Shown here one piece after another: positions 1-64,000 of a stretch of 64,000 nucleotides of DNA. The stretch is from Myxococcus stipitatus. Lineage in GTDB: Bacteria; Myxococcota; Myxococcia; Myxococcales; Myxococcaceae. The notes below the pieces were generated by a model, which was not told the DNA's origin, searched no databases, and saw only the letters and a program-made list of their open reading frames with translations. Numbering within the stretch: the stretch's first letter is position 1; every line of letters starts with the position of its first letter. The DNA is taken from positions 9,548,001 through 9,612,000 of the forward strand of contig NZ_CP102770.1 of NCBI RefSeq assembly GCF_038561935.1, given 5' to 3'. The translations under genes were made by a program, and so were the position numbers.

Positions 1-1
1 C

Positions 2-1120
2 CTGCAGTTCACGAAGGACGGCGAGTCCGTCCAGACGTTCCTGGACAACCTCTTCGCGGAGACCCGCGAGCTGTCTCCCGAGCAGCGCGCGCAGGTCATC
101 CGCCGCTTCCTCGGGGCCTTCGCGAAGACACAGGACCGCCAGTCCACGTGGGAGGAGGTCCAATCCCAGCTGCTCCCCGTGGTGCGCGCGGCCGCGTTCG
201 GCGTGATGGCGCCTCCGGCGGATGCGCCCACGCGCACGCTGGTGGCGCGCCACACGCTCCCCTTCCTGCGCGAGCTGCTGGTGGTGGACCAGCCCGACGC
301 GTCCATGTACGTGCAGTACGAGCACCTCAACGAGTGGGGCGTCTCCGAGGAGGAGGCCTTCGTCACCGCCTTCGCCAACCTCGCGCGCATCCAGGACGTG
401 GGCGTGGACCTCCAGGAGGAGCGGCCCAGCCCCATCTGGTCCGTGGACTCGGAGGACTCGTATGAGACGTCGCGGCTGTTGCTCCCGGGCTTCCTCGCGT
501 CCTTCGCGGGGCGCGTGTCGGGACGACCCATCGCCGTCATCCCCACGCGCTCCACGCTGGTCATCGCCGGAGACCAGGACCCCGCCACGGTGAGCCGGCT
601 GTGTGAGCTGGGCGAGCGCGAGTTCGACGCCAGCGCGCGCAGCATCTCCCCCGCGCTCTACACCGTGGACGACACGGGCCGCGTGGTGCCCTACCGCAGG
701 CCCGGCCAGGACGCGCTCGCGCTGCGCATCCGCCGCACGCACGTGCGTCTGGCCATGGGTGAGTACACCGCCCAGAAGGAGTTCCTGGACGAGCAGCACG
801 AGGCGAAGGAGGTGGACCTGTTCGTCGCCAGCTACGGCGCCCTGGTCCGCGAGAAGGACGAGTCGCCGCTCTCCTGGTGCAGCTGGAGCGAGGACGTGGA
901 CGCGCTCCTTCCGGAGACGGACGTGGTCGTCATGGCCCTGGGCGAGGACGACCTCCTCCCCGTGCCCTTCGCCGTCGTGCAGCGCCTGGCCCCCGGCTGC
1001 CTCACGCGGGTGCCGGAGCTGTGGCCGGTGCGCTACCGCACCACCGCGTGGCCCCAGCCCAAGGTCCTCGAGCAGCTGCGCGCGGCGGCCGTGGACATCT
1101 CGACGTACGAGGTCCCCTGA
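2..1120 (+). CDS. DUF1444-like protein, 5' end outside window
   Basis: The reading frame is open from the first bases of the window, so the true start lies upstream and at least 372 residues are visible. The central part has the pattern I associate with the DUF1444 (YtpQ) family: a region around a tyrosine-rich strand and a stretch beginning LNEWGVSEEEAF, followed by a 'dvGvdl' strand and a later beta-rich half. No enzyme motif or signal peptide is visible; it is probably cytoplasmic. It is followed after 17 bases by an endonuclease V gene on the same strand, so the two may be co-transcribed. The family has no established function that I can state. The family name is inference from pattern only. 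Confidence 0.7.
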   Translation: MQFTKDGESVQTFLDNLFAETRELSPEQRAQVIRRFLGAFAKTQDRQSTWEEVQSQLLPVVRAAAFGVMAPPADAPTRTLVARHTLPFLRELLVVDQPDASMYVQYEHLNEWGVSEEEAFVTAFANLARIQDVGVDLQEERPSPIWSVDSEDSYETSRLLLPGFLASFAGRVSGRPIAVIPTRSTLVIAGDQDPATVSRLCELGEREFDASARSISPALYTVDDTGRVVPYRRPGQDALALRIRRTHVRLAMGEYTAQKEFLDEQHEAKEVDLFVASYGALVREKDESPLSWCSWSEDVDALLPETDVVVMALGEDDLLPVPFAVVQRLAPGCLTRVPELWPVRYRTTAWPQPKVLEQLRAAAVDISTYEVP

Positions 1121-1137
1121 CCTTCCCGGAGCGGACG

Positions 1138-1632
1138 ATGCTCGCGTGCGTGGACGTGGACTACCGCTCGGATGTCACCGTCGCCGCGTGTGTCGTGTTC
1201 CGCGACTGGACGGACGCCGCCGAGGCCGCGCACCACGTGGAGCGCGGCCCTCCGGCCGAGTCCTACGAGCCGGGGCAGTTCTACCGTCGGGAGCTGCCGC
1301 ACCTGCTGCGGGTGCTGGCCCGGGTGCCCGAGACGCTGGAGGCCATCGTCGTGGATGGCTATGTGTGGCTGGGTGACGACAAGCCCGGCCTGGGCGCCCA
1401 CCTGTACGAGGCGCTGGGTCGCGCGGTGCCCGTCATCGGCGTGGCGAAGACGGCCTTCCACTCCAGCAACAACGCCGTCCCCGTGCTGCGAGGCCAGAGC
1501 CAGCGCCCCCTCTTCGTCACCGCCGTGGGCCTGAGCCCCACCGCCGCCGCGGCGCACATCCAGCACATGCACGGCGACGCGCGCAGGCCCACGCTGCTGG
1601 GCCGCGTGGACCGGCTGTGCCGCGAGGGATGA
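1138..1632 (+). CDS. nfi: endonuclease V-like protein (short form)
   Basis: Endonuclease V cuts DNA or RNA near deoxyinosine or inosine. The metal-binding residues of the family are in place: Asp6 in CVDVDY, Glu52 in RRELPH, and Asp73 in VVDGY, followed by the conserved VIGVAKTAF segment. At 164 residues it is shorter than the usual 210 to 230; the part missing is the N-terminal helical region ahead of the first catalytic strand and some of the C-terminus. The ATG at 1138 is preceded by GGAG. An upstream in-frame start exists but would lie inside the preceding gene in another frame. Family assignment is strong; activity of the short form is inferred. Confidence 0.85.
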   Translation: MLACVDVDYRSDVTVAACVVFRDWTDAAEAAHHVERGPPAESYEPGQFYRRELPHLLRVLARVPETLEAIVVDGYVWLGDDKPGLGAHLYEALGRAVPVIGVAKTAFHSSNNAVPVLRGQSQRPLFVTAVGLSPTAAAAHIQHMHGDARRPTLLGRVDRLCREG

Positions 1633-1646
1633 CGTACTTGTATCCC

Positions 1647-1660
1647 TGACACATCTGTCA
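1647..1660. promoter_or_regulatory. TGACA-N4-TGTCA palindrome upstream of beta-propeller gene
   Basis: A perfect 5-bp inverted repeat with a 4-bp spacer lies about 100 bp before the start of the next gene. A related element (TGACA-N3-TGTCA) occurs at 15370. It could be an operator; the binding protein is unknown. Confidence 0.3.
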
Positions 1661-1756
1661 TGTTCATGCGGGGTGACGCGCCGCGCTCCGGGCCGCGCCT
1701 CCTCGGAGAAAGACAGACACACGTACGGTACGGCTCTTGCTGAGGGGTGAGTCCCC

Positions 1757-3679
1757 ATGCGTCCCCCACGCCTCCAGCGCCGCCATGTCCTCTCGGGCCT
1801 GTTGCTCGTCCTCGTCATCTCCGCGTGTCCGGATGAGCACCGGCCGCTCACGCGCGCGGAGGTGGAGGCCATCACCTTCACGCGGCTGGAGCGCTTCGGG
1901 ACGGAGCAGGCGTTCGACTTCCACCTGGAGCTGCTGGAGCGGATTCGAGACAGCCTGTGGACGGGCGGTGGCCCCGTCCTGGGCTGCGGCGGCTCGAGCG
2001 GCGATGGCGGGGGGCTCGCGTCAGAGCCTCCCTCGCAGGACCCCTCCATCACGCACAACCAGGAGTCCGGCGTCGACGAGGGCGACATCGTCAAGGCGGT
2101 GGGTGACTGGTTCGTCGTCCTGCGCCGAGGCCGGCTCTTCACCGTGCGGCAGGTGGAAGGCGCGCTCCAGCCAGTGGCGCAGGTGGCCGCGTACCCGGTC
2201 GGGTTCGCCAGCAGCACCTGGTACGACGAGATGCTGGTGTACGGCCGCCGCGTCGTCGTCGTGGGCTACAGCTACACCCTGAGGTCGACGGAGGTGGGCC
2301 TCTTCCGCCTCGACGACGCGGGTGGACTGACCCACGAGGGCACGCACTTCATCGGCTCCGGCGACTACTACTCGGCACGGGGCTACGCGAGCCGGCTGGT
2401 GAATGGCACGCTGGTCTTCTACATGCCCGTCATCCTCGCGAGCCCGCGGGGCCAGCCGGCGGAGCTGCCCAAGGTGCGCACGTGGCTGAGCGGCACCGGG
2501 TTCTCCGCGTGGAACCCCGTCCTCTCCCGGATGGACATCTACAAACCCTTGCAGACCACGTTGTGGCCCATGCTGCACACGGTGGTGCGGTGCGACCTGA
2601 ACGCGCGGGACTTCTCCTGCACGGCGAGCGCGCTGATGGGGCCGCAGGGGCAGACCTTCTACGTGTCGCGCGAGGCGGTGTACGTGTGGGTCTCTCCGGG
2701 CTTCGAGTCGTGGACCATCGAGGGCGAGAAGTACGACCCGGAGCGGGTTCGCGACTCGGTGGTGTACCGGATGCCGCTGGATGGGGGTGAGCCCTCCGCC
2801 CTGCGCACGCGAGGCAGGCCCACGGATGCATTCTCTCTTCGGGAGAACGCGGACGGCCATCTGGATGCGCTGCTCGTGGCCCAGGCCGGGAAGTGGGGAC
2901 GGGAGCTGTCCCAGGTCGAGGGGCCCATGGCCTTGATGCGCGCGCCGCTCGCGGACTTCTCGCCGGAGCTGGCGCCGTTCCGGCCGGAGCACTTCACCGT
3001 GCTGCCGGGCCCCACGCAGGGCCTCCGGCAGAATCGCTTCGTGGGCAACCACGTGCTGTGGGGCTCGGGTGACGCGAAGGACTCCTGGAGCACGACTTCG
3101 GGTGAGCAGCGGGTCTGGGTGACGGATTTGCGCTCGCCTCGGGAGGTGCACCAGCTCCCGCTGGGGCACACGGTGGCTCGGCTGGAGCCGCTGGGGGCCC
3201 AAGGGGCGCTGGTGGTGGGTGAGGACCCGGCGGGCCTGCACCTCACCTCGTTGGCGCTGGGGGATGGCGGGCCCGAGCGGCGCGGCTACTACCGGCACCA
3301 GGGGTCGACGCAAGGCGAGACGCGCAGCCACGGCTTCTTCTTCAAGGCGGGCGCGGACGGAGGCGGCGTGCTGGGGCTTCCGCTGCGACTCCAGGGCGAG
3401 CAGTGGCGGCACCTGACCTACGGCTCGGCGGAGGTGTCCTTCATGCGCGTGGACCCGGACCTGAAGCTGACGAGCTTGGGGGCGCTGAGGGCCTCGGAGA
3501 CCTCGCCGGTGTACGACGCGTGCAGCACGTCGTGCGTGGACTGGTACGGCAATGCGCGGCCCCTCTTCTACCGCGACCGCGTGTTCGCGCTGATGGGCTA
3601 CGAGCTGATGGAGGCCCACGTCACGGGAAGCGCGGTGGAGGAGTCCTTCCGCGTGACCTATCTGCAGCCGGTGCGCTGA
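1757..3679 (+). CDS. secreted beta-propeller domain lipoprotein (Beta_propel family)
   Basis: A 640-residue exported protein. The N-terminus is basic, then hydrophobic, ending in VLVISAC, which fits a lipobox with Cys at about residue 24. After a glycine-rich linker comes NQESGVDEGDIVKAVGD, the signature of the Beta_propel family (compare 'vqEaGVDEaDivK'), followed by repeated beta-rich blades to the C-terminus. Members are cell-surface proteins of unknown ligand, common in myxobacteria and archaea. The start is supported by a purine-rich GAGGGGTGAG ahead of the ATG. It stands alone between endonuclease V and a SprT-like gene. Function beyond a surface-exposed propeller cannot be read from sequence. 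Confidence 0.85.
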   Translation: MRPPRLQRRHVLSGLLLVLVISACPDEHRPLTRAEVEAITFTRLERFGTEQAFDFHLELLERIRDSLWTGGGPVLGCGGSSGDGGGLASEPPSQDPSITHNQESGVDEGDIVKAVGDWFVVLRRGRLFTVRQVEGALQPVAQVAAYPVGFASSTWYDEMLVYGRRVVVVGYSYTLRSTEVGLFRLDDAGGLTHEGTHFIGSGDYYSARGYASRLVNGTLVFYMPVILASPRGQPAELPKVRTWLSGTGFSAWNPVLSRMDIYKPLQTTLWPMLHTVVRCDLNARDFSCTASALMGPQGQTFYVSREAVYVWVSPGFESWTIEGEKYDPERVRDSVVYRMPLDGGEPSALRTRGRPTDAFSLRENADGHLDALLVAQAGKWGRELSQVEGPMALMRAPLADFSPELAPFRPEHFTVLPGPTQGLRQNRFVGNHVLWGSGDAKDSWSTTSGEQRVWVTDLRSPREVHQLPLGHTVARLEPLGAQGALVVGEDPAGLHLTSLALGDGGPERRGYYRHQGSTQGETRSHGFFFKAGADGGGVLGLPLRLQGEQWRHLTYGSAEVSFMRVDPDLKLTSLGALRASETSPVYDACSTSCVDWYGNARPLFYRDRVFALMGYELMEAHVTGSAVEESFRVTYLQPVR

Positions 3680-3736
3680 CGCCACGGTTCGCCCCGCTGG
3701 AAAACCCCGCTCCATGGGCATACCTTCCAGGAACCC

Positions 3737-4531
3737 ATGGGCGGCGTGTCTCCTTCACAGCTCGGCTTGTTCGACACCGACGCGCGGGGAGACGCCGTGG
3801 CCCCCGCGGCCTCCGAGCGTCGCCTGCCGGAGCGGGAGGAGGCGCTGCTGCGGGCCGCGAACCTCGCTCGGCGGCTGTCCCAGCGGCTGGGCGTGCCGGT
3901 CCATCTGCGGCTCACCGACAACCGCGCCACGCTGGTGAGCTTCCGCCGGGTGGAGTCCGGACTGCGGCTGCGGCTGCATCATCTCTTCCTCGATGCACCG
4001 GACGACGTGGTGCGGGCCATCGCGCTCTATGCCGCTCGCTCGGATGCGAGCGCGGCGGAGCGGCTGGAGGCCTATGCGAGCGAGCGGCAGGGACTGGTGC
4101 GGCGGGAGCGGCGGCCCGGCAAGCCCTTGCGCTCGCGGGGGCGGTGTTTCGATTTGCGCGCCATCCTGGCGAGGTTGGATGCCGAGTGGTTCGGCGGCCG
4201 GGTGCGCGTGGACATCGGCTGGGCGCGGCGTCCGGCGAAGGGGCGGCGGCGGAGCATCCATGTGGGGGGCTACGACGCGCGGCTGAGGGAGATTCGCATC
4301 CACCCCGCGCTGGACCGGCCGCATGTCCCGGCGTTCGTGGTGGACTACCTGGTGTTCCACTCGATGCTTCATGCGGACCTGCATGAAGAGGAGGGGGAGG
4401 GGTTGGACTCGGCGGGGCGCTGCGCGCGGGGGCACTCGGCGGCGTTCCTTCAACAAGAGGACACCTTTCCCCTGCGGGACACGGCGCAACGGTGGCTACA
4501 GGACAACCACACCTCGCTGCTGCGGGGCTGA
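3737..4531 (+). CDS. SprT-like protein with altered HExxH motif
   Basis: 264 residues. The C-terminal half resembles the SprT / zinc metallopeptidase-like fold: a strand IRIHPALDRP, then VVDYLVFHSMLHADLH, where family members carry HExxH. Here the motif reads HSMLH (residues 208-212), so the catalytic glutamate is replaced by serine while both histidines and a further downstream His (ARGHSAAF) remain. Metal binding is therefore possible but peptidase activity is doubtful. The N-terminal half is arginine-rich and may bind nucleic acid. No signal peptide. It follows the beta-propeller gene by 57 bp and may share its transcript. The family call is moderate. Confidence 0.65.
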   Translation: MGGVSPSQLGLFDTDARGDAVAPAASERRLPEREEALLRAANLARRLSQRLGVPVHLRLTDNRATLVSFRRVESGLRLRLHHLFLDAPDDVVRAIALYAARSDASAAERLEAYASERQGLVRRERRPGKPLRSRGRCFDLRAILARLDAEWFGGRVRVDIGWARRPAKGRRRSIHVGGYDARLREIRIHPALDRPHVPAFVVDYLVFHSMLHADLHEEEGEGLDSAGRCARGHSAAFLQQEDTFPLRDTAQRWLQDNHTSLLRG

Positions 4532-4635
4532 GCGTCAACACGTCCTCACATCGAGTGTGTGGTCCGAGCGGTTGTTCATGGTTCGGAAAAGCTTTCGTGG
4601 CGAGGCCTGGGCGGGCCACTGCATGCTGACGGGCG

Positions 4636-5037
4636 ATGCGCTACTTCAACGTGGACGAGGCGAACCGGCTGGTGCCGCTCCTGAGCCGAACCTTCGAGCA
4701 CATCCGCCCGTGGGTGGAGCGCGTGCAGCAGCTGGTGGAGACGCTGGGCACTCCGGAGGGCAAGGCCCTGGCGAACCACGAGGCGCTGCGCGAGGAGCGC
4801 GACGCGTTGCTGGAGAAGGTGCGGCTGGAGCTGCGTGAGTTCCACGAGATGGGGCTGGAAATCAAAGGGGCGCAGGGGCTGGTCGACTTCCGGGCGCACC
4901 GGGGAGAAGAGCCCGTGTACCTGTGCTGGCGTCTGGGCGAGCCCGCCGTGTCGCACTGGCATGGGATGTATGACGGCTTCTCCGGACGCCGCCCCATCGA
5001 CAGCCCGGATGAGTTCGCGCCTACCTACTTGAGCTGA
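4636..5037 (+). CDS. DUF2203 family protein
   Basis: 133 residues that match the DUF2203 pattern end to end: an opening RYFNVDEANRLVPLLSRTF, a long charged helix, and the ending GLVDFRAHRGEEPVYLCWR followed by HWHGMYDGFSGR. The histidine-rich C-terminal block suggests metal binding, but no function is established for the family. Cytoplasmic. The gene converges with the lipoprotein gene at 5021 and their 3' ends overlap by 17 bases. Confidence 0.9.
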   Translation: MRYFNVDEANRLVPLLSRTFEHIRPWVERVQQLVETLGTPEGKALANHEALREERDALLEKVRLELREFHEMGLEIKGAQGLVDFRAHRGEEPVYLCWRLGEPAVSHWHGMYDGFSGRRPIDSPDEFAPTYLS

Positions 5038-5668
5038 CGGGCGGAGGCTCTTCACGCTTCAGCGCGTGGATGAGCCCCTGGTCGTTGTACACGGCGCCAT
5101 ATGGAACGAATCCACCGTCGACACGCTGGGTCACGACACGACTGAAGCCGATGTACCCATGCACCGTGCAAGTCCCGGGTGAGGACACGTCGAACACCAG
5201 GGTGTCGGCCCCCCACGTCTTTCCGGTGTCCTGATTGAGGAAGTGCGTCGGCCGCCACTTCGACTCCGGACCGTTGAGCGCCTCCATGGCCGCCCCGAGA
5301 AACAGGACGTCCTTGGCGGCAGGTGCCGCGGGATCTCCCGGCAGCTCACAAGTCCGACCCGCGTGCGAGAAGCCTCCGCTCATCGGGGAGACATGACTGA
5401 TGACCCACTTGGACTCCTGGGTCTCGTCGTCGAAGAACAAAGCGCAATAGCCCGACACCTCGGAGCCCGCGCGGGCCTGCATCATGGCCGTACACGCCGC
5501 CTCGACGAGCGCATCCATGTCGTCGTAGGGACCGACAATGCCTCCCTCGTAGCGAACGGGTCCGTTGGGGATGTCATGCACACGAACCTCCAGATTCGTG
5601 CGGGCGGTCGTGCAGCCCCCAAGCCCAGAAATGCAGACCGAGGCCATCGCGACTCGCAGCGCGGTCAC
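5021..5668 (-). CDS. lipoprotein paralogous to the JAB-like lipoprotein, HNHP motif lost
   Basis: 215 residues with a signal sequence ending ISGLGGC (lipobox Cys near residue 19). The first half aligns with the product at 6086: LEVRVHDIPNG against LNVRVVTLPNG, then VGPYDDMDALVEAAC against AGPFDTLEDLAENSC, then GYCALFFD against EYCALYYR. The segment where the paralogue has a JAB-like HNHP here reads WRPTHFLNQDTG, so the metal site appears lost. It is the last gene of a leftward set and its ATG overlaps the preceding stop (ATGA). Function unknown; a non-catalytic paralogue acting as partner or antagonist is one possibility (inference). Confidence 0.8.
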   Translation of the reverse strand: MTALRVAMASVCISGLGGCTTARTNLEVRVHDIPNGPVRYEGGIVGPYDDMDALVEAACTAMMQARAGSEVSGYCALFFDDETQESKWVISHVSPMSGGFSHAGRTCELPGDPAAPAAKDVLFLGAAMEALNGPESKWRPTHFLNQDTGKTWGADTLVFDVSSPGTCTVHGYIGFSRVVTQRVDGGFVPYGAVYNDQGLIHALKREEPPPVSSSR

Positions 5669-6081
5669 TTGATCCCCACGATGCGCCCTTGTTCATCAAT
5701 GGCATACACGGTCTCCACATCGAGGAGTGTCGTGGTCAGGCCGCACCGCTCGATGACGGGAAAGAAGAAGACATAGGAGAGGCCACCCTCGCCCTTCTTG
5801 ATGGAGACCTCATAGGTGCTGGGCTGGGAGAGGCAATGAGCCAGGCGCTCATCTCCCATGTTCGATTCAACGCCGTGGGAGAAGTAGTGATTGAGCGCGG
5901 TATCGAGAGCGAGCACCGCCGGCCCCTCCAGCACGGTCGCGCCTTCCCAGCTCGAAGGGTATTGAAGTCGTTGGGCCTGTTCGGGCGGCGCCCACTCGAC
6001 CTTGGGTTGCTTGACGTACCCGAAGAGGGAGCACGCCGTCGTGGAGAGAGCTACGAGCGCTGCGAGGAGTACGATTCTCAT
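5665..6081 (-). CDS. small lipoprotein between two JAB-like paralogues
   Basis: 138 residues, starting MRIVLLAALVALSTTAC, a clear lipobox (Cys17). The body has no motif I recognise; it contains four cysteines in all and a C-terminal strand pair ending YAIDEQGRIVGIK. The ATG at 6081 is chosen because it lies 4 bases after the stop of the upstream lipoprotein gene and gives a clean signal peptide; the longer open frame would run inside that gene. Its stop overlaps the next start by 4 bases. The tight packing with two paralogous lipoproteins argues for joint function, for example as partner or immunity factor. Confidence 0.8.
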   Translation of the reverse strand: MRIVLLAALVALSTTACSLFGYVKQPKVEWAPPEQAQRLQYPSSWEGATVLEGPAVLALDTALNHYFSHGVESNMGDERLAHCLSQPSTYEVSIKKGEGGLSYVFFFPVIERCGLTTTLLDVETVYAIDEQGRIVGIK

Positions 6082-6085
6082 GGGC

Positions 6086-6790
6086 TCAAGGAATCCAGCG
6101 CTGCCCTTCGAACGGCTGAAAATCTCCATCACGCCCCACCGCCTTGCCAATCGGGACCCACGTTCCATCTCGAAGCGCCGAGACCACTCGAGAGAAGTAG
6201 TTGTACATGAATGTCCGGCACACTTCGGCCCTCCAATCCCAATAGAACAGAAGCAGCTTTCGCTCCCACACGTGCTGAGTCCCCGGCTCGGCGACACGGG
6301 CAACGCCCCCCAGGGGAGACCATCCTTCTTCACGTCCCTTCCCCAGGTCTCCCTTGGAGAACTCGGGGTTGTGCGGATGGTTGTGTGAGGGGCCGAGCAA
6401 CAACGGCGTCTTGCGGTCCAACGCATGGATGGCTGTCGGAACAGCGCAGAACTTCTCTCCGTTGGGACGGGTGCCCCCGATGTCGGAGAGGTAGCTGAGG
6501 TAGTACTTCTGGTCCTCCAGCGTTCGATAGTAGAGCGCGCAGTACTCGAACCCGTGCTTGGCCTGCGAGGCACTCATGGCCGCCGCTCCAGGCTGCGAGG
6601 TCAGCAGCTTGCACGAGTTCTCGGCCAGGTCCTCGAGCGTGTCGAACGGCCCCGCCAGCGGGCCATCAACCTGAAGCTGCCCGTTGGGCAGCGTGACCAC
6701 CCGGACGTTCAAGTTGGGTGTATTGCAGCCCGACACCATCGGACCCACCAGCGATGCCATGACGAGTGCGCGGCTGGGGAGTCTGGACAT
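6086..6790 (-). CDS. lipoprotein with JAB/MPN-like metalloprotease motif
   Basis: 234 residues. A signal sequence ends GPMVSGC (Cys22). Residues 135-148 read SHNHPHNPEFSKGD, which resembles the JAB/MPN metal-binding signature (HxHP, six or seven residues, SxxD) as found in RadC-like proteins (HNHPSGNPEPS). The spacing between the second His and Ser is one residue shorter than usual. JAB domains are zinc isopeptidases or peptidases; here the domain would sit on the membrane outside the cytoplasm. The start codon lies 12 bases after the coiled-coil gene at 6803, so these genes form one leftward operon. The fold call is moderate; the substrate is unknown. Confidence 0.7.
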   Translation of the reverse strand: MSRLPSRALVMASLVGPMVSGCNTPNLNVRVVTLPNGQLQVDGPLAGPFDTLEDLAENSCKLLTSQPGAAAMSASQAKHGFEYCALYYRTLEDQKYYLSYLSDIGGTRPNGEKFCAVPTAIHALDRKTPLLLGPSHNHPHNPEFSKGDLGKGREEGWSPLGGVARVAEPGTQHVWERKLLLFYWDWRAEVCRTFMYNYFSRVVSALRDGTWVPIGKAVGRDGDFQPFEGQRWIP

Positions 6791-6802
6791 GTGTGGCCGG
6801 CC

Positions 6803-7408
6803 TCACCCACCGCCCAGGCTCTTGTGGAGCAGCGCCATCTTGTTGCGTGCGGCCAGCAGCTGCTGGCGCAGGGAGTCCGCCTGCCTCGCGATGTCGTTGA
6901 AGTCCCGCTCCTCCGCGGATTGCGCCACCGCCTGCGCCTCCTCCGCGACCTCCTTCATCCGGTCCTGCAGCGCCTGGAACGCGGCCACCACCTCGGTGTG
7001 CTCCTCGGCCGTCTTCGCCTGCTGCCTGCGCGCCGCGAACTCCTGCATCCGCACGTTCAGGTCCCCCGCGCTCTGCCCCACCGCGCCGTACCGCACGAGC
7101 AAGTCCTTGAAGACCTCCGTGCGCTCCTGAAGCTCCCGCGCCCGCGCATGCACCGCCTCCGCCTGCGCCTGCTGCCTGTCGCGCACCTGCGAGATGGCCC
7201 CCACCAACGTGGTGATGCGCACGCGCAGCTCTTCATCCATGTCCGCCAGGGACGCGAGCGTCGCCGAGGCGCGCTCCAGGTGCTTCTCCGACTGCAAGGG
7301 CAACCCCTGGAGCTGCTGGCTCAGGGCCTCGAACCGCGTCAGCCCCTCCTCCAACGAGCGAGCGGCTTCGACCAGCGCGGAGTCCTTCGGCGTCTCTCTC
7401 TTGCTCAT
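6803..7408 (-). CDS. coiled-coil protein of unknown function
   Basis: 201 residues from MSKRETPKDSA, almost entirely helical with long heptad-like stretches rich in Gln, Glu, Ala and Arg (LRVRITTLVGAISQVRDRQQ and others). No signal peptide or membrane segment from this start. An open frame continues 23 codons further upstream but its composition is unlike the rest, so I use the ATG at 7408; no good ribosome site decides it. First gene of the operon that continues into three lipoproteins. Unrecognised family. Confidence 0.7.
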   Translation of the reverse strand: MSKRETPKDSALVEAARSLEEGLTRFEALSQQLQGLPLQSEKHLERASATLASLADMDEELRVRITTLVGAISQVRDRQQAQAEAVHARARELQERTEVFKDLLVRYGAVGQSAGDLNVRMQEFAARRQQAKTAEEHTEVVAAFQALQDRMKEVAEEAQAVAQSAEERDFNDIARQADSLRQQLLAARNKMALLHKSLGGG

Positions 7409-7535
7409 GGGCAACCAGCAACATGCCACGGGCCCAGCCAGGGGCACGAGCGGCCCCTTCCCCGTGCTCGTCACCACGCCCCTCCATCCCCAACTTCCCG
7501 GGAGCCGTCAGGACTGTCTGTCGCGAGGTTCACAC

Positions 7536-8465
7536 ATGCCCAGGGCCCACTTCCTTTCCGTGCTCGTCGCCGGAGCCACCGGCCTGCAAGGCGGCACCGT
7601 GGCTCGCCACCTCCGGCAACGAGGCCACCGCGTCGTCGGCTACGTCCGCAGCGCGACCTCCCCCGCCGCCCGGGAGCTCGAGGCCCTGGGCGTCGAGCTC
7701 GCCGTCGGTGACTTCGACGACCTGCCCGCCCTCACCCGCGCCGCCGAAGGCGTCGACGCCTTCTACGCCGTCGCTACCCCTTTCGAGTCCGGCGTCGACG
7801 CCGAAATCCGCCACGGCATGAACCAGGTGGACGCCGCTCGCATGGCCGAGGTGAAGCACTTCGTCTACTCGTCCGTCGCCGGAGCGGACCGCCTCACCGG
7901 CATCCCCCACTTCGACAGCAAGCACCGCGTCGAGCTCCACGTGCGCCGCAGCGGCCTGCCCTTCACCATCCTCGGCCCCACCTTCTTCATGGAGAACTTC
8001 AACAGCCCCATGTTCGAGGAAGGCCTCAAGGCCGGCGTCCTCGCCCTCGGCCTGCCTCCCACCCACGGCCTCCAGATGGTCGCCATGGATGACCTGGGCG
8101 CGCTCGCCACCCGTGTCCTCGAGGACGCCGAGCGCCACATGGACCGCCGCATCGACGTGGCCTCCGACGAGGTGACGGGCCAGCAGGCCGCCGGCCTGCT
8201 CTCCATGGTGAGCGGCCACCGCATCCACTTCGAACAAATCCCCCTCGACTACATCCGCGAGCGCAGCGAGGACCTCGCCGCCATGTACGAATGGCTGGAC
8301 CGCGAGGGCTACCACGCCAACGTCGTGACGCTGCGCCGCGACTACCCCGACGTGCGCTGGAGCACCTTCGAGGACTGGGCTCGGAGACAGGACTGGAGCG
8401 GCCTCACCTCGCCCGCCTGGCCTCACGCCGCCGCGGAGCCCACGCCACCACCTGCCGGACACTGA
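7536..8465 (+). CDS. NmrA-like NAD(P)-binding protein
   Basis: 309 residues of the atypical short-chain dehydrogenase NmrA/HSCARG family. The Rossmann motif VLVAGATGLQGGTVARHL opens the protein, with a following YVRS that points to NADP(H) preference. Later family marks include HFVYSSVAG, the FTILGPTFFMEN block and a C-terminal helix region. Such proteins sense the redox state of dinucleotides or reduce small substrates in the cytoplasm. It diverges from the coiled-coil gene, and the ATG at 7536 is chosen because the longer frame upstream runs antisense through that gene. Confidence 0.9.
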   Translation: MPRAHFLSVLVAGATGLQGGTVARHLRQRGHRVVGYVRSATSPAARELEALGVELAVGDFDDLPALTRAAEGVDAFYAVATPFESGVDAEIRHGMNQVDAARMAEVKHFVYSSVAGADRLTGIPHFDSKHRVELHVRRSGLPFTILGPTFFMENFNSPMFEEGLKAGVLALGLPPTHGLQMVAMDDLGALATRVLEDAERHMDRRIDVASDEVTGQQAAGLLSMVSGHRIHFEQIPLDYIRERSEDLAAMYEWLDREGYHANVVTLRRDYPDVRWSTFEDWARRQDWSGLTSPAWPHAAAEPTPPPAGH

Positions 8466-8560
8466 AGCCCCGCCTCCCCCGGCTCCGCCCCGGGGGAGCC
8501 TTGACGCCTCACCCCTCCAGCCCTCGCGACTGCCTACCTTGAGACACGAGGAGGCATCGC

Positions 8561-9265
8561 ATGCGCGCGCTCGTGCCCGCCACCGCCGTGCTGCTGCTGG
8601 TGGCAGGCTGTGCAACGGAGAAGAGTCTCAAGCCCTCGACGGAAGCGCAGGTGCTCCCCGACAGGAAGAACACCGCCGTCGCGGAGACCGCGGGCATCCG
8701 GCTGGTCGCGGATGGCTCCGCGTGGAAGGGCTCCCCCTCCAACCTGGAGGGCACCCTCACCCCCGTCTACGTCCGCCTGGAGAACCACAGCGGCCGCACC
8801 CTTCGCATCGAGAACGAGGACTTCCAGCTCATCGGCGCCCAGTCGCGCTTCCGCTACTCCGCGCTGCCCGCCTTCCCCGTGGGCGCCGCGGAGCGCTCCT
8901 CCTCCAGGATGGAGGAAGGCACGGGCGGCTCGGGGCGCTCCCCCACGTTCTACGTGGGCGCGGGCTCCGGCTGGCGCACCGGCTGGGGCTGGCGCGGAGG
9001 ATGGGGCTCGCCCTTCTATGGGCCGTACTACCCGGGCCCGCCCTACTGGGGCTACCAATGCGAGGAACCCCTGCCCACCCGCGACATGCTCCGCAAGTCG
9101 ATGCCCGAGGGCACCCTGGAAGACGGAGGCACCATGCAGGGCTTCCTCTACTTCCAGTCCGTCAGCGGACGCGACGAAGGCGTGGTGCTGCAGGCCCGCC
9201 CGGTGGACGCAAGCAGCGGCGAGGTCCTGGGGACCCTCGACATCCCCTTCCAGGTCAAGCAGTAG
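8561..9265 (+). CDS. lipoprotein with Gly/Tyr/Pro-rich middle
   Basis: 234 residues. MRALVPATAVLLLVAGC is a classical lipoprotein signal with Cys17. A beta-rich domain follows (PVYVRLENHSGRTLRIENED), reminiscent of small extracellular immunoglobulin-like folds, then a low-complexity segment rich in Gly, Trp, Tyr and Pro around residues 130-165, and a final beta-rich part. No catalytic motif. Probably a periplasmic or outer-membrane lipoprotein; function unknown. Confidence 0.85.
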   Translation: MRALVPATAVLLLVAGCATEKSLKPSTEAQVLPDRKNTAVAETAGIRLVADGSAWKGSPSNLEGTLTPVYVRLENHSGRTLRIENEDFQLIGAQSRFRYSALPAFPVGAAERSSSRMEEGTGGSGRSPTFYVGAGSGWRTGWGWRGGWGSPFYGPYYPGPPYWGYQCEEPLPTRDMLRKSMPEGTLEDGGTMQGFLYFQSVSGRDEGVVLQARPVDASSGEVLGTLDIPFQVKQ

Positions 9266-9286
9266 CCGCTGAACCCTGGACATCCA

Positions 9287-9571
9287 TCAGTGCAAGGTCA
9301 CCGACAGCGGGCGTCGGTGCTGGCCATGGAGCAGCGACGCCTCGCGGGGCAGCCCCAGCTCGCGGCGGATGTCCTCGCCTCGCAGGGAGAAGCCGAACAG
9401 CGGCCCCAGCGGCACCACGTCCAGGAGGCCCGTCACCACGGGGCCCAGGCCCAGCAGGGCCATGGCGGCGCCTCGAGACGACCCCGCGCGCAGCCCGCCC
9501 AACACCAGACAGGAGCCCGTCACGATTCGCAGCCACCGTCCCGCTCGCGATGCCATGAAGCCGACAATCAT
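9287..9571 (-). CDS. small membrane protein, YgaP/DUF2892-like
   Basis: 94 residues with two hydrophobic segments (RIVTGSCLVLGGL and AAMALLGLGPVVTGLLDVVP), the arrangement of the DUF2892 / YgaP transmembrane family. The ATG at 9571 is picked over an upstream start because GGGAGG lies six bases before it. The charged C-terminal tail would be cytoplasmic. It precedes nothing on its strand; the gene upstream in the same direction is the cyclodeaminase-like gene, 91 bp away. Confidence 0.6.
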   Translation of the reverse strand: MIVGFMASRAGRWLRIVTGSCLVLGGLRAGSSRGAAMALLGLGPVVTGLLDVVPLGPLFGFSLRGEDIRRELGLPREASLLHGQHRRPLSVTLH

Positions 9572-9662
9572 GTGCACCTCCCACGGCCCCAAGATGCGCA
9601 CGCACCTGCGGGCAACCAAGGGCCGGGCCTCTTCGCTCGAGCACGCCCGCCGGGCCGGGCCC

Positions 9663-10625
9663 TCAGCCGCCGAAGTCCAGGCCGCTGATGGCGTCGTCCC
9701 CCTTCGCCGCCTGGTACACGTGCCACGCGGCCGCCAGGTCCTGGAAGGGCAGCCCCACCGACGTGAAGACCGTCACCTCGTCCTCGGAGCGCCGCCCGGG
9801 CTTCCTGCCGGCAATCACCTCGCCCAGCTCCGCGTGGATGGCGTCCTCGCCCAGCCCCACGTTGCCCACGGCCCCGCCCGCGAGCACCAGGCCCCGGTGG
9901 TCGCAGAACACGCGCGACTGGCTCAGGAGCTCCGCGGAGACCTCCGCCTTGCCCGGCTCGTCCGCGCCCAGCGTGGTGATGTGCGTCCCGGGCCGCACCA
10001 TGCTCGGGAACAGGAAGGGCTCGCGGCTCCACGTCGCGGTGATGACGATGTCCGCGTCCGCCACCGCCTCCGCCACCGAGTCCGCCTGCCGCACCGGCAT
10101 GTTCAGCTCCTGATACATGCGCGCGCAGAAGGCGAAGGCCCGCGCGGCGTCCGTGTCGAACACCCGCACGTGGGACAGCGAGCGCACCAGTCGCAGGGAC
10201 TTGAGCTGCATCACCGCCTGCGCGCCCGCGCCGATGAGCGCCACCCGGCTCGCGTCCTGGCGCGCCAGCACGTCCGCGGCCAGCGCGCCCACCACGCCCG
10301 TGCGCACCGCCGTCAGGTGCCCGGAGTCCATCACCGCGAGCAGCTCCCCGGTGGCCATGTCATTCAGGTGCAGCACGCCCTGGATGGCCGGTGTCCTCGC
10401 GGGGAACTTCGAGTGGGTCTTCACCGTGTACGCGGGGACATCCGGCAGCGCGCCGGGGAAGAGCACCAGCGCGGTGCCCTCCGCGTGCAGGGGCGCGCGG
10501 ACGCGCTGAGGCGCCACCGTGCGCGCCAGGGCGTCGGAGCGGAAGGCGTCCCGCATGTCCTCCAACAGGGTGAGCGCCTGGAGGTTGCGAGACACATCGG
10601 AACGGGTCAGCAGAAGGGTGCGCAT
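9663..10625 (-). CDS. ornithine cyclodeaminase / mu-crystallin family enzyme
   Basis: 320 residues. The family fold is recognisable: an N-terminal substrate domain with AYTVKTHSKFP and LLAVMDSGHLTAVRTGVVGALA, the latter the conserved 'D...lTa.RTgA' block, and a Rossmann domain starting VALIGAGAQAVMQL. Members catalyse NAD(P)-dependent reactions such as ornithine to proline, alanine dehydrogenation or imine reduction; the substrate cannot be told from sequence. Cytoplasmic. Divergent from the histidine kinase gene, with 277 bp between the starts that hold no further gene I can support. Confidence 0.9.
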   Translation of the reverse strand: MRTLLLTRSDVSRNLQALTLLEDMRDAFRSDALARTVAPQRVRAPLHAEGTALVLFPGALPDVPAYTVKTHSKFPARTPAIQGVLHLNDMATGELLAVMDSGHLTAVRTGVVGALAADVLARQDASRVALIGAGAQAVMQLKSLRLVRSLSHVRVFDTDAARAFAFCARMYQELNMPVRQADSVAEAVADADIVITATWSREPFLFPSMVRPGTHITTLGADEPGKAEVSAELLSQSRVFCDHRGLVLAGGAVGNVGLGEDAIHAELGEVIAGRKPGRRSEDEVTVFTSVGLPFQDLAAAWHVYQAAKGDDAISGLDFGG

Positions 10626-10902
10626 CAGCCCTTCACCCTAATCGAGCAACCGCGCGACGACAGCCCCGACGTTGCCTCGCCCGCCCCGTCGGCGGACGAC
10701 GAATGGACACATTCCTGGTCCGGCGGGGAGAGACAGGCATTCGAGACAAGCGCCGCGCGGGCTCCCCGGACTCCGAGGGCACGGTGAGGCGCTCGGACGT
10801 GTGACGCCCGCCATTCCGGGGGCCCGGCCCTACATACAAAAGCCCTCGTGCCCAGATTCTTCGAACGGACGCACGAGAGGGCGGCGCCTCGGGAGGAGGG
10901 TG

Positions 10903-12960
10903 ATGCAGGAGCCGGAGACACGCCCCGAGCAGCGCGAGTCCGAGCGGACAACACCGCTCAGGGCCTCGGACTTCCTGCGCTCGCATCACGAGGTGCTCCT
11001 GGAGGACTGGGAGCACGCGATGCAGGCGCACCACGTCGGAGAGGTGCGCAAGCACTCGTGGCTGCTGAACCACATGCCCAGCCTGCTCATCGCGCTGGCG
11101 GACGCGCTGGACCTGGGAGAGCCGGGCCCCGAGGTCTCGCTGGTGGATGAGCATGCGGTGACGCGGCTGGGCCAGGGCTTCGACGTGGGCGAAGTGGCGG
11201 CCGAGTTCGCGCTGCTGCGCAGGTGCATCCTCCTGCGGATGGAGGACCTGCCCCGTCCGCTCGCGCGCGGCGAGCTGGTGCGGATGGAGGACCTCCTGGA
11301 CCGGACGCTGGTGCACACGGTGCGGCGCTTCGCGGAGGAGCGTCAGCGCAACCTCCACGCGCTGGACCGCATGGCCCAGGCCACCCTGGACAACCCGCCG
11401 GTGGACACCTTCCTCATGCGGCTGCTCACCGTGATGGTGGAGTCCGCCCTCGAGGTGGATGCCGCCGGAGTGCTGCTGGTGGAGGGAGACCGGCTGGTGC
11501 CGCGCGCCTCGGTGGGGCTGGGCGCCGAGACACCCCGGGGCGGCGCGATGGCGCTGGACGAGGGCTTCGTCGGCGAGGTGGTGTCGACGCGCGAGCCGGT
11601 GATGTTGCGCGGAGGCGCGCTGGACTCGCACGGCGCCCTGCCCGTCTCGCGCGAGCAGGGCTTTCGCGCGCTCTACGGCGTCCCCCTGGTCGAAGGGACG
11701 CGCCTGTGGGGCGTGGCCTATCTCGCCTCGCGCACCACGTTTGGCTTCTCCGACGCGAACCTGCTGCTGTTCCGCACCCTGTGTCAGCGCGGGGCCGCGT
11801 ACATCCTCCAGGCCAGGCTGCAGGACCTGGAGCGGGAGGCGCGGGTGGAGGCCCAGCGCTCGCTCGCGCTGCTCGATGCGCTGCTGGAGGCCGCGCCCCT
11901 GGGCATGGCTTTCCTGGACCGCGACCTGCGCTACCTGCGCATCAACCAGACGCTGGCGGAGCTCAATGGCATCCCCGTGGAGGCCCATCAAGGGCAGGCC
12001 CTCCGGGACGTCCTGCCTCCCGCGGTGGCGGACCTGCTGGAGCCTCGGCTCCGGCGGGTGCTGGAGACGGGCGAGCCCTTGCAGTCCTTCGAGTTCGCCA
12101 CGCCCTCCGAGCTGAAGTCCAAGGTGGGGAAGCGGATGTGGCAGGCGACGCTCTATCCGGTGCGAGGGCCTCGCGAGGCGGAGATGCTGGGCCTGGGGTG
12201 CGTGCTGGTGGACGTCACCGACCACAAGCTGGCGGAGGCCGCGCTCCAGCGCGCGTTGGACTTCCGCGAGCAGCTGCTGGCCATCCTGGGACATGACCTG
12301 CGCAACCCGCTCAATGCCATCAGCGCGTCGGCCTTCCAGCTCTCGCGCGCGGAGGAGCTGGAGGCCGCGGAGCGCCGCGCGGTGGAGCGCATCCGCAAGT
12401 CCGCCGGGCGGATGGGCCGGATGATTACAGACATCCTCGACTTCGCGCGCAGCAAGCTGGGCGAGGGCATTCCCGTCTCACCCCAGCCGATGAACCTGGC
12501 CGACGTGTGCCAGGCCACGCTGGAGGAGTTGCAGGTGGCCCACCCGGGGCGTCCGCTCGTGTTCGAGGCGTCCGGAGACACCTCGGGAGAGTGGGACCCG
12601 GACCGGGTGGCGCAGGTGCTGGGGAACCTGGTGGCCAACGCGCTCCAGCACGGCGACGACCACTCTCCCATCCGCACCACCGTGCGCGGCGAGGCGCGCG
12701 ACGTGCTGCTGGAGGTCCACAACCAGGGCGAGCCGATTCCCCCCCAGCTCCTGCCGCGCATCTTCGACCCGTTCAAGACGCCCGAGGCCGCGCCCCCGAA
12801 GGTGTCCTCTCCGAGGCAGCAGCAGCGCAGCCTGGGCCTGGGCCTCTACATCGTCCACCAGATTGCCCGTGCGCACGGAGGCCGCGTGGAGGTGCGCTCC
12901 TCGAAGGAGGAGGGCACCACGTTCCGCGTGTACTGGCCTCGTGTCAGGGCCGCCTCGTAG
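10903..12960 (+). CDS. hybrid-input sensor histidine kinase (RsbRD-like, GAF, PAS, HisKA, HATPase)
   Basis: 685 residues, no transmembrane segment, so a cytoplasmic sensor. Residues about 20-140 form an all-helical N-terminal domain like the RsbRD / non-haem globin sensor type (FLRSHHEVLLEDWEHAM). A GAF domain follows at about 155-300, a PAS domain at about 320-445, then the H-box LGHDLRNPLNAI with the phospho-acceptor His464, and a C-terminal ATPase with the G2 motif LGLGLYIVHQIARAHGG. The ATG at 10903 has GGGAGGAGGG in front of it, so the longer open frame is not used. No response regulator is adjacent; it is an orphan kinase. Confidence 0.92.
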   Translation: MQEPETRPEQRESERTTPLRASDFLRSHHEVLLEDWEHAMQAHHVGEVRKHSWLLNHMPSLLIALADALDLGEPGPEVSLVDEHAVTRLGQGFDVGEVAAEFALLRRCILLRMEDLPRPLARGELVRMEDLLDRTLVHTVRRFAEERQRNLHALDRMAQATLDNPPVDTFLMRLLTVMVESALEVDAAGVLLVEGDRLVPRASVGLGAETPRGGAMALDEGFVGEVVSTREPVMLRGGALDSHGALPVSREQGFRALYGVPLVEGTRLWGVAYLASRTTFGFSDANLLLFRTLCQRGAAYILQARLQDLEREARVEAQRSLALLDALLEAAPLGMAFLDRDLRYLRINQTLAELNGIPVEAHQGQALRDVLPPAVADLLEPRLRRVLETGEPLQSFEFATPSELKSKVGKRMWQATLYPVRGPREAEMLGLGCVLVDVTDHKLAEAALQRALDFREQLLAILGHDLRNPLNAISASAFQLSRAEELEAAERRAVERIRKSAGRMGRMITDILDFARSKLGEGIPVSPQPMNLADVCQATLEELQVAHPGRPLVFEASGDTSGEWDPDRVAQVLGNLVANALQHGDDHSPIRTTVRGEARDVLLEVHNQGEPIPPQLLPRIFDPFKTPEAAPPKVSSPRQQQRSLGLGLYIVHQIARAHGGRVEVRSSKEEGTTFRVYWPRVRAAS

Positions 12961-12963
12961 GCG

Positions 12964-14574
12964 TCACTTCGCGGGCGTCAGGGCCAGCGTGTGGATGGCC
13001 TCCGCGAGCATCTGCGTCCCCAGGTGCAGGCTCTCCAGCGAGATGGACTCATCGGGCGCGTGGCCCGTGTACTCCTCGCCGGGGAAGCCCGGGCCGAAGT
13101 CGACGGCCTTGGGGAACAGCCGCGCGTAGGTGCCGCCGCGCACGGACGTGGGCTTCGCATCCGGGGCGTTCTTATGGCGCTTGTAGATGTCCATCAGCGT
13201 GGTGACGAGCGTGCCGGACGTGTCCGCCACGTGGGCATCTCCCACGTAGCGCCCGCTGGCCTCCTTCAAGCGCCCACCGGAGTCCTGCCCCACCAGCGCG
13301 GCGGCCTTGTCGAGCGCGGCGTTGAACGTCGCGGCGTCCTGTCCTTGAGGACGGCGCATGTTGACGCCCAGGGTCACCTGCCCGTCGGCCACGCGCAGCA
13401 CCGTGGGCGCGGCAATCAACGGCCCCATCAACCCGTCGTCCGCGTACGCCACGCCCAGCTTCTTGCCGAAGTGGTCTCCATCGAAGCGCTGCGCCAGGAC
13501 GCGCAGCATGGCGGCGATGCCGTTGTCCTCGAGCGGCAGCCGCGCCGCCACCGCGGACAGGTCCCACAGCGCGTTGTGTCCCTCGTCGGCGATGGAGGCG
13601 TGCACCGCCTTGCCGTGCACGGTGAGAACCAGCGCCTGGGCCTCCTCCTTCACCTCGGCCTTGAGCGAGGCGCGGGCCTTCTGCTCGGCGTCGATGGCGG
13701 CGCGCACCTCCGTCAGCGCCTGCGCGAGCGAGCGGCCCTCGGCGGGCACCAGCTTCAGCGTCGCGGCGCCGGGCACCTGCGTGAGGAACTCGCCGCCCTT
13801 CACGTCGACCGCGCGCAGGGTGGCGCTCGGGGACTTCACCGCCTCACCCACGGGGGCCACCAGGTTCCACGCGACGAAGCCGGACTGCGCGGCCACCACC
13901 GGGTAGGCGGAGTCCACGGAGATGACGTGCGTGGGCTTGGGCTCGCTGGCCGCGTACCGCCCCATGCCGTTCCAGTCGCTCTCCTCGCCATTGCCCACGA
14001 TGACCAGCACGCGCCCCTGGGGCTTCAGGCCCAGCTGACGCGCGTAGTCGAGCGCCACCAGCGCCGACGCGAGGGGCCCCTTGTCGTCCTCGACGCCTCG
14101 GCCGAAGAGGCGGCCGTCCTGGACGTAGGGCTCGAAGGGCGGGCGCTTCCACTCGTGCGCGGGCGCGGGCACCACGTCGCCGTGGAACACGAGGCCCAGG
14201 GAGGGCGCACCCGAGCCCCAGGACAGCTCGAACACGTCATTGGCGCCCACGGCGCGGTACGCCATGCCGTGAGCCTTGGCCCACTTCTGGAGGAAGCGGC
14301 CCATGGCGGCGACCTCGGGGCTCTTGGAGGCGTGGACCTCGCTGCTGACCGTCTTGAAGCGCACGAGCTGCTGGGTCAGCTCCACGACCTCGTCGAGCGC
14401 ACAGGCCTGGACGTACGCGGCATGTCGCTCCTGGGGGGAGGCGTCCTTCATCGCTTTCGCGGAGAAGCGCGCGGCGCGGGCCTTGGGAGCGCCCTGGCAG
14501 CGGGCATCTGGCTGCCCGGCGAGCGCGAGGGTGGGAACGAGACACAGGAAAGCGGCGGCGGAAGGGAGGCGCAT
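12964..14574 (-). CDS. secreted M20-family dipeptidase
   Basis: 536 residues with a cleavable signal peptide ([13 protein letters not shown]). The M20 metallopeptidase pattern is complete: first metal His-Asp in [10 protein letters not shown], bridging Asp in [10 protein letters not shown], Glu pair in GNGEESDW, further Asp in VISVDSAYP, and the last His in [10 protein letters not shown]. The family includes PepV-like dipeptidases and carnosinases. It would act in the periplasm or outside the cell in nutrient scavenging, which suits a predatory organism. It converges with the histidine kinase gene with only three bases between stops. Confidence 0.92.
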
Positions 14575-14708
14575 GCGGTGGGAGACCCTATTTCACCGGG
14601 GCAGGCGGGCCTACCTCGGCGGACGGCCAGCGGCTCCGCGTGGCGCCCGCAGGGCCCGTTGCCCCTTCTGGGGGTGAAACCCGACGGGCGGGAGGCTATT
14701 CCTGGGGC

Positions 14709-15365
14709 ATGTTCTTCGACTCCACCAAGAAGCTGAGGATGCCGACGTCCGCGGAGGCGCTGCCTGGCCGCGCGGAGGAGATGCCCGTTCCCCCCCGGCA
14801 CGAGGTGCTGGGCACGCCCTTGAAGGGCCCCCTCCCGGAAGGCCACGAGGCCGCCATCTTCGGGCTGGGGTGCTTCTGGGGCGCGGAGCGGAAGTTCTGG
14901 AAGACGCCGGGGGTGTACAGCACGTCGGTGGGCTACGCGGCGGGCCTGACGCCCAACCCCACCTACCGCGAGGTGTGCAGCGGACTCACCGGCCACAACG
15001 AGGTGGTCCGCGTCGTGTTCGACCCGAAGAAGGTCAGCTACGAGCAGCTCCTGCGCGTGTTCTGGGAGAACCACGACCCGACGCAGGGCATGCGACAGGG
15101 GAACGACACGGGCACGCAGTACCGCTCCGGCATCTACTTCACGACCGAGGCGCAGCAGCGCGCCGCCGAGGCCAGCCGGGACGCGTACCAGAAGGCGCTC
15201 TCCGCGAAGGGGCTGGGCACCATCACGACGGAAATCCTGCCCGCGCCCACGTACTACTTCGCCGAGGACTACCATCAGCAGTACCTGGAGAAGAACCCGG
15301 ACGGGTACTGCGGGCTGGGTGGCACGGGCGTGAGCTGCCCCATCGGGGTCGGCGTCAGCGCGTGA
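14709..15365 (+). CDS. msrA: peptide methionine (S)-S-sulfoxide reductase
   Basis: 218 residues. MsrA reduces the S epimer of methionine sulfoxide in oxidised proteins using thioredoxin. The catalytic Cys55 lies in GLGCFWGAE; the family block [20 protein letters not shown], the [19 protein letters not shown] block and the [15 protein letters not shown] block are all present. A further cysteine near the C-terminus (GVSCPIG) and one in GYCGLGG are placed where resolving cysteines occur. There is an N-terminal extension of about 45 residues without a signal peptide. Single gene, followed by a strong hairpin. Confidence 0.95.
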
Positions 15366-15369
15366 GGCG

Positions 15370-15395
15370 TGACAACCTGTCACGACAGCTTGTCA
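15370..15395. promoter_or_regulatory. tandem TGACA/TGTCA palindromes
   Basis: TGACA-ACC-TGTCA is followed directly by a second palindrome GACA-GCT-TGTC. The pair lies between msrA and the GspC-like genes, 160 bp before the latter. The half-site matches the palindrome at 1647. Operator function is a guess. Confidence 0.3.
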
Positions 15396-15415
15396 TCCCC
15401 GGTTGAACAATCCCT

Positions 15416-15447
15416 GACAGGACGTGCCCGGCGAGGCGCGTCCTGTC
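15416..15447 (+). terminator. hairpin downstream of msrA
   Basis: Arms GACAGGACG (15416-15424) and CGTCCTGTC (15439-15447) are perfectly complementary, and an inner GCC/GGC extends the stem. There is no T-run after it, so it may act with Rho or merely stabilise the mRNA end. Confidence 0.45.
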
Positions 15448-15555
15448 TGGCTTCCAGGTATGGCTCCCGAGTGAAGACAGACACGAGGGATGCGCTGGCA
15501 TCGTGATTGCTCTCGTCCTCCGCGCCCCCGAGGGGGGCAGGAGGCAGCCCACACG

Positions 15556-16056
15556 ATGAAGCCCACGTTCCGGAAGTCCCTCTGGTTGTTCGGAATCGCG
15601 TTCGTCCCGGTCTCCGCGATGGCGGCGGGACTCCTGTACGTCTCCAAGCTGAAGCAAGAGACGCCGGCGGACCCCACGGGGCCGCTCCAGGAGGGCCTCG
15701 CCAAGGCTGGCGACGTGCGCCAGGTGAGCGAGCACGGCTACGAAGTCACCGTCGCGACGAGCCTCACCGAGCAGCTCTCGCAGCAGCACGAATCACCCGC
15801 CACCCAGGCGCGCATCGTCCCCGCCTTCAAGGAAGGCAAGGCCACGGGATTCAAGCTCTTCGCCATCCGCCCGGGCTCCATCTACGCCCGGCTGGGATTC
15901 GAGAACGGAGACATCATCCAGCGCGTCAATGGCCACTCCCTCGACACGCCTCAGAAGGCCATGACGGCCTACACCGAGTTGCAGGATGTCCGCCGCGTGG
16001 AGGTGGACCTGCTGCGCGACGATGTCGTGCTGCACAAGGTCTACGACTTGAAGTGA
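15556..16056 (+). CDS. orphan GspC-type PDZ protein
   Basis: 166 residues. One N-terminal membrane anchor (LWLFGIAFVPVSAMAAGLLYV) leads to a linker and then a PDZ domain of the type found at the end of the type II secretion protein GspC: FKLFAIRPGSIYARLGFENG, then DIIQRVNGHSLDTPQKAM and a closing VEVDLLRDD strand. GspC links the inner-membrane platform to the outer-membrane secretin; here no other gsp genes are nearby. AGGAGG sits 11 bases before the ATG at 15556. It is followed 30 bases later by a paralogue. Role: perhaps an accessory or substrate-selecting variant (inference). Confidence 0.8.
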   Translation: MKPTFRKSLWLFGIAFVPVSAMAAGLLYVSKLKQETPADPTGPLQEGLAKAGDVRQVSEHGYEVTVATSLTEQLSQQHESPATQARIVPAFKEGKATGFKLFAIRPGSIYARLGFENGDIIQRVNGHSLDTPQKAMTAYTELQDVRRVEVDLLRDDVVLHKVYDLK

Positions 16057-16086
16057 GGCAAGCGAAGGGAGGAGGTCAACCCCACC

Positions 16087-16638
16087 ATGAAAGCCTTGTC
16101 TCTGAAGGATGTCTGGCGATGGGGAATCGCGCTCACCCTGGTCGCCACGCTGGCGGGGGGACTGTACGGCTCACAGATGTTTCACGAAGCACCCTCGGAG
16201 CCGATCCGTGAGGCGGCCCCCTCGGAGCCGATTCGTGAGGCTGCACCCTCGGAGCCGATTCGTGAGGCACCCTTCGAGCGCTACAAGGACACCGTCGTGC
16301 GCCGGGTGGGTGAGCACGCCTACGAAGTCACCTTCAGGGACCGCGTGGACGTCCTTAGATCCAGATGCACGCTCTCCCAGCCAGATGTCCGCCTCGTCTT
16401 CGCCTACCCGCCGGGCAAGGTCCCAGGCATCCAGATCTCAGGTATCCGCCCGGGCTCCGTCTACGACAAGCTGGGACTCGAGGACGGAGACATCCTCCAG
16501 TTCGTCAACGGCCACGTCCTCGAACCTCTGGAGGGGTTCATGTATACCTGCCATCTTTGGTCGAGTTATGGCCATCGCTTCGAGGTGGTCTTGCTGCGCG
16601 ACGGCCGCACGCTGCGCAAGGTCTACGAATTGAAGTGA
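16087..16638 (+). CDS. orphan GspC-type PDZ protein with APSEPIREA repeats
   Basis: 183 residues, paralogue of the preceding gene. A membrane anchor (WGIALTLVATLAGGLY) is followed by three perfect copies of the nine-residue unit APSEPIREA (residues 35-61), which form a charged, proline-containing spacer, then a beta strand region (VRRVGEHAYEVTF) and the GspC-like PDZ core IQISGIRPGSVYDKLGLEDG. Two extra cysteines (Cys in SRCTLS and YTCHLW) are not in the sister protein. The repeat presumably sets the distance of the PDZ domain from the membrane. Confidence 0.8.
   Translation: MKALSLKDVWRWGIALTLVATLAGGLYGSQMFHEAPSEPIREAAPSEPIREAAPSEPIREAPFERYKDTVVRRVGEHAYEVTFRDRVDVLRSRCTLSQPDVRLVFAYPPGKVPGIQISGIRPGSVYDKLGLEDGDILQFVNGHVLEPLEGFMYTCHLWSSYGHRFEVVLLRDGRTLRKVYELK
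16189..16269 (+). repeat. three tandem 27-bp repeats inside a CDS
   Basis: Three copies of a 27-nt unit encode APSEPIREA three times in frame. The copies differ only at a few third or wobble positions, which suggests recent expansion and possible copy-number variation between strains. Confidence 0.85.
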
Positions 16639-16647
16639 AGGAGAGAA

Positions 16648-16700
16648 CCGGCCCGGTGACGGGGACGCTCGCGAGGAGCGCCCACTCCATCCCGGGCCGG
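16648..16700. terminator. bidirectional terminator-like hairpin
   Basis: CCGGCCCGG (16648-16656) pairs with CCGGGCCGG (16692-16700) around an inner small hairpin. It lies between two convergent genes, 10 bases after one stop and 10 before the other. Confidence 0.5.
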
Positions 16701-16709
16701 AAAGACACA

Positions 16710-17432
16710 TCAACCGAGGTTGTGGAACACGCGCTGGACGTCGTCGTCCTGCTCCAGCATGTCGACCAGCTCGAGCACCTCGGTGGCCTTCTCCTCGGGC
16801 AGCTCGATGAGGTTCTCCGCGATGTACTCGGAGTCGGCGGAGACAGGCGTCAGGCCCTTCTCCTCGATGGCGTGCTGGAGCTTGCCGAAGTCGGCGAAGG
16901 CGCAGCGGATGATGAGCTGCTTCTCGCCCTTCTCCCCCGTGCCCTCGCCCATCTCCTCGAGGCCGTGGTCGATGAGCTCCAGCTCCAGCTCCTCCTGGTT
17001 GATGCCCTCCGGATTCAGCCGGAAGACCCCCATGTGCTTGAACATGTACGCGACGCTGCCGGTGCTGCCCAGGTTGCCGGAGTGCTTGTTGAAGCACGCA
17101 CGCACGTTCGCCACGGTGCGCACCACGTTGTCCGTGGCCGTCTCCACAATCAGCGCGATGCCGTGCGGCGCGTAGCCCTCATACAGCACGATGTCGTACT
17201 GCGTGGTGTCCTTGCCGCTGGCGCGCTTGATGGCCGCCTCGACCTTGTCCTTCGGCATGTTCGCGGCGCGGGCGTTCTGGAGCACTCGGCGCAGCGTGGA
17301 GTTCGTGTCGGGGCTGGGCCCGCCGGCCTTCACCGCGATGGCGATGTCCTTGCTGATGCGCGTGAAGACCTTCGCCATCTTGTTCCAGCGGGCCATCATC
17401 GTGGCCTTGCGTGTCTCGAAAATGCGTCCCAT
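16710..17432 (-). CDS. yebC: YebC/PmpR family regulator or translation factor
   Basis: 240 residues, full length for the family. The family blocks are clear: [20 protein letters not shown] near the start, [35 protein letters not shown], and the C-terminal acidic stretch. YebC-type proteins act as DNA-binding regulators in some bacteria and assist ribosomes at proline stretches in others; which applies here cannot be told. Note that the second residue run reads [16 protein letters not shown], whereas classical YebC starts MAGHSKW, the variant seen in the second YebC subgroup. Cytoplasmic, single gene. Confidence 0.93.
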
Positions 17433-17459
17433 GGGCGGCGAATCTAGCGCAACTCGGAA

Positions 17460-17491
17460 GGGACGCCCGCGATTGATGCACGGGGCGTCCC
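17460..17491 (-). terminator. hairpin downstream of the Mpo1-like gene
   Basis: GGGACGCCC (17460-17468) and GGGCGTCCC (17483-17491) form a perfect 9-bp stem with a 14-base loop, about 75 bases after the stop of the leftward gene at 17565 and before yebC starts. Confidence 0.4.
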
Positions 17492-17564
17492 CCTTCCAGC
17501 GCGGCGATGGGACTCGGGCGGGCCGAGGTCAGACCCGCCCCGAGGCACGTGCTGCCTTGCGGAA

Positions 17565-17972
17565 CTACCGGGCCTGCTGCGCCTGGGCCTCACCCCGCGC
17601 GAGCTGCGCGGGGGACAGGCTGTTGGTGCCCGTGCCCTGCGCGCCATTCGCGAACGCCCGCTCCATGTGGCCATCCAACTGCCCCACGGCCATCAGCCCC
17701 GCCATGCGGAAGTCCGAGATGAACGACCACAGCGGATACTTGAAGCTGGCGGGCTTGTTGCGCTCGATGAAGAAGTGGCTGAACCACGCGAAGCCATAGG
17801 CGGAGACCAGGGCGGCGGGAATCAGCGCCGCGCGGCCCGTGACGATGGCCGCGACGGCCGTGGCCACACCCAGGCTGCTCCCCACGAAGTGGAAGCGCCG
17901 AGTCACCGGCAGCGAGTGCTCCCGAAGGTAGAAGTGCCAGAACTCGCCATAGGTCTGGATGGGCTTGGACAT
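17565..17972 (-). CDS. Mpo1-like (DUF962) membrane protein
   Basis: 135 residues. The DUF962/Mpo1 family signature is present: an opening FWHFYLREHSLPVTRRFHFVG, two hydrophobic helices, and FAWFSHFFIERNKPASFKYP with the histidines that bind iron in the yeast 2-hydroxy fatty acid dioxygenase Mpo1. The chemistry in bacteria is not established. Predicted integral membrane protein with an Ala/Gln-rich tail. The histidine pattern makes an alpha-oxidation role in lipid metabolism plausible. Confidence 0.9.
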   Translation of the reverse strand: MSKPIQTYGEFWHFYLREHSLPVTRRFHFVGSSLGVATAVAAIVTGRAALIPAALVSAYGFAWFSHFFIERNKPASFKYPLWSFISDFRMAGLMAVGQLDGHMERAFANGAQGTGTNSLSPAQLARGEAQAQQAR

Positions 17973-18165
17973 GGGGTAAAGTTGTGTCCAGGCGGGGGCT
18001 TCACGTCAACCCACCGCGTGCCCGAAGGTCCCTCCCACGGCCGGGCAGGCAGGCAGACACCCCGCCATCCAGCCTCACGCGCATTTTTCGACAGCCGTTA
18101 TCAGCGCGATTTCCTGGGACACCGAGGCTCCGCGAAGGCCACGGGTCGTGGGAGACTCGGGCGCG

Positions 18166-19356
18166 ATGACGGATTGGATTCCCAAGCCGAACCCGAAGGT
18201 GGACCTGCGCAGCCTGAGCCTCAGTCCGGAGGAGGGCTTCGTGCTCTCCCGGCTGGACGGCGCCACGGCCGCCCGGAACCTCCCCGCCCTCACGGGCCTG
18301 CCCGCGGAGCGTCTCCAGGGCATCCTCACCCGGCTCGTCTCCCAGGGGGCCCTGCTGCCCGTGGCGGGTGCGGGGGCAGCCCCTCCCCCGGGCCTGCGGG
18401 CCACCGGCCAGCCCTCGCCCTCCCCGTCCGGTGCGGGGAGGGCCTCGCCCGCCCCCACGGTGAGCCCCGGGTATGAGCCCCTCGCGCCCGAGCTCCCCGC
18501 CGAGCCGGAGGAGGAGCTGCCCACCCTCGACCTGCTGCTCGACGAAGCGGAGGCCCACGACCCACCCGCCCCCCAGGCCGCCGCCGAGCCCGACCAGGAC
18601 GCCGCCCCCTCGGACGCGGACGCCGAGCCCGTGGAGGACGACGTCCCCGAGGTCGCGCTGGGCAACTACCGCCAGCTCTTCGAGACGCGGCTGCACCCGC
18701 TGCCGGAGGATCAACGCGCGGCGTTCGCGCGCGGGGCGGAGGACCCGGAGCTGTCCGCGCTGTGCTTCGACCCGGTGCCCGCCGTCATCAAGGCGGTGAT
18801 GGAGAATCCGCGCACGGGCCTGGCGCATGCGCGGCTCATCGCGCGCAACCACCGCAACCCCGTGGGCCTGGAGGCGCTGTGTGCTCGCGCGGCCTTCACC
18901 GCGGACACGGGGGTGCGGCGGTGGCTGGTGCGCAACCCGCAGCTGCCCTCGGGGTTGTTCCGTCGGCTGTGGAGCTCCCGGCGGCTGATGGAGCTGCACA
19001 AGGTGACGGTGGACCGCGACGTGCCGGAGTCCACGCGGCGCTCGGCGCGCGAGGTGCTGCGCCAGCGCTTCACCACCGGCCCCGCCGAGGAGAAGGTGGA
19101 GCTCATCCTCAACACGGAGGGCCGCGCCCTGGGCGCGCTCGTGGGCATGTCCGTGGACGGGAAGACGGCCTCCATGCTGTGCGGGCGTACGTATCGCTCG
19201 CCCATGCTCATCCAGAACATCGCGCGCTGGAGCGCGGCGCCCCCGGCGCTCATCGCGCACCTGCTCAAGCAGGAGGCCGTGCGCCGTCAGCCGCAGCTGC
19301 GCCTGCTGCTCATCCGCCACCCCAACGCCCCCGCGGACGCGAAGCGCGGCGGCTGA
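18166..19356 (+). CDS. myxobacterial protein with N-terminal winged-helix-like domain and helical-repeat C-terminus
   Basis: 396 residues, no signal peptide. Residues about 15-70 (LSPEEGFVLSRLDGATAARN onward) look like a small winged-helix or DUF4388-type output domain seen in many myxobacterial regulators. A disordered Pro/Ala/Glu-rich linker of about 90 residues follows. The C-terminal half is helical, with HEAT-like units (VIKAVMENPRTGLAHARLIA and similar 'np....l..la' turns). The ATG at 18166 is taken because GGAGA precedes it; a GTG six codons upstream is possible. Function unknown. Confidence 0.7.
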   Translation: MTDWIPKPNPKVDLRSLSLSPEEGFVLSRLDGATAARNLPALTGLPAERLQGILTRLVSQGALLPVAGAGAAPPPGLRATGQPSPSPSGAGRASPAPTVSPGYEPLAPELPAEPEEELPTLDLLLDEAEAHDPPAPQAAAEPDQDAAPSDADAEPVEDDVPEVALGNYRQLFETRLHPLPEDQRAAFARGAEDPELSALCFDPVPAVIKAVMENPRTGLAHARLIARNHRNPVGLEALCARAAFTADTGVRRWLVRNPQLPSGLFRRLWSSRRLMELHKVTVDRDVPESTRRSAREVLRQRFTTGPAEEKVELILNTEGRALGALVGMSVDGKTASMLCGRTYRSPMLIQNIARWSAAPPALIAHLLKQEAVRRQPQLRLLLIRHPNAPADAKRGG

Positions 19357-19363
19357 GCCCGTC

Positions 19364-20134
19364 TCACAGCCGGCGCCCGGTGAGGATGGGCTGATAGAAG
19401 CCCGTCTCCTCGGGGCCGTACCAGCGCGTGTCCACCAGGCCCGCGCGAGTCAGCGCGCGCTCCACCTCCACGCGCTGGAGCGCGCGGTAGACGCCGGTGT
19501 GCTCGGTGGCCTGCCAGCCTGAACCTTCCGGGCGCAGGATGAACTGATGGACCTTGTACGTCCTGCCGTCCGGGGCCCAGTCCCAGACCTGGAACAGGAT
19601 GCGGCGGCCCTCGGGCGCATCGAGCACGCGCTCCGAGGTGAAGCGCGGCTGCTGCGTCATGAGCTGGTCATAGTCGCGGATGCTCAGTGCCAGCAGTCCG
19701 CCGGGCACCAGCCTGGAGACCATCGCGTTCGCGGCGGCGTCCAGGTCCTCGTCGGTGAGCAGGTGCGGAATCGCGTTGTCGAAGGCGACGACGACGTCGA
19801 ACGCGCCGGGCACCTGGACGTCCAGGGTGCGCATGTCCGCGACGCCCGTGGTGAGGTGGACGCCCATGACCCGGGCCTCGCGTTCGGCGCGGGCCACGGC
19901 GGAGGGGCTCAGGTCGGTGGCGTGGACGACGTAGCCTCGGCCCGCGAGCCCCAGGGCCTGGGTGCCGATGCCACACGCGCAATCCAACACACGCCGAGGC
20001 GGGGGCGCGCCGCTGCGGCGCAGCAGGGCATCCAGCGTGGCGCCCTGTCGCTCCACCGTCTGCGCCCAGTTGGCGAAGAGCAGGTGGTACTCCTCCGCCA
20101 GCCCCTCGTAGAAGTCCCGCACGGGCTCGCTCAT
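19364..20134 (-). CDS. class I SAM-dependent methyltransferase
   Basis: 256 residues. Motif I of the Rossmann methyltransferase fold is VLDCACGIGTQALGLAGRG, followed by the acidic residue in HATDLSPSAVARA, motif IV region DVVVAFDNAIPHLL and post-motif LVPGGLLALSIRDYD. The C-terminal part resembles glycine/sarcosine N-methyltransferase-like enzymes, but the acceptor is not identifiable. Cytoplasmic. It is followed in the same direction by nothing close; the thioesterase gene lies 52 bp upstream on the same strand, so both may be co-transcribed. Confidence 0.88.
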   Translation of the reverse strand: MSEPVRDFYEGLAEEYHLLFANWAQTVERQGATLDALLRRSGAPPPRRVLDCACGIGTQALGLAGRGYVVHATDLSPSAVARAEREARVMGVHLTTGVADMRTLDVQVPGAFDVVVAFDNAIPHLLTDEDLDAAANAMVSRLVPGGLLALSIRDYDQLMTQQPRFTSERVLDAPEGRRILFQVWDWAPDGRTYKVHQFILRPEGSGWQATEHTGVYRALQRVEVERALTRAGLVDTRWYGPEETGFYQPILTGRRL

Positions 20135-20186
20135 ACAGGCGGCCTCGCGTGAGGGCGGCGTCGTTGCTGGGGCGGCCTGGGCGGTG

Positions 20187-20648
20187 TCATGTCCCGAAGG
20201 TGCGTCCCTCTAGCGCTTCGATGGCGGCCCGCACATGGGCGGGCATGGGGACTGTCTCGTGGGTGACGTAGTTGAGCGCGACGATGACGGCGGTGCCCTT
20301 CGTGTAGAGCACACCGTCCTCCTCGCCGAACACCGCGTGCTCCAGCGTCATGGACGAGTTGCCGATGCGCGACGTCCGCGCGCAGGTCACCAGCCGGGCC
20401 GGGAAGACGACGGGGCGGAGGTACTCGGCCTGCGTGGCCTTGAGGATGGGGCCGATGCCGCCGGGGGCGCGGGCGTCTCCCGAGCCAGAGGGGCCCGTCA
20501 GCCCGACGCGCGAGAGGTAGGGGATGCGAGCGGACTCGAACCACGTGAAGGTCCGGGCATTGTTCGCGTGGCCGAACGCATCCATTTCACTCCAGTGGAG
20601 GGTGAACGGGACGCTCACGGGGAAGTCCTTGGGGGAGATATCCGCCAT
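20187..20648 (-). CDS. acyl-CoA thioesterase, 4HBT hotdog fold
   Basis: 153 residues. The hotdog 4-hydroxybenzoyl-CoA thioesterase pattern is plain: LHWSEMDAFGHANNARTFTWFESAR, with the catalytic Asp and the His-x-Asn that follows it, and later TLEHAVFGEEDGVLYTKGTAVIVALN. Such enzymes hydrolyse acyl-CoA esters in the cytoplasm. The ATG at 20648 gives the standard length; the longer frame upstream overlaps the divergent cupin gene. The likely partner is the methyltransferase gene downstream. Confidence 0.88.
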   Translation of the reverse strand: MADISPKDFPVSVPFTLHWSEMDAFGHANNARTFTWFESARIPYLSRVGLTGPSGSGDARAPGGIGPILKATQAEYLRPVVFPARLVTCARTSRIGNSSMTLEHAVFGEEDGVLYTKGTAVIVALNYVTHETVPMPAHVRAAIEALEGRTFGT

Positions 20649-20746
20649 GCCGGGCAGGGTGCCCCAGTCGAGGCCACGAGGGAACGAAGAACACCGCCTG
20701 CCTGCCCTCCAGCCAGCACCCCACACCGTGGTAATCCAGCAACACG

Positions 20747-21349
20747 ATGAGTCCACGACTCCTGCTCTCCGCGCTGGCCCTCACGGGGTTCGGTATCGCG
20801 CACCCGGCCTGGGCCACCTCGCCCGAGGCTCCGAAGGCCCCTCGCACCGACACGGCGAAGCCCCCCGCCGCGACGGGCACCGCGCCCCCGACCACCGCGA
20901 AGGCGCCACGGCCCGACAGCGCCACGGCCGCGACGGGCACGCCCTCCACGAGCCCCGTGCGCCACCGCGTCACCCCGGCCGAGGCCCCTCGCCACCTCAT
21001 CGCGGGCGGCAAGGGCCGCGCGACGCTGTTCCTCAACGCGAACACGGGCGCCACCGCCGCGTCGCTCACGCTGCTGGAGCTCCAGCCCGGCGGCGAGGTG
21101 CCCGAGCACACGCACGACACCAGCGTCGAGATTCTCTACATCGAGGACGGCGCCGCGGACATGACGGTGGCGGGCCAGACGCTGCGCGTGAGCAAGGGCG
21201 ACGCCGTCTACATCCCCGCGGGCGCGAAGCACTCCGCGAAGGTGGTGTCACCGGGCGTGCCCTTCAAGGCCGTGCAGGTCTACGCCGGCCCCGGCCCCGA
21301 GCAGCGCTTCACCCAGGGCCCGAGGGAGACCGCCCCCCATGGCCCGTAA
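20747..21349 (+). CDS. secreted cupin-domain protein
   Basis: 200 residues. A signal peptide (LLLSALALTGFGIAHPAWA) is followed by a Pro/Ala/Thr-rich linker and a single cupin domain at about residues 90-185. The metal-binding motif reads PGGEVPEHTHDTSVEILYIEDG, shortened here to its key residues: His-Thr-His, then Glu about six residues on, and the second motif PAGAKHSAKV with its His. Presumably an exported metal-binding cupin; substrate unknown. Its stop overlaps the metallophosphoesterase start by 11 bases, so the two form an operon. Confidence 0.88.
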   Translation: MSPRLLLSALALTGFGIAHPAWATSPEAPKAPRTDTAKPPAATGTAPPTTAKAPRPDSATAATGTPSTSPVRHRVTPAEAPRHLIAGGKGRATLFLNANTGATAASLTLLELQPGGEVPEHTHDTSVEILYIEDGAADMTVAGQTLRVSKGDAVYIPAGAKHSAKVVSPGVPFKAVQVYAGPGPEQRFTQGPRETAPHGP

Positions 21350-23174
21350 GTCGACCGGGACGGCGCAGCGCCAGGACCCCACCTCCCCCGCCGAGCCGAC
21401 GCCGCGCCCTCAGCCGGTGCTCTCGCGCAACGAGACGGCGCCCATCTCCGACAGCGGCACCGCGACGAAGCCTCAGCATCACGCGGGCATGGTGCGGTGG
21501 CTCCACCCCGCGCAGCTCCTGCGCACGGGCCTGGACGCCGTCGTCGCCGCCGTCTTCGGCGCGCGCGCGGACCATCGGCTCATCGAAGCCGTGGTGCGTC
21601 CGCAGGACCCCTACTTCGACTACTCGCAGGAGACCTCGCCGGAGGGAGACTTCTGGCTCGACTACGTCGCGGACACGGGCGACGGCTGGGACTCGACGTA
21701 CACCGTGGCGCGGCTGCTCGCGTTGCCGGAGCTGAAGCTCCCCGTGCGAGGACAGCCGCGCGCCGGTGAGTTCGACACCCAGCGCGGCCGGGTGCTCGTG
21801 ATGGGCGGCGACGGCGTGTACCCCGGCGCCAGCCGCGAGGCCTACGAAGAGCGGTTGATTCAGCCGTACGAAGCGGCCATGCGCCGCTCGAGCACGCCCA
21901 ACCCGGACCTGTTCATCATCCCGGGCAATCACGACTGGTACGACGGCCTGTCCGCGTTCATGCGGCTGTTCTGCGCGAACCGCTGGATTGCGGGGCGGCG
22001 CACGCGGCAGAGCCGCAGCTACTTCGCGCTGAAGCTGCCCCAGGGGTGGTGGCTCATCGGCACCGACGTGCAGCTCAACAGCGACATCGACGTGCCGCAG
22101 GTGGAGTACTTCCGTCAGGTGGCGGACCAGATGGGTCCGGAGGACCGGGTCATCCTCTGCAACGCGGAGCCCGCCTGGATTCTGGCGGCCACGCAGCGGC
22201 GCAAGGGCAGCTACCTGGAGAACAACCTGGAGTACCTCCAGGAGAAGGTGCTCGGCCGGCGCATCAGCATCTTCCTCGCCGGAGACCTGCACCACTACCG
22301 GCGCCACGAGGACGCGGCGGGCCGGCAGAAAATCACCGCGGGCGGAGGCGGCGCGTTCATGCACCCCACGCACGCGCCCAAGGCGCACGTGCTGCGCGAC
22401 GGCTACATGCTCCAGAAGAGCTTCCCGGATGAGCGCACGTCCCGGAAGCTGGCGCGAAAGAACCTGTTCCTCATCCGCTACAGCCCGCTGTTCGGCTTGA
22501 TGACGGGCGCGCTGTACCTGCTGCTCGCGCTCGCGGCCTACGCGGAGGTGGGCTCGCTGGGTGTCTCACGGCTGGGCGACGTGGTGCTCGCGGTGGGCAA
22601 CAGCATGGTGAGCCGCCCGTGGACGATGGTGCTGGGGCTGGCCACCATCGGTGGACTCATCGGCTTCGCGGATGCGGCCTTCGGCAAGTGGCGCGGGCTC
22701 GCGGGCACCTTGCATGGCCTCGCCCACATCTTCACGGCCTTCTTCGTCGCGTGGGGAGGCACCTACCTGGCGGTGAGTGGCATGGGCATCTGTCCCGAGC
22801 TCACACCCGACGGGCTCAACTGCACCGCGGGCTGGCTGCACCTGGCGGGCAAGTTCGCGATGTCCTCCGGCCTCACGTTCCTGGGCGGCTTCCTCTTCGG
22901 CCCCTTCGTCATGGGCCTGTACCTGTGGCTGAGCGTCAACCTGTTCGGCGCCCACTCCAACGAGGCTTTCATCTCGCTGGCGCTGCCGGACTGGAAGAAC
23001 TTCCTGCGCCTGCACATCAACGCGAAGGGGCAGCTCACGGTGTATCCGGTGGGCATCGAGCGGGTGCCTCGCAAGTGGAAGCGCACGCACGCGGGCCCCC
23101 AGGCACCCGCGTATGAGCCGGATGACGCGAAGGCCACGCCTCCGACGCTCATCGAACCCCCTCTGAAAATCTAG
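21339..23174 (+). CDS. membrane-bound metallophosphoesterase
   Basis: 611 residues. A calcineurin-like phosphoesterase domain occupies about residues 140-350, with VLVMGGDGVYPG, the metal-binding PGNHDWYDG near residue 197 and AGDLHHYRRH near residue 314. From about residue 385 the chain has five or six membrane segments (LFGLMTGALYLLLALAAY and others) and a short cytoplasmic tail. The enzymatic half comes before the membrane part, which is typical of a myxobacterial and cyanobacterial family of unknown substrate. Overlaps the cupin gene. Confidence 0.88.
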   Translation: MARKSTGTAQRQDPTSPAEPTPRPQPVLSRNETAPISDSGTATKPQHHAGMVRWLHPAQLLRTGLDAVVAAVFGARADHRLIEAVVRPQDPYFDYSQETSPEGDFWLDYVADTGDGWDSTYTVARLLALPELKLPVRGQPRAGEFDTQRGRVLVMGGDGVYPGASREAYEERLIQPYEAAMRRSSTPNPDLFIIPGNHDWYDGLSAFMRLFCANRWIAGRRTRQSRSYFALKLPQGWWLIGTDVQLNSDIDVPQVEYFRQVADQMGPEDRVILCNAEPAWILAATQRRKGSYLENNLEYLQEKVLGRRISIFLAGDLHHYRRHEDAAGRQKITAGGGGAFMHPTHAPKAHVLRDGYMLQKSFPDERTSRKLARKNLFLIRYSPLFGLMTGALYLLLALAAYAEVGSLGVSRLGDVVLAVGNSMVSRPWTMVLGLATIGGLIGFADAAFGKWRGLAGTLHGLAHIFTAFFVAWGGTYLAVSGMGICPELTPDGLNCTAGWLHLAGKFAMSSGLTFLGGFLFGPFVMGLYLWLSVNLFGAHSNEAFISLALPDWKNFLRLHINAKGQLTVYPVGIERVPRKWKRTHAGPQAPAYEPDDAKATPPTLIEPPLKI

Positions 23175-23183
23175 GGAACCCTC

Positions 23184-23222
23184 GTGGGCGGCCGTGCCAC
23201 GTCCGAACAACGGCCGTCCCAC
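23184..23222 (+). terminator. hairpin after the metallophosphoesterase gene
   Basis: GTGGGCGGCCG (23184-23194) pairs with CGGCCGTCCCAC (23211-23222) with one bulged base, 10 bases after the stop codon. Confidence 0.45.
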
Positions 23223-23321
23223 AACCGCACAGCGACCGAAGATTTCGCGGCGACAGGCGCCGTCGGTTCGCGCCCTTGAGCCCCGGCGCACGTTGGCACG
23301 CGGTTGGCTCTACGGTGAGAC

Positions 23322-25751
23322 ATGCCCTCCTTCTTCCAAGACCTGCGCCACGGCGCTCGCTCCCTCCGCCGCAGCCCCGGCTTCACGCTGGCGACGGTGC
23401 TGGCCTTGGCCTTTGGCATCGGCGCGAACACGCTGCTCTTCAGCGTGGTGAGCGCCCTGCTGCTCCGGCCGCTCCCCCTGCCCCAGGCGGAGCGAGTCCT
23501 CTCCGTGTGGGGCAAGGACCTCCAGAACGGCGGCGTGCAGTCGGCCCTGTCCCGCCTGGACGCGGAAGACCTGCGGCGGCAGGTGAAGTCCTTCGAGTCC
23601 TTCTCCGCCTTCGACGTCTCGGGCGTCACGCTCACCGCGGCTCACCAGGAGCCGGAGCGGGTGGAGGCGGCGATGGTGTCGGAGGACTTCTTCCGCGTGG
23701 CGGGCGTCAAGCCCGCACTCGGCCGCACCCTCTCCGCCGAGGAGCACCTGCTCACCGGCCCCAAGGCCCTGGTCATCTCCCATGCGCTGTGGAAGCAGCG
23801 CTTTGGCGCGGACCCTCGGGTGCTGGAGCGCCTGGTGGAGATGGACGGTCAGCCCTACCAGGTGGTGGGCGTGATGCCGGAGGGCTTCGACTTTCCCCGC
23901 GAGGGCGCCTCCGAGACGGTGGTGCTCTGGGCCCCGCTGGCCGCGCAGGGCTTCATCCGTGACAACTGGGACAACCGAGGCACGCACCTGCTCACGGGCG
24001 TGGGGAGGCTCGCGCCCGGGGCCACCGTGGAGCAGGCGGACGCGGAGGCGCGCGCGGTGATGACGGCCCTCACCCAGGCCTATCCCGACAGCAACTCCAA
24101 CGCGAGCGTCTCGGTGGAGTCCCTCCAGACGCGGCTGTCCCAGAGCACGCGCCGGCCCGCGCTGCTGCTCCTGGGGGCCGTGTCGCTGCTCCTGCTCATC
24201 GCGTGCGTCAACGTGGCGCAGCTGCTCCTGGCCCGAGCCATGGCGCGGCAACAGGAGTTCGCGGTGCGCTCGGCGCTGGGCGCGGGCCGAGGCGCGCTGG
24301 CGCGGCAGCTGTTGGCGGAGGGCTCGCTGCTGGCCGTCGCGGGCGGCATCGCGGGCCTGTTCCTGGGGACCTGGGGCACGGAGGCGCTGAGCGTGATGTT
24401 GCCGGAGTCGGTGCGGCAGGTGCAGGCGGTGCGCGTGGATGGACGCGCCCTGCTCTACACGGCGGCCCTGGTGCTCGCGGTGACGCTGCTGTGCGGACTG
24501 GCGCCCTTGGGCACGGCGACGCGCGCGAGCCTGGGCGGACTGCTGCAGAGCACCCGAGGCACGAGCGCCAGCAAGTCCGCGCTGCGCTGGCGAGCGGTGC
24601 TGGTGTCGCTGCAGGTGGCGCTCGCGCTGGTGTTGCTGGTGGGCGCGGGGTTGCTGGTGCGCAGCGCGCAGCGGCTGGCGGAGGTGGACCTGGGCTACCG
24701 CGCGGAGAACGTGACGCTGCTGCGCTTCAACCTTCCGGGGCCGCGCTACACGGGCAAGACGATGGCGGACTTCTACCAACGCCTGCTCGAGCAGGTGCGG
24801 GCGCAGCCGGGGGTGGAGTCCGCGGCGAACGTGACGCCCGGCGTGGCGACGGGGGGCGCCATCAGCCTGTCGCTGGAGCTGCCCGACAAGCCCACGCCCC
24901 CGTCCGAGCGGCGCGGCGCCAGCTTCCGCGCGGTGAGCGACGGCGCGTTCGCGACGCTGGGGATGGCGCTGAAGCAGGGGCGGGACTTCACGCCCCAGGA
25001 CACGCGGGACTCGCCGCAGGTGGTCGTGGTGAACGAGTCCTTCGCGAGGAAGTTCTTCCCGGGGGAGGACATCCTCGGCAAGCGCGTCATCATCGGCTAC
25101 GGAGACGACATCCTGCGCGAGGTGGTGGGCGTGGTGGGTGACATGCGCGGCCGGGGCCTGGACAAGGTCGCGGAGCCGGAGCTCTATGCGCCGCTGAACC
25201 AGACGCCGTGGCCCTCGACCACGGTGGTGGTGCGCAGCCGGCTGCCCATGGAGAGTGTCGCCGCGCTGGTGAAGGCGGAGCTGTCGCGGCTCGACTCCCA
25301 GCTGTCGATGCGCAAGCCCACGACGCTGGAGCAGAACCTGGCGGACTCGGTCGCGGACCGCAGCTTCCAGCGGGTGCTGCTGCTCGCGTTCGCTGTCTCC
25401 GCGGTGGCGCTGGCCTCGCTCGGCATCTACGGGTTGATGGCGTACAGCGTGGCGCAGCGGCGCAGGGAGCTGGGCATCCGCCTCGCGCTGGGCGCGCTCC
25501 CCACGGACGTGGTGCGGCTGGTGATGGGCCAGGCGCTGCGGATGTGCGCGGTGGGCCTGGCCGTGGGCCTGGTGTTGTCGCTGGCGCTGTCTCGCGTGCT
25601 GGAGGGGATGCTGTACGGCGTGAGCGCGCTGGACCCGGTGACGTTCCTGTTGGTGCCGCTGCTGCTGCTCGCGGTGGTGGCGCTCGCGAGCTGGCTGCCC
25701 GCGCGTCGCGCGTCGCAAGTCTCACCAGGTGTCGCGATGAGCGCGGACTGA
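23322..25751 (+). CDS. MacB/FtsX-type ABC transporter permease (ADOP-like), no ATPase adjacent
   Basis: 809 residues with the double-permease layout: an N-terminal helix after FFQDLRHGARSLRRSPGFT, a MacB periplasmic core domain at about 40-250, an FtsX block near 285-400 starting LLLLGAVSLLLLIACVNVAQ, a second periplasmic domain, and a second FtsX block at about 685-805 with GLMAYSVAQRRRELGIRLALG. The family exports lipoproteins, peptides or macrolides or works as a mechanotransmitter, powered by a separate ATPase. No ATPase gene is next to it, so the partner must be elsewhere. A four-helix topology around two extracytoplasmic domains is expected. Confidence 0.9.
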   Translation: MPSFFQDLRHGARSLRRSPGFTLATVLALAFGIGANTLLFSVVSALLLRPLPLPQAERVLSVWGKDLQNGGVQSALSRLDAEDLRRQVKSFESFSAFDVSGVTLTAAHQEPERVEAAMVSEDFFRVAGVKPALGRTLSAEEHLLTGPKALVISHALWKQRFGADPRVLERLVEMDGQPYQVVGVMPEGFDFPREGASETVVLWAPLAAQGFIRDNWDNRGTHLLTGVGRLAPGATVEQADAEARAVMTALTQAYPDSNSNASVSVESLQTRLSQSTRRPALLLLGAVSLLLLIACVNVAQLLLARAMARQQEFAVRSALGAGRGALARQLLAEGSLLAVAGGIAGLFLGTWGTEALSVMLPESVRQVQAVRVDGRALLYTAALVLAVTLLCGLAPLGTATRASLGGLLQSTRGTSASKSALRWRAVLVSLQVALALVLLVGAGLLVRSAQRLAEVDLGYRAENVTLLRFNLPGPRYTGKTMADFYQRLLEQVRAQPGVESAANVTPGVATGGAISLSLELPDKPTPPSERRGASFRAVSDGAFATLGMALKQGRDFTPQDTRDSPQVVVVNESFARKFFPGEDILGKRVIIGYGDDILREVVGVVGDMRGRGLDKVAEPELYAPLNQTPWPSTTVVVRSRLPMESVAALVKAELSRLDSQLSMRKPTTLEQNLADSVADRSFQRVLLLAFAVSAVALASLGIYGLMAYSVAQRRRELGIRLALGALPTDVVRLVMGQALRMCAVGLAVGLVLSLALSRVLEGMLYGVSALDPVTFLLVPLLLLAVVALASWLPARRASQVSPGVAMSAD

Positions 25752-25974
25752 AAAGCGGTCCGTGAGTCATTGCAATTATTGCAGGAGTCCCCTCCGCGCC
25801 CTGGCCCCCGGGGCCGCGGAGTCTGTCCAGTCGGCGCGCATCGCACCTCGCCCACGAGCCCCCTGACGGTTCGCTGCCGGACGGCTCGCGCGCTTCCTCC
25901 ACCGTTGGCGTGCGCCATGAATGACCACGCCTTCGCCCGCCTTCTCTCCGGGCCCTGGACACGGTGGATGGTCG

Positions 25975-27588
25975 ATGAAGACTCGGTGGAAGAACGTGCT
26001 CCTCCTCGGGGCACTGGCGGGAGCCTGCGCGGCGAACGCGCATGACCTGGAGGTAGAGAAGCGCGTCAACGGCGAGACCTCCACCACCGTCTCCACCTAT
26101 CCCGCGACGCTGGTCTTCTCGTACACCGTCACCAACGTCCACCCCTCGCTGCCCTCGACGCTGCTGACGGTGGCGGACCCGCTCTTCGCGTCGCGCGGAT
26201 TCCGCTTCACGCCAGCGCCGCCCGTGGACATCCCCGTGGGGGGCTCCCTCACGTATCAATTCACATACACGCTCGACAGCTTCGAGGACTGCCTCGCGCT
26301 CGCGGGCGAGGATGACGACCCGTCCACGCCCGGCGAGACACCGGGCTTCACCCACGCCTTCCGGGTGGCCTTCCAGGAAGGAGCGTCGGAGGCCCGAGCC
26401 CGCGTCGTCTGCGAGCAGCCGCCGCTCACGTGTGACGACACGCTGTACATCTCGACGGGGGTCCCCACCTCGCTCAACGTCTTCGACCCCGTCGCGGGGA
26501 CGCTGACGCCGCTCTTCACCGCCGACATCCAATACCACGCCATCGGCTTCAACCCGGCGGATGGCTACATCTATGGCCTGACCACGCCCAACCGCCTGTT
26601 GCGCATGGGCTCCGACGGCGTGCCCGCGGACCTCGGCGCCATCGCGGGGTTGCCCACCAGCCGCTACGACGCGGGGACCTTCCTCGCGGACGGCAGCTAC
26701 CTCGTCCACAACGGGGCGACGGACGAATACGCACGCATCGACGTCGACGCGAGGACCACGCTGGCCTCCGGCGTCGTCGACAGCCCCGCCACCCTCTCCA
26801 TGAGCGACCTGGCGGTCAACCCGCTCGACGGGCGGGTGTATGCCTTCAACCAGGACACCGACCGGCTGACGGTTTTCGACCCCGTCACCGCGACCCACGC
26901 CGACTTCGGCCCCGCGGCGCCGGTGAATGCGTCCGGCGCGGTCAGCACGGGGTTCCTCACGGGCCCCGCGTTCTTCGACCAGGCGGGGCGCTTCTACCTC
27001 TACGGCACGGACCTCGACGCGTCCCCGGGAGGCCCTCGGAACACGCTGTATCAAGTCGACCTGACGACCAGCACCTTCACCCGGGTGGTCGGAGGTCCCC
27101 CGGTCGGCGTCGTCGACGGCGCCTCGTGCGCGCTGGGCGAAGCGCGCGTCACGCAGGTGTCCGGCTTCTTCAAGGTCCACCTCGACGTGGCCCGGGACTG
27201 TCTGGCCGGCGGCGCCATCGACCTGGGAGTGGTCGGGACGGCGCGGACACTCGAGGACATGATGGGCGCGCTCTGGGACAGCCCCACGCTGGGCCCCGAC
27301 GGCTTCCCGCTCGCGCCGGCTTCGTCGCTGAACATGCGGCTGGCCACGGAGCTGCTCACGGCCACCTGCAATGAGCGCCTCTTCGGGCCGACGCCTCGGG
27401 GCATGGCGGCGCTCGAGGCGGGCCATGCGGCCCTCGCCACGTCCATGGCGGAGACCGCCCGGCGCGACATCCTCACCGAGCTCACCGCCTTCAATGCCTC
27501 CGGAGCGAAGCGCGCGCTGCCGCTCGCGTTCGACCTGGGCAAGGGCCCGGCCACTCCGCTCCGCGCGATGCAGCTCGGCCAGGAATGA
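25975..27588 (+). CDS. secreted DUF6923-type protein
   Basis: 537 residues from MKTRWKNVLLLGALAGACAA, a signal peptide; the Cys could make it a lipoprotein but the lipobox is poor. Residues about 30-150 form a DUF11-like beta domain (LEVEKRVNGETSTTVSTYPA) and 160-400 a propeller-like part with repeats such as AIGFNPADGYIYGLT and LAVNPLDGRVYAFNQDTDRL, the DUF6923 pattern. The last 110 residues are helical. The ATG 18 codons into the open frame is chosen for its signal peptide. Probably a cell-surface protein; operon with the small lipoprotein gene that follows 35 bases on. Confidence 0.8.
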   Translation: MKTRWKNVLLLGALAGACAANAHDLEVEKRVNGETSTTVSTYPATLVFSYTVTNVHPSLPSTLLTVADPLFASRGFRFTPAPPVDIPVGGSLTYQFTYTLDSFEDCLALAGEDDDPSTPGETPGFTHAFRVAFQEGASEARARVVCEQPPLTCDDTLYISTGVPTSLNVFDPVAGTLTPLFTADIQYHAIGFNPADGYIYGLTTPNRLLRMGSDGVPADLGAIAGLPTSRYDAGTFLADGSYLVHNGATDEYARIDVDARTTLASGVVDSPATLSMSDLAVNPLDGRVYAFNQDTDRLTVFDPVTATHADFGPAAPVNASGAVSTGFLTGPAFFDQAGRFYLYGTDLDASPGGPRNTLYQVDLTTSTFTRVVGGPPVGVVDGASCALGEARVTQVSGFFKVHLDVARDCLAGGAIDLGVVGTARTLEDMMGALWDSPTLGPDGFPLAPASSLNMRLATELLTATCNERLFGPTPRGMAALEAGHAALATSMAETARRDILTELTAFNASGAKRALPLAFDLGKGPATPLRAMQLGQE

Positions 27589-27623
27589 GCCACCCCTCAT
27601 GGAAGGGCGGGAGGAACAGGACG

Positions 27624-28166
27624 ATGAAGACAAGCAACTGGACGACGTGGCTCGCCCTGGTGAGCCTGGTGGGGGTGTCACTCGTGGGGTGCGGCGAAGA
27701 CGCGCTCCGGCCCGTCCGCGAAGAGGCGCGCCCCACGACGCCTCCCGAGGAGACCACCCGGTACGAGCTGCGCATCCGAGGAGTGCGGGCGCGGGGCTAC
27801 ACGGCCGCGCTGGTGGGCATCGAGAGCCTGACGGCCACGGTGGAGGGCCGGCCCATCGCGGTGCGGCTTCGCGCGAACCACATCAACCTCGCCGACACGG
27901 AGCACGCCCACCTGGTGGGGGAGTTCTACCTGCCCGAGGGCGCCAGCGACGTCCGGCTGTCGGTGCGGCTGGGCGCCTTCGGCGGCTTCGAGCACGCGAG
28001 CGGCGCGGGGATGATTGACGCCCGCACGGGCCCGCTCACCGTCGACACGCAGGTGGAGAGCCTGCGCCGCAACGGGCGGGCGACGCTGCTCCTGGACGTG
28101 GAGAAGTCGCTGACGCCGGAGGGGCGCGGACGACTGCTCCTGCCGCGCACCCGCCTCGTGTACTGA
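27624..28166 (+). CDS. small lipoprotein, DUF4382-like
   Basis: 180 residues. The start MKTSNWTTWLALVSLVGVSL leads to VGC, a lipobox. The mature part is beta-rich with YELRIRGVRARGYTAALVGI and a later GEFYLPEGASDVRLSVRLG, a layout similar to DUF4382 periplasmic domains; the match is loose. GGGAGGAACAGG precedes the ATG. It follows the DUF6923-type gene and is probably its partner at the cell surface. It converges with the MocR-type regulator gene, 9 bases apart. Confidence 0.7.
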   Translation: MKTSNWTTWLALVSLVGVSLVGCGEDALRPVREEARPTTPPEETTRYELRIRGVRARGYTAALVGIESLTATVEGRPIAVRLRANHINLADTEHAHLVGEFYLPEGASDVRLSVRLGAFGGFEHASGAGMIDARTGPLTVDTQVESLRRNGRATLLLDVEKSLTPEGRGRLLLPRTRLVY

Positions 28167-28175
28167 GCCAGGGCG

Positions 28176-29612
28176 CTACACCAGCCCTCGCGCGAGACAG
28201 CCCAGCGAGGACACCGCCGCCTCGATGCGCGGTGTCCAGGGTTGGCCACAGCTCAAGCGGATGAAGTTCCGGTAGGAGTCCGTCCGCGCGGAGAAGATGG
28301 GCCCGGGCGCCACGCTGATGCCCACGGCGAAGGCGCGCTCGTGCAGGGCCAGGGCGTCCACCGTGGGCGGCAGCTCCACCCACAACAGCGAGCCTCCCTC
28401 CGGCCGAGCCACCCGCGTCCCCTCCGGGAAGAACTCCGCCACGGCCTCCGCCATCCGCTCCACCTGCGCCTTCAGTCCCCGGCGCAGCGCGCGCAGGTGC
28501 CGGTCATACCCGCCCTCTTCCAGGAAGCGCGCGATGGCGAGCGGCGGCAAGGTCGCGGTCGCCACGGTGTGCGAGAACTTGAGCAGCTCCACGCGCTCGC
28601 GGAACTTCCCGGGCGCGACGTACCCGACGCGGAACCCCGGCGCGAGCGTCTTCGAGAACGAGCCACACAGCATCACGTTCCCCGTCGTGTCGAAGGACTT
28701 GCACGTGCGCGGACGCTCCGGGCCGAAGTGCAGGTCGCCGTAGATGTCGTCCTCGATGAGCGGGATGCCTCGCTCCTCCAGCATCGACACCAGCCGGCGC
28801 CGGTTCTCCTCCGGCATGCAGCTGCCCACCGGGTTGCTGAAGCTGGGCACCACCAGCACCGCCGCCACCCGCCGCCGCTCCAGCGCGGCCTGGAGCGCAT
28901 CCAGCTCCATGCCGTGGCGCGGGGAGCACGGAATCTCCAGCGCCTTCAGCCCCAGCGACTCGATGTTCTGGAGGGTGCCGTAGTACGCGGGGGACTCGAT
29001 GGCGATGGTGTCGCCCGTGCGGGCGACGGCGAGCAGGCCCAGGTGGATGGCCTCGGCGGCGCCGCAGGTGATGATGAAGTCGTCCGCGGACAGGGCCGCG
29101 CCCCAGTCGAGCGAGCGGCGCGCGAGCTGCTGCCGCAGCTCCAGGCACCCCGGGGGCGCGTCGTACAGGATGCCCAGCTCGCCCGACTCGCGCGTGAGGA
29201 TGTTCAGCTCGCGCATCAGCCGCCGCACCGGCAACAGCTCCGTCGCGGGCCACGCGCCGCCGAGCTGGATGACGCGAGGGTCTCGCATCGCGCGATACAC
29301 CTGGGACACCAGGCCGCTCACCGTCACGGGCGTGGCGCTCTTGGCGGGCTGGGACACCTGCGGCTCGGCGAGGCGGGGGCGCTCGCGGCGGCGCACGTAG
29401 TGGCCGGACTGGGGCCGCGTCTCGATGAGCCCCACCGACTCGAGGTGCAGGTACGCCTGGAGCACGGTGGAGATGCTCACCCGCTCACGCAGGCTGAGCT
29501 GCCGCACGGACGGCAGCCTGTCTCCGCCCCGCAGCGTGCCCGCGGCAATCGCGTCCGACAGCCGCTCGGCCACCTGCTCGTACAACTTGGGTTTGTGTGC
29601 CAGCGCGCCCAT
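28176..29612 (-). CDS. MocR-type regulator: GntR winged helix fused to aminotransferase-like domain
   Basis: 478 residues. A GntR winged helix-turn-helix spans residues about 10-75 (YEQVAERLSDAIAAGTLRGG, then LPSVRQLSLRERVSISTVLQ). The rest is a class I aminotransferase fold with the PLP-binding lysine in LCGSFSKTLAPGFRVGY near residue 320 and VVPSFSNPVGSCMPEENR. MocR regulators use PLP or a PLP adduct as effector and often control the divergent gene. Here the divergent gene is DUF2917, and a perfect inverted repeat lies between (29700-29736). It could alternatively be an enzyme, but the HTH makes a regulator much more likely. Confidence 0.92.
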   Translation of the reverse strand: MGALAHKPKLYEQVAERLSDAIAAGTLRGGDRLPSVRQLSLRERVSISTVLQAYLHLESVGLIETRPQSGHYVRRRERPRLAEPQVSQPAKSATPVTVSGLVSQVYRAMRDPRVIQLGGAWPATELLPVRRLMRELNILTRESGELGILYDAPPGCLELRQQLARRSLDWGAALSADDFIITCGAAEAIHLGLLAVARTGDTIAIESPAYYGTLQNIESLGLKALEIPCSPRHGMELDALQAALERRRVAAVLVVPSFSNPVGSCMPEENRRRLVSMLEERGIPLIEDDIYGDLHFGPERPRTCKSFDTTGNVMLCGSFSKTLAPGFRVGYVAPGKFRERVELLKFSHTVATATLPPLAIARFLEEGGYDRHLRALRRGLKAQVERMAEAVAEFFPEGTRVARPEGGSLLWVELPPTVDALALHERAFAVGISVAPGPIFSARTDSYRNFIRLSCGQPWTPRIEAAVSSLGCLARGLV

Positions 29613-29642
29613 TTACGCCCTCGTCGGTGAGTCTGTTTCGCG

Positions 29643-29654
29643 ACCTGTATCGGT
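29643..29654. promoter_or_regulatory. possible third half-site near the MocR gene
   Basis: The sequence CTGTATCGGT inside this stretch matches the half-site CTGTACTGGT at 29726-29735 at eight of ten positions, and lies about 30 bases ahead of the regulator start. Confidence 0.25.
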
Positions 29655-29699
29655 AACGGGCTGGCCGCCCGCCGCCCAGATACACCTCGCCCATGGCTC

Positions 29700-29736
29700 G
29701 ACCAGTACAGTTCCCGTGCTCCTGACTGTACTGGTC
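29700..29736. promoter_or_regulatory. 12-bp perfect inverted repeat, likely MocR operator
   Basis: GACCAGTACAGT (29700-29711) and ACTGTACTGGTC (29725-29736) are exact reverse complements separated by 13 bases. They sit in the only intergenic region between the divergent regulator and DUF2917 genes, about 75 to 110 bases from each start. MocR proteins bind as dimers to such paired sites. A control role on one or both promoters is inferred. Confidence 0.6.
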
Positions 29737-29810
29737 ACAAACCCGAGTTGCTGCATCTGTTCTGTTTTCCCGCCGGGGCGCATGGTGCCGCGCCAGGAGG
29801 ACATGGAGCC

Positions 29811-30140
29811 ATGCAGTCGATGAGCGCTCTCACGCGGCGGGGCTGGTTGGGCACGCTGTGGAATCAACTGAAGCCGGAAGTTCCCACGGACGCGGAGACC
29901 GGCGCCGTGGCGCTGTTTCACGGAGCCCTGTGGAGTCGTCACCTGGACGGGAGCGAGGGCCTCTCGCTCACCTGTACCGAGGGCCAGCTCTGGCTCACGT
30001 TCGAGTCGGACCCACGGGACTACATCCTGGAGCCCGGGAGCACGCTGCGCCTGGCGAAGCCGGGGCTCGTGGTGGTGCAGGCCACCCGGCCCTCGCGCTT
30101 CCGGCTCGCGAAGGGGGTCCCTTCGCTGGACGTGCGCTGA
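29811..30140 (+). CDS. DUF2917 family protein
   Basis: 109 residues. The C-terminal 70 residues match DUF2917: LTCTEGQLWLTFESDPRDYI followed by LEPGSTLRLAKPGLVVVQAT, a short cupin-like beta domain. No signal peptide and no cysteine pair. AGGAGG lies 9 bases before the ATG. Divergent from the MocR-type regulator, so it is the best candidate for its target. Function of the family is not known; in other bacteria it often lies next to regulators. Confidence 0.85.
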   Translation: MQSMSALTRRGWLGTLWNQLKPEVPTDAETGAVALFHGALWSRHLDGSEGLSLTCTEGQLWLTFESDPRDYILEPGSTLRLAKPGLVVVQATRPSRFRLAKGVPSLDVR

Positions 30141-30144
30141 AGCA

Positions 30145-31119
30145 TCAGTCGGCGGCGTGGCCCTCCAGCTTCACGGCGGAGGGCCGCGCGTCCTCGCGGG
30201 CACGCGAGGCCGAGGCACTGAGGACGAAGGCCGCGCCCAGGGCCACCAGCAACACGGGCGCGAGCGCGCTCTGCTCGAACCCGGCGCCGAAGGACAGGTC
30301 CGGCCGAGGCGCGTGGAACGGAAGGCCGAGGAAGCGCAGCCCTCCGAGCAGCACGAAGAACACTCCGCTCAACATCCCCTCCGGCCGCGAGCGCCACCCG
30401 AAGCGCACCGCCAGGAGGATGGCGCCCAGGACCGCGCCCTCCAGCACGGCCTGGTAGAGCAGCACGGGATGGCGCGCGGGGAGGATGCGGTACAGCTCCG
30501 CGAGGAACGCTTCGTTCGTGCGCGCCAGGAGCGCGAGCTCGTGGCCCGGTGCATGGGCCAGCGCCGTGACATCGAACGAGGGAGTCACCACGGGCTGGAA
30601 GTCGGGCATGCCGACCTCCGAGGGAAAGACGAAGCCCCAGGGCGCGGAGGTCACCTGCCCCAGTGGCATCCCTTCCGTGAACAGGGCCAGATGGCCCAGG
30701 AAGAAACCCAGCGGAGCGAAGACCACCAACGCGTCCGTCACTTGAAGCCAGGGACGTTGGTGCTGGCGCGCGAAGTACACCGCGAAGACCAGCACACCCA
30801 GCAGGGCACCCAGCATGGAGGCGCCGCCCTGTCGGAACTGGAAGAAGAGGGTGAGGTCCTGGGAGAAGTCCTCCCATTGGTGCAGGAGCACGTAGCCCAG
30901 CCGCCCACCCAGCATCACGCCGAAGAGGCCCGCGTAGAGCACGAGCTCCGGCACCTCTCGCTTCTGGAACGGCCCGTGTCCGCGCGTGGCTTGTCGCCAG
31001 AGCGCGGCGAACACAAGGAGGAAGCCCACGAGATACGCGGCTCCTGTCCAGCGCAGGAAGAGGGTCTCGGAGAAGCGCACCACCACCGGGCTGACGTCAT
31101 GGAGCGGATGAGCGGACAC
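30145..31119 (-). CDS. Lgt-like membrane protein lacking canonical catalytic residues
   Basis: 324 residues with about seven hydrophobic segments that align with prolipoprotein diacylglyceryl transferase: GGRLGYVLLHQWEDF matches the 'GaRlGYvl' region, RHPVLLYQAVLEG matches 'RHPsqLYe...EG', and LLGGLRFLGL retains the Arg equivalent to E. coli Arg239. However GGASMLGALLG replaces the GGMSFHGG loop (His103 lost) and GFFLGHLALFTEG replaces GxGRxxNFxNxE (Arg143 and Asn146 lost). So it is probably not a normal Lgt; a working copy must exist elsewhere because the window is full of lipoproteins. Convergent with DUF2917, 4 bases between stops. Confidence 0.75.
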   Translation of the reverse strand: MSAHPLHDVSPVVVRFSETLFLRWTGAAYLVGFLLVFAALWRQATRGHGPFQKREVPELVLYAGLFGVMLGGRLGYVLLHQWEDFSQDLTLFFQFRQGGASMLGALLGVLVFAVYFARQHQRPWLQVTDALVVFAPLGFFLGHLALFTEGMPLGQVTSAPWGFVFPSEVGMPDFQPVVTPSFDVTALAHAPGHELALLARTNEAFLAELYRILPARHPVLLYQAVLEGAVLGAILLAVRFGWRSRPEGMLSGVFFVLLGGLRFLGLPFHAPRPDLSFGAGFEQSALAPVLLVALGAAFVLSASASRAREDARPSAVKLEGHAAD

Positions 31120-31187
31120 GGCGATGCCTCGAGGGCGAGTCCACGGGAGGGCACGCCTGGGCGAGCCACTCCCGTGGCGCGGGTTCG

Positions 31188-31562
31188 CTACTTGAAGAAG
31201 TCGTTGGGGGCGATGTCGGTGGGACTGGTCCCGACGACCTTCCGGAAGCGGATGATGTAGCCGCTGTCGCCTTTACTGATGTGCTGGTAGCGGAGTGAGT
31301 CCAGCTTTCCGGCGGCGACCAGTTGGTTCCAATCGCTGCCGTTGACGCGAATGACCGCGGAGGGACCACAGCAGTTGTACGTCACGTCCGATGTAATCAC
31401 GCCCGCATTCCAGGTGATGGTCGGACAGGATTGCTCATAGAGGCCCAGCGGCACCGTGGCGGCCCCCTGGTTCAGGGTCTGGATGCAATCCTCCGCACCT
31501 TGTGCTGTTCCCTGCGTCAGACAGAGCCCGACAAGACACACGCCCACCGCGAGTTTCTTCAT
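31188..31562 (-). CDS. small secreted cysteine-containing protein
   Basis: 124 residues. A signal peptide (KKLAVGVCLVGLCLTQGTAQGA) precedes a compact domain of about 100 residues with four cysteines, two adjacent (TYNCCGP). No family recognised. Its sequence lacks a lipobox. It lies between the Lgt-like gene and another small exported protein on the same strand, with 35 bases to the latter, so a three-gene transcript is possible. Confidence 0.75.
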   Translation of the reverse strand: MKKLAVGVCLVGLCLTQGTAQGAEDCIQTLNQGAATVPLGLYEQSCPTITWNAGVITSDVTYNCCGPSAVIRVNGSDWNQLVAAGKLDSLRYQHISKGDSGYIIRFRKVVGTSPTDIAPNDFFK

Positions 31563-31597
31563 GGCAACGCCTCCTCGATTGGGGGTTCAGGCCTGCG

Positions 31598-31837
31598 TTA
31601 CATCGTGGGTTTGCTGGTGGCCTCTTTGGCCTTCGTCTCGGTCTTCTTGTTCTTGGGGTCCTGCTTGGCGGCCTTGTCCTCCTCGACGGTGAGGACCTTC
31701 GGCGCCTTCGAGTTGGCGGCCTCCTCGGCCTTGGCGGACGGCTTCTCTGTCGGCGTCTTGGCCGGAGGTGTCTTGGTGTCCGTGGCGTACGCCGCGGACG
31801 CGATGCAGAGGAGTCCCAATGCCACCCAGTTCTTCAT
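31598..31837 (-). CDS. small Lys/Pro/Thr-rich secreted protein
   Basis: 79 residues from MKNWVALGLLCIASAAYA, a signal peptide, followed by a low-complexity mature part made almost entirely of Lys, Thr, Glu, Ala and Pro (DTKTPPAKTPTEKPSAKAEE). Likely disordered. AAAGGA 10 bases before the ATG at 31837 decides the start over an upstream in-frame ATG. It may form an operon with the small Cys-containing protein and the Lgt-like protein. Confidence 0.7.
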   Translation of the reverse strand: MKNWVALGLLCIASAAYATDTKTPPAKTPTEKPSAKAEEAANSKAPKVLTVEEDKAAKQDPKNKKTETKAKEATSKPTM

Positions 31838-31987
31838 GGAATGTGTCCTTTCAATGCAGACAGCGTCATGAGCTTCGCGGATGACACAAAGCAACGCCGC
31901 GCACTGTTACCGGTCGACACCACGCACTCAATGACCCCAGGGGACTGGGGACTGTTGATGCAGGGACAGTCACACGAAGGTGGGCGC

Positions 31988-32017
31988 CGGCGAGCCCGGG
32001 ACTCGGAGGGCTCGCCG
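31988..32017 (-). terminator. terminator hairpin after mbhA
   Basis: CGGCGAGCCC (31988-31997) pairs with GGGCTCGCCG (32008-32017) in a perfect 10-bp stem, 10 bases past the mbhA stop on the leftward strand. No strong T-run follows. Confidence 0.55.
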
Positions 32018-32026
32018 AAAGGAGGC

Positions 32027-32830
32027 TCAGCTCAAGGTACCACGGAAGCCGATAGGCCCTTCCTGGTCGTAGGTCATGGTCCCCGTCAGCGTCTTGCCGC
32101 CGTCACTGGAGGAGACATTGACGGAGACGACGTTCTGCTTCGGCCGGGAGCCGATGAGCCACTGTCCACCGGGTTGCCAGGGCGCGGTGTTGCCGCCCCA
32201 CTGGTTCTCGACGGTGTACGTGCCCGCGCTGGACTGGGTGGCCCGGAAGCCGATGGGCCCTTCCTGGTCGTAGGTCATGGTGCCCGTCAGCGTCTTCCCG
32301 CCGTCGTTGGAGGTGACACTCATGGCGACGACGTTCTGGCCCTTGCGTGCGCCCAGGCCCCAGAGTCCGCCGGCATTCCACGGCGCGGTGGCGCCGCCCC
32401 ACTGGTTCTCCACGGCGTAGGCGCCGCCATTGGCGAGCTCGCTCTTGAAGCCGATGGGTTTCTCGCCCGAGTAGGTCATCGTGCCCGCGAAGGTCTGTCC
32501 GCCGTCGCTGGAGGTGATGTCGATGGCGACGACGCCCTGGTCCACGCGACAGCCGAGGACGAAGGTGCCGCCCGCGTTCCAGGGCGCGGAGGGGCCACCC
32601 CACTGGTTCTCCACTTTGTAGGTGTTGGGGCCGGAGAGGGTTCCGCGGAAGCCGATGGCCTGCTCACCCGCGTACGTCATGGTTCCGGTCAGCGTCTTGC
32701 CTCCATCGCGGGAGGTGACATTCATCGCGATGACGTTCTGCTTGGGCCGATTGCCGATGACCCAGACACCCCCCGGATTCCAAGGAGCCGTCGAACCACC
32801 CCACTGGTTCTGAACGCTATACATGGACAT
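32027..32830 (-). CDS. mbhA: myxobacterial hemagglutinin (OAA-family lectin)
   Basis: 267 residues, made of four tandem units of 67 residues, each opening VENQWGG-x-x-APW (QNQWGGSTAPWNPGG in the first) and closing with a GxMTY...IGF strand. This is the length and repeat count known for MBHA of Myxococcus xanthus, a high-mannose-binding lectin of the OAA family that is made during fruiting-body development and found at the cell surface despite lacking a signal peptide; none is seen here. AAAGGAA precedes the ATG. The M. xanthus gene is reported to use a sigma-54 type promoter; here TTGC at 32871-32874 gives a possible -12 element, but no convincing GG at -24. Confidence 0.96.
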   Translation of the reverse strand: MSMYSVQNQWGGSTAPWNPGGVWVIGNRPKQNVIAMNVTSRDGGKTLTGTMTYAGEQAIGFRGTLSGPNTYKVENQWGGPSAPWNAGGTFVLGCRVDQGVVAIDITSSDGGQTFAGTMTYSGEKPIGFKSELANGGAYAVENQWGGATAPWNAGGLWGLGARKGQNVVAMSVTSNDGGKTLTGTMTYDQEGPIGFRATQSSAGTYTVENQWGGNTAPWQPGGQWLIGSRPKQNVVSVNVSSSDGGKTLTGTMTYDQEGPIGFRGTLS

Positions 32831-33104
32831 GCTGGCATTCCTTTGTCTGTGAGCCGGACGCATGGAAACAGCAAGCGGAGGCAGGCCCCGGAATGGACCG
32901 ACCTCCGCGCCGCGCATGCTCAGACTTCACATCAATGGCAGTCCAGACAGGCCATCCATGATGCCGCACACTGGACAGGGCGCCTGTCCAGGGGCACACC
33001 GGGGCTGGACCTCCAGGGAGGGGAAGTGACTGAGATTGAACCGTCCCGGCGGGCCTCTCCAGGCGCGACTCAACGACAGACGCCGATGCTACCGTTCCGT
33101 GACC

Positions 33105-33776
33105 ATGTCGACCCTTCATGCTCCTTGGTCATTGTTGGCTGTCATTTTCTGCCTGGGCTGCGCAACCGCCACCAAGCCCCCCATTCAGAAGGCCTGGGAA
33201 GAAGCGGAGGTGGAGTGCCTCGCCGCAGAGCAGGACCACTGTGTCTCTCTTCTCTGCATGGGGGACACCTGCGGTTTCTACCCCTGCGGGGAGCTGCCCG
33301 GAGAGGTCGAGTTGGCTCGATTCCCGCCAGCGCGCCCTCCCGCTGCCGCTGCGGCGCCGGGCATGGGACCGCGGAGAAGCTGGGGCGCCGGGCAAAAGCT
33401 CCCGAGGGGCGCCGTCATGGTGTTCCCCAACTGGAATGGTGCCCCGGAGAGAGTCGTCCCACCTTCACGCCAGCTCACGCCGGGTCGCTGGGAGAAACAC
33501 CACATCTTCCCCCAGTCCGAAGACCTCGCACGCTGGTTCGAGCGCCAGGGCGTCAAGATCCACCACTACACGATGCCAATTCCGCTTCACGTCCATCGGC
33601 GAATCCACGACGGCACAGGGCGCGGAGGTGCATGGAACGATGCCTGGCGGAGCTACATGCGGCAGAACCCGCGCGCCAAACCAGAGGAGATCTTCAAGCA
33701 TGCGGGGGAGCTGATCCACCGCTTCGACCTCATGGGAGGCCCTGTTCAGCCCTACTATTCTCGCCCAGGAGCGTGA
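33105..33776 (+). CDS. sitA6: SitA6-family polymorphic lipoprotein toxin
   Basis: 223 residues. The signal sequence LLAVIFCLGC puts the lipid on Cys19, as needed for transfer between myxobacterial cells by TraA/TraB outer-membrane exchange. The middle has a cysteine cluster (SLLCMGDTCGFYPCGELPG) and a Pro/Ala hinge. The C-terminal toxin part contains KHHIFPQSEDLARWFERQG, then HHYTMPIPLHVHRRIHDG, an HHxxP plus His-rich arrangement typical of WHH/HNH-like nuclease toxins. The next gene, 6 bases on, encodes a double-CXXCG immunity protein, which fixes the family. The ATG at 33105 is chosen for the lipobox. Nuclease activity is inferred. Confidence 0.85.
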   Translation: MSTLHAPWSLLAVIFCLGCATATKPPIQKAWEEAEVECLAAEQDHCVSLLCMGDTCGFYPCGELPGEVELARFPPARPPAAAAAPGMGPRRSWGAGQKLPRGAVMVFPNWNGAPERVVPPSRQLTPGRWEKHHIFPQSEDLARWFERQGVKIHHYTMPIPLHVHRRIHDGTGRGGAWNDAWRSYMRQNPRAKPEEIFKHAGELIHRFDLMGGPVQPYYSRPGA

Positions 33777-33782
33777 GGCCAC

Positions 33783-34505
33783 ATGAGTCGGTTCTATTGG
33801 GTGAACGAGGACAGGACCATCGCGGAGAGATACGGCGGGGAGGTCGATGGGTGGCGTCCGTTGGCGCTTCCCGGCGTGAGCTGTCACACCTGCGGCGCGA
33901 CGTGGAGCGACGTGGGCCATGACTACCCTTCCGTCGACCTCTCACAACTGCCCGAGCGCCGCGATCTTGAACGAGCCAGACCCGAGCCCTTCCCCGAGTT
34001 CGCGCGCCTTCGCGAAGCAGTACGCCCACTGACTCCGCCCGATGCACACCTTCCGCCGGGAACAGGCTTTGGCCCACTCGCAGGCCGAGCCTGGGGCGAG
34101 TTCGGCCCCATCGCCTGGGTGGGGGGACTCACCCTCCTCATGCGCCGAGATGCACTGGCGCGCCTCCAAGCAGAAGGAGTGCGTGGACTGAAAGGGTTCC
34201 GCACGGAGCTTCGCTTCCGCCAGAAGAGCCCACCCGACCTGCTGGAGCTCGAATTGGAGCCACGCGGCAGGCTTCACCCCGACTGCATTCCCCCAGACGC
34301 ACCACCACCGTGCCCGACCTGCGGCCGGCACGGATTCATGCGACCCGAGGATCCAGTTCTGGAGGCTGCGTCCCTGCCTCGAGAGCTGGACCTCTTCCGG
34401 GTCGGCGACTTCGCCACCATGGTCATCGCCACCGAGCGGTGCAGGGAGGTCGTGCACCGCCTGGGGCTCGACGGCTTCACGTTCCAGGAACTGCCAACAC
34501 GCTGA
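33783..34505 (+). CDS. sitI6: SitI6-family double-CXXCG immunity protein
   Basis: 240 residues, cytoplasmic (no signal peptide). Two CxxCG knuckles, CHTCG at residues 34-38 and CPTCG at 177-181, define the myxobacterial double-CXXCG family whose members protect against SitA6 toxins. It opens RFYWVNEDR and ends with a region of mixed strands (FATMVIATERCREVVHRLGL). Immediate neighbour of the lipoprotein toxin and surely co-transcribed with it. The knuckles presumably bind zinc and shape the toxin-binding surface (inference). Confidence 0.9.
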   Translation: MSRFYWVNEDRTIAERYGGEVDGWRPLALPGVSCHTCGATWSDVGHDYPSVDLSQLPERRDLERARPEPFPEFARLREAVRPLTPPDAHLPPGTGFGPLAGRAWGEFGPIAWVGGLTLLMRRDALARLQAEGVRGLKGFRTELRFRQKSPPDLLELELEPRGRLHPDCIPPDAPPPCPTCGRHGFMRPEDPVLEAASLPRELDLFRVGDFATMVIATERCREVVHRLGLDGFTFQELPTR

Positions 34506-34518
34506 CCAGCGGCCACGG

Positions 34519-34545
34519 GGACCCGGAAGCCACGCTCCCGGGTCC
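34519..34545. terminator. hairpin between sitI and map
   Basis: GGACCCGG (34519-34526) and CCGGGTCC (34538-34545) are perfectly complementary with an 11-base loop, placed between two convergent stop codons. Confidence 0.5.
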
Positions 34546-34554
34546 ACCCGGCGC

Positions 34555-35550
34555 TCACGCCACGGTGAGAATGTCCGCGCCCTTGTCGGTCACGAGCAGC
34601 GTGTGCTCGAACTGCGCGCTGCGGCTGCCGTCCGCGGTGACGGCGGTCCACCCGTCATCCCACGTGCGGTGCCCCCAGCCACCCTGGTTGATCATCGGCT
34701 CGACCGTGAAAATCATGCCGGGCTCCATGACGGTGTCGCACTCGGGCTCGTAGTAGTGCGGAATCTGGAGCGACGTGTGGAACGTCTCGCCGATGCCATG
34801 GCCGCAGTACGCACGCACCACGCTCATCCCGTTCTTCGTCGCGTGCTCTTCAATGGCCCGGCCGATGTCGCTGATGGGACGCCCCGGCTTCACCGCCGCG
34901 ATCCCCAAATCCAGACACTCGCGAGTCACCTGCACCAGGCGCTGGCTCTCCGGCTCCACGTTGCCCACGAAGTACGTGGCCGAGCAGTCGCCGTGCACCC
35001 CATCCAGGAAGATGGTGATGTCCAGGTTCACGATGTCCCCATCCTCCAGCGCCCGGTTGTCGGGGATGCCGTGGCAGATGACCTCGTTGACCGAGGTGCA
35101 CAGCGACTTGGGGAAGCCGTGGTAGTTGAGCGTGCTCGGATAGCCACCCCGGCGGATGTAGGCCTCGTGGGTGATGGCATCCAGCTCATCCGTGGTGATG
35201 CCCGGACGCACGTGCGTGGACACCTCCTGGAGCACCTCCGCCGCGGCCTTGCAGGCCCGGCGCATGCGCGCGATGACGTCCGGAGAGCGGATCTCCGAGC
35301 CCGTCGCGCGGCGCTGGGGGCGCCCCGTCGCGGCGTAGTCCGGCCGGGGGATGTGCAGCGGCACGTCGCGGCGAGGGCTGATGATGCCCGGGCGGATGCC
35401 CTTGCGAGCGACCTCGGGGCCCTTCTTGCGGGCCTCGACGGCGTCGGCGCCACGGTGGCACTTCTTGTACTTGGTACCGCTGCCGCACCAGCAGACATCA
35501 TTGGGACCAGGCAGCACGGCGGGAGGGGTACGGGGACTGGCGGTGGTCAT
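34555..35550 (-). CDS. map: type I methionine aminopeptidase with SEC-C zinc motif
   Basis: 331 residues. It removes the N-terminal Met from new proteins. The N-terminus carries a SEC-C motif, CWCGSGTKYKKCHRG, found in a subgroup of Map proteins that contact the ribosome. The pita-bread fold residues are present: YHGFPKSLCTSVNEVICHGIP, the metal Asp in VNLDITIFLDGVHGDC, GHGIGETFH, MIFTVEPMI and the last Glu in SAQFEHTLLV. Its start overlaps the stop of a small HTH gene by 4 bases, so the two are transcribed together. Confidence 0.96.
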   Translation of the reverse strand: MTTASPRTPPAVLPGPNDVCWCGSGTKYKKCHRGADAVEARKKGPEVARKGIRPGIISPRRDVPLHIPRPDYAATGRPQRRATGSEIRSPDVIARMRRACKAAAEVLQEVSTHVRPGITTDELDAITHEAYIRRGGYPSTLNYHGFPKSLCTSVNEVICHGIPDNRALEDGDIVNLDITIFLDGVHGDCSATYFVGNVEPESQRLVQVTRECLDLGIAAVKPGRPISDIGRAIEEHATKNGMSVVRAYCGHGIGETFHTSLQIPHYYEPECDTVMEPGMIFTVEPMINQGGWGHRTWDDGWTAVTADGSRSAQFEHTLLVTDKGADILTVA

Positions 35551-35768
35551 CTCTCAACTCCAGTGTGGACCGTGTCGGGCCTTCGAGCGCGCAGCCAACG
35601 CAACACCTGGGGCCGCAGCCACAAACGAGGACGCCCCGTGCCCAGGTCCAGGACAGGCCGAGGCATGTCCGGATAGCGGCGCAGGTAGGTGCTGACACTG
35701 TTGGCGTGGCTCAACTGCAGCAGCCCCGCCACCCCCTGAGCGTCAATCAGGTCTTCGGTCTTCACCAT
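35547..35768 (-). CDS. small helix-turn-helix protein upstream of map
   Basis: 73 residues from MVKTEDLIDAQGVAGLLQLS, with an excisionase/MerR-like helix-turn-helix at 7-40 (AQGVAGLLQLSHANSVSTYL) and a wing region RRYPDMPRPVLDLGTGRPRL. Overlaps the map start by 4 bases (ATGA). Start is not certain: an ATG 3 codons further upstream is equally possible and no good ribosome site is seen. Perhaps an autoregulator of the map transcript, or a relic of a mobile element's directionality factor. Confidence 0.6.
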   Translation of the reverse strand: MVKTEDLIDAQGVAGLLQLSHANSVSTYLRRYPDMPRPVLDLGTGRPRLWLRPQVLRWLRARRPDTVHTGVER

Positions 35769-36009
35769 GGGACACATGAGGGGCCTGTCTATACCCATAG
35801 ACACGCCACGGCGCACGGGTTCTTTCCGCATCCCTGGGTACGAGGCAAGCGGACGACCGGTGGTGGACACCTCCCGTGGGCGGCCTGGGGCTCCAGGGCC
35901 CTCCTGGGGCACGGGCGACCGGGGGCCGTCTCGGAGTGGGAGTCCCTGTCCGCGGGAGAGGGGACACCCTCGCGGGCGTCCCCTCCTTCCAACGGCCCCT
36001 CCGCGCGGG

Positions 36010-36321
36010 TCAGGCCGGCGGAGCGATACAGGCGTACTGGTAGACGACCTTGTCCTCCGCGATGCGCGAGCAGGTCTGCACGTAGCAGCCCGGGTGGTTC
36101 TTCGCGCAGTGCTCGTTCACCGCGGCCCAGTCATCGTCGCTGCACCCGGCCGCATCCAGCGACGCCCGCTGGAGCGGCGCCTGCTCGAAGGAGCTCTCCT
36201 CCTCGCAGGTGATGACCTCCACCTGCTCATCCTGCCCGAAGTCCGCGGCCGCCACGGGGCTCACCTGCATCAGCGCGAACGTGAACACCACCGCGGACAC
36301 CCATCCAGAGATTCTTCGCAT
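36010..36321 (-). CDS. small secreted protein with five cysteines
   Basis: 103 residues. A signal peptide (VSAVVFTFALMQVSPVAA) leads to a short acidic mature domain with five cysteines (EVITCEEES, AAGCSDDDW, NEHCAKNHPGCYVQTCSRIA gives three, and YACIAPPA a further one). The repeated acidic-Cys layout suggests disulfides. No family recognised. It stands alone, between the map operon and a GNAT gene. Confidence 0.7.
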   Translation of the reverse strand: MRRISGWVSAVVFTFALMQVSPVAAADFGQDEQVEVITCEEESSFEQAPLQRASLDAAGCSDDDWAAVNEHCAKNHPGCYVQTCSRIAEDKVVYQYACIAPPA

Positions 36322-36445
36322 GTGCTCCCCCAGTTCCAGGTTGTGACATGCTCCATACTAAGGGTCGGTCTGACACGAACCCCGCGCGGGCGAAGCGGGC
36401 GGGCTGATTCATGTTTCAGTTTGCATGACAAGCATCGGCCCCTGC

Positions 36446-36979
36446 TCAAGGGTCGATGGAGAGGTACCAGAACAACGCCGTCTCCGACCGAGCCTGGGTC
36501 GGGATGGCGGTGTAGAGGTAGCGGTCGAAGCCTCCCAGCTTGAACCCATATCTCTCATAGAAGCGGCATGCCGGAACGTTGTTGGACTGCGTCTCGAGGC
36601 GGACACTCGGCAGGCCTTGTTCCTTCGCCCAGCGAACGGCTTCGTCCATCAGCGCTCGCGCGATGCCCCTTCGACGGTGGGCGCGGTCGATGGCGACATC
36701 TTCAATCTGAGCACAGTGATTCCAGGCGCGAGACACCACGATATAGCCAGCCACCCGGGAGTCTTCTCCTCGGACCACGGCGACCATGGACGTGTCTGGG
36801 TTCGAGGCATCGACGTGCGCTTCATCCCATGAATAGCGCTTGGTGTATCGAGTGACGGGGACCACCCGCGACAACGTAGGCCCGTCGAACGGAGCCACGG
36901 CCTCTTCGTCCACATCGAACGAGAAGTCCGTGCCGTGCAACTCCGTCCCAGTCAGCGTCTTCACGCGTTCAATCCGCAT
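36446..36979 (-). CDS. GNAT acetyltransferase resembling streptothricin acetyltransferases
   Basis: 177 residues. The GNAT motif A reads IEDVAIDRAHRRRGIARALM, with the acetyl-CoA loop RRRGIA. The whole second half follows Sat/Nat4 streptothricin acetyltransferases closely as I remember them: WNHCAQIEDVA, WAKEQGLPSVRLETQSNNVP, ACRFYERYGFKLGG, and the ending ALFWYLSI. Those enzymes acetylate the beta-lysine tail of streptothricin and inactivate it. Whether this one does so is untested. Cytoplasmic, single gene, 45 bases from the unknown gene at 37025. Confidence 0.8.
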   Translation of the reverse strand: MRIERVKTLTGTELHGTDFSFDVDEEAVAPFDGPTLSRVVPVTRYTKRYSWDEAHVDASNPDTSMVAVVRGEDSRVAGYIVVSRAWNHCAQIEDVAIDRAHRRRGIARALMDEAVRWAKEQGLPSVRLETQSNNVPACRFYERYGFKLGGFDRYLYTAIPTQARSETALFWYLSIDP

Positions 36980-37024
36980 GGACCGGACGTAGCAGGCGGA
37001 CTCGTCACCACCAAGCGAGGGCGT

Positions 37025-37651
37025 TCACGTCATCACCTCGCGGCCGCGAGAGAAGACGAGGCCCTCCTTCCTGACCGCGCCAATGCACAGGAAGTCGCCT
37101 GAATCGAAGCCCACGAGGAGGACTCGCTGAACAGCCTCCCCGAGGAGCCGCGACCCCATGAGCCGAGCGACATGCCGGACCGCGAGCGCGGCGTACGCCA
37201 ACGCCAGCGCGTACTCGGCATCGTTCCCGAGGCCATCATCCCTCCCATAGGCAATCTGGTAGATGGCTTCGAGGACGGAGGACGCCGCGTCGGGTGTGTC
37301 ACGGCCCCATCGCTCGCGGAACAGCCAGTCGAGCGCGGTCCCGTCATAGGTGGCCCCGATGAGATGGAGGTCCGCTGTCACACGGTCCTTCACCATCGGA
37401 TTGAAGAGCCCGAACCAGAGCCCCGTGACAGACGCAGGCGGCGGCGATGTCCGCAGGAGGGTTTCGAGCCACGCCTGGAGATGCCGGAGGTCTCCCTCCA
37501 CATCCAATGCCTCCAAGGCAGCCCAGTCCGGATGAGGGCGCGCTGGCGCGCAGAACCGGATGATGCGCTGAAACGCATCCGAGACCGAGAGGTCCGACTT
37601 CACGACCCGCTCGAGCTCCCGAAAGAACTCAGCGGCATTGTAGGAGGTCAT
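37025..37651 (-). CDS. unrecognised helical protein
   Basis: 208 residues, no signal peptide. It opens MTSYNAAEFFRELERVVKSD and is mainly helical, with a last strand pair VLLVGFDSGDFLCIGAVRKE. Size, composition and position next to accessory genes would fit a small immunity or antidote protein, but no motif supports that. Same strand as the GNAT gene 45 bases downstream, so the two could be one transcript. Confidence 0.6.
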   Translation of the reverse strand: MTSYNAAEFFRELERVVKSDLSVSDAFQRIIRFCAPARPHPDWAALEALDVEGDLRHLQAWLETLLRTSPPPASVTGLWFGLFNPMVKDRVTADLHLIGATYDGTALDWLFRERWGRDTPDAASSVLEAIYQIAYGRDDGLGNDAEYALALAYAALAVRHVARLMGSRLLGEAVQRVLLVGFDSGDFLCIGAVRKEGLVFSRGREVMT

Positions 37652-37750
37652 CGGAGCAATTCCATGAGCGCTCGCACCCTCTTGAGTCCAGAGGCGTTCC
37701 TCCAGAGGACCTCAGACATCCCCTCCCCACCCAGCACAGGACATGTCACG

Positions 37751-38005
37751 TCACCCACCCAGCGCCGCACACGTCACGCAGTAGCGCGCCTCCGGGACGG
37801 CGCGCAGGCGGTTGCGCCCCATCGCCCCGCCACAGCGCTCACAGCGGCCGAACAACCCCATCGCGATTCGCGCGAGCGCCGCGTCTATCTCCAGCAGCTC
37901 CCGCTCCTCTCCCTCGGCCTCCAGCGAAGGCTTCGTCCGCGCCCTCCTCAGGCGCTCGCCACGCTGCACCAGGGCGTCCCGCGCCTCACGAGCCAGACTG
38001 TCCAT
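37751..38005 (-). CDS. TraR/DksA-type zinc-finger protein
   Basis: 84 residues. A short helical hairpin is followed by the zinc finger CERCGGAMGRNRLRAVPEAR and YCVTCAALGG, giving the Cys4 pattern CxxC-x17-CxxC of the DksA C-terminal domain. DksA/TraR proteins enter the RNA polymerase secondary channel and modify initiation. This protein is as short as TraR. GGAGGCGAGG precedes the ATG at 38005, which excludes the longer frame. Confidence 0.88.
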   Translation of the reverse strand: MDSLAREARDALVQRGERLRRARTKPSLEAEGEERELLEIDAALARIAMGLFGRCERCGGAMGRNRLRAVPEARYCVTCAALGG

Positions 38006-38201
38006 CCTCGCCTCCTGCGACTCCCTCTTTTGTAGGGTGAGGGCCCGGAAGTTCAGGAACCGTGCCGCACGCCGCCCAAGCCCAGCGCCCTGAATCCACC
38101 GCAAGCCTTGCGCGGGCCCCCAGCCCCTCCGCAGCTCTTGCGGCGCCCCGCGTGAAAACACCAGGGCCCACGAGGACGCTCACCCCCATGAGCCCTGGCC
38201 G

Positions 38202-38447
38202 TCACCGCGTCGGGGGCTCGTACGCCCGCCCCCCGAAGAAGGGCTGGGCCATGATGGCCCTCGCGAGCTTGTCGCTGAAGGCATGCCCGTCCCGGGCGAA
38301 GTCCTCCGCCTCCCGCTCCGTGAGCCGCACCCGCACCGCATCCATCGCGATGCCCCCCACGACAACCTCGATGACCAGCGCACCGCTCGCCTCGCGCAAC
38401 ACGCGGTAGAGCAGCGGGCTCTGGTAGACGACCTCCTCACCGCTCAT
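38202..38447 (-). CDS. small conserved-looking protein of unknown function
   Basis: 81 residues, cytoplasmic. Alternating strands (VYQSPLLYRVLREASGALVI) then a helix with REAEDFARDGHAFSDKLARA. No recognised motif. It lies 33 bases downstream of the lipoprotein gene at 38481 on the same strand and may be translated from that transcript. Confidence 0.55.
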   Translation of the reverse strand: MSGEEVVYQSPLLYRVLREASGALVIEVVVGGIAMDAVRVRLTEREAEDFARDGHAFSDKLARAIMAQPFFGGRAYEPPTR

Positions 38448-38480
38448 GACGCCTCCCGCGTGGAGCCAAGGACAGACACG

Positions 38481-39098
38481 TCACGGAATCTCGGCCACCG
38501 TCGCCTGGGCCACCGGCGCGTTGATGACCATGATTTCCGGCACGCCCCCCGACGTGTAGCCACCGAACTTGAAGCAGTCCGTGTCCTGCTCGCTCTGGCA
38601 CTTCCACACGCCCGGGTCGCTGTCCACCGGCAGACGCGCGCACGAACCCGAGGCCTTCAGGTCCAGCGTCATCATCCGCAGCGGCCCCTCGAAGTTCTTC
38701 GCCGGCAGCCCCAGCGCCTGCCCCAGCACCGCCGGGTCATGCGTCGCGCCCGTCATCGACTTCTTCACCGCCTCGTGGATGACCGCCGACGGTGCCGCGA
38801 ACAGGAAACAGCCGTTGTCGTCACAGCGGCCAAAGTTCTTCGCGCCCGACTGCACCACGAACGTCTGGTACGGGCCTTCCTTCATCAGCCACGACACCGA
38901 GCCGTCCGGGAAGTTCTTCGCCAGGTGCTGCTCGATGCTCCACGGCGCGGCCCGCTGGTCCGCCTCCTTGGAAATCTCCTGCTGCTTCGCATCACACGCC
39001 TGCGCCACCGGCTCCGGCGTGACAGGGGCCTGCGCATGCTTGCAGCCCACCACGAACAGCGCACTGACCAGCAGGGCTCGGACCATCCAGGACATCAT
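38481..39098 (-). CDS. lipoprotein of unknown function
   Basis: 205 residues. MMSWMVRALLVSALFVVGC is a lipoprotein signal with Cys19. The mature chain includes seven further cysteines (for example GRCDDNGCFLF and WKCQSEQDTDCFKFGG), likely disulfide-bonded. Otherwise unrecognised. GAGG lies 4 bases before the ATG at 39098. Predicted periplasmic or outer-membrane attached. Confidence 0.75.
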   Translation of the reverse strand: MMSWMVRALLVSALFVVGCKHAQAPVTPEPVAQACDAKQQEISKEADQRAAPWSIEQHLAKNFPDGSVSWLMKEGPYQTFVVQSGAKNFGRCDDNGCFLFAAPSAVIHEAVKKSMTGATHDPAVLGQALGLPAKNFEGPLRMMTLDLKASGSCARLPVDSDPGVWKCQSEQDTDCFKFGGYTSGGVPEIMVINAPVAQATVAEIP

Positions 39099-39271
39099 CG
39101 ACCTCGGTTCAAGGGTTGAAGGGGCGCGCACACTAGTCCAGGAGAGCACGATTTCGACCCCTCAAAGTCAATGCGAGACAGGCACCCCCATCCGCCCAGG
39201 TGCGGGACAGTCGACGCGCCCGCACAGAGGCATCGACTTTTGCCTCGGGACGGGGCAAGCCAGGACTCCCT

Positions 39272-40771
39272 ATGCGCTCGCAACTCTCTGGTCCCCCGCC
39301 CGAGCGGGGCCTGTTCTGCAACCGCACCCTCAACCTGCGCGCCATCAAGGCCGTGGGCTACGACATGGACTACACGCTCATCCACTACCGGGTGGAAGCG
39401 TGGGAGCGCCGCGCCTACGAGCACATCCGCGACCGGCTCGTCGCCCAGGGCTGGCCCGTGGGCGACCTCCAGTTCGACCCGGCGCTCGCCATCCGCGGCC
39501 TCATCATCGACACCGAGAAGGGCAACCTGCTCAAGGCCAACCGCTTCGGCTTCGTGAAGAAGGCCCTCCATGGCACGCGCGCCATGGACTTCATCACCCA
39601 GCGCGACGAGTACTCCCACGTCGTCATCGACCTGCACGAGCGCCGGTGGGTGTTCCTCAACACGCTGTTCTCGCTGTCCGAGGCGTGCCTCTACGCGCAG
39701 CTGGTGGACCGGCTGGACGCGGGCGTGCTCCCGGGCCCCATGGGCTACGCGGACCTCTACGAGCACGTGCGCAAGAACCTGGACGCCACGCACATGCAGG
39801 GCCAGCTCAAGGCGGAGATCATCGCCGACCCGGAGCGCTACGTGCTGGACGACCCGGAGACGCCGCTGGCGCTCCTGGACCAGCGCAACGCGGGCAAGAA
39901 GCTCCTGCTCATCACCAACAGCGAGTGGGCCTACACCGAGCCCATGATGCACTTCGCCTTCGACAAGCACCTGCCCCAGGGCATGACGTGGCGGCAGCTG
40001 TTCGACGTGGTGATTGTCTCCGCGCGCAAGCCCGAGTTCTTCACCACGCGCTCCGCCCTCTTCGAGGTCGTGGAGACCAACGGCGAGGCGCTCCTGCGTC
40101 CGCACTCCGGCCCCTTCAAGGCGGGCACGCCCTACTTCGGCGGCAGCGCGGTGGAGCTGGAGCGCCACCTGGGCTTGAGCGGCGACGAGATTCTCTACGT
40201 CGGCGACCACATGTTCGGCGACGTGCACGTGTCCAAGAGCGAGCTGCGGTGGCGCACCGCGCTCATCCTCCGCGAGCTGGAGGACGAGGTGCGCGCCATC
40301 GCGTCCTTCCGCCCCACCGAGGCCCGGCTCGCCGAGCGCATGGTGCTCAAGGAGCGCATGGAGTGGGAGAGCTGCCAGCTCCGGCTGGAGCTCCAGCGGC
40401 GCCGCGCGGACTACGGGCCTCGCTCCGACACGCCTCCGGAGGCGGAGCTGGTGAGCCGGCTGGGCGAGCTGCGTGAGTCCCTGGAGGCGCTGGACGCGGA
40501 GCTGGCCCCCATGGCCCGCGCCGCCACCGAGCTGTCCAATCCCATCTGGGGCCTGCTCACCCGCGCCGGCAACGACAAGAGCCACCTGGCGCGCCAGGTG
40601 GAGCGCTACGCGGACATCTACACGTCCCGCGTGTCCAACTTCCTGTTCGCCACGCCCTTCGTCTACCTGAGAAGCCCGCGCGGCAGCCTCCCGCACGACC
40701 CCAGCCTGCCAGGCGGCACCCCCGTCTTCCCCGCCGCCGACGGTGGTGGCGGCATGGCGGACGCCGAGTAA
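39272..40771 (+). CDS. HAD-IG family 5'-nucleotidase
   Basis: 499 residues. The haloacid dehalogenase motif I is GYDMDYTLIHY with nucleophile Asp31 and acid Asp33, as in the cytosolic 5'-nucleotidase II (cN-II)-like HAD-IG family; motif II is LLLITNSEWAYTEPMM, and motif IV ILYVGDHMFGDVHVSK. Members dephosphorylate purine nucleoside monophosphates such as IMP and GMP. The ATG at 39272 matches the family N-terminus (FCNRTLNLRAIKAVGYDMDY region); the longer frame has no support. Cytoplasmic, single gene. Confidence 0.92.
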   Translation: MRSQLSGPPPERGLFCNRTLNLRAIKAVGYDMDYTLIHYRVEAWERRAYEHIRDRLVAQGWPVGDLQFDPALAIRGLIIDTEKGNLLKANRFGFVKKALHGTRAMDFITQRDEYSHVVIDLHERRWVFLNTLFSLSEACLYAQLVDRLDAGVLPGPMGYADLYEHVRKNLDATHMQGQLKAEIIADPERYVLDDPETPLALLDQRNAGKKLLLITNSEWAYTEPMMHFAFDKHLPQGMTWRQLFDVVIVSARKPEFFTTRSALFEVVETNGEALLRPHSGPFKAGTPYFGGSAVELERHLGLSGDEILYVGDHMFGDVHVSKSELRWRTALILRELEDEVRAIASFRPTEARLAERMVLKERMEWESCQLRLELQRRRADYGPRSDTPPEAELVSRLGELRESLEALDAELAPMARAATELSNPIWGLLTRAGNDKSHLARQVERYADIYTSRVSNFLFATPFVYLRSPRGSLPHDPSLPGGTPVFPAADGGGGMADAE

Positions 40772-40861
40772 CCGGAGCACCCCCCGCCTGCCCGCACGCC
40801 TGGGGCAACCTCCCAGGTGCGCGGATTTACTGGCTTTCTGTTCAGTATGGACTGATCGCGA

Positions 40862-40878
40862 GGGGAAGGGCCTTCCCC
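40862..40878. promoter_or_regulatory. 17-bp palindrome in an intergenic region
   Basis: GGGGAAGG-G-CCTTCCCC is a perfect palindrome around one central base. It lies about 105 bases before the next gene. With no loop it is more like an operator than a terminator. The factor is unknown. Confidence 0.3.
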
Positions 40879-40985
40879 CTCGAACAGGCGTGTCAGACCC
40901 CTCCGCTAAGAGTTGTCGGGTGAGCCAATCAACCCTGAACAGCTCTTCATCGCGCGTGCTCGAGCAGCGAAACCTGCTCGGGGGG

Positions 40986-41387
40986 ATGGACCTCATGCCT
41001 GTGCTCGGCCGGGGAGGGCGCAAGCGCGCTCGCAAGTTCCATGTCGCCTCGGAGAAGCGGGTGGGGTTCGCCGCCGCCCTCGCGCTGGTGGTCCAGCATG
41101 GCCGCCAGCAGGCGAAGGAGACGGGCGTCACGTCGCTGAGCCGCTGCCCTCGCTGCAACCACGTGGGCCTGACGGAGGCGGACTTCGGCTATCGCATCAT
41201 GAAGGGCGAGCGTCGTCCCCAGTCCTGGTGCCGCGGCTGCCGGGGCCAGCACCTGGAGGCCAGTGAGCAGCCGTCCCAGACGACGACCACCACCAGCGCT
41301 TCACACAGCGCGGACGGCTGGCTGTTCCCGCCCGAGACGACGAGCAGCACGCGGCCTCCGCGTCGCGGCAAGCGCTCGTCGACGTAG
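40986..41387 (+). CDS. zinc-ribbon-like basic protein
   Basis: 133 residues from MDLMPVLGRGGRKRARKF. A basic N-terminal half is followed by a zinc ribbon-like pair, CPRCNHVGL and CRGCRGQHLE, giving CxxC-x29-CxxC spacing, and a Ser/Thr-rich disordered tail. Probably nucleic-acid or ribosome associated. Start is uncertain: a second ATG three codons in is as likely. Family unrecognised. Confidence 0.6.
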   Translation: MDLMPVLGRGGRKRARKFHVASEKRVGFAAALALVVQHGRQQAKETGVTSLSRCPRCNHVGLTEADFGYRIMKGERRPQSWCRGCRGQHLEASEQPSQTTTTTSASHSADGWLFPPETTSSTRPPRRGKRSST

Positions 41388-41584
41388 CCCAGAGAGTCTT
41401 TGAAGCCTTCCGCCGAGGGCAGCGGGCCCCAGGCTCCGGGTTGGACCCGTGGCCGGGCCCTCTCCCTCGGGGGAGCGTGAGGCGGCCGGGCGACCTTCGG
41501 GCACGGCGCGCGGCCCCCGCTCCCATCCCTGGAGGGGGTTGGAAAAGCCAGGGCCGTCCTTACCTCACCTGGGAAGGAGGCATC

Positions 41585-41884
41585 ATGGCGGTCCGGACGA
41601 GAATGGCGGGAGTGAAGAACAAGCGGCGTGTGGCCTCGGCGGATGAGGCCCAGGCCAATGTGCAGGCCAGTCACGGACGAAAGACCCTGCCTCGGGACGA
41701 AGCAGCCGCGCTGCGCCGCAGGCAGGCCCTGTCGCGCGTGACGCTCGGCCCCGCGGCGCAGGAGCATGAACCCAAGAGCGGCCGGCGGCGCACCTCGTTG
41801 AACGGGCGCAAGAAGGCCCCCAGCGCCATGGCCATCAAGCACCGCGGAGGCCCGCGCAATCGCTCACGCCTCCACGGAGGCTGA
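41585..41884 (+). CDS. small very basic protein
   Basis: 99 residues, about a quarter Lys plus Arg, no cysteine and no membrane segment (VRTRMAGVKNKRRVASADEA ... RRRTSLNGRKKAPSAMAIKH). It looks like a nucleic-acid-coating protein. AAGGAGG 5 bases before the ATG confirms the start and shows that the gene is real. Unrecognised family. Confidence 0.7.
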   Translation: MAVRTRMAGVKNKRRVASADEAQANVQASHGRKTLPRDEAAALRRRQALSRVTLGPAAQEHEPKSGRRRTSLNGRKKAPSAMAIKHRGGPRNRSRLHGG

Positions 41885-41908
41885 CGTCCTGCCCGCCCGC
41901 GTCCGTCG

Positions 41909-42616
41909 TCAGCTCGCCGTGCGCGGGCGGCGGATGCGGGCGACGAGCGCCTCGTAGGCCACGTACGACAGCGGCACCAGCAGGCCGAAGAAGACGGTGA
42001 GGCTGGTGAGGTACGGGAAGGCCAGGGGCTCACGCAGGTGGGCCCCGATGGAGGTGAAGAGCGTCGAGGGGTGGGTGAGGACATTCCAGCTGTTCCAGCG
42101 CTCCACCCGGCCCAGGTAGATGCCGTAGCCACACAGCACGGAGGTGACGCCGACGAAGGCCCACGCGGTGCGGCGGCCCCAGCGCTCCTCCAGCCATTGC
42201 TTCCACACCTCCAGGGACAAGAGGCCCAGGAGCCAGCCGGTGGCGACGAAGAGGGTCATGAGCGCCACGTCGAACCAGATGGGCACCACGGGCCGCTGGT
42301 GCACGTGGATGAAGTCCGTGAGGAGGTAGGGCGCGTTGGGGAACAGCGCCAGCCAGGCCAGGGCCATGGGCGCGAGCACCCGGAGGCCGTGGCCCCTGAG
42401 CATGAGGACCCGCGCCGCGAGGGCGATGACGTAGGGGGCCCAGGCCAGGACCAGGTTCCACACGAGGAACGCGTAGCTGGCGCTCTGACTCCAGTCGAGG
42501 CGGTAGGACACCATGCCCACGCCGATGGCGCTGCTGAGGGCCGCGGGCCACAGGCCGTGACGGCGCAACATGGACAAGAAGGACTCAGGAGTGGGCATGG
42601 CGAGGGGTGCGGTCAT
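41909..42616 (-). CDS. DUF1361 membrane protein
   Basis: 235 residues with six or seven hydrophobic helices. The family marks are ALFPNAPYLLTDFIHVHQRP with the preceding strand, then VPIWFDVAL, YGIYLGRVERWNSWNVLTHP. These are characteristic of DUF1361, an integral membrane family of unknown function. The ATG at 42616 is one of two possible starts; the longer form adds only ten basic residues. Confidence 0.9.
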   Translation of the reverse strand: MTAPLAMPTPESFLSMLRRHGLWPAALSSAIGVGMVSYRLDWSQSASYAFLVWNLVLAWAPYVIALAARVLMLRGHGLRVLAPMALAWLALFPNAPYLLTDFIHVHQRPVVPIWFDVALMTLFVATGWLLGLLSLEVWKQWLEERWGRRTAWAFVGVTSVLCGYGIYLGRVERWNSWNVLTHPSTLFTSIGAHLREPLAFPYLTSLTVFFGLLVPLSYVAYEALVARIRRPRTAS

Positions 42617-42781
42617 GAGGCCGCGTGCCCGTGGCCTCGTGACCACGGTGGAAGGAGTTCTGGAAGTCGGACGGAGAGCAGAGCAAGGCGCGGGCCAGGG
42701 ACGCGCGCCATGGTAGGCGGGGATGCTCGTGCACCTGGGGTACTCGCGGACTCGAGAGACGCGGCTCGAGGCCTGAGGGAC

Positions 42782-43918
42782 TCAGGACCGAGGGAATCCC
42801 AGCAGGCCGAGCAGTCGGGCTTCCACGTCCGGATGACTCTCGAGGGCCAGCTTCATCCAGTCCCTGACGAGCTTCGAGATGTCGCCGCGGGCCTCAGGGG
42901 TATCCAGCGGGTGAAACATCGGGCCACGCCAGACGATGGAGCAGGAACGGAGGCTCATCACCACCGTGAGCCGCTCGGACAGCGCCGTGTTCGAGAATGC
43001 GCGACTCACAGGAGGCAGCCCGAGGGCCTTCCTCCTGTCGCGCAGGACCGTGCGCAGTCCTCGGAAGAGCCCCTCATGGTGCGTGCCACCTCGGGGGCTG
43101 GACTCGAAGTTGGCCCAGGAGAGGATGCTCGCGCCGGCGGGGTCCTCGACCCACTGAAGCGCGAGGTCGACCTCGGTCTCCCTGATACGTCCATTGAAGA
43201 CCCACGGCTCGTGCAGCGGCCGGGAGGACGCGGCGCGCTCCGCGCACAGGTCCCCGAGTCCGTGCTCGCGACGGAAGGAGACCTCTGTCCCCGAGACCTC
43301 GTCACGCAGACGCCAGGTGGCCGAGGGTGCCAGGGCGGAGAGTGCTGACAGGCGTTCCGTCAGCCCGGTCCAGGAGAACTCCTGGGGCCCGTCGAAGATG
43401 GACGGGTCCGGGGTCAAGGTGATGCGCAGCCCGGAGCCCGAGGACGGAGGAGCGTGGTCGGGCGAGGCGTCGCCGAGCGACTCCACGGGGAGCCCTTCGC
43501 GAAAGGTCCGCCGCCAGGTCTGCTCGCCAGACCAGGCGATGACTTCCAGGGAAGAGGAGAGCGCGTTGACCAACCCCAGGTCGATGCAGGGAGTCTGAAG
43601 GAAGAGACCGTGAGGCATCCTCGGGGGCGGCCCTCCCGCGATGTCGACGTTCACGAACGTGAGCCAGGACTCCAGCTCCGCGAAGGGCGGCACGCCCGCG
43701 GGCGTGGGCCAAGGCAAGCCGTCGAAGACAACGGAGCAGGCACCGTCCGATGAAAGCGCGGCCGAGACCTCCCGCAGCCTGGAGTCCCTCGCGCCCATGA
43801 CACCCAACATGAACAGGGACTCGACGAGCCGGGATTTGCCCGACACCGTCGTGTCGCCGATGTACATCGCCGGCCGCCGGCGGATGGACCGGCGAAACCC
43901 GTCTGAGGTGAAGAGCAC
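42782..43918 (-). CDS. GyrB/ParE-like protein, ATPase residues lost, no TOPRIM domain
   Basis: 378 residues from a GTG. The chain follows the N-terminal half of DNA gyrase B: RRRPAMYIGDTTVSGKSRLV equals 'vRkRPgMYIGdt', GLVNALSSSLEVIAWSGEQT equals the 'vsVVNALS..l' block, TWRRTFREGLP follows, then ALQWVEDPAGASILSWANFE and RGGTHHEGLFRGLRTVLRDR, equal to 'EGGTHleGF..aLtr'. But the ATP-site Glu/Asn (E-x-x-DN) and the DNGRGIP loop are gone (DGLPWPTPAGVP), and the QTK loop is replaced. It stops before TOPRIM. So it should not hydrolyse ATP or cleave DNA. Start is uncertain (GTG 43918 or ATG 43867). It follows the protease gene by 73 bp. Confidence 0.8.
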   Translation of the reverse strand: MLFTSDGFRRSIRRRPAMYIGDTTVSGKSRLVESLFMLGVMGARDSRLREVSAALSSDGACSVVFDGLPWPTPAGVPPFAELESWLTFVNVDIAGGPPPRMPHGLFLQTPCIDLGLVNALSSSLEVIAWSGEQTWRRTFREGLPVESLGDASPDHAPPSSGSGLRITLTPDPSIFDGPQEFSWTGLTERLSALSALAPSATWRLRDEVSGTEVSFRREHGLGDLCAERAASSRPLHEPWVFNGRIRETEVDLALQWVEDPAGASILSWANFESSPRGGTHHEGLFRGLRTVLRDRRKALGLPPVSRAFSNTALSERLTVVMSLRSCSIVWRGPMFHPLDTPEARGDISKLVRDWMKLALESHPDVEARLLGLLGFPRS

Positions 43919-43991
43919 TCCTGGACAATACCAGACAGCGCGCCGGGACTCGGCGGAATGTGACGCCAGGATTTGAGTCGACCGGATGAGG

Positions 43992-45116
43992 CTAGCGGCG
44001 TCGCTTGACTCCCGCGAAGAGCAACACCCCGAGGAGCGCGAGCCCCGAGGTGCTGGAGCAACCACCCTCCGGACCTCCTGGCGGTTGCTCCGGGTCCGGA
44101 GGAGGTGGCGCGCAGGGTGTGAAACAACGGCAGGCCTCCTCCCCTTCCGATTCCCATCGCGCGCAGAGGCTCCCCTCGCCGCAGGCCGCATCCTCGGTAC
44201 AGGTCCGCCCGAAGGCGCCTTCACGCAGGGTCGGAAGGAGACAGCGGCCTGGCCCTTCCTGTGTGGCGACACAGGAGAGTCCCACGGGGCACTCCGTGTC
44301 ACGCGTACAGGTGTCCCGGCACAGGGCCTCGGGAGCGAGTGTGGGCTCGATGGGAGGCGGAGAGGTCGCGAGGAACGGAAGGATAAAGCCCTCGCGCAAC
44401 ACATCCACGCGCAGGTTGACGGCTTCGGCGCGGCAGGCCACGTCACCGCTCACTGTGAGCCCCGCGAGCACCTCGCGGCCCGCGCCGTCGCTCATGAACA
44501 CCGGACCACCACTGTCTCCCACGCAGCTCATGCCGGGCCCGGGTTCCGCGCGAAAGACCGTGGCCTCCAGCCAGGTCACCTGGAGCGTCCCCTGCCTCCG
44601 TCGCCCCGCTGGGGCGTTCGCGTCCTTCGTGTCGCCATAGCCCACGGCGCGCACGCGCGTGCCCCCCGTCAGCGCCAGCGGCGATTCCGACAAGCGAGCG
44701 GGCTCGACCTGCACGGGGGTCGCGAGCCGCAGCAGTGCGGCATCGTGCGTATGGGTGCGAGGCACATGGCGCGGGTGGATGACCGCTCGCGACACTCGCA
44801 CGAAGCGCCCGGACGCATCCGGCGTGGGCAGCAGCGCGGGCCCCAGATAGACCTCGTACGCGCCTTCCACGCCGAAAAGGTCCAGGCAGTGCGCCGCCGT
44901 CAACACGACGTCGGGCGCGATGAGGACACCGGAGCAGAGCAACAGAGGGGAGGACTCGTTGCACCGCGTCCTCCGGGCAAGCAGCGCGACGGTCGCCACA
45001 TCGTCCGGTGCATCGGTTCCTTGCACGATGCGATGCGCGGACCGCGACGGCGCTGGTTCCACCGTCGGGGTACACGCGGCGAGGAACGCCAACACCATCA
45101 GCCCGAGGTGCGCCAT
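43992..45116 (-). CDS. secreted trypsin-like serine protease with MYXO-CTERM-like tail
   Basis: 374 residues. Signal peptide MAHLGLMVLAFLAACTPT, possibly lipidated at Cys15. The S1 protease starts IVQGT and has the full triad: His76 in LTAAHC, Asp125 in THDAALLRL and Ser202 in GDSGGP. A cysteine-rich EGF-like linker (CRDTCTRDTECPVGLSC) follows. The end reads GGCSSTSGLALLGVLLFAGV then basic residues, a MYXO-CTERM-like anchor (Cys, hydrophobic helix, Arg/Lys tail) used for surface sorting. An open frame extends 74 codons upstream but is antisense to the XRE region, so the ATG at 45116 is used. Confidence 0.88.
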   Translation of the reverse strand: MAHLGLMVLAFLAACTPTVEPAPSRSAHRIVQGTDAPDDVATVALLARRTRCNESSPLLLCSGVLIAPDVVLTAAHCLDLFGVEGAYEVYLGPALLPTPDASGRFVRVSRAVIHPRHVPRTHTHDAALLRLATPVQVEPARLSESPLALTGGTRVRAVGYGDTKDANAPAGRRRQGTLQVTWLEATVFRAEPGPGMSCVGDSGGPVFMSDGAGREVLAGLTVSGDVACRAEAVNLRVDVLREGFILPFLATSPPPIEPTLAPEALCRDTCTRDTECPVGLSCVATQEGPGRCLLPTLREGAFGRTCTEDAACGEGSLCARWESEGEEACRCFTPCAPPPPDPEQPPGGPEGGCSSTSGLALLGVLLFAGVKRRR

Positions 45117-45347
45117 GAGCCTGAGACCTCGGGTGATGACACCCTCGATGTTTCGTCCGAGGCAGGCACCTCTCACGGCATGTCCCCCAAGTTGCCCACA
45201 GCCCGCGTCATCGTAAGGCACGACGGGGCGCCTGCCCGTGGGAAGAAGCTCGACCCGAAGGGTGGGCTTGGGATGGGAACCTTCACCCTGCATCATCCGC
45301 ACACCCTCGTTACCTCTGGCAGCCCCGTCCACCCTCACCTTGCGCCC

Positions 45348-45902
45348 ATGACCGAGACCCTACCGCAGCCTTCACTCGGAATCGCCCTCCGGCGCTGGCG
45401 GCTGCTGCATCACATCAAGCAGTCCCATGCCGCGGAGCGCTTCGGCGTCAATCAGTCCACCATCTCCCGCTGGGAGGCCGGGACGCAGGCCATGGAGCCC
45501 GCGGAACGCACTCGCGTCGAGGCCCTGCTGGCCGCCCGCCTGGACGCGGCGGCGGACCACGCTCTCGCGCGGCTCGTCAACGAGAGCCCTCGCCCTGTTC
45601 ACCTCATCTGCGACCTGACACACCGCCTGCTCGCGTGCTCGCCCTCGCGTGCCGCGGAGTTCACGGTGCCCCTCTCCGACTTGCTGGGGCGCTCGCTCTG
45701 GCGCTACTCCACCGCGGAGATTGCCCTCCAGGAGTCGACTCTCGACACGCTCGGCTGGCGCGAGACACTCGCGCCGTCCTCCGTGGAGTTCCCCAGCGGC
45801 ACGAACACCTCCCCCATCATCCCCATTCGCGCCAGCCGGTGCCGCTGGACGCGGATGACCCTCTCCGATGGCACCGCGGCCCGCCTCGTCGAGACACTCT
45901 GA
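45348..45902 (+). CDS. XRE-family regulator with PAS-like C-terminus
   Basis: 184 residues. An HTH_3/XRE domain spans about residues 12-65 (IALRRWRLLHHIKQSHAAER, then FGVNQSTISRWEAGTQAMEP). The rest (HLICDLTHRLLACSPSRAAE and onward) looks like a PAS-type sensor with beta strands, as seen in one-component regulators. It should bind DNA as a dimer. It diverges from the protease gene by 231 bases and could regulate it, or the HD gene downstream; nothing in sequence decides. Confidence 0.85.
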   Translation: MTETLPQPSLGIALRRWRLLHHIKQSHAAERFGVNQSTISRWEAGTQAMEPAERTRVEALLAARLDAAADHALARLVNESPRPVHLICDLTHRLLACSPSRAAEFTVPLSDLLGRSLWRYSTAEIALQESTLDTLGWRETLAPSSVEFPSGTNTSPIIPIRASRCRWTRMTLSDGTAARLVETL

Positions 45903-45917
45903 AGCGGCATGCGAATG

Positions 45918-45985
45918 GAATCGACGACTCGATTCGCGTGACAGGGCTTGGTGGTTGCTGAACCCCACGCATATTTCATGCGTGG
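45918..45985 (+). terminator. two inverted repeats between XRE and HD genes
   Basis: GAATCGA-CGAC-TCGATTC (45918-45935) and CCACGCAT-ATTTC-ATGCGTGG (45965-45985) are perfect palindromes with short loops, just after the XRE stop. They may end that transcript, or act as operators for the HD gene 38 bases later. Confidence 0.35.
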
Positions 45986-46022
45986 ACTCCGGGCGGCGGG
46001 TTGTCCAGGCTCGACGCCTGCC

Positions 46023-46622
46023 ATGCATACCGAGACCCTCCAGAGTCGCCTCGCGTTCCTCCGCGAGGCGGAGCAGCTCAAGGATGTCCTCCGAAGCGGA
46101 CACACCTCCTCCGGCCGACCGGAGAGCACCGCCGAGCACACGTGGAGACTGTGCTTGATGGCCCTCGTGTTCGGCGACGCCCTGCCTGGACTGGACCCGC
46201 TCAAGCTCCTCCAGATGTGCGTCGTCCACGACCTGGGCGAAGCCATCCACGGCGACATCCCCGCCATCCACCAGGGCGCCCACCCCGACAAGGGCGAGCG
46301 CGAACGCGAAGACCTGCGACACCTGACCCGGATGCTCGACACAGCTCCGCGAGAGCACATCCGCGCCCTGTGGGACGAGTACGAACAGGCATCCTCCCCC
46401 GAGGCCCAGGCCGTGAAGGCGCTCGACAAGCTGGAGACGATTCTCCAGCACAGCCAAGGCAAGAACCCCGCCGACTTCGACTACGCCTTCAACCTGGCCT
46501 ATGGCCGCAAGTACACCGACGGCCATCCCCTGTTCAGCGCCTTGCGCGCCCTCATCGACGCGGACACGACCCGGCGTATGGTGGGCGAGGAGTCCCCTCA
46601 ACCCCCTCCTCGAGGAACGTGA
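46023..46622 (+). CDS. HD-domain phosphohydrolase, YfbR-like
   Basis: 199 residues. The HD-domain pattern is complete: His in STAEHTWRLC, the His-Asp pair in MCVVHDLGEAIHGDIPA, and a late Asp in AVKALDKLETIL. This is the layout of YfbR-type 5'-deoxyribonucleotidases and related HD hydrolases. Substrate not identifiable. The stop overlaps the next start by 1 base, so it is translationally coupled with the GNAT gene. Confidence 0.88.
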   Translation: MHTETLQSRLAFLREAEQLKDVLRSGHTSSGRPESTAEHTWRLCLMALVFGDALPGLDPLKLLQMCVVHDLGEAIHGDIPAIHQGAHPDKGEREREDLRHLTRMLDTAPREHIRALWDEYEQASSPEAQAVKALDKLETILQHSQGKNPADFDYAFNLAYGRKYTDGHPLFSALRALIDADTTRRMVGEESPQPPPRGT

Positions 46623-47128
46623 TGCCCGTGACGCTCCGGCCCGAAGCTCCCGCGGATGGCGCGGCCATCGAACACGTGACGGTCGCCGCCTTCAAGAACG
46701 CGCCTCACACGGACCACACCGAGCAGTTCATCGTCAACGCGCTCCGCCGCGCGGGAGCCATGACCCTGTCCCTGGTCGCCGAGGACGGCGGCACCCTCGT
46801 CGGCCACGTCGCCATCTCTCCCGTGAGCATCTCCTCCGGCGCCAAGGGCTGGTACGGCCTGGGCCCCATCTCCGTGCTGCCCGAACGCCAGGGACAGGGC
46901 ATCGGCGCGCAGTTGATGAACGCCTCGATGGCCGCGCTGAAGGACCTGGGCGCCGCGGGCTGCGTGTTGCTCGGAGACCCCGCCTTCTACAGCCGCTTCG
47001 GCTTCCAGCCCCAGCCCGGGCTGGTGCTCCCCGGCGTGCCTCCCGAGTACTTCCAGGCCCTGCGATTCCACGGCGACTGGCCCGAGGGCACCGTGACGTA
47101 TCACGACGCGTTCAACGCGACGTCCTGA
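46622..47128 (+). CDS. YhbS-like GNAT N-acetyltransferase
   Basis: 168 residues. Motif A is GPISVLPERQGQGIGAQLM with the acetyl-CoA pyrophosphate loop QGQGIG; the ending GDPAFYSRFGFQPQPGL is typical of the YhbS branch. The acceptor is unknown. Cytoplasmic, coupled to the HD hydrolase gene. It converges with the HTTM gene, 7 bases apart. Confidence 0.9.
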   Translation: MPVTLRPEAPADGAAIEHVTVAAFKNAPHTDHTEQFIVNALRRAGAMTLSLVAEDGGTLVGHVAISPVSISSGAKGWYGLGPISVLPERQGQGIGAQLMNASMAALKDLGAAGCVLLGDPAFYSRFGFQPQPGLVLPGVPPEYFQALRFHGDWPEGTVTYHDAFNATS

Positions 47129-47135
47129 GGGGAAC

Positions 47136-48059
47136 TCAGAAGGGCCCTGCCCCCTGGAGCAGCGAGCCCCAGGGGAAGCGGTAGACCTGGATGCAGACGA
47201 ACGCCAGCAGGTAGAGCACCGGAATCAACCGTGAGTCCTCCTCGCACTGGGCCAAGCCCATGATGAGCAGGACCCAGCCGAACCCCAGCACCGGCGCGAG
47301 CGCGTAGGTCGACGGGACGAACACCAACAGCAGCACGTCCCGGCTCCTCGCCACGGCGCCTCGCAGCGGGACGAGGAACACCAGCGCGACGGCGAGCTCG
47401 ATTCCCAGCGTCCACCGGGTCATCAACGTCGCAAGCCTATCCACGGCCGGCGTCGAGACGAGCTGCACCGAGCCCAGCGTGCTGTCGTAGTTCGTCAGCG
47501 CGTGCAGCGCCGCGGTGTTGAGCTCGGCCATGGCGGCCGTCACCTGCCCCACGCCCTGCCCCACCGACTGGAAGCGAGGGTCCTGCAGCAGCGCGTAGCG
47601 GAAGAAGCTCCCGTCCAGGTAGTCCTCCGAGACGAGCTTCCAGAACACCGCGAAGGCGAAGCACCCGCCCACCAGCGCGCGGGCACTCACGGCCAGCACC
47701 CGCTCCGGCTCGCGCGCACAGGCCGCGCAGAACAAAGCCAGACACCAGTAGCTCAAGAGGTACTTGTGATTGTCCGCCTCGAAGCGCTCCTGGAACGTCC
47801 CCACCAGCGTGATGACGAAGGCGATGAACCACAGCATCGGCTCGCGCTTGAGCCGGGGCAGCAGCAACCCGAGCACCGCGACCAGGGTCAGCGGAATCCG
47901 CACCCGCAGGGCCCCGCTCGAGTAGAGCATCAAGAGCAGCAGCGACATCGTGGCACAGAGCTCGAACCGGTCGACGTGCAGGCTCGCGAGCAGCTCGTCA
48001 CTCCAGGACCTCCGCGGCGCGGACGTCGTCGCAGCCTCGCCAGGAATGGCGTGGCTCAT
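47136..48059 (-). CDS. HTTM/SdpB-like membrane protein
   Basis: 307 residues with about seven hydrophobic segments. NHKYLLSYWCLALFCAACAR followed by RALVGGCFAFAVFWKLVSED resembles the HTTM (vitamin K carboxylase-like) family to which SdpB belongs; SdpB is the membrane maturation factor of the Bacillus SDP peptide toxin. Family residues of true carboxylases are not obvious. Its start overlaps the stop of the upstream gene by 4 bases. The operon layout (exported Cys-rich protein, anchored small protein, HTTM protein) supports an SDP-like role; this remains inference. Confidence 0.7.
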   Translation of the reverse strand: MSHAIPGEAATTSAPRRSWSDELLASLHVDRFELCATMSLLLLMLYSSGALRVRIPLTLVAVLGLLLPRLKREPMLWFIAFVITLVGTFQERFEADNHKYLLSYWCLALFCAACAREPERVLAVSARALVGGCFAFAVFWKLVSEDYLDGSFFRYALLQDPRFQSVGQGVGQVTAAMAELNTAALHALTNYDSTLGSVQLVSTPAVDRLATLMTRWTLGIELAVALVFLVPLRGAVARSRDVLLLVFVPSTYALAPVLGFGWVLLIMGLAQCEEDSRLIPVLYLLAFVCIQVYRFPWGSLLQGAGPF

Positions 48060-48646
48060 GGCGGCACACTCACGCTCGCCTCCGCCATCCGGGTGGCGAC
48101 CAGTCGCGAGGAGGACGGCTCGAACCGGAACGCCCATAACTCCACGCGCACGCGATGGAAGACATGCGCCCGGCCGAGAGGAGGGGGTGCCTCGCCGGGC
48201 TCCAGCATGCGCAGGAGGCGCACGCCCATGAAGTCGACGCGCCCCACCTCGGGGCCTCCGGGCGGCTGCTCGACGCCCTCCCCGAGGAGCGTCTGATAGC
48301 GAGTGACGGCGGAGGCCAGACGCTCGGGCACCCAGGTTCCGCTCGCGACGCGGCTGGCGAGTCCCTCCAGTGCGGCGTGTGTCGGCAACACGCGGACGTC
48401 GTAGCCCAGGTCCTTCATCCGGTCGGGAAGACGGACCTGCACCTCGGATGCACCCTCCACCAGGTACACCCGAAGGAAGCGCGCGCTGGGCGAGTCCACC
48501 GTGGAGAACATCCCGAAGCCGCCCCCCTTCCACGGAGACAGCCCCTTCGCCTCCACGAGGAAGAGGTGCACGGCCGCCACCAGCACCAGCAACGCGGGTG
48601 CGCACAGCGCCAACAGCCGCTCACGCCAGGGCGAGGACTCCGTCAT
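48056..48646 (-). CDS. membrane-anchored protein, SdpA-like position
   Basis: 196 residues. One N-terminal membrane helix (LLALCAPALLVLVAAVHLFL, residues 11-30) then EAKGLSPWKGGGFGMFSTVD, a motif I know from small proteins encoded next to HTTM genes, and a beta-rich extracytoplasmic domain (ARFLRVYLVEGASEVQVRLP). It occupies the SdpA place in an SDP-like operon: 1-base overlap with the upstream gene and 4-base overlap with the HTTM gene. Exact family uncertain. Confidence 0.65.
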   Translation of the reverse strand: MTESSPWRERLLALCAPALLVLVAAVHLFLVEAKGLSPWKGGGFGMFSTVDSPSARFLRVYLVEGASEVQVRLPDRMKDLGYDVRVLPTHAALEGLASRVASGTWVPERLASAVTRYQTLLGEGVEQPPGGPEVGRVDFMGVRLLRMLEPGEAPPPLGRAHVFHRVRVELWAFRFEPSSSRLVATRMAEASVSVPP

Positions 48647-49119
48647 CACTGCGCCCCCTTCGTGCCGCCCCCTCCCGCCGCGCACGAGCCGATTCCCACG
48701 CAGAAGCCACAGCCATACCAGGCGCTCTCCTGCGCACCATCCAGGCACAGGTAGTGGTCCTTGCAGAGCAGGGCCAGCAAGGCGCACGACGTCTCCGTCA
48801 GCTCCAGCCGGCACGCGGGGAAGTGCTTGGGGTCTATCCTCCAGCCGTGCTGCTGGAAGGCCGCGCGCATCGCGTCCACGGCATCGGGGTGGCCCGCCAG
48901 CTCGATGACCTCTTCTGGCGAGCACCCCTCATCCAGACACTCGGAGGCGTAGGAGGCGTAGAGCTCCCGCAGCTCCTCGGTGTCACAGCCTTCGCTCTGG
49001 CATTCCTCGTGGTAGTCGCCCTGCCGGCGCTCCCCTTCCGTGGAGGGGTCCGCCATCGGCCACGACAGCACGGCGGCGATGACCAGCGCCGTGCCCGCAT
49101 AAGCCAGGAGCTTCCGCAT
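48646..49119 (-). CDS. exported cysteine-rich protein, candidate SDP-like peptide precursor
   Basis: 157 residues. Signal peptide MRKLLAYAGTALVIAAVLSW. The mature part has 11 cysteines: pairs in EECQSEGC and SECLDEGC, then PAC, TSCALLALLCKDHYLC, and a final hydrophobic Cys/Gly run YGCGFCVGIGSCAAGGGG. The C-terminal third, hydrophobic with paired cysteines, would suit a disulfide-stabilised membrane-active peptide, as in SdpC. GGAGGGGAGG precedes the ATG at 49119. First gene of the three-gene operon. Toxin nature is inference from position and composition. Confidence 0.7.
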   Translation of the reverse strand: MRKLLAYAGTALVIAAVLSWPMADPSTEGERRQGDYHEECQSEGCDTEELRELYASYASECLDEGCSPEEVIELAGHPDAVDAMRAAFQQHGWRIDPKHFPACRLELTETSCALLALLCKDHYLCLDGAQESAWYGCGFCVGIGSCAAGGGGTKGAQ

Positions 49120-49373
49120 GGAGCCTCCCCTCCGAGAGATTCGGTGGGCCGTCACACGGAGCCACAGCGGATGGATGAGGCCTCGGGCTTCAGTGAATCA
49201 CAGCCAGTGCTCCAGTGGCTTCACGTCCGTCGCATCCAACCACGAGACGTTGAACATTGGACAGGAGAACCCAACGCCACACAGGTGGGCAACGGACCGC
49301 GATGCAAGCGTTCTCCTCGGCGTCCGCGATTCTTCAACGGCCTGGAGAGCCCTCGCATTACAGTTGCCATTCT

Positions 49374-50246
49374 ATGTCGACTCCAGGCGCCATCGCTGTG
49401 TACACGTCGGGCTGGGGGGTCCCCGAGTTCGTCTCTGATCGCCCCTGGCGTGGGGTGGTCTCTCTGCACTGGGCTGGCAATCCGTCTGGCCTCGGGCATG
49501 AACTCATGGCCCACGTCCAGCGCGCGCAGGGCGATATGCAGTCCGTGGTGCGCCAGCTCATCGATGAGGCCCCCCGGGGCTGGCGCCACGGCATCCCAAG
49601 CCCCGACGAACCGGAGGGCGACCGCATCAGAGAGGAGGACGACAGCCTGAGGGTCACCCCGGACGAGACCGGAAGGGCGGTCTACGTCTACGTCTTCGAC
49701 CTGGAAGCACGTCGGCTCGATGTGTTCTCGACCCGTGCCAGGGAGGGCGGCAGACGGATCCGCTCCGTCGTCTTCTCGCAGACGGGCACGCCCGACCTGC
49801 GGGCGCTCGACCTCTTGCCCGCGGAGACTGTCGATGAGCCCCTCCTTCCCGGCGAGGAGCTCTCGGTCCAGACACTGCAGGACTGGCTCGAGGGCCTGCC
49901 GACGCTCGAGACAGAGTCCACGCGCCTCTACTGGGGGGACACGAAACAGGGCCCAGACGGAGCGCTCGCCATCACGCTCCGGGTCGCGACCTATGAAGAC
50001 GGCAGCATCGTCCAGGTGGTGGAACAACTGTGGAATGTGGTGCCCCCCTCCGCGCGACTGGAGCCGGAGCGTGTCCGGAACCTCCTCGATGCGCTCGTCG
50101 ACGTGGTGCGCGAGAATCCAAGGCGGCTCGATCCATTCTGGATCTCCGGGCAGGACACCCTGCGTCGCTCCGGAGCCAGACAGCGCAAGAGCCTCGCGAA
50201 GGTCCTGAGGGCTCGCTGGGCCCGCAGCTCCTACTCCTCGAAGTAG
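49374..50246 (+). CDS. unrecognised protein of 290 residues
   Basis: No signal peptide from the start at 49374 (MSTPGAIAVYTSGWGVPEFV). The first part is beta-rich; VYVYVFDLEARRLDVFSTRA looks like a strand pair of a cytoplasmic sensor-like domain. A conserved-looking LLPGEELSVQTLQDWLEGLP lies mid-way. The end is helical and basic. The longer open frame upstream overlaps the divergent SDP-like operon and has no ribosome site. No family recognised; 254 bases separate it from that operon and contain nothing I can support. Confidence 0.55.
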   Translation: MSTPGAIAVYTSGWGVPEFVSDRPWRGVVSLHWAGNPSGLGHELMAHVQRAQGDMQSVVRQLIDEAPRGWRHGIPSPDEPEGDRIREEDDSLRVTPDETGRAVYVYVFDLEARRLDVFSTRAREGGRRIRSVVFSQTGTPDLRALDLLPAETVDEPLLPGEELSVQTLQDWLEGLPTLETESTRLYWGDTKQGPDGALAITLRVATYEDGSIVQVVEQLWNVVPPSARLEPERVRNLLDALVDVVRENPRRLDPFWISGQDTLRRSGARQRKSLAKVLRARWARSSYSSK

Positions 50247-50278
50247 CCGGCCTTCCGGTGGGGTGAACACACCGCTCG

Positions 50279-50839
50279 CTACCGCGCGTCGCGGGCTTCC
50301 TGCTCCGCCGCTTCCGTCAGCGTGCGAATCTCCTCCCGCAGGCTGACCAGTCGCCCCCGGTTCCGCTGGAGCATCGTGTCGAGCTGGCGGACCCGCGCGT
50401 CATCTCCGCGAGCCTCCGCCTGCTCCCGCTCGCGCTCCAGCCGCTCCACGTCGCGCCCCAGCAGCGTGGTGATGTGCGTCGTCTTCTCCAGCCGCCACCG
50501 CGCCGTCTGGGGCAGCTCCGGCTGAATCTCATCGTTCTGCTGCGGCGGCGGGTTCTCCACCTCCGGCTCCGGGGGCACATCCCCGGGCCGGGGTGCCACC
50601 ACCGTCGCGGCGGGCGGAGCCTCCTCGGGCGGCACGGCCTTGGCGCGGGAAGCCTTCGCCGCCTGGGCCGCGCGGACGACCCGGGCCCTCACCTCCTCCG
50701 TCGACTCCTCCTCCACCCCCTCCTGGCTCGGGAGGGGTTTCCACTCCAGCACGCCCACCAGGAGCATCAACACGAGCGCGATGCCCAGTCCCAGCAGCCC
50801 CCACTTCAGCCGCCGGGCCACCTCGTCCATGTCCCGCAT
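50279..50839 (-). CDS. membrane-anchored coiled-coil protein
   Basis: 186 residues. A single membrane helix (LKWGLLGLGIALVLMLLVGV, residues 11-30) with a short cytoplasmic N-terminus, a Pro/Glu-rich periplasmic linker (PPEEAPPAATVVAPRPGDVP), and a C-terminal coiled coil of about 55 residues (ERLEREREQAEARGDDARVR). No known family. Follows two lipoprotein genes on the same strand with 12 bases to the nearer one, so these may be one envelope operon. Confidence 0.75.
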   Translation of the reverse strand: MRDMDEVARRLKWGLLGLGIALVLMLLVGVLEWKPLPSQEGVEEESTEEVRARVVRAAQAAKASRAKAVPPEEAPPAATVVAPRPGDVPPEPEVENPPPQQNDEIQPELPQTARWRLEKTTHITTLLGRDVERLEREREQAEARGDDARVRQLDTMLQRNRGRLVSLREEIRTLTEAAEQEARDAR

Positions 50840-50851
50840 GTCCCGCCTCCC

Positions 50852-51229
50852 TCAGAAACGCACGCGCCAACCACCGGACCGCCGCTCCACGCGCAACAAC
50901 CACGGCTCCTTGCCCACTTCACCGTCCTGCGCGATTCGCGCCCGCACCAGCACCGCGTCCGAATCCCTGCCATCCAACCTCGACTCCACGATGTCCACCA
51001 GCGACAAGCCATGCTCCCGCATCTCCCGCACGGCCTCCTCGCACGGGCGCATGCCGCCTCCGGTGGCCAGCAGCGGCCCCAGCACCTCGCAGTCGCCCGA
51101 CGGCAGCGCCTCGAAGAAGCGCCGCACCGTCGCCTCCGCGGCCTCCGTCTTCGAGGCCGTGGACGAACACGCGAGCAGGGCCCACAGCGCCCCGCTCACC
51201 CCGACACCCCGCCAACTCCAGAGGCGCAT
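50852..51229 (-). CDS. small lipoprotein, DUF4878/NTF2-like
   Basis: 125 residues. SGALWALLACSS gives a lipobox with Cys21. The domain begins AEATVRRFFEALPSGDCEVL and ends EPWLLRVERRSGGWRVRF, the shape of the DUF4878 / NTF2-like lipoproteins, whose function is unknown. It lies 3 bases after the Cys-rich lipoprotein gene and 12 before the coiled-coil gene, so co-transcription is very likely. Confidence 0.75.
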   Translation of the reverse strand: MRLWSWRGVGVSGALWALLACSSTASKTEAAEATVRRFFEALPSGDCEVLGPLLATGGGMRPCEEAVREMREHGLSLVDIVESRLDGRDSDAVLVRARIAQDGEVGKEPWLLRVERRSGGWRVRF

Positions 51230-51232
51230 GTC

Positions 51233-52114
51233 TCAGTAGCAGTTGGGCGCGAACAGCTCGTCGTCCGCCGCGGACACGAACTGGTCATCACACCAGGCGC
51301 TCGCCAGCATGTGCCCGTTGCGAACACAGCCGTCGTGGTTCGTCGCATCCAGCGTGTATTGCGTGTCGCCACCACAGTCGCCGCCGCAGCGGCCGAAGCA
51401 GTTGCCCATCACCTTGGGACGCGACCAGTGGTCCGGCTCGCCGCACACCCACGTGCCGCCATTCAGGTAGTACTCATCCCCGCTGCACGAGGCGTGGTCA
51501 CCCAGCTGGGCAATCTGCTGGTTGCCCGCGTAGCTGAAGCCCCCCTTGTTGCAGTCGTGCTTCGAATACGAATACCAGTTGTACACACCACCGCAGCTCC
51601 CGGTGTTCCGGCCGTTGCAGCGCGCATAGCTGCACAGCATCGTGTAGCCGCGCCCCTGCTCGCCCATCACCGTGCGCTGGAGCTCCACGGTGGACGGGTG
51701 CTGCGCCCACAGGCCCACCGCGCGCCGCAGATACATGGCCTCCGGCGCCGCCGCGTCGCCTACCGGCAGCTCCGCGCTCAGCGCGTCGTAGAGCGACTCG
51801 AGCAGCTCCCGGTCCGCGTCCGTCAGCTGCGTGTCCGCCGCGCCCTCATCCGCGAAGCCATCCAACGTGGACACCCCGCTCGCCGGGTCCATCAACCCCG
51901 ACAGCGTCATCCCTCTCAGTCGAACCTCCAGCCGGTAGACACCGGGCTCCACCTCGCGAGAGGAGAAGGACACCTCGCCCGTCTCGCGGCTGAACGCGCC
52001 CTGCGTGACGCCCGTCTCGCTGCCCAACGACAGTCCATCCTGCTTCGCCCGAGAAGGCTCATCACCACAGGCCCACAGCATCAACGCCGCGACCGCACAG
52101 AGCGCCTTGCGCAT
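51233..52114 (-). CDS. cysteine-rich lipoprotein with PLA2-like C-terminal motif
   Basis: 293 residues. Signal ends LMLWACG (Cys16). The C-terminal third has about ten cysteines and contains GNCFGRCGGDCGG, then LDATNHDGCVRNGH, then CDDQFVSAADDE. The 'CxGRCGxGC ... HDxCVR ... C.DqF..A.DD' arrangement resembles small bacterial phospholipase-A2-like proteins whose His-Asp pair (HDGC) would be catalytic. The N-terminal 150 residues are a beta domain plus helices of unknown type. Enzymatic activity is inference. Confidence 0.75.
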   Translation of the reverse strand: MRKALCAVAALMLWACGDEPSRAKQDGLSLGSETGVTQGAFSRETGEVSFSSREVEPGVYRLEVRLRGMTLSGLMDPASGVSTLDGFADEGAADTQLTDADRELLESLYDALSAELPVGDAAAPEAMYLRRAVGLWAQHPSTVELQRTVMGEQGRGYTMLCSYARCNGRNTGSCGGVYNWYSYSKHDCNKGGFSYAGNQQIAQLGDHASCSGDEYYLNGGTWVCGEPDHWSRPKVMGNCFGRCGGDCGGDTQYTLDATNHDGCVRNGHMLASAWCDDQFVSAADDELFAPNCY

Positions 52115-52176
52115 ACCGTTGCATCCCTCCCGACCAGGGATTGAGTCCCAAGAAGACCCGCCGTGCTACCGGGTGC

Positions 52177-53052
52177 TCACACTTCTCTCAAGGCGGAGTG
52201 CGTCACACCTTCGCTTGAAACATCGCGCCTGTGTTTCGCGGGTGCGGAGAGACCCGGGACGCGGAAGATGGGCAGCGGGCCCGCGACCCGCTCCAGCACG
52301 ACGCCCCCTTCCGGCAATGACTCTCCCTCTCCGATGACGAGCAGCCCACCCGGGGCCAGCCTCGACACGAGCCCCGCCAGCACCTCGCGCTGGAGCGGCG
52401 GCGCGAAGTAGGTGAACGCGACATTGCGACACAGCACGAGCTGGAAGGGCCCCTCCGGCATGCCCACCCGCAGGTCCTCGCGCCGGAAGACGAGCCCCTC
52501 CCGATACTCGGGCGCGAGACATGGCTCGTCACCCGGCCCCGGGAAGGCTCGCGCGACCCAGGCTGGCGGCAGCTCCCGCAACGTCCCCCGCGGATAACAC
52601 CCCCGCAGCGCCCGCTCGAGCAGCCCCGCGTCCACCTCCGTGGCGACAAGCTCCAGGCGAGCCTCCGGAGACCGAGGCAGCAGCCCCAACCGGAACAGGA
52701 TGCTCACCGTGTAGGGCTCCTCGCCCGAGGCACACCCCGCGCTCCAGACCCGCAGCACCGGGGACGACTCCAGCAATGAAGGCAGCAGCGCCTCGCCCAG
52801 GACATCGAAGACGCGGGCGTCGCGGTAGAAGCGGGAGACCGTGACGCGGCAGAGGGAATCCAGCACCGCCCACTCCTCCGGGTCCGACTCCAGCCTCGCG
52901 CGATACGCCGAGACACTCGTGAGCCCCAGGGCCGCGAGCCGCCGCGCCATGCGCTTGCAGACCTGCCCGCGCACGCGCCGGAAGCCCTCCGGCCGCAGCC
53001 GCAGCCGGGGCGCAATCCATCGCAGCAGCTCCGCGCAGTCCGCGTCCCTCAC
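52177..53052 (-). CDS. cheR: CheR-type methyltransferase
   Basis: 291 residues from a GTG. The CheR N-terminal helical domain (ELLRWIAPRLRLRPEGFRRV) and the SAM-binding domain (VLRVWSAGCASGEEPYTVSI, LVATEVDAGLLERAL, FQLVLCRNVAFTYF) are both recognisable. CheR methylates glutamates on chemoreceptors; myxobacteria have many chemosensory clusters, but no receptor or CheA lies here, so it is an orphan. GGGAGAACAGG precedes the GTG at 53052, while the longer ATG start would add a composition-poor stretch. Confidence 0.88.
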   Translation of the reverse strand: MRDADCAELLRWIAPRLRLRPEGFRRVRGQVCKRMARRLAALGLTSVSAYRARLESDPEEWAVLDSLCRVTVSRFYRDARVFDVLGEALLPSLLESSPVLRVWSAGCASGEEPYTVSILFRLGLLPRSPEARLELVATEVDAGLLERALRGCYPRGTLRELPPAWVARAFPGPGDEPCLAPEYREGLVFRREDLRVGMPEGPFQLVLCRNVAFTYFAPPLQREVLAGLVSRLAPGGLLVIGEGESLPEGGVVLERVAGPLPIFRVPGLSAPAKHRRDVSSEGVTHSALREV

Positions 53053-53300
53053 CCTGTTCTCCCGCGCACCCCGGTGTCGTCCCACCGCACGATGCAGCCC
53101 CGAGCCGCCGCCAATCTGTGCTCCCACGCCCAGCACGTCACCACGGGCCCCGGTGAGCCCCCGTGTCGCCTGGGAGAAATCCTGGAAGCGGCCCCTTCGC
53201 CTGGAATCATCCGCCCGGGAGGCCGGGGGTCAAGCGAGCGAAGCAGGCCGGGATATGGCATGACGCTCGGGCGTTTCGTTGGACCCGGAGGAAACTGCCC

Positions 53301-55394
53301 TTGAAGAGACTGACTGCGCTCACCCTGTCGGCGGCCCTGACGGCGGCTGGATGCACGAGTGGCAACATGGCCACCCAGCCGTCCACGCCCGCCGAGCAAG
53401 CGCCCGCTCCCACCGCTCCCGCCCAGCAGGCCGCGCCGGCCCCCAAGCCGCTCCCGGCGCCGCGCACGTCCGAGCTGCTCTCGGGGACGGTGGAGACGTT
53501 CACCGCCGCGTGCACCGCCGACATCGAGCGGGCCCAGGCCCAAATCACCGCGCTGAAGAAGCTGGACGCCCGCAAGGACGGCGCGGCCGTGCTCGCCGCG
53601 TATGACGAAGCGATGGGCTCGCTCATCGCCTCGGCCAACCGCGCGAGCCTCGCTCGTGAGGTCCACCCGCAGGCCCCCTTCCGCGACGCCGCCCGCGAGT
53701 GCGAGCAGCGCGTGGACGCCACCAACGTGGACATCTCCCAGGACCGAGGCGTCTATGACGCCCTCTCCGCCGTGGACCTGTCCCAGGCGGACGCCCCGAC
53801 GCGCTACTGGATGGAGCGCACGCTGCTCGACTTCCGCCGCGCCGGCGTGGACCGCGATGACGCCACGCGCGCCCGGGTGAAGGCGCTCAACGAGGAGCTG
53901 CTCAAGCTGGGCCAGCAGTTCGGCAAGAACATCGCCGAGGGCGTGCGTCAGGAGTCCTTCTCCCCCAAGGAGCTCGCCGGGCTGCCCGAGGACTACCTGA
54001 AGGCGCACCCCGCGGGGAAGGACGGCAAGGTGGTCATCACGACCAACTACCCCGACTACTTCCCCTTCATGACGTACGCGAAGGACGCCAAGGCGCGCGA
54101 GAAGATGTGGCGCACCTACCGGCAGCGCGCGTTCCCCAGCAACCAGGAGGTGCTCGCGCAGCTCATCGCCAAGCGGCACGAGCTGGCGACGCTGCTGGGC
54201 TACACGAGCTGGGCGGCGTACACCACCGAGACGAAGATGACCCGCACGCAGCAGGCGGCGGCGGACTTCATCGACCGGCTGTCGACGGCCACGCAGGCGC
54301 GGGCGAAGCAGGAGTTCGGCGAGCTGCTCGCGCGCAAGAAGAAGGACGTCCCCAACGCGAAGACGCTGGAGCCGTGGGACCACGACTACTACGAGGACCG
54401 GCTGCGCGCGGAGCGCTTCGGCTTCGACTCGCAGGTGGTGCGTCCCTACTTCGAGTACGGCCGCGTGAAGGCGGGCGTGCTGGACATCACCTCGCGCATC
54501 TGGGGCATCACCTACCGCCGCGCGGAGGACGCCAAGGTGTGGCACTCCGAGGTGGAGGCCTACGACGTGCTCGAGGGCGACACGCTCCTGGGCCGCATCT
54601 ACCTGGACATGCACCCGCGCGATGACAAGTACAAGCACGCGGCGCAGTTCGACCTGGCGCAGGGCCAGACGGGCAAGCGGCTCCCGGAGGGCACGCTGGT
54701 GTGCAACTTCGCGCGCCCCGGCGAGCTGATGACGCACGACGAGGTGGAGACGTTCTTCCACGAGTTCGGCCACCTGCTGCACGCCGTCTTCTCCGGCAAG
54801 CAGCAGTGGAGCGGCATCAGCGGCATCCGCACGGAGTGGGACTTCGTGGAGACGCCGTCCATGCTCCTCCAGCAGTGGGCCAACAGCCCCGAGGTGCTCA
54901 AGGAGTTCGCCAGGCACCACGAGACGAACGCGGCGATTCCGGCGGAGCTGGTGGAGAAGCTGCGCACGTCGAAGGAGTTCGGCATCGGCCTGTGGGCACG
55001 CCGGCAGCTCTTCCTGGCCGCGGTGAGCCTGGACTACTACTCGCGCAAGCCGGGCTTCGACACCACGGCGGCGCTCCTGGAGCAGCAGACGAAGCTCAGC
55101 CCGTTCAAGCACGAGTACCGTCCCGGCACCCACTTCGAGCTCGCCTTCGGGCACCTGGATGGGTACTCGGCGGCGTACTACACGTACCTGTGGTCCTCCG
55201 TCATCGCGAAGGACCTGGAGACGGAGTTCCAGAAGCACGGCTACCTGGACCGTGAGACGGCGATGAAGTACCGCCGCACGGTGCTGGAGCCCGGTGGCGC
55301 CAAGCCCGCCGCGCAGCTGGTGAAGGACTTCCTCGGCCGCGACTACGGCTTCGACGCGTACCGCGCCTACGTCGACGCCGCGAAGGCGAAGTAG
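53301..55394 (+). CDS. M3-family metallopeptidase lipoprotein, TTG start
   Basis: 697 residues. The TTG at 53301 is supported by GGAGGAA seven bases before it and by the lipoprotein signal that it opens (LKRLTALTLSAALTAAGCTS, Cys18); the frame without it has no signal peptide. The M3 (thimet/oligopeptidase F) domain has the zinc motif FFHEFGHLLHAVFSG with a downstream Glu, plus DYYEDRLRAERFGFDS and TEWDFVETPSM. M3 enzymes cut short peptides; being a lipoprotein, it would act outside the cytoplasm in peptide degradation. Ends near a strong terminator shared with the next gene. Confidence 0.92.
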   Translation: MKRLTALTLSAALTAAGCTSGNMATQPSTPAEQAPAPTAPAQQAAPAPKPLPAPRTSELLSGTVETFTAACTADIERAQAQITALKKLDARKDGAAVLAAYDEAMGSLIASANRASLAREVHPQAPFRDAARECEQRVDATNVDISQDRGVYDALSAVDLSQADAPTRYWMERTLLDFRRAGVDRDDATRARVKALNEELLKLGQQFGKNIAEGVRQESFSPKELAGLPEDYLKAHPAGKDGKVVITTNYPDYFPFMTYAKDAKAREKMWRTYRQRAFPSNQEVLAQLIAKRHELATLLGYTSWAAYTTETKMTRTQQAAADFIDRLSTATQARAKQEFGELLARKKKDVPNAKTLEPWDHDYYEDRLRAERFGFDSQVVRPYFEYGRVKAGVLDITSRIWGITYRRAEDAKVWHSEVEAYDVLEGDTLLGRIYLDMHPRDDKYKHAAQFDLAQGQTGKRLPEGTLVCNFARPGELMTHDEVETFFHEFGHLLHAVFSGKQQWSGISGIRTEWDFVETPSMLLQQWANSPEVLKEFARHHETNAAIPAELVEKLRTSKEFGIGLWARRQLFLAAVSLDYYSRKPGFDTTAALLEQQTKLSPFKHEYRPGTHFELAFGHLDGYSAAYYTYLWSSVIAKDLETEFQKHGYLDRETAMKYRRTVLEPGGAKPAAQLVKDFLGRDYGFDAYRAYVDAAKAK

Positions 55395-55410
55395 TCCCGC
55401 GTCCGTCCCG

Positions 55411-55442
55411 GGGAGCCCGTCGTGCGGTCGTGACGGGCTCCC
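55411..55442. terminator. bidirectional terminator hairpin
   Basis: GGGAGCCCGTC (55411-55421) pairs with GACGGGCTCCC (55432-55442), a perfect 11-bp stem with a 10-base loop, between two convergent genes. Confidence 0.65.
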
Positions 55443-55446
55443 TGCT

Positions 55447-57255
55447 TCACGCGGTGCCTTCGACGTCTTCCTTCGCGAGCGCCGCCTCCACCTCCGCGCC
55501 CAGCGGGTAGATGACCAGGTGCCGCGAGGGCTCGCTGCCGTGGCTCACGGCCTCCAGCGGATAGCGGCTCACCAGGCGGTGCTGGAGCTTGCGCAAACGA
55601 GGCTGACGCGGCGCCAGCGAGACGGAGATGCCCTCGCTCAGCGCGCGTTGAACCGCGTGCTCGGCCTCCGCCACCGCCTCGCGGACCTCGTCCTCGTCCA
55701 CGCCCTCCAGCACGTTGAAGAAGCCCTTGAGCGCGCGGCGAAGCTCCGCCGTGCTGCTGCGCTTCACGGACTCCACGCGCGCGCCGGTCTTCGCCACCAC
55801 CCGCCGCATCCTCGGGTCGTTGGCCTTCGAGCGCACCGTCACCACCAGGTCCGCGGACTCCATCCGGCTCACCAGGCGCGCTTCCACGGGCAGCTCGCGC
55901 AGCACCTTCTGCAACAGGTCCCGGCTCACCGAGTGCGCGTAGATGCGCGTGAGGCCGCGCGGGTCCTCCAAGGGCGCCGCGTCGGGTGAGTCCTCGGAGG
56001 GCCTCGGTCCGAACCGTGACGCGCGAGGCTCCACGGGCGGAGCCACCTTCGCGCTCGCGGTCTCCACGTGCGTCGCGGGCACCGGCAATCGTTCCTCTGT
56101 GCGGTGGGCCTCGGTCACGGGCCCAGCCACGTCAAGGGGCGTCCCCGTCGCCTCTCCCGGGGCGTCCGCACCCTCGGCCTGCCCAGGCGGCGTCGTCGCG
56201 CCCCTGGACTCCGTCGCCACGGGCTGTGTGCCCCTCATGAGGACCGGCGCCACCTCCACCTGCCCCGACGCCATGTCCCGCCACCGCCGCTCGCCGCCCA
56301 CGTCCTTGCCGGACAACAAGCGGTCCACCGCCTCCGCCGTGTCGGCGTGCACGCGCACCTCGTCGCGGCTCACCATCTCCACGACGATGTCGAACGTGGG
56401 GGGCGCCTTGCGCTCGCTCACCGTCTTCTGCGTGCGCCGCCGCCGGGCCTCGTCATCGCTCAGCGTCACCGTGTGCACCCCGCCCACCAGGTCCGAGAGC
56501 GTGGGGTTCAGCACCAAGTTCTCCAGCGTGTTGCCATGCGCCGTCGCCACCAGCTGCACGCCGCGCTCGGCAATCGTCCGGGCCGCCGCGGCCTCCGCCG
56601 ACGTCCCTATCTCGTCGACGATGATGGCCTCCGGCATGTGGTTCTCCACCGCTTCAATCATCACGTCGTGCTGACGGTCCGGCCGCGACACCTGCATCCG
56701 CCGAGCCCCACCGATGCCCGGGTGCGGCACATCTCCATCCCCGCCAATCTCGTTCGAGGTGTCGACGACCATCACCCGCTTGCCCAGGTCATCCGCGAGC
56801 ACCCGGGCGACCTCGCGCAGCTTCGTCGTCTTCCCCACGCCCGGCCGCCCCAGCAGCAGCACGTTGCGCCCCGAGCCGATGAGGTCCTTCAACATGTCGA
56901 TGGTGCCATAGACCGCGCGACCCACCCGCAGCGTCAGCCCCACCACCTGGCCGCGCCGGTTCCGAATCGCCGACACCCGGTGCAGCGTCCGCTCGATGCC
57001 CGCCCGGTTGTCCTCTCCCAGCGGCCCCACCCGCGCCATCACCTTCGTCAGGTCCTCCGGTCCCACGGGCGACTCGCGCAGCTTCACCACGCGGTCCACG
57101 AGCCGGGCCTCGGGCACCCGCCCCAAATCCAACACCACCTCCAGCACCTGCTCGGGGGCAAGCGCCCGGACCACCGCTCGCAGCTCCTCCGGCAGCACCT
57201 CCACCCAGAGGCGGAAGTCATCAGCAGCGGCGGCATCGACACGCGATGAGGTCAT
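55447..57255 (-). CDS. Ycf45/SpoIIIAA-like AAA ATPase with R3H domain
   Basis: 602 residues. An ATPase core at about 110-290 with Walker A LLLGRPGVGKTTKLREVARV, the switch MVVDTSNEIGGDGDVPHPGI and the Walker B region MPEAIIVDEIGTSAEA, as in chloroplast Ycf45 and the sporulation ATPase SpoIIIAA. A Pro/Ala-rich linker follows, then a domain rich in VTVRSKANDPRMRRVVAKTG and a C-terminal R3H motif (LRKLQHRLVSRYPLEAVSHG), which binds single-stranded nucleic acid. Role unknown; the family is conserved in myxobacteria and cyanobacteria. Cytoplasmic. Confidence 0.9.
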   Translation of the reverse strand: MTSSRVDAAAADDFRLWVEVLPEELRAVVRALAPEQVLEVVLDLGRVPEARLVDRVVKLRESPVGPEDLTKVMARVGPLGEDNRAGIERTLHRVSAIRNRRGQVVGLTLRVGRAVYGTIDMLKDLIGSGRNVLLLGRPGVGKTTKLREVARVLADDLGKRVMVVDTSNEIGGDGDVPHPGIGGARRMQVSRPDRQHDVMIEAVENHMPEAIIVDEIGTSAEAAAARTIAERGVQLVATAHGNTLENLVLNPTLSDLVGGVHTVTLSDDEARRRRTQKTVSERKAPPTFDIVVEMVSRDEVRVHADTAEAVDRLLSGKDVGGERRWRDMASGQVEVAPVLMRGTQPVATESRGATTPPGQAEGADAPGEATGTPLDVAGPVTEAHRTEERLPVPATHVETASAKVAPPVEPRASRFGPRPSEDSPDAAPLEDPRGLTRIYAHSVSRDLLQKVLRELPVEARLVSRMESADLVVTVRSKANDPRMRRVVAKTGARVESVKRSSTAELRRALKGFFNVLEGVDEDEVREAVAEAEHAVQRALSEGISVSLAPRQPRLRKLQHRLVSRYPLEAVSHGSEPSRHLVIYPLGAEVEAALAKEDVEGTA

Positions 57256-57539
57256 GACCCCTCTCCTCTACCGGAGGCCCGAGGCCGCTTCCATGCCTCC
57301 TCGGCGCCACCTGCTTCCTTTCCCTCACGCTCGGCCTCTTGCTCCCACTCCGGCTGCCCACGCAAGGCACGCGACTTCACCCCCGCGGCCCTCGCGCCAC
57401 CCACGCGAGGGCACGCCGCACCCGTTCCGCGCGCCTCCAGGGAGTCCCCCCGTTCACTGTCCATCGCCCGGCGTTGGTGAGCGTCTTGCTTCGTCCCCCA
57501 GCACCGTCCCGCGCGGCGGTGTGAAAGGGGGAGGACGCA

Positions 57540-59225
57540 GTGACTTCCAGGCTTCACGAACGAAGGCGCTGGCTGGGACTCGCGGGCACGGGCTGCCTGC
57601 TGCTGCTCGCCGGCTGCAAGGGTGACTCGCCTCCCTCCGCGCGCGTCCTGCCCGAAACGCCCCAGGACGACCCGCCTGTCCAGGTCGCCGGCTGCGAGAA
57701 CACCTCCATCGACCCGGGCCGCGTCACCCTGCACCGCCTCAACCGCGCCGAATACGACGCCACCGTGCGGGACCTGCTGGGCGACACCACCCGCCCCGCG
57801 CGCGCGTTCCCCGTGGATGACCACGGCTACGGCTTCGACAACAACGCGGACGTCCTCAGCCTGTCCCCCTTGCTGATGGAGAAGTACGCCTCCGCCGCCG
57901 AAACCCTCATCGAGAGCGCGTGGACACGAGGCACCCTGCGCACCTGCGCGCTCGACGCCGCCAACCCCGAGCCCTGCGCGCGCGACATCCTCTCCCGCTT
58001 CGCGCGCCGCGCCTGGCGCCGCCCCGTCACCCCCGAGGAAGTGGACCGGCTGCTGCGGCCTCTCGCGCTCGCGAAGCAGCATGGAGACACACCCGAGGCG
58101 GGCGTGAAGCTGGCCCTGCGCGCGGTGCTCATCTCGCCGCACTTCCTCTTCCGCGTGGAGACGGACCCCAAGCCGGCCTCCAAGACGCCCCACAAGGTCA
58201 ACGCGTTCGAGCTGGCCAGCCGCCTCTCCTACTTCCTCTGGAGCAGCATGCCCGACGAGGCGCTCCTCCAGGCCGCGGAGCAGGACAAGCTGCGCACGCC
58301 CCAGGAGCTGGAGGCGCAGGTGCGCCGGATGCTCGCGGACCCGAAGGCCCAGGCCCTGGTGAGCAACTTCGCCGGACAGTGGCTCTTCACCCGCGCGCTC
58401 GACTCCGCGGAGCCGGACCCGACGCTCTACGGCGCCTTCAACGACACGCTGCGACGGGCCATGCGCCAGGAGACCGAGCTCGTGTTCCAGGAGTTCCTCA
58501 CCGGCGACCACAAGCTGAAGGACCTGCTGGACGCGCCCTTCACCTTCGTGAACGACGCGCTCGCCGCGCACTACGGGCTGCCGCTGCCCGGGAGCACCAC
58601 GCCCCAGCGCGTGGACCTGTCCGAGCACCCCGAGCGCCGAGGCATCTTCGGCCACGGCTCGCTGCTCACCGTCACGTCCAACTCCGACCGCACCTCGCCC
58701 GTGCAGCGCGGCGTCTGGGTCCTGGAGCAGCTGTTGTGCTCCGCGCCCCCACCGCCCCCGCCCAACGTGGAGGGCCTGCCGCCGCCCGTGAATCCCACCA
58801 TGACGATGAAGGAGCGCATGGCGCTGCACCGCAGCCTGCCGCAGTGCCAGGGCTGTCACCGGATGATGGACCCGCTGGGGCTCGCGCTGGAGAACTACGA
58901 CCCCATCGGCCGCTGGCGCCTGAAGGAAGTGAGCGGCGCGCCCGTGGACGCGACGGGAGACCTGCCCGACGGCAACGTCCTCAACGGCGGCGCGGACATG
59001 CGGCGCTTCGTGAAGGCGGACCCGAAGCTGCCCGAGTGCATGACCGAGCATCTGCTCACCTACGCGCTGGGCCGAGGCACCTCGGAAGCGGACGCGTGCG
59101 CGGTGCGGCTCATCGCGGCCTCCGCGGAGGCGCGGGGCGGACGGCTCAGCGACTACATCCTCGCCATCGTCCTCAGCGACCACTTCACCTCCCGGCGGGG
59201 TGACACGGAGGCACCATCCCCATGA
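57540..59225 (+). CDS. DUF1592-type secreted lipoprotein
   Basis: 561 residues from a GTG preceded by GGGGGAGG. GTGCLLLLAGC provides a lipobox. The multi-domain layout of planctomycete/myxobacterial DUF1587-DUF1595-DUF1592-DUF1588-DUF1585 proteins follows: LHRLNRAEYDATVRDLLGDT, then FARRAWRRPVTPEEVDRLL, FELASRLSYFLWSSMPDEAL, LTVTSNSDRTSPVQRGVWVL, CQGCHRMMDPLGLALENYDP. CQGCH looks like the last trace of a haem-binding motif. Function unproven; the next gene (DUF1552) overlaps its stop by 4 bases and is the usual partner. Confidence 0.92.
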   Translation: MTSRLHERRRWLGLAGTGCLLLLAGCKGDSPPSARVLPETPQDDPPVQVAGCENTSIDPGRVTLHRLNRAEYDATVRDLLGDTTRPARAFPVDDHGYGFDNNADVLSLSPLLMEKYASAAETLIESAWTRGTLRTCALDAANPEPCARDILSRFARRAWRRPVTPEEVDRLLRPLALAKQHGDTPEAGVKLALRAVLISPHFLFRVETDPKPASKTPHKVNAFELASRLSYFLWSSMPDEALLQAAEQDKLRTPQELEAQVRRMLADPKAQALVSNFAGQWLFTRALDSAEPDPTLYGAFNDTLRRAMRQETELVFQEFLTGDHKLKDLLDAPFTFVNDALAAHYGLPLPGSTTPQRVDLSEHPERRGIFGHGSLLTVTSNSDRTSPVQRGVWVLEQLLCSAPPPPPPNVEGLPPPVNPTMTMKERMALHRSLPQCQGCHRMMDPLGLALENYDPIGRWRLKEVSGAPVDATGDLPDGNVLNGGADMRRFVKADPKLPECMTEHLLTYALGRGTSEADACAVRLIAASAEARGGRLSDYILAIVLSDHFTSRRGDTEAPSP

Positions 59226-60571
59226 GCAGGAAGCCATCCCTCTCCCGACGAACGGTGCTGCGCGGCGCGGGCGCGTTGCTGGCGCTGCCCCTGCTGGAGC
59301 GGATGCTCCCAGGCAGCGCCCGAGCCGCGGCCCCCGCGCCCTCGCCCAGGCGGCTGGCCGTGTTCTACGTGCCCAACGGCATCCACATGCCCAAGTGGAC
59401 CCCCACCGGCACGGGCGCCGCGTGGGAGCTGACGCCGACGCTCCAGCCGCTGGCGCCAGTGAAGAGCGACGTGCTCGTCATCAGCGGGCTCGCCAACGAC
59501 GCGGGCCGGCCGGATGGAGACGGCCACCACGCCGCGGGCACCGCCGCGCTGCTGTCCTGCACCAAGGCCTTCAAGACGGAGGGCACCGACCTGCGCGCGG
59601 GCATCTCCATGGACCAGGTCATCGCCAACCATCTGGCGCGGCAGAAGGCCACGCGCTTCGCCTCGCTGGAGCTGGGCATCGACGAGGGCCGAGGCATCGG
59701 CAACTGCGACTCCGGCTACGCGTGCCCCTACGCGAACAACATCGCCTGGGCGGGGCCCCACACGCCCATGGCGAAGGAAGTGGTGCCCCAGGCCGTGTTC
59801 GACCGGCTCTTCGGCGGCACCCACTCCGGGGAGACCCAGGCCCAGGCCGCGAGGCGCCGCGCCTACGGCCTGAGCATCATCGACTCCGTGCGCGAGGACG
59901 CCACCGCGCTCCAGCGGAAGCTGGGCACGACGGACCGGCGCAAGCTCGACGAGTACTTCACCAGCGTCCGCGACCTGGAGAAGCAGGTGGATGCCCTGGG
60001 TGGCCCCACCTCCGCCTGCGGGACCCCCATCGCGCCGGGGGGCGACGAGGACCCTCGCGCCAAGACGAAGGCGATGATGGACCTCATCGTCCTCGCCTTC
60101 CAATGCGACCTCACCCGCGTGGTGACCTTCATGCTGGCCAACGCGCGCAGCAACAAGGTGTATGGCTTCCTGGGCCTCAGCGGCGGGCACCACGCGTACT
60201 CCCACCACCAGCACGTCCAGTCCAACTTCGACGCGCTCGCGCGCATCGACCGCTGGGAGGTGGAGCAATACACCTACCTCGTGCGCCGGCTGAAGGAGGT
60301 GAAGGATGGTCAGGGCGTGCCGCTGCTCGACAACTCCCTGGTCTACTTCACGAGCGAAATCGAGGACGGCAACGGGCACATCCACAAGAACCTGCCCGTG
60401 CTCCTCGCGGGCAAGGGCGGCGGCGCCGTCGTCACGGACCGCCACCTGCGCGCGCCAGGGGTGCCCATCGCGAACCTCTACATCTCGCTGATGCGCGCCA
60501 TGGGCGTCCCCAACGTCAACACGTTCGGTGCGGATGGCACCCGGGAGCTCTCCGGGCTCCTCGGTGGGTAG
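59222..60571 (+). CDS. DUF1552 secreted protein (Tat signal)
   Basis: 449 residues. The N-terminus SRKPSLSRRTVLRGAGALLA has a twin-arginine signal (SRRTVLRG). The DUF1552 pattern follows: RRLAVFYVPNGIHMPKWTP, LAPVKSDVLVISGLANDAG, ASLELGIDEGRG and GGHHAYSHHQH. Always found beside a DUF1592 protein; the pair is proposed to act together in surface degradation or redox chemistry, but no activity is established. Overlap of 4 bases with the preceding gene. Confidence 0.92.
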   Translation: MSRKPSLSRRTVLRGAGALLALPLLERMLPGSARAAAPAPSPRRLAVFYVPNGIHMPKWTPTGTGAAWELTPTLQPLAPVKSDVLVISGLANDAGRPDGDGHHAAGTAALLSCTKAFKTEGTDLRAGISMDQVIANHLARQKATRFASLELGIDEGRGIGNCDSGYACPYANNIAWAGPHTPMAKEVVPQAVFDRLFGGTHSGETQAQAARRRAYGLSIIDSVREDATALQRKLGTTDRRKLDEYFTSVRDLEKQVDALGGPTSACGTPIAPGGDEDPRAKTKAMMDLIVLAFQCDLTRVVTFMLANARSNKVYGFLGLSGGHHAYSHHQHVQSNFDALARIDRWEVEQYTYLVRRLKEVKDGQGVPLLDNSLVYFTSEIEDGNGHIHKNLPVLLAGKGGGAVVTDRHLRAPGVPIANLYISLMRAMGVPNVNTFGADGTRELSGLLGG

Positions 60572-60629
60572 GGGCCGACCTCGACGGGCGGGCATGCGCG
60601 CGTGGGCGTCCTGTCGCATCATCGCGGGC

Positions 60630-61283
60630 ATGCGTCTGTCTTCCGCCGCGCTTCGCACGCCCCTGCTCGTCCTCCTCGTCCTTCCTCTTGGCTGTGTCTC
60701 TCCCTCGAAGTCGGCTCAACGCAAGCCCGCCACGTCCCACCGCTCGACCCCTCCCTCCACGCAGCGCGCTCCGACGGCAGCCCGCGCCACGCCTGCCGAG
60801 CCTCGCGCCGCGCCCGCCTCCTCCGCCAAGGACTTCGCGCTCGAGATGGTGCAGGCGCACAACGAGGCGCGCCTGGGCGCGAGGCCCACGCCCAAGCCCC
60901 CCTTGCCGCCCCTGGTCTGGTCCGACGCGGCGGCGCGCCAGGCCGCGTCGTGGGCCAAGGCGTGCAAGTTCGAGCACAACCCGAACCGAGGCGACTTCGG
61001 AGAGAACCTGGCCGCCGCCACGCCGGACATGTGGGGCACGGCCGAGGTGGTGAAGAGCTGGGCGGATGAGGTCGTCGACTACGACCACACGCGCAACACC
61101 TGCAAGAAGGGCAAGGTGTGCGGGCACTACACGCAGGTGGTGTGGCGCAAGACGACGGGCGTCGGCTGCGCGACGGTGCTGTGCAAGAAGAACTCGCCGT
61201 TCGGCGCGTCCTTCCCCACGTGGCAGCTCTGGGTGTGCAACTACACGCCGCCCGGGAACTTCGTCGGACAGCGGCCGTACTGA
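60630..61283 (+). CDS. secreted CAP-domain lipoprotein
   Basis: 217 residues. LLVLLVLPLGC is a lipoprotein signal (Cys22). After a Pro/Ala/Thr linker the CAP/SCP fold begins at about residue 75: MVQAHNEARLGARPTPKPPL with the first His, KFEHNPNRGDFGENLAAATP and CGHYTQVVWRKTTGVGC with the second His and cysteines. CAP proteins bind lipids, metals or act as proteases; which applies is open. Start chosen for the signal sequence. First of a tandem pair. Confidence 0.9.
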   Translation: MRLSSAALRTPLLVLLVLPLGCVSPSKSAQRKPATSHRSTPPSTQRAPTAARATPAEPRAAPASSAKDFALEMVQAHNEARLGARPTPKPPLPPLVWSDAAARQAASWAKACKFEHNPNRGDFGENLAAATPDMWGTAEVVKSWADEVVDYDHTRNTCKKGKVCGHYTQVVWRKTTGVGCATVLCKKNSPFGASFPTWQLWVCNYTPPGNFVGQRPY

Positions 61284-61355
61284 GACAGCTCCCGCACCGG
61301 GTGGGTTGTGCGCGCACCCTTTCGGGAGCAAGAGCAGCGGCGGATAATCCTCGGT

Positions 61356-61973
61356 ATGAACCGCTCCTGCGTCCGACGTCTGCTGGCCCTGGGTCTCCTC
61401 GTGCCGTGGCTCTCCACGGGTTGCGATTCGGAGGACTCGCCCGAAGAGGACCCGCCCTCGGGCGATGCGGGCATCCCCGACGGAGGCCCCGGCACGCCCG
61501 ATGGCGGCGAGACGTTGTCGCAGTTCGCGCGGGACATGCTGGACGGGCACAACGCCACGCGCGCCGCCGCGAAGCCCGTGCCCAGCCCCGCGCTGGTGCC
61601 GGTGACGTGGGACACAGAAGCGGAAAACACGGCGAAGGCCTACGCGGCGAAGTGCGAGTTCAAGCACAACCCCAACAGGGGCAACCTGGGCGAGAACCTC
61701 TACGCCGCCACCCCCGACTCCAAGACCACCCGCGCCGTGGTGGAGGGCTGGAGCAGCGAAATCAACGACTACAACTACGCCACCAACTCGTGCGCGCAGA
61801 CCAAGATGTGTGGCCACTACACGCAAATCGTGTGGCGGAACACGAAGCGCATCGGCTGCGCCACGCAGGTCTGCACGGAGAACTCTCCCTGGGGCGCCCA
61901 GTGGCCCAAGTGGCAGCTCTGGGTCTGCAACTACGCGCCCCCGGGCAACTACGTCGGCGAGCGGCCCTACTGA
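61356..61973 (+). CDS. second secreted CAP-domain lipoprotein
   Basis: 205 residues. The signal ends VPWLSTGC (Cys23), followed by an acidic Pro/Gly/Asp linker (DSEDSPEEDPPSGDAGIPDG). The CAP domain parallels the upstream gene: MLDGHNATRAAAKPVPSPAL, FKHNPNRGNLGENLYAATPD, CGHYTQIVWRNTKRIGC, WQLWVCNYAPPGNYVGERPY. Clearly a duplication with the neighbour 72 bases upstream, more diverged outside the active-site motifs. It converges with the hydrolase gene downstream. Confidence 0.9.
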   Translation: MNRSCVRRLLALGLLVPWLSTGCDSEDSPEEDPPSGDAGIPDGGPGTPDGGETLSQFARDMLDGHNATRAAAKPVPSPALVPVTWDTEAENTAKAYAAKCEFKHNPNRGNLGENLYAATPDSKTTRAVVEGWSSEINDYNYATNSCAQTKMCGHYTQIVWRNTKRIGCATQVCTENSPWGAQWPKWQLWVCNYAPPGNYVGERPY

Positions 61974-61983
61974 GCCCCCTGCT

Positions 61984-62832
61984 TCAGCGCCGCAGGTGGT
62001 GCTCGAAGAACATCGAGGTCTCCGCCCAGGCCATGGCCGCCGAGCGCTCGTCGTAGCCCGGGTCCGTCGGGTTCGCGAAGCCGTGCGCCCCCTCCAACTC
62101 CACGATGCGGTGGCGCACGCCCGCGCCATCCAGCGCGTCGCGGAGCACCCAGGCGTCCTCGCGGCGAATCACCTCGTCGCGCGCCGCGATGATGCCCAGC
62201 ACGGACGCACGGATGGTGGCCAGCGCCTCCACGTCCGTCACCACGGGGTTGGCGTAGTAGAGCACCGCCGCGTCCAGCTCCGGAATCTCCATGGCGGCCT
62301 TGAGCGACCAGCCCCCACCCACGCTCCACCCCAGCACCCCGGTGCGGATGGCGCGCACGCGTACATCCTCCTGGAGGAACGCATGCGCCGCCTTCAGCGC
62401 CTGCGCCGTCCGCGCCGGGTCCAGCCGCCGCGACAGCGCGAGCGCCTGCACCGCCGTGGTGGGCACCTTGCCGTCGTACAGGTCCACCGCCAGCGCCGCG
62501 TACCCGTTGGCCGCCAGCCGGTCCACCCAGTGGCGGATGTGCGCGTCGAGCCCCCACTGCTCATGGATGACGAGCACCGCGGGCAGGGGCGCCTTCGCGT
62601 TCTCCGGAAGGCTCAGGTACGCCTTCATCCCGCCCACCTCCACCTCCTGTCCCTGGGGCACGGCCGGCGCCTGGGCGGGCGAGGTGTGCAGCGCCTTGAA
62701 CTCCTCCTCGGTGATGGCGCCCGTGGGCGACGGGCCCCGCAGCACCTCGCGAGGGACGCCTCCGCGCATGCAGCCGCCCAGCAGCAGCAGCGAGCCCAGG
62801 AGCAACACACGGCGGTGCATGGCGGTCTTCAT
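61984..62832 (-). CDS. dienelactone hydrolase-like lipoprotein
   Basis: 282 residues. MHRRVLLLGSLLLLGGC gives the lipobox. An alpha/beta hydrolase of the dienelactone hydrolase family follows: LPAVLVIHEQWGLDAHIRHW (the usual 'vvhe..Gl' entry), nucleophile in LGWSVGGGWSL (Ser where the classical enzyme has Cys), the acid in GIIAARDEVIR and the His in GAHGFANPTDP. It probably hydrolyses an ester outside the cytoplasm; the substrate is unknown. The ATG at 62832 gives a clean signal peptide. Confidence 0.9.
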   Translation of the reverse strand: MKTAMHRRVLLLGSLLLLGGCMRGGVPREVLRGPSPTGAITEEEFKALHTSPAQAPAVPQGQEVEVGGMKAYLSLPENAKAPLPAVLVIHEQWGLDAHIRHWVDRLAANGYAALAVDLYDGKVPTTAVQALALSRRLDPARTAQALKAAHAFLQEDVRVRAIRTGVLGWSVGGGWSLKAAMEIPELDAAVLYYANPVVTDVEALATIRASVLGIIAARDEVIRREDAWVLRDALDGAGVRHRIVELEGAHGFANPTDPGYDERSAAMAWAETSMFFEHHLRR

Positions 62833-62855
62833 GGCGGGTCCCAGCGCGAAAACAA

Positions 62856-62888
62856 GAGGGCCGGCAGGGGATTCCCCGGCCAGCCCTC
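62856..62888 (-). terminator. hairpin after the FKBP gene
   Basis: GAGGGCCGG (62856-62864) and CCGGCC with an outer CCCTC (62876-62888) form a stem with a bulge on one side, 30 bases past the FKBP stop. Confidence 0.4.
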
Positions 62889-62918
62889 GTAGCACCCATG
62901 CTCGTTGGAGCCGGGAGA

Positions 62919-63668
62919 CTACTTCTTCTGCTCGGCGGAAGGCGGCATCGCCGGCGCCGGCGGGGCCTCCGGCGGCTTGACGATCTCCAGCAGCTCCACC
63001 TCGAACACCAGGGCCGCGCCGCCCGGGATGTTCGGCGGCGCGCCGCGGTCGCCGTAGGCGATGTCGGACGGGCACACCAGCTTGGCCTTGCCGCCGACCT
63101 TCATCTTCTGCACGCCCTCCGTCCAGCACTTGATGACGCCCTGGAGCGGGAACTGCGTGGGCTCGCCCCGCTTGTAGGAGCTGTCGAACTCCGTGCCGTC
63201 GGCCAGCGTGCCCTTGTAGTGGACCTTCACGATGTCCGTGGCCTTCGGGGACTCACCCGTGCCCGGGGTCAGCTCCTTGTAGACCAGGCCGGACTCGGTC
63301 TTCTCCGCGCCGGACTCCTTGGCCTGGGTCTCCAGGAACGCCTTCGCCTTCTCCTTCTCCTTCTCCGCGCGGCGGGTGCTGCGCGCCCGGGCGAGCTCGG
63401 ACAGCTTCGGCCCGTACGCCTCCATCTCCACCACGGGCTTCTCGCCCTTCACCTGCGCGTTGAGACCCGCCTGGACGTACGCCATCTCCTCCTGGGACAG
63501 GTCGAAGATGCTGATGTTCCGGCCCAGCGTCACGCCGAGCGCGTACAGCGTCTTCTGCTCATCGGTCTGGGGGTTGGCCGCCGCCGCGGCGCTGGCCCCG
63601 TCCTTCGCCCCCTGAGGCTGGCACGCCGCCAGGCTCAGCATCATCGCAACCAGACACATCTTCCGCAT
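62919..63668 (-). CDS. FKBP-type peptidyl-prolyl isomerase lipoprotein
   Basis: 249 residues. MRKMCLVAMMLSLAAC is a lipoprotein signal (Cys16). An FkpA/Mip-like N-terminal helical dimerisation domain occupies about 40-130 (TLYALGVTLGRNISIFDLSQ, then a charged helix), and the FKBP domain 135-235: DIVKVHYKGTLADGTEFDSS, GVIKCWTEGVQKMKVGGKAK, LVCPSDIAYGDRGAPPNIPG and ALVFEVELLEIV, with the usual active-site aromatic residues. It assists folding of envelope proteins, which fits a window full of them. The ATG at 63668 suits the signal. Confidence 0.94.
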   Translation of the reverse strand: MRKMCLVAMMLSLAACQPQGAKDGASAAAAANPQTDEQKTLYALGVTLGRNISIFDLSQEEMAYVQAGLNAQVKGEKPVVEMEAYGPKLSELARARSTRRAEKEKEKAKAFLETQAKESGAEKTESGLVYKELTPGTGESPKATDIVKVHYKGTLADGTEFDSSYKRGEPTQFPLQGVIKCWTEGVQKMKVGGKAKLVCPSDIAYGDRGAPPNIPGGAALVFEVELLEIVKPPEAPPAPAMPPSAEQKK

Positions 63669-64000
63669 GTGTTTGCCCTTCCTTGGCTTGCTTGCAGCGG
63701 CCGCAATCCCGCTGCCCATCACAATTCCTGGAGGGGCGACTTCCTACTACAGAAAGCCCCGGACATCTGCCCGTCACCACACGGTGCGGCATCACCTGTT
63801 TCAGCCGGGCGGAACTTTTCTCCACCCAGCGTCCTCATGGCCCCGGACCCGGGGTGTCACGGCGGGAGGCCAGGTCCTCCAGGCGGCCCCGCCCCCCCGC
63901 GACACGGGCGGGCGCAACACCTCCCATGGGCCCACCGCCGTCACCGGTAGGGCTTGAAAGCGCGCGCGGAAACCCTGGCGAAATAGCCAGTCATTCAACG
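63669..64000. other. 332-bp stretch without a supported gene
   Basis: Upstream of the FKBP gene to the end of the window. One short leftward open frame (63801-63998) is present but its composition is GC-skew driven and it lacks a ribosome site. The promoter of the FKBP gene must be here; I could not single out -35/-10 boxes. Confidence 0.5.

Follow-up and report, generated by a model that had tools for sequence, protein, structure and literature searches.

A putative JAMM-type metalloprotease lipoprotein and its small lipoprotein partner as a candidate toxin and antidote pair of Myxococcaceae

Within the window, by which we mean the whole 64,000-nucleotide stretch of Myxococcus stipitatus DNA analysed here, three adjoining lipoprotein genes (A, M and B) form a cassette whose core conserved unit is the A-M pair. 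The loss of A from such units is one-sided and repeated, and M outlives it, as would be expected if A were harmful and M protective. We propose, with a probability of about 0.6, that A is a toxin, a JAMM protease acting in the envelope, that the lipoprotein M confers immunity to it and that B is a dead accessory of A; proteolysis by the JAMM site, the toxicity of A, its inhibition by M and the role of B are the parts of this proposal that we infer. Judged by its sequences, A-M appears to be a toxin and antidote pair not described before, and a description of the family was not found in the open-licence literature, which is no proof of novelty.

Results

The cassette lies on the minus strand, where A, M and B follow one another head to tail. 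Gene A (6086..6790, minus strand) starts with ATG and encodes a 234-aa lipoprotein with a predicted JAB/JAMM metalloprotease domain, the proposed envelope-acting toxin. Gene M (5665..6081, minus strand), also with an ATG start, encodes a 138-aa lipoprotein, the proposed immunity protein or specific inhibitor of A, and gene B (5021..5668, minus strand), with a GTG start, encodes a 215-aa lipoprotein that is a paralogue of A without the Glu and the HxH. A gap of 4 nt (6082-6085) separates A from M, and the overlap between M and B is likewise 4 nt (5665-5668). Each of the three products carries a lipobox with a Cys conserved across relatives: Cys22 of A, the predicted lipid anchor (codon 6725..6727, minus strand), is invariant in an alignment of 25 A relatives, as are Cys17 of M (6031..6033, minus strand) and Cys19 of B (5612..5614, minus strand) in the alignments of their own families. 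The original prediction had placed three adjoining lipoprotein genes here and had called the second small and unrelated to the others; both descriptions hold, M being unrelated in sequence to A and B in family scans. Scans of the window's A, M and B against Pfam, NCBIfam and PHROGs gave no match for any of them.

The cassette is an accessory insertion. It is flanked by a DUF2203 gene (4636-5037; PF09969) and an unnamed gene (6803-7477), which are directly adjacent in 24 of the 27 genomes of the genus, including the closest relatives G013 and G008; among these 27, only G000 and G014 carry the cassette at this site. The inserted segment between the two genes (5038..6799, not assigned to a strand), which is missing from G013 and G008, has limits that are approximate at both ends, the G013 alignment being extendable by a few bases, and its G+C content is about 62-65% as against 67-72% in the flanks. 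Searches for carriage on mobile elements by tblastn, with the window's A against plasmids and with one divergent relative against phages, gave no match. In G024 a different insert of about 1.4 kb occupies the same site (L076, 2109-3503). In a clade whose genomes measure about 9 Mb, a homologue of M lies one gene away from this site, close to the DUF2203 gene (L167, L173, L211, L216, L217, L240 and L302-L304); in G007 it is accompanied by A. The region near the DUF2203 gene may be a recurrent insertion spot. Also in this part of the window, the plus-strand gene at 3737-4531 encodes a product that appears SprT-like by eye and has no Pfam or NCBIfam match; it has HSMLH where the HExxH motif is usual for SprT-type proteins and may be an inactive form.

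The JAB-like character that had been predicted for the first lipoprotein is borne out by motif, family profile and fold resemblance, pieces of evidence that are each weak but agree in assigning A to the JAB/JAMM superfamily. The protein contains HNHPHNPEFSKGD, that is, HxH followed by six residues and then SxxD (H136-N-H138-PHNPEF-S145-KG-D148; 6347..6385, minus strand). The textbook JAMM spacing between HxH and Ser/Thr is seven residues; among motif-bearing A genes it is six or seven, and many relatives have seven. The prediction had also looked for a catalytic Glu upstream, and one is present: E82 (codon 6545..6547, minus strand), in the motif FEYC, is invariant in 25 of 25 A relatives together with H136 and P139, with H138 and D148 nearly invariant. 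In a second alignment of 21 divergent members, E82, C84, H136, H138, P139 and D148 are invariant in all 21 and S145 is kept in at least 90%. Since these active-site residues are retained between relatives that are only about 20% identical, the motif is not due to chance.

Profile and structure comparisons point the same way. Prok-JAB (PF14464) was the commonest Pfam match, found in 8 of the 25 relatives (best E 0.0058) and in 6 of the 21 divergent members (best E 1.8e-4, best score 21.8 bits); its curated cut-off of 25 bits was passed by three family members (L210, L219 and L272, 27.7-28.7 bits), and the window's own A matched no Pfam family, Prok-JAB included. Against the PDB, the 21-member profile gave 22 matches up to E 10, weak (best E 0.084) and JAMM-type: AMSH/STAM-binding protein, AMSH-like protein, sst2, Rpn11, a Mov34-type protein and the uncharacterised 2kks, which we take to be JAMM-type. 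The Glu and HxHP of the profile align with those of the AMSH-like protease. JAMM chains were found only with this divergent profile; the PDB searches with P0001 alone or with the first A profile gave chance-level matches. An AF2 model of A from four sequences was poor (pLDDT 54.6, pTM 0.60), and with this poor model VIA-align returned MPN/JAB chains in nearly all of its top 50 rows (Z up to 5.3), while the best Foldseek match was a proteasome lid chain (E 0.083).

The JAMM motif is central in A, and the C-terminus is conserved in the close subfamily. The variable C-termini that the original prediction had led us to expect were therefore not seen, and none of the 25 A relatives matched a nuclease family in Pfam. 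Between G000 and G014, A has an omega of 0.147, which falls within the range of six neighbouring genes (0.017-0.212), so that it evolves no faster than they do.

M has an omega of 0.296 in the same comparison. It matched no immunity model in Pfam, its profile gave only chance-level matches in the PDB, and Foldseek of its model returned no match under E 0.001. In VIA-align the top rows for the M model were PepSY-type (Z 6.6 and 6.1); as these lie within the background, we assign no fold to M.

BLASTP aligns A with B over 224 columns at 29% identity (E 3e-20), which makes the two paralogues. In every one of the 10 B homologues that were aligned, a Gly stands at the place of the catalytic Glu and the HxH is gone, confirming the earlier description of the third lipoprotein as a dead paralogue of A. 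That B is a pseudogene is ruled out by its omega of 0.315 (G000 versus G014) and by a mean column identity of 57% among the 10 homologues. All 11 intact B genes lie inside A-M cassettes with a full-length A, which is catalytic in 10 and carries H138P in the remaining one (L042); where A is broken or gone, at L049 and L196, B is broken too. The paralogue is thus linked to the first gene, as the prediction had it, and the same pattern gives no support to the idea that B confers immunity independently. One subfamily carries B as an optional addition to the conserved A-M unit, so that of the three-gene cassette expected in other myxobacteria the A-M pair is conserved and the third gene is not. L174 (349-699) and L175 (2910-3440) hold another dead paralogue of A, again lacking Glu and HxH; it has no M to itself and lies close to an intact A-M pair.

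To describe the fate of the two core genes, 177 clusters of listed A and M matches in 28 genomes (145 places in the A list, at least 150 in the M list) were scored as 179 units, with L050 left out as a duplicate of L178. Among the matches listed, the A and M profiles hit the same 28 of 61 relatives. Each of the 113 catalytic A genes has an intact M adjacent to it, and no catalytic A stands without M. A broken A lies beside an intact M in at least 16 units, a number to be read with the proviso that many of the genomes are drafts and some frameshifts may be sequencing errors; the reverse, an intact A with a broken M, does not occur among the matches listed. In at least four units an intact M accompanies a full-length A without a JAMM residue; L192, which has lost the Ser and kept E, HxH and D, was counted as such a non-JAMM A in the census and as an intact A in the M tree. 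M stands without A in at least 42 units, four of them near contig ends (L161, L166, L298 and L308), and lies in pieces without A in at least one. No pair of EYC and HxHP was found within up to 1 kb upstream of the listed orphan M genes. Only three units have an A-type stretch without M, namely the dead paralogue at L174 and at L175, and L279, which is cut by a contig end.

Census units from related species are not independent, a concern that is answered by counting changes on a tree. On the tree of 175 M proteins, the states of intact and broken A are separated by 15 changes for 16 broken genes, and those of intact and absent A by 29; such changes carry no direction in themselves, and the broken reading frames are losses. 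If breakage were proportional to gene length (234 versus 138 aa), the chance of finding all 15 breakages in A would be about 0.001. Purifying selection continues to act on orphan M genes, whose median omega is 0.19 (12 disjoint pairs) against 0.14 for M beside an intact A (34 pairs). A and M distances are correlated (Mantel r 0.88, the highest of 500 permutations being 0.11), so nothing points to an exchange of partners. The inverse assignment, in which M is toxic and A protects, is ruled out by the same counts of at least 42 M without A and 0 catalytic A without M.

Discussion

The original prediction of a delivered effector with a protector gains support from the one-sided loss of A, but the protector is most likely M and not the dead paralogue. 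We propose a hypothetical scenario in which (i) A, exported and lipid-anchored, would act as a JAMM (JAB) metalloprotease, with proteolysis presumably carried out by the JAMM site, and would harm the envelope of a neighbour without a matching M; (ii) delivery of A would proceed by outer membrane exchange, vesicles or another route; (iii) M would block A by binding it, either in the periplasm or at the outer membrane, and so protect the maker and its clonemates; and (iv) B, a dead copy kept only beside A, would probably help A, for instance as a dimer partner, carrier or tuner. As the lipobox of M confines it to the envelope, A should act there too, and such envelope action would favour proteolysis over the nuclease role suggested for Tox-JAB domains in the accessible text of Zhang et al. 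(2012; PMC3482391). Both proteins are probably located in the outer membrane, since a Lys at position +2, linked to inner-membrane retention of lipoproteins in M. xanthus (PMC3222651, accessible text), occurs in 0 of 168 M and 1 of 122 A sequences. Lacking this Lys, M should be carried over together with A in outer membrane exchange and would then protect the target, which argues against that route. That A evolves no faster than its neighbours and keeps its C-terminus conserved within the close subfamily, unlike modular polymorphic toxins, speaks against the toxin reading as a whole. The poor model of A, its low fold Z-scores and the lack of a Pfam match for the window's own A also count against it, and orphan M genes might serve some other purpose.

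Of the other explanations, the one that survives best, although we regard it as unlikely, is that A serves the cell itself as an envelope protease in remodelling, shedding or quality control, and that M is its specific inhibitor or chaperone, in the manner of the propeptides of other metalloproteases, with no rival cell involved. The purifying selection on A, like that on its neighbours, would suit such a role, as would the conservation of cassette sites within clades and the resemblance of the M model, albeit within the background, to PepSY-type folds, which include metalloprotease propeptides. However, the cassette is patchily present, with empty sites in the nearest relatives; the number of A-type matches varies from 1 to 18 per genome; and the M genes without A are not explained by an inhibitor whose own enzyme was lost. 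A housekeeping protease with its inhibitor thus fits the one-sided loss less well than a harmful A with a protective M.

Two further explanations are considerably less probable. M might be the substrate of A, which would trim or release an M that has a function of its own; this would account for A never occurring without M while M occurs without A, and for their strict co-inheritance, but it leaves the tandem M genes, two or more behind one A at several loci, without a reason. To a similarly low degree, A might be a released predation enzyme that digests the envelopes of other species, with M protecting the producer and no competition among kin. The window's family consists of predatory bacteria, and A is confined to it (62 of 195 Myxococcota genomes, 8 of 90 genera); the selection on orphan M in the absence of A suggests instead a defence against A from relatives. 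That A-M is a true SitA-SitI system, killing TraA-compatible non-kin by outer membrane exchange, is very improbable: it would fit that these same bacteria have a candidate lipoprotein toxin with a partner downstream, and that SitA6 (TIGR02269) occurs in largely the same genomes as A (28 of 61 each), but no SitA model of NCBIfam or Pfam was matched, A has no nuclease C-terminus, and M, itself a lipoprotein, might be exchanged.

If A is indeed a toxin and M its antidote, an envelope-acting protease weapon with many loci per genome would be added to the nuclease-based kin-discrimination arsenal of myxobacteria. JAMM enzymes are known mainly as intracellular ubiquitin-type proteases, and here they would be shown to work as exported lipoproteins. 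We extend this tentatively, at somewhat less than even odds, to a large undescribed class of contact-dependent or vesicle-borne toxins of Myxococcaceae in which toxin and antidote are both envelope lipoproteins, a JAMM enzyme acts outside the cytoplasm on targets that are not ubiquitin-like, and a dead toxin copy serves as an accessory. The one-sided loss yields a clear and simple prediction for the removal of M beside a retained A.

Among known systems, the active-site layout and probably the fold of A are shared with the JAMM-type proteins AMSH, Rpn11 and CSN. These are intracellular proteins of the ubiquitin system, unlike A, which is predicted to be an exported lipoprotein. The Tpe-Tpi pair, in which the C-terminal metallopeptidase of VgrG2b is paired with PA0261 (PMC6899460), resembles the A-M proposal in combining a metallopeptidase toxin of the periplasm with a cysteine-containing immunity protein in the envelope, which is a lipoprotein in some species. 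However, it is delivered by the T6SS and the accessible text of that report does not mention a JAB/JAMM domain, whereas A appears to be of the JAB/JAMM type. The myxobacterial toxin families named in the accessible text of PMC12077181 are AHH-Imm11 and SitA6-SitI6, and the A-M family is not among them.

SitA-SitI (SitBAI) is similar to A-M in having a lipoprotein in the same bacteria, a downstream partner and many divergent loci per genome. According to the accessible text of the reports, SitA combines an escort domain of about 375 aa with nuclease C-termini that act in the cytoplasm (PMC5562445, PMC8546572), and SitI is described as not transferred (PMC8546572), whereas M is itself a lipoprotein. 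The SitBAI operon sometimes holds an extra gene, as the cassette holds B, but SitB, a type I signal protein, is unrelated and not a dead paralogue. With SitA, A shares the type II signal with a lipobox, its Cys22 being invariant in the 25 members; it lacks the variable, usually nuclease, C-terminal domain, and no SitA model was found for the window's A (NCBIfam) or among the families matched by its 25 relatives. The resemblance to SitA lipoproteins in the original prediction is thus not upheld as membership. A true SitA6 is encoded in the window at 33036-33776 on the plus strand (TIGR02269, 286 bits versus a cut-off of 85.75) and is directly followed by a SitI6 double-CXXCG immunity protein (33783-34505, plus strand; TIGR02264, 305.6 bits); the two lie about 26 kb from the A-M-B cassette.

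Also close in kind are the JAB-fold toxin and immunity pairs Tox-JAB-1/Imm65 and Tox-JAB-2 (DUF4329)/Imm-NTF2-2, in which a JAB-fold toxin domain with E, HxH, S and D stands beside a small alpha+beta immunity protein, an arrangement that A-M probably shares; Imm65, like M, is a lipoprotein, the only one among the immunity proteins of that collection in the accessible text (Zhang et al. 2012; PMC3482391). In contrast, the JAB domain of Tox-JAB is part of larger polymorphic toxins with RHS repeats, whereas A is a free-standing lipoprotein. DUF4329 (PF14220) was matched weakly by 3 of the 21 A members (best E 0.011, 16.1 bits versus a cut-off of 28.6), and the NxxxE motif of Tox-JAB-1 (PMC3482391) has no counterpart in the 21-member alignment, where by eye no conserved Asn lies four residues before E82. 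With the SitA profile and variable C-terminus absent and the DUF4329 scores below cut-off, the A-M family would stand, on sequence grounds, as a variant outside SitA and Tox-JAB-2 membership. Without a match to SitA, Tox-JAB or immunity models at cut-off, the best reading is by analogy: A-M would work like the SitA or Tox-JAB systems.

Follow-up and report, generated by a model that had tools for sequence, protein, structure and literature searches.

A free-standing form of the ATPase half of gyrase is already known from a crystal structure: PDB 3CWV, a Myxococcus xanthus protein released in 2008 as "DNA gyrase, B subunit, truncated", is a stand-alone GHKL plus transducer protein of ~370 amino acids, and literature searches found no published study of it or of a truncated GyrB. 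The gene described here is a variant of this kind from a sister clade, which differs from 3CWV in its genomic locus and encodes a protein only ~26% identical to it; from 3CWV it is clear that a member of the family can fold stably on its own. Few pseudo-enzymes descend from an essential drug target, and those that do are instructive; in this case an entire family, of which one crystal structure has been deposited, keeps the fold of the GyrB N-gate, drops its chemistry and evolves fast. The ligand of such a protein would point either to a new mechanism for controlling type II topoisomerases or to new weaponry against them.

Dimerisation of GyrB in its ATP-locked state needs both the N-terminal arm and ATP. 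Aminocoumarins need the GyrB ATP site, which the protein described below has lost, cystobactamids act on the GyrA–DNA side, and FicT modifies Tyr109 of GyrB. The ATPase domains of GyrB and ParE are targets of interbacterial toxins, namely Cpe1, which cuts their LHAGGKF loop, and Fic (PMC12136450). The Cpe1–Cpi1 and FicT systems also centre on GyrB/ParE ATPase domains contested between bacteria, but they are composed of toxins and small unrelated immunity proteins rather than GyrB-like decoys.

The window, meaning the whole 64,000-nucleotide stretch of Myxococcus stipitatus DNA that was analysed, contains at 42782–43918 on the minus strand an uninterrupted reading frame of 378 amino acids that starts with GTG. 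The encoded protein matches Pfam DNA_gyraseB (PF00204, 8.5e-12) as well as gyrB and parE profiles; residues 11–366 align with positions 14–365 of the 639 in the NCBIfam gyrB profile at a score of 95 bits, far below the cut-off of 882. ParE and GyrB 43K chains from the PDB align with residues 10–367 (best 1.5e-22), and the resemblance to GyrB from the MYIGDT motif to the end of the transducer domain, reported in an earlier note made from the DNA letters, is borne out. A GHKL-like region (residues 1–210; 43289–43918, minus strand) precedes a transducer-like region that carries the PF00204 match (residues 220–369; 42812–43261, minus strand). Nothing is encoded beyond these two regions: Pfam searches of the protein found no HATPase, TOPRIM or C-terminal domain and, with a Qnr/MfpA-like protective role in mind, no pentapeptide repeats. 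An AlphaFold model built from four sequences, of moderate confidence (mean pLDDT 66) and uncertain at residues 88–112 (lid region) and 325–339 (QTK-loop region), aligns along its full length with 3CWV and with GyrB/ParE 43K structures in Foldseek (E ~1e-23), 3CWV giving the best TM-scores among the top matches (0.71/0.76); compared with GyrB 43K, the model gives Z values of 28–30 and an rmsd of ~4.4 across ~340 residues. The protein shares with the 43K domain its fold, the order of its elements and the scaffold residues R13, R15, P16, G21, W256, N270 and H280 (E. coli numbering, used throughout for canonical positions), and by fold and significant sequence match it belongs to the GyrB/ParE superfamily by descent.

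It differs from GyrB and ParE in the ATP site, in the N-terminal arm, which is shortened, and in the missing TOPRIM and C-terminal domains. We aligned it residue by residue, together with its stand-alone family, against 18 canonical GyrB/ParE proteins. In the GHKL-like region E42 is replaced by S34, D45 by M37, N46 by L38, E50 by G42, D73 by F65, R76 by L68, G77 by P69, G114 by M101, G119 by D113 and T165 by L164, K103 is deleted, and comparison of the alignment, the model and PDB structures shows the ATP lid rebuilt; in the transducer-like region the QTK loop reads P-M-F, with Q335 replaced by P333 and K337 by F335. The replacement of the DN of the ATP box, the DNGRGIP loop and the QTK loop thus stands as first described, and the five positions proposed for comparison with the GyrB and ParE of the same genome (Glu42, Asn46, Asp73, Lys103 and Lys337) read Ser, Leu, Phe, a gap and Phe. 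In the DNGRGIP loop D73, R76 and G77 are gone and G75 and P79 survive; one lid glycine is also retained (G117, here G104). The features of a functional GyrB or ParE ATP site (E42, N46, D73, G77, a GxxG lid, K103, Q335 and K337) are therefore not in place, and neither the gene itself nor a partner gene supplies TOPRIM and C-terminal domains. By its sequence the protein lacks the residues that gyrase uses for ATP binding and hydrolysis, and has no TOPRIM domain for joining GyrA or cleaving DNA.

Such lesions could in principle come from a frame or sequencing error in an ordinary gyrB or parE, a possibility whose chance we put at practically nil; nothing was found in its favour. Intact, normal GyrB (G000:C1:338540) and ParE (G000:C1:3629473) genes are present elsewhere in the genome, and the two GyrB C-terminal domains that they encode are all the genome has. 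Around the window gene there is no stray piece of TOPRIM or of a GyrB C-terminal domain. Orthologues in other genomes (L035_2 in G070, 89% identical; L036 in G061, 78%; L037 in G072, 61%) are collinear with the window gene, similar in length and replaced at identical sites, and this shared anatomy across assemblies excludes a frame error as the source of the missing motifs. A supposed second copy in the same genome (G000:C1:2919209, E 0.47) proved to be a chance match inside a phosphotransferase-like gene.

The family was searched for in 96 genomes of the bacterial family, 145 of the order and 195 of the phylum; among the matches listed, stand-alone members (~350–390 amino acids, in two clades) occur only in Myxococcaceae. 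A tree was built from the 18 canonical GyrB/ParE proteins and 30 stand-alone ones. In this tree, whose branches are long, the 30 group in a single clade (SH-aLRT 100), apart from ParE and next to GyrB, in answer to the GyrB-or-ParE question of the earlier note. The window protein shares with the family of 3CWV its length, the absence of TOPRIM, the lost ATP site and the common clade. For the genomes compared, tree and alignment show a single origin of the family, in the GHKL-plus-transducer part of GyrB.

Across this family E42, N46, D73 and K103 are each kept in none of the 30 members, against 18 of 18 canonical proteins, which makes the loss of ATP chemistry a family trait rather than private decay. 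Q335 and G119 survive in one member each and T165 in three (all in 18/18 canonical proteins), K337 in 14 and R76 in 10; the lid segment is lost, with neither Y109 nor K103 kept in any of the 30. L091, a relative of 3CWV, keeps K337, R76 and E50, which are replaced in the window protein. W129, W135 and R44 are near-invariant and specific to the stand-alone family. Together with the tree and the domain counts, the alignment upholds the earlier view that this is a stand-alone, dead GHKL half that could not serve as a functional topoisomerase subunit. In composition the family is poor in lysine (2–8 residues against 19–31 in the GyrB/ParE of the same bacterial family) and rich in tryptophan (6–14 against 3–5).

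The distribution of the family is patchy. Of 27 Myxococcus genomes, 9 have clade 1, to which the window gene belongs, at the locus of that gene; further clade 1 relatives lie at other loci (L043, L044 and the broken L045, L046). Another 12 carry clade 2, to which close relatives of 3CWV belong (E 8e-177 to L052). The two clades never share one of the Myxococcus genomes searched and six have neither, a non-overlap that may reflect phylogenetic structure only. A scan of the genome collection matched only three Myxococcus loci, all within the set already known. Tandem copies occur in G070 (two), G058 (two), G059 (four, three of them intact and one frameshifted) and, in clade 2, G064 (three). The second and third G059 copies pair in the tree with the two G058 copies, so the duplicates predate the species split and have been kept through speciation. 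The frameshifted fourth G059 copy lies at L041:11203–12214 (+), and in G006 one copy is interrupted by an in-frame TGA (L045:9672–10733, minus strand).

By YN00 the window gene has dN/dS values of 0.26, 0.31 and 0.29 against its counterparts in G070, G061 and G072, and pairs from across the family give 0.11–0.33; the flanking 5'-nucleotidase, DUF1361, HD and GNAT genes give 0.01–0.07 and the adjacent protease 0.17–0.20. Purifying selection thus acts on the protein, although its rate of change exceeds that of the genes around it. Change is most rapid in the C-terminal 78 residues, where dN approaches or exceeds dS in four of five pairs, a comparison made by NG86 on small regions that is only suggestive. 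These values bear on the idea of a decaying duplicate without function, to which the stop or frameshift in some copies, the patchy presence and the lower GC3 of the GyrB-like gene (0.86 against 0.97 in flanking genes) lend something; dN/dS well below 1 at long distances, the family-wide invariants, the orthologous tandem copies retained in two species and the conservation of an upstream block make it very unlikely. Given its dN/dS and the promoter-like block described below, the gene looks functional, and overall we regard it as real, functional by selection and of ordinary fold.

At the locus the GyrB-like gene or genes lie between a trypsin-like protease and a DUF1361 protein. The protease gene (43992–45338, minus strand, the same strand as the window gene; Pfam Trypsin) is the upstream neighbour and encodes a lipoprotein-like signal and a MYXO-CTERM-like tail; the DUF1361 membrane protein gene (41909–42646, minus strand; Pfam DUF1361) follows downstream after a gap of 135 bp and is conserved in 18 of the 27 Myxococcus genomes, whether or not a GyrB-like gene is present. 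In nine Myxococcus genomes protease and DUF1361 genes are kept and no GyrB-like gene stands between them. An operon or functional unit with the protease was considered and rejected, the protease being equally present without the GyrB-like gene. In the M. xanthus group, a search by way of the HD-domain gene for the corresponding vacant site gave no match. Immediately upstream of the window gene, a conserved block, GTCTGGTATTGTCCAGGA (43919–43936, minus strand), abuts the start codon and contains an extended −10-like TATTGT six bases before the GTG. Every clade 1 array at the locus has, in front of its first copy, the block GTCTGGTATTGTCC, with some six bases between its end and the start codon; it is kept there in L034–L042, where protein identity falls to ~40–50%. 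Scans for sigma-70 consensus promoters and for terminators gave no match. The arrangement suggests a predicted promoter, namely an extended −10 element of a leaderless mRNA, a reading that also speaks for GTG 43918 as the start codon.

Around the copies in other genomes we noted several isolated neighbours. A Fic-domain gene (Fic_N, Fic and winged helix; L041:6594–7643, plus strand) lies directly upstream of the G059 array, in that genome only; in G072 a 66-amino-acid SUKH (SMI1/KNR4 immunity-type) stub (L037:9069–9269, plus strand) closely precedes the GyrB-like gene; and a PAAR gene lies beside a copy in G014. Upstream of one clade 2 copy is a Tox-PAAR-like gene, separated from it by an IS-like transposase (L047:1882–6437, minus strand); a link to type VI secretion through this gene was discarded because the orthologue L048 has no PAAR gene and the IS-like element intervenes. 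No toxin, immunity gene, secretion gene or mobile element consistently adjoins the copies across the loci compared.

The earlier note had offered two roles for a dead GHKL half. One is regulation of gyrase or topoisomerase IV in the same cell, in which the protein would bind GyrB, ParE or a T-segment and damp the N-gate. It has the fold of that gate (Z ~28–30 to GyrB 43K structures) and adjoins GyrB in the tree, and the MfpA–GyrB47 complex (PDB 6zt5) shows that the ATPase region can serve as a docking site. However, the arm and ATP required for ATP-locked dimerisation are reduced or lost, and mixing with GyrB through a normal ATP-locked N-gate is hard to reconcile with a shortened arm and the loss of both ATP site and TOPRIM. 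The two clades together reach only 21 of 27 Myxococcus genomes and are absent at the locus in related species; gyrase, by comparison, is universal and slow to change, and the GyrB-like gene evolves much faster than expected of a partner of a conserved enzyme. We consider a regulatory role of this kind unlikely.

The other role is self-protection, with the protein acting as a decoy for gyrase-targeting drugs or toxins made by myxobacteria. The GyrB/ParE ATPase domains are genuinely hit by Cpe1 and Fic (PMC12136450), and the Fic gene upstream of the G059 array fits such a role. The segments that these toxins contact (the lid loop LHAGGKF and Tyr109) are, however, missing from the family, which disfavours a decoy for the two known protein toxins of the GyrB ATPase domain, as the Cpe1 and FicT sites lie in the lost lid segment. 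The Fic gene is confined to one genome, and no biosynthetic cluster was found near any copy in the neighbourhoods of ~20 relatives, where the earlier note had proposed to look. Self-protection thus gained no positive support and is in our view distinctly unlikely.

With neither ATP-site residues nor TOPRIM, the protein would work, if at all, by binding. We tentatively favour, at a little short of an even chance, a stand-alone pseudo-ATPase derived from GyrB that acts as an accessory binder of the conflict or immunity type rather than as a housekeeping regulator. The GHKL-plus-transducer half of GyrB would have been kept as a fold and its ATP chemistry discarded; action, if any, would come from binding a partner and not from catalysis, and the protein might serve as a decoy or titrating module for a ligand in biological conflict. 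The promoter-like block, solo position, tandem copies, patchiness and fast evolution lean weakly towards such a binder and away from a housekeeping regulator. Against it, the suggestive neighbours (Fic in G059, the SUKH stub in G072 and PAAR in G014) are one-off, and fast evolution could equally reflect weak constraint on a minor regulator, with some copies decaying. The PADLOC anti-phage defence models had no match to the window protein at E values up to 1. A bolder version of the conflict-type binder, which we hold to be improbable, is that Myxococcaceae amplify the pseudo-ATPase in tandem as a fast-evolving repertoire of decoys or immunity proteins, directed at an agent yet to be discovered whose target is the GyrB N-gate; Streptomyces linear plasmids would then carry a parallel version that evolved independently.

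The Streptomyces proteins are annotated as "ATP-binding protein" (~390 amino acids, L099–L102) and are also free-standing and GyrB 43K-like. All four have N46 replaced by Tyr and Q335 by Ala or Ser; unlike the window protein, they keep E42, D73, R76 and the lid glycines. They form a clade of their own, which makes an independent origin likely. Their genes lie at L099:3920–5095, L100:2929–4107, L101:2920–4110 and L102:2920–4089, and two of the four are less than 5 kb from a plasmid end and adjoin a helicase-associated-domain gene. The encoded proteins are strongly acidic, with net charges of −18 to −24.
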